From Anaerolineales bacterium (GTDB taxonomy: Bacteria; Chloroflexota; Anaerolineae; Anaerolineales; UBA6663): DNA of 10,473 nucleotides. The number at the start of each line of letters is the position of its first letter. Position 1 is the stretch's first letter. Shown here one piece after another: positions 1 to 10,473 of the stretch. A program made the position numbers and the translations under genes. The notes under the pieces were generated by a model. It worked only from the letters and a program-made list of their open reading frames with translations, had not been told where the DNA came from and ran no database searches. Where the stretch lies: NCBI GenBank assembly GCA_017999235.1, contig JAGOBN010000068.1, positions 1 to 10,473 of the forward strand. The letters run 5' to 3'.

Positions 1-115
1 TCAGCAAGCCGAGATAGCGCAGGCCGGCGGCCAGCAGGGTCGCGGCGACGACCACCCAGAAGATGGGCGTTGATTGGGGCGGCCGGCGGGGTGAGGGGCG
101 GGTGTCGGTTGTCAT
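1..115 (-). CDS. N-terminal fragment of a membrane protein, function unknown (truncated by window edge)
   Basis: Only the first 38 codons are inside the window. Read leftward from the ATG at 115, the protein begins with a hydrophilic, Pro/Arg/Thr-rich stretch of about 17 residues (MTTDTRPSPRRPPQ...). A hydrophobic segment follows, FWVVVAATLLAAGLRYLGLL at about residues 19-38, which looks like a first transmembrane helix. Positive charges before the helix predict a cytoplasmic N-terminus. There is no Shine-Dalgarno sequence before the ATG, but a TACAAT box on the same strand lies about 25 bases upstream, so the short leader fits this start. Multi-pass glycosyltransferases and many other membrane proteins begin this way, so no family can be named from this piece. 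Confidence 0.6.
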   Translation of the reverse strand, partial: MTTDTRPSPRRPPQSTPIFWVVVAATLLAAGLRYLGLL

Positions 116-140
116 CGGCAGGCGGCAGTTAGCGGAGAAT

Positions 141-169
141 ATTGTACCCTTGGGCTGGAGGGACAACGG
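141..169 (-). promoter_or_regulatory. Candidate promoter for the leftward membrane-protein gene
   Basis: On the minus strand TACAAT (146-141) matches the -10 consensus at five of six positions. The hexamer 17 bases upstream is CCGTTG (169-164), a poor -35; a closer TTGTCC (166-161) has a spacer of only 14. The predicted start leaves a leader of about 20 bases. The weak -35 overlaps the first ACGGA half-site of the repeat cluster at 164-227, which would suit a regulated promoter. Confidence 0.4.
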
Positions 170-227
170 ATGCACGCCCAACGGATATACGGAGGCAGCC
201 GATCCGTTTGTATCCGTTGATCCGCTT
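164..227. repeat. Cluster of ACGGA/TCCGT half-sites between two divergent promoters
   Basis: CAACGGAT occurs at 164-171 and again at 179-186. Its reverse complement appears as TATCCGTTG at 211-219, a perfect 9-base inverted match to CAACGGATA at 179-187. Inside that pair sit a second inverted pair, ACGGA (189-193) and TCCGT (203-207), and a degenerate copy TCCGC follows at 221-225. The stem could fold as 9+5 base pairs with a 9-base apical loop, but no T-run follows, so it is not a terminator. The position between two outward promoters, overlapping one -35, suggests operator sites for a dimeric regulator; this is inference. Confidence 0.5.
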
Positions 228-306
228 GGCCGCGGGCCATCCGGTGTCGACTGACCCCGGCGCACCGCATTGACCACGCCGCAAAACATCCCTGCAGCCG
301 CTTAAC

Positions 307-335
307 TTGCGCCGCCGGGCCGGCGCGCATACAAT
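307..335 (+). promoter_or_regulatory. Candidate sigma-70-type promoter for the mutarotase-like gene
   Basis: TTGCGC (307-312) and TACAAT (330-335) are separated by the ideal 17 bases, and the -10 lies 33 bases before the ATG at 369. The spacer holds a small palindrome, GCGCCG (309-314) with CGGCGC (321-326), which may be only GC-rich background. Confidence 0.5.
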
Positions 336-368
336 CAGGCCCATTCGATTCACCCCGGCCCCATACCT

Positions 369-1295
369 ATGCTCACAATCGAAACCCTCCCTTCCTTCGG
401 CTGGCAGCGGTGCTGCCGGATCGCCAACGACCAGATCGAACTGATCGTGTCTTTAGACGTCGGCCCGCGGATTCTGCGCTGCGGCTTCCTGGGCGGCCAG
501 AATTTTTTCCACGTGAACCCCGCGCTGCAGGGCCAGACCGGCGGCGACGCGTGGCAGCCGTACGGCGGCCATCGTCTGTGGCACGCGCCCGAAGCCGCGC
601 CGCGCAGCTATGGGCCGGATAACGGGCCGGTAAGCGTGGAGCAGGCGGACGGCCGGGTGCGCTTCACCCAGCCGGTGGAGCCGGCGGCCGGCATTCAAAA
701 AGAAATTGAGATCACGCTCCACCCGACCGCGCCCAGCGTCGCAGTCCGGCATCGGCTGCACAACCGCACCTTGTGGCCGGTGGAACTCGCGCCCTGGGCG
801 CTCACCGTGCTGGCCGCCGGCGGCACCGCCATTCTGCCCCTCCCGCCGCGCGCCCCGCATGGGCCGGACCGGCTCCTGCCCACCAGCCAGTTGACGCTGT
901 GGTCCTACACCGATCTCGGCGACCCGCGCTGGACGCTGGGGACGCGCTATGTGCTGGCGCGCCAGGATCCCAGCCGGCCGGCGTACCAGAAAATCGGCCT
1001 GCACGTGACCGACGGCTGGGCCGGCTACGCGCGCGCCGGCGAGTTGTTCGTCAAAACCTTCGCCGCCGTGGACCCGGCCGCGCGCTACCCGGATTTCAAT
1101 TCGACCTGCGAGGTCTTTATCGACGGCGAGCTGCTGGAACTGGAAACGCTCGGCCCGCTGGCGCCGCTGGCCCCCGGCGGCGCGGCCGAACATCTGGAGA
1201 CCTGGCATCTGTGGCGGGACGTGCCAGCGCCGCGCTCCGACGCCGACGTGGCCGCGCACATCGCGCCGCGCGTGGCGGAACTCAACGCCGGCTGA
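369..1295 (+). CDS. Galactose-mutarotase-like (DUF4380-type) protein, 308 aa
   Basis: The protein resembles a bacterial family of uncharacterised proteins with the galactose-mutarotase/aldose-epimerase beta-sandwich fold, usually labelled DUF4380. Family-like stretches in order are SLDVGPRILRCGF (about 28-40), GGHRLWHAPE (66-75), VRHRLHNRTLWPVELAPWAL (126-144), a GG turn at 151-152, VTDGWAGYARAGELFVKTF (about 213-231) and LLELETLGPLAPLAPG (about 255-270). His68, His128 and Glu75 are candidate sugar-handling residues, but catalysis is not established for the family. There is no signal peptide, so it should be cytoplasmic. The ATG is chosen because the family N-terminus starts here and a promoter lies just upstream; there is no clear Shine-Dalgarno. 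It is followed after 8 bases by the next gene and is probably cotranscribed with it. Family placement is from remembered sequence pattern, not from a search. Confidence 0.75.
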   Translation: MLTIETLPSFGWQRCCRIANDQIELIVSLDVGPRILRCGFLGGQNFFHVNPALQGQTGGDAWQPYGGHRLWHAPEAAPRSYGPDNGPVSVEQADGRVRFTQPVEPAAGIQKEIEITLHPTAPSVAVRHRLHNRTLWPVELAPWALTVLAAGGTAILPLPPRAPHGPDRLLPTSQLTLWSYTDLGDPRWTLGTRYVLARQDPSRPAYQKIGLHVTDGWAGYARAGELFVKTFAAVDPAARYPDFNSTCEVFIDGELLELETLGPLAPLAPGGAAEHLETWHLWRDVPAPRSDADVAAHIAPRVAELNAG

Positions 1296-1303
1296 GGCTG
1301 CGG

Positions 1304-1762
1304 ATGCCGCGCTTTGTGGATTACCAGCGCCAGTGCGAGACGCACGGCTGTCCGCTGATCGAGGTCGGCGCCGAGCGCGGGTGCTTGTTTGATTTCATGG
1401 ACGAGCACCTGGGGGGCCTGACGGTGGCGGACGTGGTGCCCGACAGCGGCCCGGACCGGCCGGGCGCGCTGGTCTTTGCCGACGGCCATACGCTCCCGCT
1501 GCTCTGCCCGCATTGCGCGGAAGCCGCGCGCCTGGACGAGCCGGACACGCTGCTAACACACCTGGCCGGCTTGACGCTGGTGGCTTTTGAGTATGTGGAT
1601 GATGACGAGGGCCGGCAGCTGCTGCTGCTCTTCGCGGCCGACCCGGAGGCCGATCTCGACGACGAGACCGTTGAATTGGTGGAAGTGGCCACCCACCCCG
1701 AGAGCGCGCGCCGCTTGACCTGCCCGCGCGAACGGCGCGCCCGCTATCGCCAGGCGGGCTAG
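1304..1762 (+). CDS. Small cysteine-containing hypothetical protein, 152 aa
   Basis: I do not recognise this protein. It has six cysteines: C11 and C16 (CETHGC), C27, C68 and C71 (CPHC) and C140. The CX4C plus CX2C pairs could bind zinc like a ribbon, but the spacing matches no family I can name. The rest is acidic and rich in Asp/Glu (DDDEG and DLDDETVE near 99-125), ending in an Arg-rich tail (RERRARYR). There is no signal peptide or membrane segment. The frame stays open upstream to 773, but that part is the out-of-frame shadow of the preceding gene. The first ATG after its stop, with an 8-base gap, is the natural start and suggests translational coupling. Reality of the gene is supported by tight spacing and a protein-like composition. 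Confidence 0.65.
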   Translation: MPRFVDYQRQCETHGCPLIEVGAERGCLFDFMDEHLGGLTVADVVPDSGPDRPGALVFADGHTLPLLCPHCAEAARLDEPDTLLTHLAGLTLVAFEYVDDDEGRQLLLLFAADPEADLDDETVELVEVATHPESARRLTCPRERRARYRQAG

Positions 1763-1780
1763 GTGGCCGGCCGGCGGCAA

Positions 1781-1813
1781 TCAAGATAAAACTTTAGCAC
1801 AGTCATCAAGGGA
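1781..1813 (+). promoter_or_regulatory. AT-rich leader with ribosome binding site before the 79-aa gene
   Basis: The short gap after the stop at 1762 contains the only AT-rich patch nearby. TAAAAC at 1787-1792 is a weak -10 candidate with no recognisable -35. AAGGGA at 1808-1813 is a good Shine-Dalgarno 8 bases before the ATG at 1822 and fixes that start. Transcription may simply read through from the upstream genes. Confidence 0.4.
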
Positions 1814-1821
1814 CTGACGTT

Positions 1822-2061
1822 ATGGCAGAACAGTACATCGTCACGTACGACACTCACGGCCTCTCGCTGGAGGGGCGTAAATTCACGCACAAGCAGATCA
1901 TGGGCGCCCTGGCGGAAGGCATCTTCCGGCCGGGGATGCGCTTCCGCCGCGGCCGCGCCGAGTACGTGCTTACGCGCGACGGCCTGGTGCCGCGCCGGCG
2001 CTCGGAGCCCGAGCGCGCCGAAGCCGAAGTGGAAGAAGACACCGCCGAGAGTGAAGAGTAG
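1822..2061 (+). CDS. Small hypothetical protein with acidic tail, 79 aa
   Basis: No family is recognised. The first 55 residues look like a compact folded unit (YIVTYDTHGLSLEGRKFTHK...) with many basic residues at 37-60. The last 20 residues are almost all Glu, Asp, Ala and Ser (AEAEVEEDTAESEE), a disordered acidic tail. There is no signal sequence and no membrane segment. The start is well supported by AAGGGA 8 bases upstream. The stop at 2061 lies 31 bases before the ATG of the large regulator at 2093, or overlaps by 11 bases the alternative GTG start at 2051, so the two are probably cotranscribed. A basic head with an acidic tail could suit a nucleic-acid or regulator-binding partner; that is a guess. 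Confidence 0.65.
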   Translation: MAEQYIVTYDTHGLSLEGRKFTHKQIMGALAEGIFRPGMRFRRGRAEYVLTRDGLVPRRRSEPERAEAEVEEDTAESEE

Positions 2062-2092
2062 CCCGTCCGTCCCCGCTAACCCCGCCGCCCCC

Positions 2093-5000
2093 ATGCTCGC
2101 CGTCCGTTTGTTCGGCGCGCCGGCCGTGGAATACGCCGGCCGGCCGCTGGTCTTGCCCCGCCGCAAGAGCCGCGCCCTGGTCTTTTACCTGGCCGCCCAG
2201 CCGCACCCTGTCCGGCGTGAGACACTCTTGGCCTTGTTCTGGCCGGACGCCGAGCGCGCCGCCGGCCAGCAGACGCTGCGGACCACCCTGCACGGCCTGC
2301 GGCAAGCCTTGGGCGAGAGCCTGCGGGCCGAAGACGACACCCTGGCCCTGGACGCCGCGGTGGTGGTGGACGCGCGGCATTTCACCGCCAGCCTGAAAAC
2401 CGCCGGCGACGCCGCCGCCCTGAGCGCGGCCCTGGAGCTGTATCGGGGTGAATTCCTGGCCGGCTTCAGCCTGCCGGACGCGCCCGCTTTTGACGACTGG
2501 GCCGCCGCTGAGCGGGAACGCTACCGCCGGCTGGCGGTCCGCGCCTTGACCACCCTGAGTCACCACCAGGAAGCCGGCGCCGCTTACTCCGCCGCGCTGG
2601 AGGCGCTGGAACGCGCTCTGGCCCTGGATCCGCTGCAAGAAGACATTCAACGCGCCGCCCTGCGCCTGCACTATCTGGCCGGCGACCGGGCCGGCGCCAT
2701 CCGCCGCTACGAGCAGCTGCGCCGGCTGCTGGATGAAGAGATGGGCGTGCCGCCGATGGCCGAGACGCGCGCGCTCTACGACGCCATCATCACCGACACC
2801 CTGACACCCGCGCCAGCGGCCGCCGCGCCGGCCCCCCTCCCGCGGCCGCCCGAACCCGAGGCCGCGGCCCCGCCGTTCACCGGCCGGAGCCGGGAGCTGG
2901 AGACTCTGCGCGGACTGTTGCCAGGCCACCGCCTGGCCCTCCTGGAGGGCGAGGCCGGCATCGGCAAATCGCGGCTGGCGGAAGAGTTTCTGCGCTCCGC
3001 CGCCGGCCTGGCCCTGGTTGGCGCTGCGCGCGAACTAGAGCAGGCCTTGCCGTACCAGCCCATCCGCGAGGCGCTGCGCGGCCTGCTGGCCCGGCCGGAA
3101 TGGCCGGAGCGGCGCGCGGCCATTGCCGCCACCCTGCCCAGCCTGTGGTGCGATGAAGCGGCGCGCCTCCTGCCGGAGCTTAACTTTAGCCAGCCGGCCG
3201 GCCCCGCGGGGTATCTCGCCTCCGCCGCGCCGGATGAGCCTCGCCTCTGGGAAGGCGTTTTGCAATTCCTCACCGCGCTGGCCCACGCCGCCGGCCAACG
3301 CCTCCTGCTGTTTTTGGATGATCTGCAATGGGCGGATGCCTCGACGCTCGCGCTGGTGGGTTATCTCGTGCGGCGCGCCGAAGTGACCGGCGCCCCGCTG
3401 TTCATTTTAGGGGCCGCGCGCCCCTACACCTCCCGCTCGCCGCTGGCCGTTTTGCAGCAGGCGCTCACCCGCGAGGGCCGCCTCACCCGGCTGCCGCTGA
3501 GCCGGCTGACCAACGACGACGTGATCGGTTTGGCGCGGCATCTCAGCCCGGATTTCGCCCAGCCGCTGGCGTATTGGCTGCGCCAAAACTCCGAGGGCAA
3601 CCCGTACATCCTGGCTGAGCTGGTCCGCGCCCTGCGCGGCCAGCAGATCCTTAAACCCGGCGGCGCGCTGGACCTCGCCGCGCTGTCGGCCGAGCCGATG
3701 GTGCCGCAGACCATCTACAGCCTAATCCAATCCCGGCTGGCCCGCCTGTCCGACCCCGCCCGGCGCGTGCTGGACGCGGCCGTGGCCGCCGGCCGCGAGT
3801 TTGAGTTTGAGGTGGTGGCGCACGCGGCCGGCCTCTCGGAGGCTGCGGCCCTGGATGCGCTGGACGAGCTGCGCGCCGCGCACCTGGTCCTGGCCGGCGC
3901 GGACCCCAGCCGCTGGCGCTTTGACCACAGCCTGACCATGGAAGTGGCCTACCGTGAGGTGGGCGAGCCGCGCCACCGGCTCTTGCACCGGCGCATCGCC
4001 GAGGCGCTGGAGACGCTGCGCCGTGACCGGCTGGAGAGCTTGGCCGGCGTCTTGGCCTGGCATTTTGGCGAGGGCGGCGCGCCTGAGCGCGCCTCCCCCC
4101 ACGCCTGGCGCGCCGGCCAGCAGGCCGCGCAATTGGCCGCCTGGCGGGAAGCCACCGCCTTCTTTGAGCAGGCCCTGGCCGGCGCCGACAGCCGGATGCG
4201 GCTGGCGATCCTGACCGCGCTGGGCGTGGCGCGCTTCCACGCCGGCCAATCCGCCCTGGCCACCGAAGCGCTGCGGCTGGCGCTGGCGGAGTCCCGGCAC
4301 GAGCCTGCCCAAAGCGAAGCCATCCGCCGGGTGCTGGCCCAGACCCTGCTCAATCAGGGCCGCTTTGCGGACGTGATCGAGGAGGCCCAGGCGCTCCTGG
4401 CTGAGTCCGCCGCCGCGCCGGATTGGGCCATCACGGCCGAACTGTTGTGGGGCACGGCCTTGTCCCTGGAGGGCGCCGAACTCCCTGCCGCCGCCGAGCA
4501 CCTGCACCGCGCCGAAACGCTCCTGGAGGCCAGCCCGCAGCCGGACCGGGCGCGGCTGGCGCAGGCTAAGTTCGAACTCGGCAGTGTGGCCGCCCAGCAG
4601 GGCGACCTGCGGCGGGCGCTCCAGTTGTATGAAGAAACCCTGGCGGTGGCCCCCGCCGATGACCGCGCCGAGACCTGGCGCATCTTGGCCTCCAACAATC
4701 TGGCCTATCACCTGCATCTGCTGGGGGACCCGGCCGCCGGCGCGCATATCCAGCGCGGTCTGGCGCTGGCGCGCGAGGCCGGCAACTTAAATATGCTGCC
4801 GTTTCTGCTCTCCACGCAGGGCGAGATCGCTTTGGCCGCCGGCGACCTCGACGCGGCGGAGGCCGCCTTCACCGACGGCCTGGCGCTGGCGGAACAACTC
4901 AGCAACGCGGAACGCCAGGCCGGCCTGACCGCCAATCTCGGACGCCTGGCCGCCGTGCGCGGGGAGCCGGCCGCGGCCATCCACCGGCTGTCCACGGCGG

Positions 5001-5179
5001 TGGCCCGCGCCGACGCGCTGGGCACCCAGCATCTCTCCGCCCAGATCCGGCTGTGGCTGGTGCCGCTCCTGCCCCCGGCCGAGGCCCGCGTGACCTTAGC
5101 GGAAGCGCGCGCCCTGGCCGAGAACGGCGGCCGGCGGCGCCTGCTGGAAGAAATCCAACACCTCGAAAGCACGCTCTAA
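2093..5179 (+). CDS. AfsR/SARP-type regulator: winged helix, BTAD, ATPase and TPR repeats, 1028 aa
   Basis: A large transcriptional activator of the SARP/AfsR type. Numbering from the ATG at 2093, residues 1-90 form an OmpR-like winged helix (MLAVRLFGAPAVEYAG; RRKSRALVFYLA; LLALFWPDAER; TLHGLRQAL). Residues about 94-236 are the BTAD all-helical domain (VDARHF, LYRGEFLAGF, IRRYEQLRRLLDEEMGV). An Ala/Pro linker leads to a STAND/AAA_16-like ATPase with Walker A GEAGIGKS (286-293, Lys292) and Walker B LLLFLDDLQWAD (404-415, Asp409-Asp410). From about 626 to the end it is helical TPR-like repeats, probably the signal-input part. No LuxR-type helix-turn-helix is present at the C-terminus. A GTG at 2051 would add 14 low-complexity residues; the ATG is preferred because family members start with this MLxVRLFG strand. 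Neither start has a well-spaced Shine-Dalgarno (GGAAG at 2031-2035 is 15 bases from the GTG). SARP-like boxes lie just downstream, before yceI, so that gene is a likely target. Confidence 0.88.
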   Translation: MLAVRLFGAPAVEYAGRPLVLPRRKSRALVFYLAAQPHPVRRETLLALFWPDAERAAGQQTLRTTLHGLRQALGESLRAEDDTLALDAAVVVDARHFTASLKTAGDAAALSAALELYRGEFLAGFSLPDAPAFDDWAAAERERYRRLAVRALTTLSHHQEAGAAYSAALEALERALALDPLQEDIQRAALRLHYLAGDRAGAIRRYEQLRRLLDEEMGVPPMAETRALYDAIITDTLTPAPAAAAPAPLPRPPEPEAAAPPFTGRSRELETLRGLLPGHRLALLEGEAGIGKSRLAEEFLRSAAGLALVGAARELEQALPYQPIREALRGLLARPEWPERRAAIAATLPSLWCDEAARLLPELNFSQPAGPAGYLASAAPDEPRLWEGVLQFLTALAHAAGQRLLLFLDDLQWADASTLALVGYLVRRAEVTGAPLFILGAARPYTSRSPLAVLQQALTREGRLTRLPLSRLTNDDVIGLARHLSPDFAQPLAYWLRQNSEGNPYILAELVRALRGQQILKPGGALDLAALSAEPMVPQTIYSLIQSRLARLSDPARRVLDAAVAAGREFEFEVVAHAAGLSEAAALDALDELRAAHLVLAGADPSRWRFDHSLTMEVAYREVGEPRHRLLHRRIAEALETLRRDRLESLAGVLAWHFGEGGAPERASPHAWRAGQQAAQLAAWREATAFFEQALAGADSRMRLAILTALGVARFHAGQSALATEALRLALAESRHEPAQSEAIRRVLAQTLLNQGRFADVIEEAQALLAESAAAPDWAITAELLWGTALSLEGAELPAAAEHLHRAETLLEASPQPDRARLAQAKFELGSVAAQQGDLRRALQLYEETLAVAPADDRAETWRILASNNLAYHLHLLGDPAAGAHIQRGLALAREAGNLNMLPFLLSTQGEIALAAGDLDAAEAAFTDGLALAEQLSNAERQAGLTANLGRLAAVRGEPAAAIHRLSTAVARADALGTQHLSAQIRLWLVPLLPPAEARVTLAEARALAENGGRRRLLEEIQHLESTL

Positions 5180-5203
5180 GCCGGAACGCTGGTTGCCCCT
5201 TTC

Positions 5204-5240
5204 CGCCTGAACCAGAGAGATGCGGTCCACCGTTCAGGCG
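5204..5240 (+). terminator. Inverted repeat after the regulator gene: possible terminator or operator
   Basis: CGCCTGAAC (5204-5212) and GTTCAGGCG (5232-5240) are perfect 9-base complements around a 19-base loop, 24 bases after the regulator stop, and are followed by only TTT. That is a weak intrinsic terminator. The right arm contains GTTCAGG, which resembles the GTTCACG repeat units that begin at the next base, so the arms could instead be additional regulator sites. Confidence 0.4.
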
Positions 5241-5284
5241 TTTACGCTCCTGTTCACGCCCCGGTCACGCTCGGCCTCTATCCT
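5241..5284 (+). promoter_or_regulatory. SARP-type promoter of the YceI gene: three direct heptamers plus -10
   Basis: Direct repeats TTTACGC (5241-5247), TTCACGC (5253-5259) and GTCACGC (5264-5270) start 12 and 11 bases apart. An 8-base gap leads to the -10 candidate TATCCT (5279-5284), and no normal -35 is present. Repeats that replace the -35, have about 11-base spacing and lie 8 bases from the -10 are the known hallmark of SARP-activated promoters. The same arrangement with identical spacings recurs at 9325-9368. The predicted leader is about 38 bases. A PhoP-type (GTTCACC-like) box is the alternative reading. Confidence 0.65.
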
Positions 5285-5314
5285 GTGGCCATCGAACGGA
5301 AACATTCACGCATC

Positions 5315-5319
5315 AGGAG
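5315..5319 (+). promoter_or_regulatory. Ribosome binding site deciding the YceI start
   Basis: AGGAG lies 9 bases before the ATG at 5329. It rules out the longer open frame that runs upstream to 5053 through the regulator gene. Confidence 0.75.
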
Positions 5320-5328
5320 CTTACGACC

Positions 5329-5877
5329 ATGGCTTGGAACATTGACACTTCCCACTCGCAAATCACCTTCACCGTGCGCCACATGATGATCTCGAACGTG
5401 CGCGGCCGCTTCGAGAACTTCAGCGGCACGGTCAACTTCAACGAGCAGGACCCGGCGCAGTCCACGGTGGACGTCCAGATCGACGCCGCCAGCATCAACA
5501 CCAAAGACGAGAAGCGCGACGGCCACCTGAAGTCCGGCGACTTCCTGGACGCCGAGAAGTTCCCGCAGCTGACCTTCAAGAGCAAGCGCGTCGAGAAGAC
5601 CAGCGACAACACCGGCCGGATCACGGGCGACCTGAGCATCCGCGGCATCACCAAAGAAGTGGTGCTGGCTGTCGAGTACAACGGCCAGGCCAAGAGCCCG
5701 TGGGGGACCACCAGCGCCGGCTTCACCGCCGCCACCAAGATCAGCCGCAAAGAGTGGGACCTGAACTGGAACGTGGCCCTCGAGACCGGCGGCCTGCTGG
5801 TCGGTGACGAAGTCAAGATTGAGATCGAGCTTGAGATCGTCAAGCAGCCCGAGGCCCAGGCGGCCGCGGCGGCGTAA
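5329..5877 (+). CDS. YceI-family (lipid-binding lipocalin-like) protein, 182 aa
   Basis: A single-domain YceI-family protein. The family forms a beta-barrel that binds isoprenoid or other amphiphilic molecules; many members are linked to stress or isoprenoid quinone handling. Diagnostic stretches are WNIDTSHSQITFTVRHMMIS near the N-terminus, VRGRFENFSGTVNF (about 22-35), IDAASINTKDEKRDGHLKS (about 47-65), GDFLDAEKFPQLTFKS (about 66-81), and GDLSIRGITKEV (about 96-107). Length fits the family. No signal peptide precedes the domain, so this member is predicted to be cytoplasmic, unlike E. coli YceI. The short Ala/Gln tail is not part of the fold. Codons favour AAC, AAG, ATC and ACC, and GCCGGC is scarcer than in the neighbours, consistent with high expression. 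Its promoter carries SARP-like boxes and its transcript ends at the hairpin at 5901-5932. Confidence 0.92.
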   Translation: MAWNIDTSHSQITFTVRHMMISNVRGRFENFSGTVNFNEQDPAQSTVDVQIDAASINTKDEKRDGHLKSGDFLDAEKFPQLTFKSKRVEKTSDNTGRITGDLSIRGITKEVVLAVEYNGQAKSPWGTTSAGFTAATKISRKEWDLNWNVALETGGLLVGDEVKIEIELEIVKQPEAQAAAAA

Positions 5878-5900
5878 GCGCTCTTTCGCCCACCGCCTTG

Positions 5901-5932
5901 AAAACGGGACGTCCCAACGGCGTCCCGTTTTT
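5901..5932 (+). terminator. Intrinsic terminator after the YceI gene
   Basis: AAAACGGGAC (5901-5910) pairs perfectly with GTCCCGTTTT (5922-5931) around an 11-base loop, and the right arm ends in five T residues (5928-5932). It lies 23 bases after the YceI stop. With A-runs on the left arm it may also work on the opposite strand, though no leftward gene needs it here. Confidence 0.85.
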
Positions 5933-5960
5933 GATTCCCGCCGCGGCCCTCAGGTATACT
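5931..5960 (+). promoter_or_regulatory. Promoter of the MFS gene, likely giving a leaderless transcript
   Basis: TTGATT (5931-5936) and TATACT (5955-5960) are 18 bases apart and are good -35 and -10 matches. Only 8 bases separate the -10 from the GTG at 5969, so transcription should begin at or within a base or two of the start codon. The -35 shares its first two T residues with the T-run of the upstream terminator. Confidence 0.65.
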
Positions 5961-5968
5961 CCGGCCCC

Positions 5969-7162
5969 GTGAAACGCTCCCCCCTGGTTGTTATCTTCAT
6001 CACCGTTTTGGTGGACCTGCTGGGCTACGGCATGCTCGTGCCGCTGCTGCCGTTCTATGTGCAGCGGCAGGCCGGCGGCGCGGAGGCGGCCGGCCTGCTG
6101 GGCTCGCTGTACTCGGTGATGCAGCTCTTCAGCGGGCCGGTGCTGGGCGCGCTCTCCGACCGGTATGGCCGGCGCCCGGTGCTGTTGGCGTGTCTGCTGG
6201 GGACGGTGCTGGCGTATCTGATCGTGGGGCTGGCGGATACGCTGGCCTGGCTCTTTGTGGCCATCGCCGTGGACGGCCTCACCGGCGGCAATCTCACCAC
6301 CGCTTACGCCTACATCGCGGACGTGACCGCGCCCGAGGCCCGCGCCCGGGGGATGAGCCTGGTGGGGGCGGCGTTTGGGCTGGGGCTGATGGTGGGGCCG
6401 GCCCTGGGCGGCCTGTTGAGCGGCTTCGGGCTGAGCGTGCCGGCGTTTACGGCGGCGGCGCTCGCGCTGGGCAACCTGCTCTTTGGCTGGTGGGCGCTGC
6501 CGGAATCGCTTCCGCCGGAACGCCGCACGCCGACGCTGGGCCGCCAGAGCCTCAACCCGGCCGGCCAATTGTGGGGGCTGTTCCAGCTCCCGGCCGTGCG
6601 CGGCCTGCTGGGCGCAATCTTCACGCTGAACCTCGCCTTCGCGGGCCTGCAGACCAACTTTCCGCTTTTCAGCCAGGCGCGCTTCCATTGGACCAGCACG
6701 CAAAACGGGCTGTTCTTTGCTTTTGTGGGGGTCTGCGCGGTGCTGATCCAGGGCGTGTTGTTTGGCTGGCTGCAGCCGCGCCTCGGCGAGCGCCGCCTGG
6801 CCCAGATTGGCCTGGCTTTGATGGCCGCCGGCCTGGCCGGCCTGGCCCTGGCTCCGGTGGATTGGCTGCTCTATCCGGTGGTGGCGCTGGTGGCGCTCGG
6901 CACCGGCACCAGCATCCCGTCCCTCACGGCGCTGGTCTCCGGGCGGATGAGCGCGGCCGAACAGGGCCGGCTGATGGGCGGCACGCAGACTTTGTTGAGT
7001 CTGGCCATGATCGGCGGCCCAACGCTGGCCGGCGTGGCCTTCGAGCGCGTGGCGGTCACGGCCCCGTATTGGCTGGGCGCCGGCCTGTCGTTCACGGCCC
7101 TGCTCCTGGCCGCCCGCGCCTTGCGCGCCCAGCCCGCGCCGGTCACACCCACGCCCGAATAG
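5969..7162 (+). CDS. TetA-like MFS drug/metabolite exporter, 397 aa
   Basis: A 12-helix major facilitator, most like the TetA/drug:proton antiporter branch. Helix 1 carries VLVDLLGYGMLVPLLPFYV (about 13-31), with the acidic residue typical of these antiporters. The loop after helix 2 has motif A, GALSDRYGRR (60-69). A glycine-rich antiporter-like motif, GAAFGLGLMVGPALGGLL, spans about 133-150, and a second half with six more hydrophobic segments follows, with EQGRLMGG-type inter-helix motifs near 330. The length is normal. The start is the GTG at 5969, placed directly after a strong promoter without room for a Shine-Dalgarno; the open frame upstream lies in the YceI gene and terminator. Its 3' end overlaps the convergent glycosyltransferase gene by 20 bases. 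The substrate cannot be read from sequence. Confidence 0.88.
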   Translation: MKRSPLVVIFITVLVDLLGYGMLVPLLPFYVQRQAGGAEAAGLLGSLYSVMQLFSGPVLGALSDRYGRRPVLLACLLGTVLAYLIVGLADTLAWLFVAIAVDGLTGGNLTTAYAYIADVTAPEARARGMSLVGAAFGLGLMVGPALGGLLSGFGLSVPAFTAAALALGNLLFGWWALPESLPPERRTPTLGRQSLNPAGQLWGLFQLPAVRGLLGAIFTLNLAFAGLQTNFPLFSQARFHWTSTQNGLFFAFVGVCAVLIQGVLFGWLQPRLGERRLAQIGLALMAAGLAGLALAPVDWLLYPVVALVALGTGTSIPSLTALVSGRMSAAEQGRLMGGTQTLLSLAMIGGPTLAGVAFERVAVTAPYWLGAGLSFTALLLAARALRAQPAPVTPTPE

Positions 7163-8411
7163 CCGCCACCGCCCGCGCCACCCCCGCCTCCGCCCGGATG
7201 GCAGCGCCCAAACGCTGGGCGCGCGCGCGCCCAGCCGGATCATCCACCGCCTGCCGCAAGGCCCGCGCCAGCGCCGGCGCCGTCAACGCCCGCTGCGGCA
7301 CCGGCGGCGGGCCAACGCCCAGGGCCGCCACCCGCTCACCCCAAAAAAACTGATCGATCGCCAGGGGCATGATCACCGTGGGTGTGCCGGCCCGCAAGCT
7401 GGCCGCCGTGGTGCCGGCGCCGCCGTGATGCGCCGCCGCCGCCACCCGCGGGAACAACCAGGTGTGCGGGACATCTGCAACCGGAAAGACGTGGTGCTCC
7501 GGGCCGGCCTCGTCCGCCAGCTCCGGGGGCACGGCTACCACCGCCCGCAGACCGGCCAGCTTCAGGGCGTCCAGCACCTTGGCCAGCATCGGCCGCGCGG
7601 CGCGCACGCCGGGGCTGCCAAAACTGAGCGAGACCGCCGGCCCGCTCTCCAAAAAACGTTCGAGCGCCGGCGGCGGACGCCCGGCGGCGGGCGCGTCGTA
7701 AAACCAATAGCCGGTCACGGTATGCCCGGCCGGCCAATCCGCCGGAGGCGGCAGGAGGTGCGGGCTCACGCCCACCACCACGCCGGTCTGAGCGCGCTGC
7801 AGCACGGCCAGCGGACTCGTCAGGCCGGCCGGCCGAAGGCCCACGGAGCGCCGCCAGGCGTTGATCACGCCGCGCCACGGCAGCCAGGTAGCCAGGGCCA
7901 CGGCCTGATGCGTGAGCCAGGCGTAGCGGCCGCCCAGCGAGAAACGGAACGGCAGCAACGCGCTCGGGAAGGCGCGGGTGGCGGTCACCGGTTGGAGCAG
8001 CGCCCACGCGCACCGCACGCCCTCCGCCTCGGCAATATGCGGCCCCCAAGTGGAAGCCAGACCCGCAATCACCAGCGCCGCGCCGCGCGCCGCCTCCCGC
8101 GCGCTGGCCAGCAGGCGCGTCAGCACCGGCCGCGCCGCACGCCAATAGCGCCCGGTCGCCTGGGCGTTGCGCCATACGCTGCCGTCGTAGGTGAGCGCGG
8201 ACTGTCCGCCGGCGCGCGTCATCCACTCGCTCAAGTTGCCGTCCAGACGTGCGAAGGGCAGGCCGGCGGCCGCCACCCAGGGCTGAAACTCGGCGTGCGT
8301 GGCCACGCGCACCGGCTGGCCGGCCGCCTGCAGCCCTTGCCCCAAGGCCAGGTACGGCCAGATATCGCCGCGCGTGCCGGTGGTGAGCAGGACCACGGGC
8401 TTGGCGCTCAT
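7143..8411 (-). CDS. GT1-family glycosyltransferase, sterol-glucosyltransferase-like, 422 aa
   Basis: A GT-B fold glycosyltransferase of family GT1 that would move a sugar from a nucleotide sugar to a small lipophilic acceptor. The N-terminal motif LLTTGTRGDIWPYLALGQGL (8-27) is the classic acceptor-domain start. The C-terminal donor-binding signature is HHGGAGTTAASLRAGTPT (328-345), followed by DQFFWGERV with Asp353-Gln354 contacting the sugar. HHGGAGTT together with DQxFWGxRV and LGVGPPPVP is closest to the sterol 3-beta-glucosyltransferase and macrolide/vancomycin transferase group. No membrane segment or signal peptide is seen. The start ATG (8411-8409) overlaps the methyltransferase stop as ATGA, so the gene is the second in a coupled operon. 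Sterol is a group label only; the actual acceptor is unknown. Confidence 0.9.
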   Translation of the reverse strand: MSAKPVVLLTTGTRGDIWPYLALGQGLQAAGQPVRVATHAEFQPWVAAAGLPFARLDGNLSEWMTRAGGQSALTYDGSVWRNAQATGRYWRAARPVLTRLLASAREAARGAALVIAGLASTWGPHIAEAEGVRCAWALLQPVTATRAFPSALLPFRFSLGGRYAWLTHQAVALATWLPWRGVINAWRRSVGLRPAGLTSPLAVLQRAQTGVVVGVSPHLLPPPADWPAGHTVTGYWFYDAPAAGRPPPALERFLESGPAVSLSFGSPGVRAARPMLAKVLDALKLAGLRAVVAVPPELADEAGPEHHVFPVADVPHTWLFPRVAAAAHHGGAGTTAASLRAGTPTVIMPLAIDQFFWGERVAALGVGPPPVPQRALTAPALARALRQAVDDPAGRARAQRLGAAIRAEAGVARAVAAIRAWV

Positions 8412-9277
8412 GCCGGTTTCTCAAAGATCAGAAAATGGTAGGCCACCCACCCCGCGCGCAAACATTGTTGCAGGGCCAGGCTGCCCACCATGCTGGGGAT
8501 GAAGGCGTGGCCAGACGGCAGCCGCCAGCCGAGCGCCAGCGCCAGCTCGGCCAATGCGTCCGGCCAGGCCCGCAGGCGGATCAAGGCGGTGAGATCGCGC
8601 CCGGAGATTAAGCGCAGACCGTGCGCCTCCGCGCCGGCCGTCACCGCATCCACGGTCTGCAAATTGGGGATCTGCCAGCCGGCCTGATACGCCGCCACCC
8701 AGCGCCGGGCGCGGGCCGCCAGCGCCGCATCCGGCCGCGCCCGGAAATCGTCACACAGGATCAGCCGGCCGCCGGGCCGCAGCAGGCGCGCCGCCGTGGC
8801 GAAATACTGGTCAGGGTCCGCCGCGTGGCCGAAGGCCTCCACCGAATACACCAGGTCCGCGCCGGCCGCCGCCGGCGCCCAATGAAAATCCGCTTCGACA
8901 AAACCAACCGGGTGCGGCAACTGCAGGCGTTGGGCGCGGTGTGCGGCCAGCCGAGCCTGCGCCGGGCTGAGCGTGCAGCCCAGGGCCAGCGCCGGCCGCG
9001 CCACGCGCGTCAAGAGATAGAACAGACTGCCGCCCACCCCGCAGCCCAGATCAATCAGCCGCACCGGGGCCGGCGCATCGCGCTGCACCACCTCGCGCAG
9101 CGCCTGCCAGAGCAGTTCATTGGAATAATTGAGGGCCGCGCGGTGCGTGGTAATGCCCTCCGCCCACAGCGCGCGGTGGATGGTGTCGGTGGGCGGCTGG
9201 CCGAAGGCCAGGAACAGGCGCGTGTTTTGCTCGTAGTAGCGGCGAATGGCGGCCGTGACGGCCGGCGGTTGGGTCAT
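8408..9277 (-). CDS. Class I SAM-dependent methyltransferase, 289 aa
   Basis: A Rossmann-fold methyltransferase of the Methyltransf_11/25, UbiE and sterol-methyltransferase-like type. Motif I is LIDLGCGVGG (74-83), an acidic motif follows at GFVEADF (125-131), and LLRPGGRLILCDDF (165-178) is the motif III/strand 5 region. The N-terminal helical cap, with YYEQNTRLFLAFG (14-26) and IHRALW (33-38), resembles small-molecule C- or O-methyltransferases rather than those acting on RNA or protein. AGGAG at 9288-9284 lies 6 bases before the ATG and supports the start. It is first in an operon with the glycosyltransferase, so both probably act on one compound. The substrate is unknown. Confidence 0.88.
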   Translation of the reverse strand: MTQPPAVTAAIRRYYEQNTRLFLAFGQPPTDTIHRALWAEGITTHRAALNYSNELLWQALREVVQRDAPAPVRLIDLGCGVGGSLFYLLTRVARPALALGCTLSPAQARLAAHRAQRLQLPHPVGFVEADFHWAPAAAGADLVYSVEAFGHAADPDQYFATAARLLRPGGRLILCDDFRARPDAALAARARRWVAAYQAGWQIPNLQTVDAVTAGAEAHGLRLISGRDLTALIRLRAWPDALAELALALGWRLPSGHAFIPSMVGSLALQQCLRAGWVAYHFLIFEKPA

Positions 9278-9296
9278 GGATGGCTCCTGGCGCCGG

Positions 9297-9302
9297 AGTT
9301 TA
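9297..9302 (-). promoter_or_regulatory. Candidate -10 of the methyltransferase/glycosyltransferase operon
   Basis: TAAACT on the minus strand lies 19 bases before the ATG, leaving a leader of about 13 bases that still contains the AGGAG. There is no clear -35 at 17-18 bases. The upstream side runs into the direct repeats at 9325-9354, so the regulator bound there could affect both directions. Confidence 0.35.
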
Positions 9303-9324
9303 CCTTACCCTTCGGCTGGCCGTG

Positions 9325-9368
9325 TTTACGACCCTGTTTACGCCCGCGTGACGCCGGGGCGGTACGGT
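9325..9368 (+). promoter_or_regulatory. SARP-type promoter of the DUF6069-like gene: second copy of the heptamer array
   Basis: TTTACGA (9325-9331), TTTACGC (9337-9343) and GTGACGC (9348-9354) start 12 and 11 bases apart. Eight bases later comes TACGGT (9363-9368). All spacings equal those at 5241-5284, and 24 of 30 bases over the repeat block are identical to that copy. There is no normal -35. The predicted leader is about 32 bases. Confidence 0.65.
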
Positions 9369-9394
9369 CTCAGACACAACCGTTGATATTCAAT

Positions 9395-9399
9395 AAGGA
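9395..9399 (+). promoter_or_regulatory. Ribosome binding site deciding the DUF6069-like start
   Basis: AAGGA lies 7 bases before the ATG at 9407. It excludes the long upstream extension of this frame, which runs antisense to the methyltransferase gene. Confidence 0.75.
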
Positions 9400-9406
9400 T
9401 ACTCAC

Positions 9407-9838
9407 ATGGCCGCTGCCATTCAATCACCCGCTCCTCGTGTCGCCGCCCGTAAGCTGCTGTGGGCCGGCCCGCTCGCCGGCGCCCTGGCCGCGCTTGCCA
9501 ACCTGGTGGTGCTGTTCGCGGGTCAGGCCCTGGTCGGCCAGATCCGCCTGCCCCTGCCGCCGGCGACCGAGCCGCAAGCCCTGCCGTGGGTGGCCGTGGC
9601 CGCCGCCAGTTTTATCCCGGCGCTCGCGGCCGCCGCCTTGCTGGCCGGCCTGGGCCGCTTTGCGCCGCGCCCGGTGTTCGTTTTTCAGGTGATCGCCGCC
9701 CTCTTCCTGCTGCTCTCCCTGGCGGGGCCTGCCACCTTGCCCATCAGCTTCGCCTTTCAGGCCGTGCTCACCCTCACGCACGTGGTGGCCGGGGCCGTCA
9801 CCGTCGGGGTACTGACCACCTTCGCCGTTAAACCATAA
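9407..9838 (+). CDS. Four-helix membrane protein, DUF6069-like, 143 aa
   Basis: A small integral membrane protein with four predicted helices at about 18-43, 60-84, 89-107 and 115-139. The pattern matches the DUF6069 family as I remember it: LLWAGPLAGALAALANLVV in helix 1, LPWVAVAAASFIPALAAA in helix 2, FQVIAALFLLLSLAGP in helix 3, and a conserved-looking His125 in LTLTHVVAGAV in helix 4. The function of that family is unknown. There is no cleavable signal. The start is fixed by AAGGA. It stands alone, divergent from the methyltransferase gene and followed by an inverted repeat. Its promoter carries the same direct-repeat array as yceI, so the two are likely to be co-regulated. Family assignment is by pattern only. 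Confidence 0.78.
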   Translation: MAAAIQSPAPRVAARKLLWAGPLAGALAALANLVVLFAGQALVGQIRLPLPPATEPQALPWVAVAAASFIPALAAAALLAGLGRFAPRPVFVFQVIAALFLLLSLAGPATLPISFAFQAVLTLTHVVAGAVTVGVLTTFAVKP

Positions 9839-9855
9839 CTGCACCGCCGCCCATC

Positions 9856-9887
9856 CCGCCGGGCCGGCCTGCCAAGCCGCCCGGCGG
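9856..9887 (+). terminator. GC-rich inverted repeat after the DUF6069-like gene, possible terminator
   Basis: CCGCCGGGC (9856-9864) and GCCCGGCGG (9879-9887) form a perfect 9-base stem, and GGC/GCC inside (9866-9868 with 9876-9878) can extend it past a one-base bulge. No T-run follows directly; only TTT at 9896-9898. It could terminate the upstream gene weakly or act as an operator, as it ends 3 bases before the next -10. Confidence 0.4.
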
Positions 9888-9890
9888 CGC

Positions 9891-9896
9891 TACACT
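9891..9896 (+). promoter_or_regulatory. Candidate -10 of the glyoxalase-family gene, leaderless
   Basis: TACACT is a good -10 match 7 bases before the ATG at 9904. Transcription would start at about the A of the ATG, as proposed for the MFS gene. The -35 position holds only CCTGCC, so the promoter is weak or depends on a regulator. Confidence 0.45.
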
Positions 9897-9903
9897 TTAA
9901 GCC

Positions 9904-10473
9904 ATGATCTCACCTACCTTACCCGCCGAACTGCAACTCGGCTACGTCCATCTCAATGTCTCCAACCTGGAGCGCGCGCTGAAGTTTTATGAGCACGCCC
10001 TGGGGTTCCGCCTGCACCGCCGGGACGGCGGCGCCACCGCCTATCTAGGCGCGGGCGGCCCCGATCTGGTGGTGCTCACCGAACAGCCCGGCGCCCTGCG
10101 CCCGCGCCGCACCACCGGCCTGTACCACTTCGCCATCCTGACTCCCTCGCGGCCGGCGCTGGCCCATTCCATTCAGCACATCGCGGAGACGCGCACCCCC
10201 GTGCAGGGCGCGGCCGACCATCTGGTGAGCGAAGCTTTATACCTGCCGGACGTGGACGGCAACGGCATCGAAATTTACCGCGACCGGCCGCGCGCCGAGT
10301 GGCGGGACGCGGCCGGCAACTTCCGCATGGATACCCTGCCGCTGGACCTGGACGGTTTGATGCGTGAGCTCCCCGCCGCGGCCTGGACCGGCCTGGCGCC
10401 GGCCCCGGTGCTCGGCCACATGCACCTGCACGTGCGGGATATCCCCGAAGCGCGCGCCTTTTACGTGGATGTG
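9904..10473 (+). CDS. Two-domain glyoxalase/CatE-like ring-cleavage dioxygenase family protein (3' end outside window)
   Basis: A vicinal-oxygen-chelate protein, most like the CatE/catechol-2,3-dioxygenase-like group. The 190 codons present read through to the window edge without a stop. The first module starts LGYVHLNVSNLERALKFYE (12-30) with metal-ligand candidate His16. It has LYHFAIL (73-79) with His75, and ends in the family signature DGNGIEIYRDRP (118-129) with Glu123. A linker with DTLPLDLDGLM (143-153) leads to a second module, MHLHVRDIPEARAFYVDV (173-190), whose His174 aligns with His16. The order and the DxLPLDL linker fit two-domain CatE-like proteins. Whether it cleaves a catechol or has another role in this superfamily cannot be told. 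The ATG is supported by TACACT 7 bases upstream and by the family N-terminus; there is no Shine-Dalgarno. Confidence 0.88.
   Translation, partial: MISPTLPAELQLGYVHLNVSNLERALKFYEHALGFRLHRRDGGATAYLGAGGPDLVVLTEQPGALRPRRTTGLYHFAILTPSRPALAHSIQHIAETRTPVQGAADHLVSEALYLPDVDGNGIEIYRDRPRAEWRDAAGNFRMDTLPLDLDGLMRELPAAAWTGLAPAPVLGHMHLHVRDIPEARAFYVDV

Follow-up and report, generated by a model that had tools for sequence, protein, structure and literature searches.

A probable AfsR-like 'large' SARP and its three-repeat promoters at yceI and a DUF6069 gene in Chloroflexota

Introduction

Within a 10,473-nucleotide stretch of DNA from an Anaerolineales bacterium (hereafter the window), two separate promoters carry closely similar blocks of direct repeats, which raises the question of what protein reads these blocks and which genes it controls. 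A first-pass annotation of the window had proposed that a SARP-type regulator encoded upstream of the first block activates the genes behind both. We followed up this proposal by comparative analysis across Chloroflexota genomes.

Results

Both blocks (5240-5284 and 9324-9368) lie on the forward strand and consist of three GTTnACGC-type octamers that begin 12 and then 11 nt apart. Upstream of yceI, the copies are GTTTACGC (5240..5247), GTTCACGC (5252..5259), which occupies the place of the -35 element, and GGTCACGC (5263..5270), the last of which ends exactly 8 nt before the -10 box TATCCT (5279..5284). Upstream of a DUF6069 gene, GTTTACGA (9324..9331), GTTTACGC (9336..9343) and CGTGACGC (9347..9354), the weakest copy, precede the box TACGGT (9363..9368) by the same gap. 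The first-pass annotation had described this shared layout, with its spacing and its 8 nt to TANNNT, and both promoters were found where it had placed them; its heptamers were indeed repeated, but the octamer, which starts one base earlier (5240 and 9324), proved to be the better unit. The repeat blocks are identical at 24 of 30 bases, whereas the flanks diverge, as had also been noted (11 of 50 matches in the upstream 50 nt and 15 of 40 in the downstream 40 nt), which rules out a recent duplication of a long stretch as the source of the shared promoter. Likewise in agreement with the annotation, hexamers 15-19 nt upstream of the two -10 boxes matched TTGACA at no more than two of six positions, and those at the sites of other genomes at no more than three of six, ruling out a sigma-70 promoter with a -35 element.

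The first block faces yceI (5329..5877, +; Pfam YceI, E 5.1e-56), the first candidate target. A terminator-like hairpin 3′ of yceI (5916..5929, +) suggests that the gene is transcribed on its own, although the hairpin is weak evidence, with six such structures in the region against 2.9 expected from shuffles. The second block stands 38 nt upstream of the start codon, and in the same direction, of a small membrane-protein gene (9407..9838, +; Pfam DUF6069, E 1.1e-16), the second candidate target; a glyoxalase/dioxygenase-superfamily gene follows and leaves the window (9904..10473, +; Pfam Glyoxalase, E 8.4e-14) and is perhaps co-transcribed with it.

An exact pattern derived from the two sites themselves, allowing up to three mismatches, found these two alone in the window and nothing in 200 shuffles. 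As an independent test, a weight model was built from 24 distinct sites of other genomes, with the window left out; it ranked the yceI site first (42.0) and the DUF6069 site second (30.7), while the best hit overlapping neither scored 1.9 on the forward strand and -4.5 on the reverse strand, and the maximum over 200 simulated windows was 10.6. The shuffles and the simulated windows together rule out a chance origin of the sites in the window.

The putative regulator is encoded at 2093..5179 (+; 1028 aa with the ATG at 2093 as start, or 1042 aa with an alternative GTG upstream, at 2051). Its N-terminal OmpR-type winged helix and BTAD, the arrangement that marks a SARP, are followed by AAA/NOD and TPR parts (AAA_16 and TPR matches), as in the 'large' AfsR subtype, so that the predicted SARP upstream of the first copy was upheld by its domain fold. 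The protein scored 36.8 bits against the NCBIfam AfsR model (cut-off 1430), far too low for it to be AfsR itself. Structural matching revealed a resemblance to AfsR bound at afsS, with 22% identity over aligned residues; a sequence comparison aimed at the AfsR winged helix on its own gave a weak result. In an alignment made by eye at a fixed offset of 24, the T-contacting R92 of AfsR corresponds to G68, indicating that base reading differs from that of AfsR. The closest relatives found for both yceI and the regulator are in Chloroflexota, in keeping with the suggestion that the system lies outside Actinobacteria.

Subsequently, regulator orthologs were sought in 400 Chloroflexota genomes at E<=1e-100, and the 24 genomes that contained one all carried the three-repeat promoter upstream of yceI. 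In the yceI-upstream scan, 23 of them scored 19-27; the remaining genome, G103, reached 14.5 in the 150-nt scan, its site lying 243 nt upstream of yceI by a separate pattern scan, and was excluded from the 30-site spacing count and the weight-model counts. The site was also present in five more genomes reached via yceI or the regulator (G002, G004, G005, G007 and G009) and at yceI in G450, a close relative of the window whose genome was outside the regulator search. Control yceI upstream regions lacked it in all 52 cases (50 distinct; score <=17); these controls include 34 loci (L010-L043) from beyond or at the margin of Chloroflexota, the regulator was searched only in those with G010- and G009-type handles, and most control YceI proteins are less similar. 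Two genomes with equally similar YceI, G001 (70%) and G003 (66%), are without the site. Co-occurrence of site and regulator may be due in part to shared ancestry. Among 26 genomes checked, four without the regulator (G079, G021, G053 and G087) also had no YceI match and were thus of no use as controls.

Pattern scans yielded a consistent picture. A blind two-repeat pattern applied to the 400 genomes returned 20 rows, representing 19 distinct sites in 18 genomes, whereas the reversed control returned 8. Ten of the 19 sites were directly upstream of yceI, all within the 24 regulator-bearing genomes; the sites in G105, G291, G358, G334, G155 and G279 were chance-like in appearance. G079 also held a blind-pattern site, and the regulator match there was 36%. 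A looser two-repeat pattern, run on 10 genomes, is not specific by itself, as control rows were about as frequent as real ones (10 against 8). Patterns with exact spacing and a -10 box, run on 29 regulator-bearing genomes, gave 18 rows at 12/12 and 4 at 11/12, with none in the reversed control; 16 of the 18 and all 4 were at yceI, and the remaining two were in G317. In nearly all cases the strict patterns gave one site per genome, at yceI. The 12/11 pattern, limited to the order of G326 (301 genomes) rather than to all regulator-bearing genomes, matched in two genomes, both at yceI.

When spacing was left free (8-15) and the -10 box was not used in the search, TANNNT was found exactly 8 nt past copy 3, the same offset as in the window, in 26 of 30 regions. 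Spacings among the 30 sites were 12/12 in 17, 12/11 in 7 and 11/12 in 6; the period of about 11 bases that the annotation gave for SARP sites therefore holds only in part, the steps being 11 or 12 and most often 12/12. The regulator gene and yceI are neighbors in 15 of 30 loci and apart in the other 15, so the "intra-locus" character ascribed to the regulon is accidental. Autoregulation of the SARP gene was ruled out, the three-repeat site being absent from all 12 regulator loci scanned, some of which had short upstream sequence.

Evidence for the DUF6069 gene as a second target is thinner than that for yceI. Of 12 DUF6069 loci examined outside the window genome, 10 lacked the site, including those of G127 and four Roseiflexaceae-type genomes, all of which encode the regulator; a contig end truncates one of the ten loci, that of G002. 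No DUF6069 match was found in G450. These absences, together with the lower score, the poor -10 TACGGT and the third copy CGTGACGC, would fit a reading in which the yceI site is the SARP target and the DUF6069 copy a chance likeness or a decayed, functionless promoter. We consider this unlikely: no simulated window (n = 200) approached the score of the copy, which is correctly oriented and close to the start codon; G004 has its own second site, 35 nt upstream of its DUF6069 start codon (score 21.5; maximum of 300 simulations, 17.6); and in G326, DUF6069 and then glyoxalase lie downstream of yceI, behind its promoter. Promoter comparison supports the predicted regulon at yceI (24/24 against 0/52 in controls); for DUF6069, the G004 site and the gene order in G326 support the predicted activation, and ten other loci do not.

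Could another protein bind the repeats? Two points speak for PhoB/PhoP or another OmpR-family response regulator in place of the neighboring SARP: winged helices of this family also recognize direct repeats of some 11 bp that precede a -10 lacking a -35, and the PHO box of Streptomyces has the sequence GTTCACC. From a phosphate regulator one would expect many targets, whereas the strict patterns give about one site per genome, and site presence tracks the SARP ortholog; this alternative is very improbable. Least probable of all is the operator of a CarH/LitR-type (MerR plus B12) photoreceptor repressor. As described in PMC9304148, CarH represses from tandem 11-bp repeats (nnnnTnnACAn), three to four of them lying over the -35, and the present sites share with it at least three tandem repeats about one helical turn apart, a TnnAC core similar to its TnnACA, and their position. 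Of the 29 regulator-bearing genomes, 28 contain B12-binding_2 domains, a count that includes MetH and others, and five of six such ORFs viewed look MerR-B12-like by eye. Yet CarH operators keep a strict 11-bp period and retain a -35 inside a repeat (PMC9304148), whereas the present sites often step by 12 nt, have an ACGC consensus core and contain no -35. Moreover, ten B12-binding_2 loci lacked the site (best score 8.5), G002 has the site with no B12-binding_2 found in its 2.6 Mb, possibly incomplete genome, and in 15 of 30 loci the adjacent regulator gene encodes a SARP. The core, the 12-nt steps and the site-less B12 loci rule out a CarH operator as first choice.

Discussion

Because the site is conserved upstream of yceI wherever a close regulator relative was found, and because three GTTnACGC copies, 8 nt and TANNNT without a -35 are paired with a SARP DNA-binding/BTAD fold, both blocks are probably operator-promoters of the AfsR-like 'large' SARP encoded at 2093-5179, which would activate yceI and DUF6069 via sigma adaptation. 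These sequence comparisons are best explained by a non-actinobacterial activator of the AfsR-like 'large' SARP type whose regulon is very small. The regulator would sense a signal through its NOD/TPR part and place one protomer on each copy, the protomers lying next to one another along the repeats. With the -10 taken as -12 to -7, copies 3 and 2 would fall within about one base of the two AfsR protomer positions, and copy 1 would offer a place for a third protomer near -51. The protein array would replace the missing -35 and dock sigma region 4 and core RNA polymerase, turning on yceI and, in the window organism, DUF6069 and probably also the glyoxalase gene; the regulon would often comprise a single promoter per genome.

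SARP promoters are described as having the 3′ repeat 8 nt from the -10 (PMC10936776), and the two window sites and 26 of 30 regions conform, as does the missing -35. The steps do not: 11 or 22 bp is quoted for SARP boxes, against 12/12, 12/11 and 11/12 here, making the promoter a variant rather than a standard SARP box. It also has a third, upstream copy, where AfsR uses two, its protomers covering -40 to -19 on the afs box of the Streptomyces coelicolor afsS promoter (PMC10936776). Further differences from AfsR are the phylum, the GTTnACGC repeats, the lost R92 equivalent and the predicted targets yceI and DUF6069; no antibiotic genes were seen in the part of the window studied. PimR-type SARP-LAL regulators of polyene clusters similarly combine a SARP domain with a large ATP-binding C-terminal part and heptameric direct repeats, but those described serve Streptomyces antibiotic clusters (PMC5930380, PMC3367932). 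EmbR of Mycobacterium tuberculosis (2fez) carries an FHA domain where the present regulator has NOD/TPR (PMC10936776).

A broader proposition, which we regard as evenly balanced, is that SARP-type sigma adaptation is not only actinobacterial, and that a dedicated Chloroflexota branch of large SARPs, with yceI as housekeeping or stress output, uses three protomers and a 12-nt step, retains one or two target promoters per genome despite large divergence (36-62% regulator identity), and recruits new targets as these gain a three-repeat promoter. The open-access literature searched (subscription papers lay outside its scope) yielded no report of SARPs in Chloroflexota, nor of yceI being under SARP control. 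Chloroflexota genomes encode many BTAD/AAA/TPR regulators that lack assigned targets, with up to 29 matches per genome, and here strong comparative evidence pairs a regulator with an operator and putative targets. The code of three GTTnACGC copies, 8 nt and TANNNT is testable and offers a route to the operators of other such regulators. The system further allows one to ask whether the AfsR activation mode predates or extends past Actinobacteria, and it provides a first lead on how yceI, a gene that is widespread and whose role is unclear, is controlled in Chloroflexota. AfsR-like activators are known mainly from antibiotic-making Streptomyces. Candidate new targets are DUF6069, glyoxalase and an FMN-reductase gene in G317.

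Two three-repeat promoters accompany a SARP-family regulator

The regulator of the window (2093-5179, +) belongs to the SARP family, is paired with a variant of the SARP-type promoter and lies outside Actinobacteria. Its domain matches are BTAD, AAA_16 and TPR, and sequence matches placed the nearest relatives of the window in the phylum Chloroflexota, in agreement with the earlier suggestion that this SARP-type system lies beyond the actinobacterial range. Gene reading and domain matches delineated, downstream of the regulator, yceI (5329-5877, +), an MFS transporter gene (about 5969-7162, +), a glycosyltransferase gene (7143-8411, -), a methyltransferase gene (8408-9277, -), a DUF6069 gene (9407-9838, +) and a glyoxalase-type gene (from 9904, +).

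The first-pass annotation described two promoters, each with three direct repeats ending 8 nt before a TANNNT box, and both were recovered. The yceI site, beginning 61 nt past the regulator stop codon, comprises GTTTACGC (5240-5247, +), GTTCACGC (5252-5259, +) and GGTCACGC (5263-5270, +), with the -10 element TATCCT 8 nt past the third copy (5279-5284, +). The DUF6069 site occupies the gap separating the divergent methyltransferase and DUF6069 genes and comprises GTTTACGA (9324-9331, +), GTTTACGC (9336-9343, +) and CGTGACGC (9347-9354, +), followed at the same distance of 8 nt by TACGGT (9363-9368, +). A weight model built from 24 distinct sites, all of other genomes, scored the yceI site at 42.0 and the DUF6069 site at 30.7, compared with a maximum of 10.6 across 200 simulated windows; the best match in the window overlapping neither site scored 1.9.

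Between the two sites, the glycosyltransferase and methyltransferase genes (7143-9277, -) probably form one operon. The glycosyltransferase is of the GT28/macrolide type and reached 77.7 bits against a rifamycin-glycosyltransferase model, far below the cut-off of 800. A sigma-70-like promoter, TTGATT-18-TATACT (5931-5960, +), lies upstream of the transporter gene and 3′ of a terminator-like hairpin of yceI; yceI and the transporter gene are therefore probably not co-transcribed.

The site before yceI is conserved together with the regulator

We retrieved 43 loci of yceI relatives from a genome collection, and seven of them (L002 and L004-L009) carried tandem GTTYACGC upstream of yceI. A blind search for a two-repeat pattern across 400 Chloroflexota genomes returned 20 rows in 18 genomes, compared with 8 rows for the reversed pattern, and 10 of the 19 distinct sites were situated directly before yceI. 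Regulator matches at E<=1e-100, with identities of 36-62%, were present in 24 of the 400 genomes, and all 10 of the blind-pattern yceI sites fell within these 24. Inspection and scoring identified a three-repeat site upstream of yceI in 23 of the 24, and a pattern scan located it 243 nt upstream of yceI in the remaining genome, G103. Five extra genomes found via yceI (G002, G004, G005, G007 and G009), in each of which the regulator was confirmed, likewise carried the site before yceI.

As a control, we assembled 52 yceI upstream regions, 50 of them distinct. None scored above 17, compared with scores of 19-27 in 28 of the 29 regulator-bearing genomes, and several displayed a TTGACA -35 element instead of the three-repeat site. 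No three-repeat site was detected at yceI of the controls G001 and G003, whose YceI proteins (70% and 66%, respectively) are as similar as those of the positives. In the comparison of orthologous yceI promoters advocated in the first-pass annotation, the site was present in 29/29 regulator-bearing genomes and 0/52 controls.

At one locus (L144, genome G150), the yceI site has drifted to GTACAC-type copies while keeping start-to-start steps of 11 and 12 nt (11/12) and a distance of 8 nt from TATAGT. This site adjoins a regulator of 36% identity, a possible example of co-evolution between operator and regulator.

The predicted regulon is small and centred on yceI

We scanned the 29 regulator-bearing genomes with exact spacing and the -10 element included in the pattern. 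The 12/12 pattern gave 18 rows and the 11/12 pattern 4, with none for the reversed pattern; 20 of these rows were at yceI and the other two were both in G317. Within the order to which G326 belongs, the 12/11 pattern occurred in two of 301 genomes, at yceI in each case. One of these, G450, was the nearest relative observed (YceI 84%; the MFS gene behind yceI 80%). Nearly all matches in these genome scans lay at yceI. The predicted regulon of the regulator is tiny, with yceI at its centre.

As read by eye, one of the extra G317 promoters (L177, L179) precedes an NADPH-FMN-reductase-like gene and the other a glyoxalase/ring-cleavage (dioxygenase-like) gene, the latter echoing the glyoxalase gene of the window.

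DUF6069 as a second target

The proposal that the DUF6069 gene is a second target found partial support. In G004, a DUF6069 gene not beside yceI (33.5 bits against the Pfam cut-off of 27.2) is preceded by a separate site (L117:1403-1447) that lies 35 nt upstream of the start codon. This site scored 21.5 under a model built without G004, with 300 simulations of that locus reaching 17.6. G326 has the order regulator, three-repeat site, yceI, DUF6069, glyoxalase, as in the window but lacking the three genes for the transporter, the glycosyltransferase and the methyltransferase. Because the G326 order equals that of the window minus the intervening genes, the second site may have restored co-control in the window once these three genes had come between, if the change ran in that direction. 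However, among the 12 DUF6069 loci scanned, only those of G326 and G004 carried a site, and the other ten did not. The DUF6069 site of the window is most probably genuine, on thinner support than the yceI site.

Between yceI and DUF6069, G326 has no glycosyltransferase/methyltransferase pair.

A model for regulator action

The anatomy of the sites, their conservation, their co-occurrence with the regulator and the fold of the protein come directly from our analysis. Building on these, the regulator would sense a signal through its NOD/TPR part and would bind the three repeat copies side by side, which presumes a third protomer. Once bound, it would hold RNA polymerase, together with sigma region 4, at a promoter without a -35 element, thereby presumably activating transcription, and the glyoxalase gene would be co-transcribed with DUF6069.

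Other regulators in related genomes

A separate small SARP-like ORF, a 354-aa open frame, is present in G338 (C21:229-993), about 2.3 kb from the yceI site of that genome, with 38% identity to the N-terminus of the window regulator. In G254 (C161:71183-74292), a regulator relative is split into two open stretches (query 4-413 and query 455-1041), which may reflect a frameshift or an assembly error. CarH-like (MerR-plus-B12-binding) proteins, read by eye, occur at L188, L189, L192, L199 and L201, in genomes that also have the regulator.
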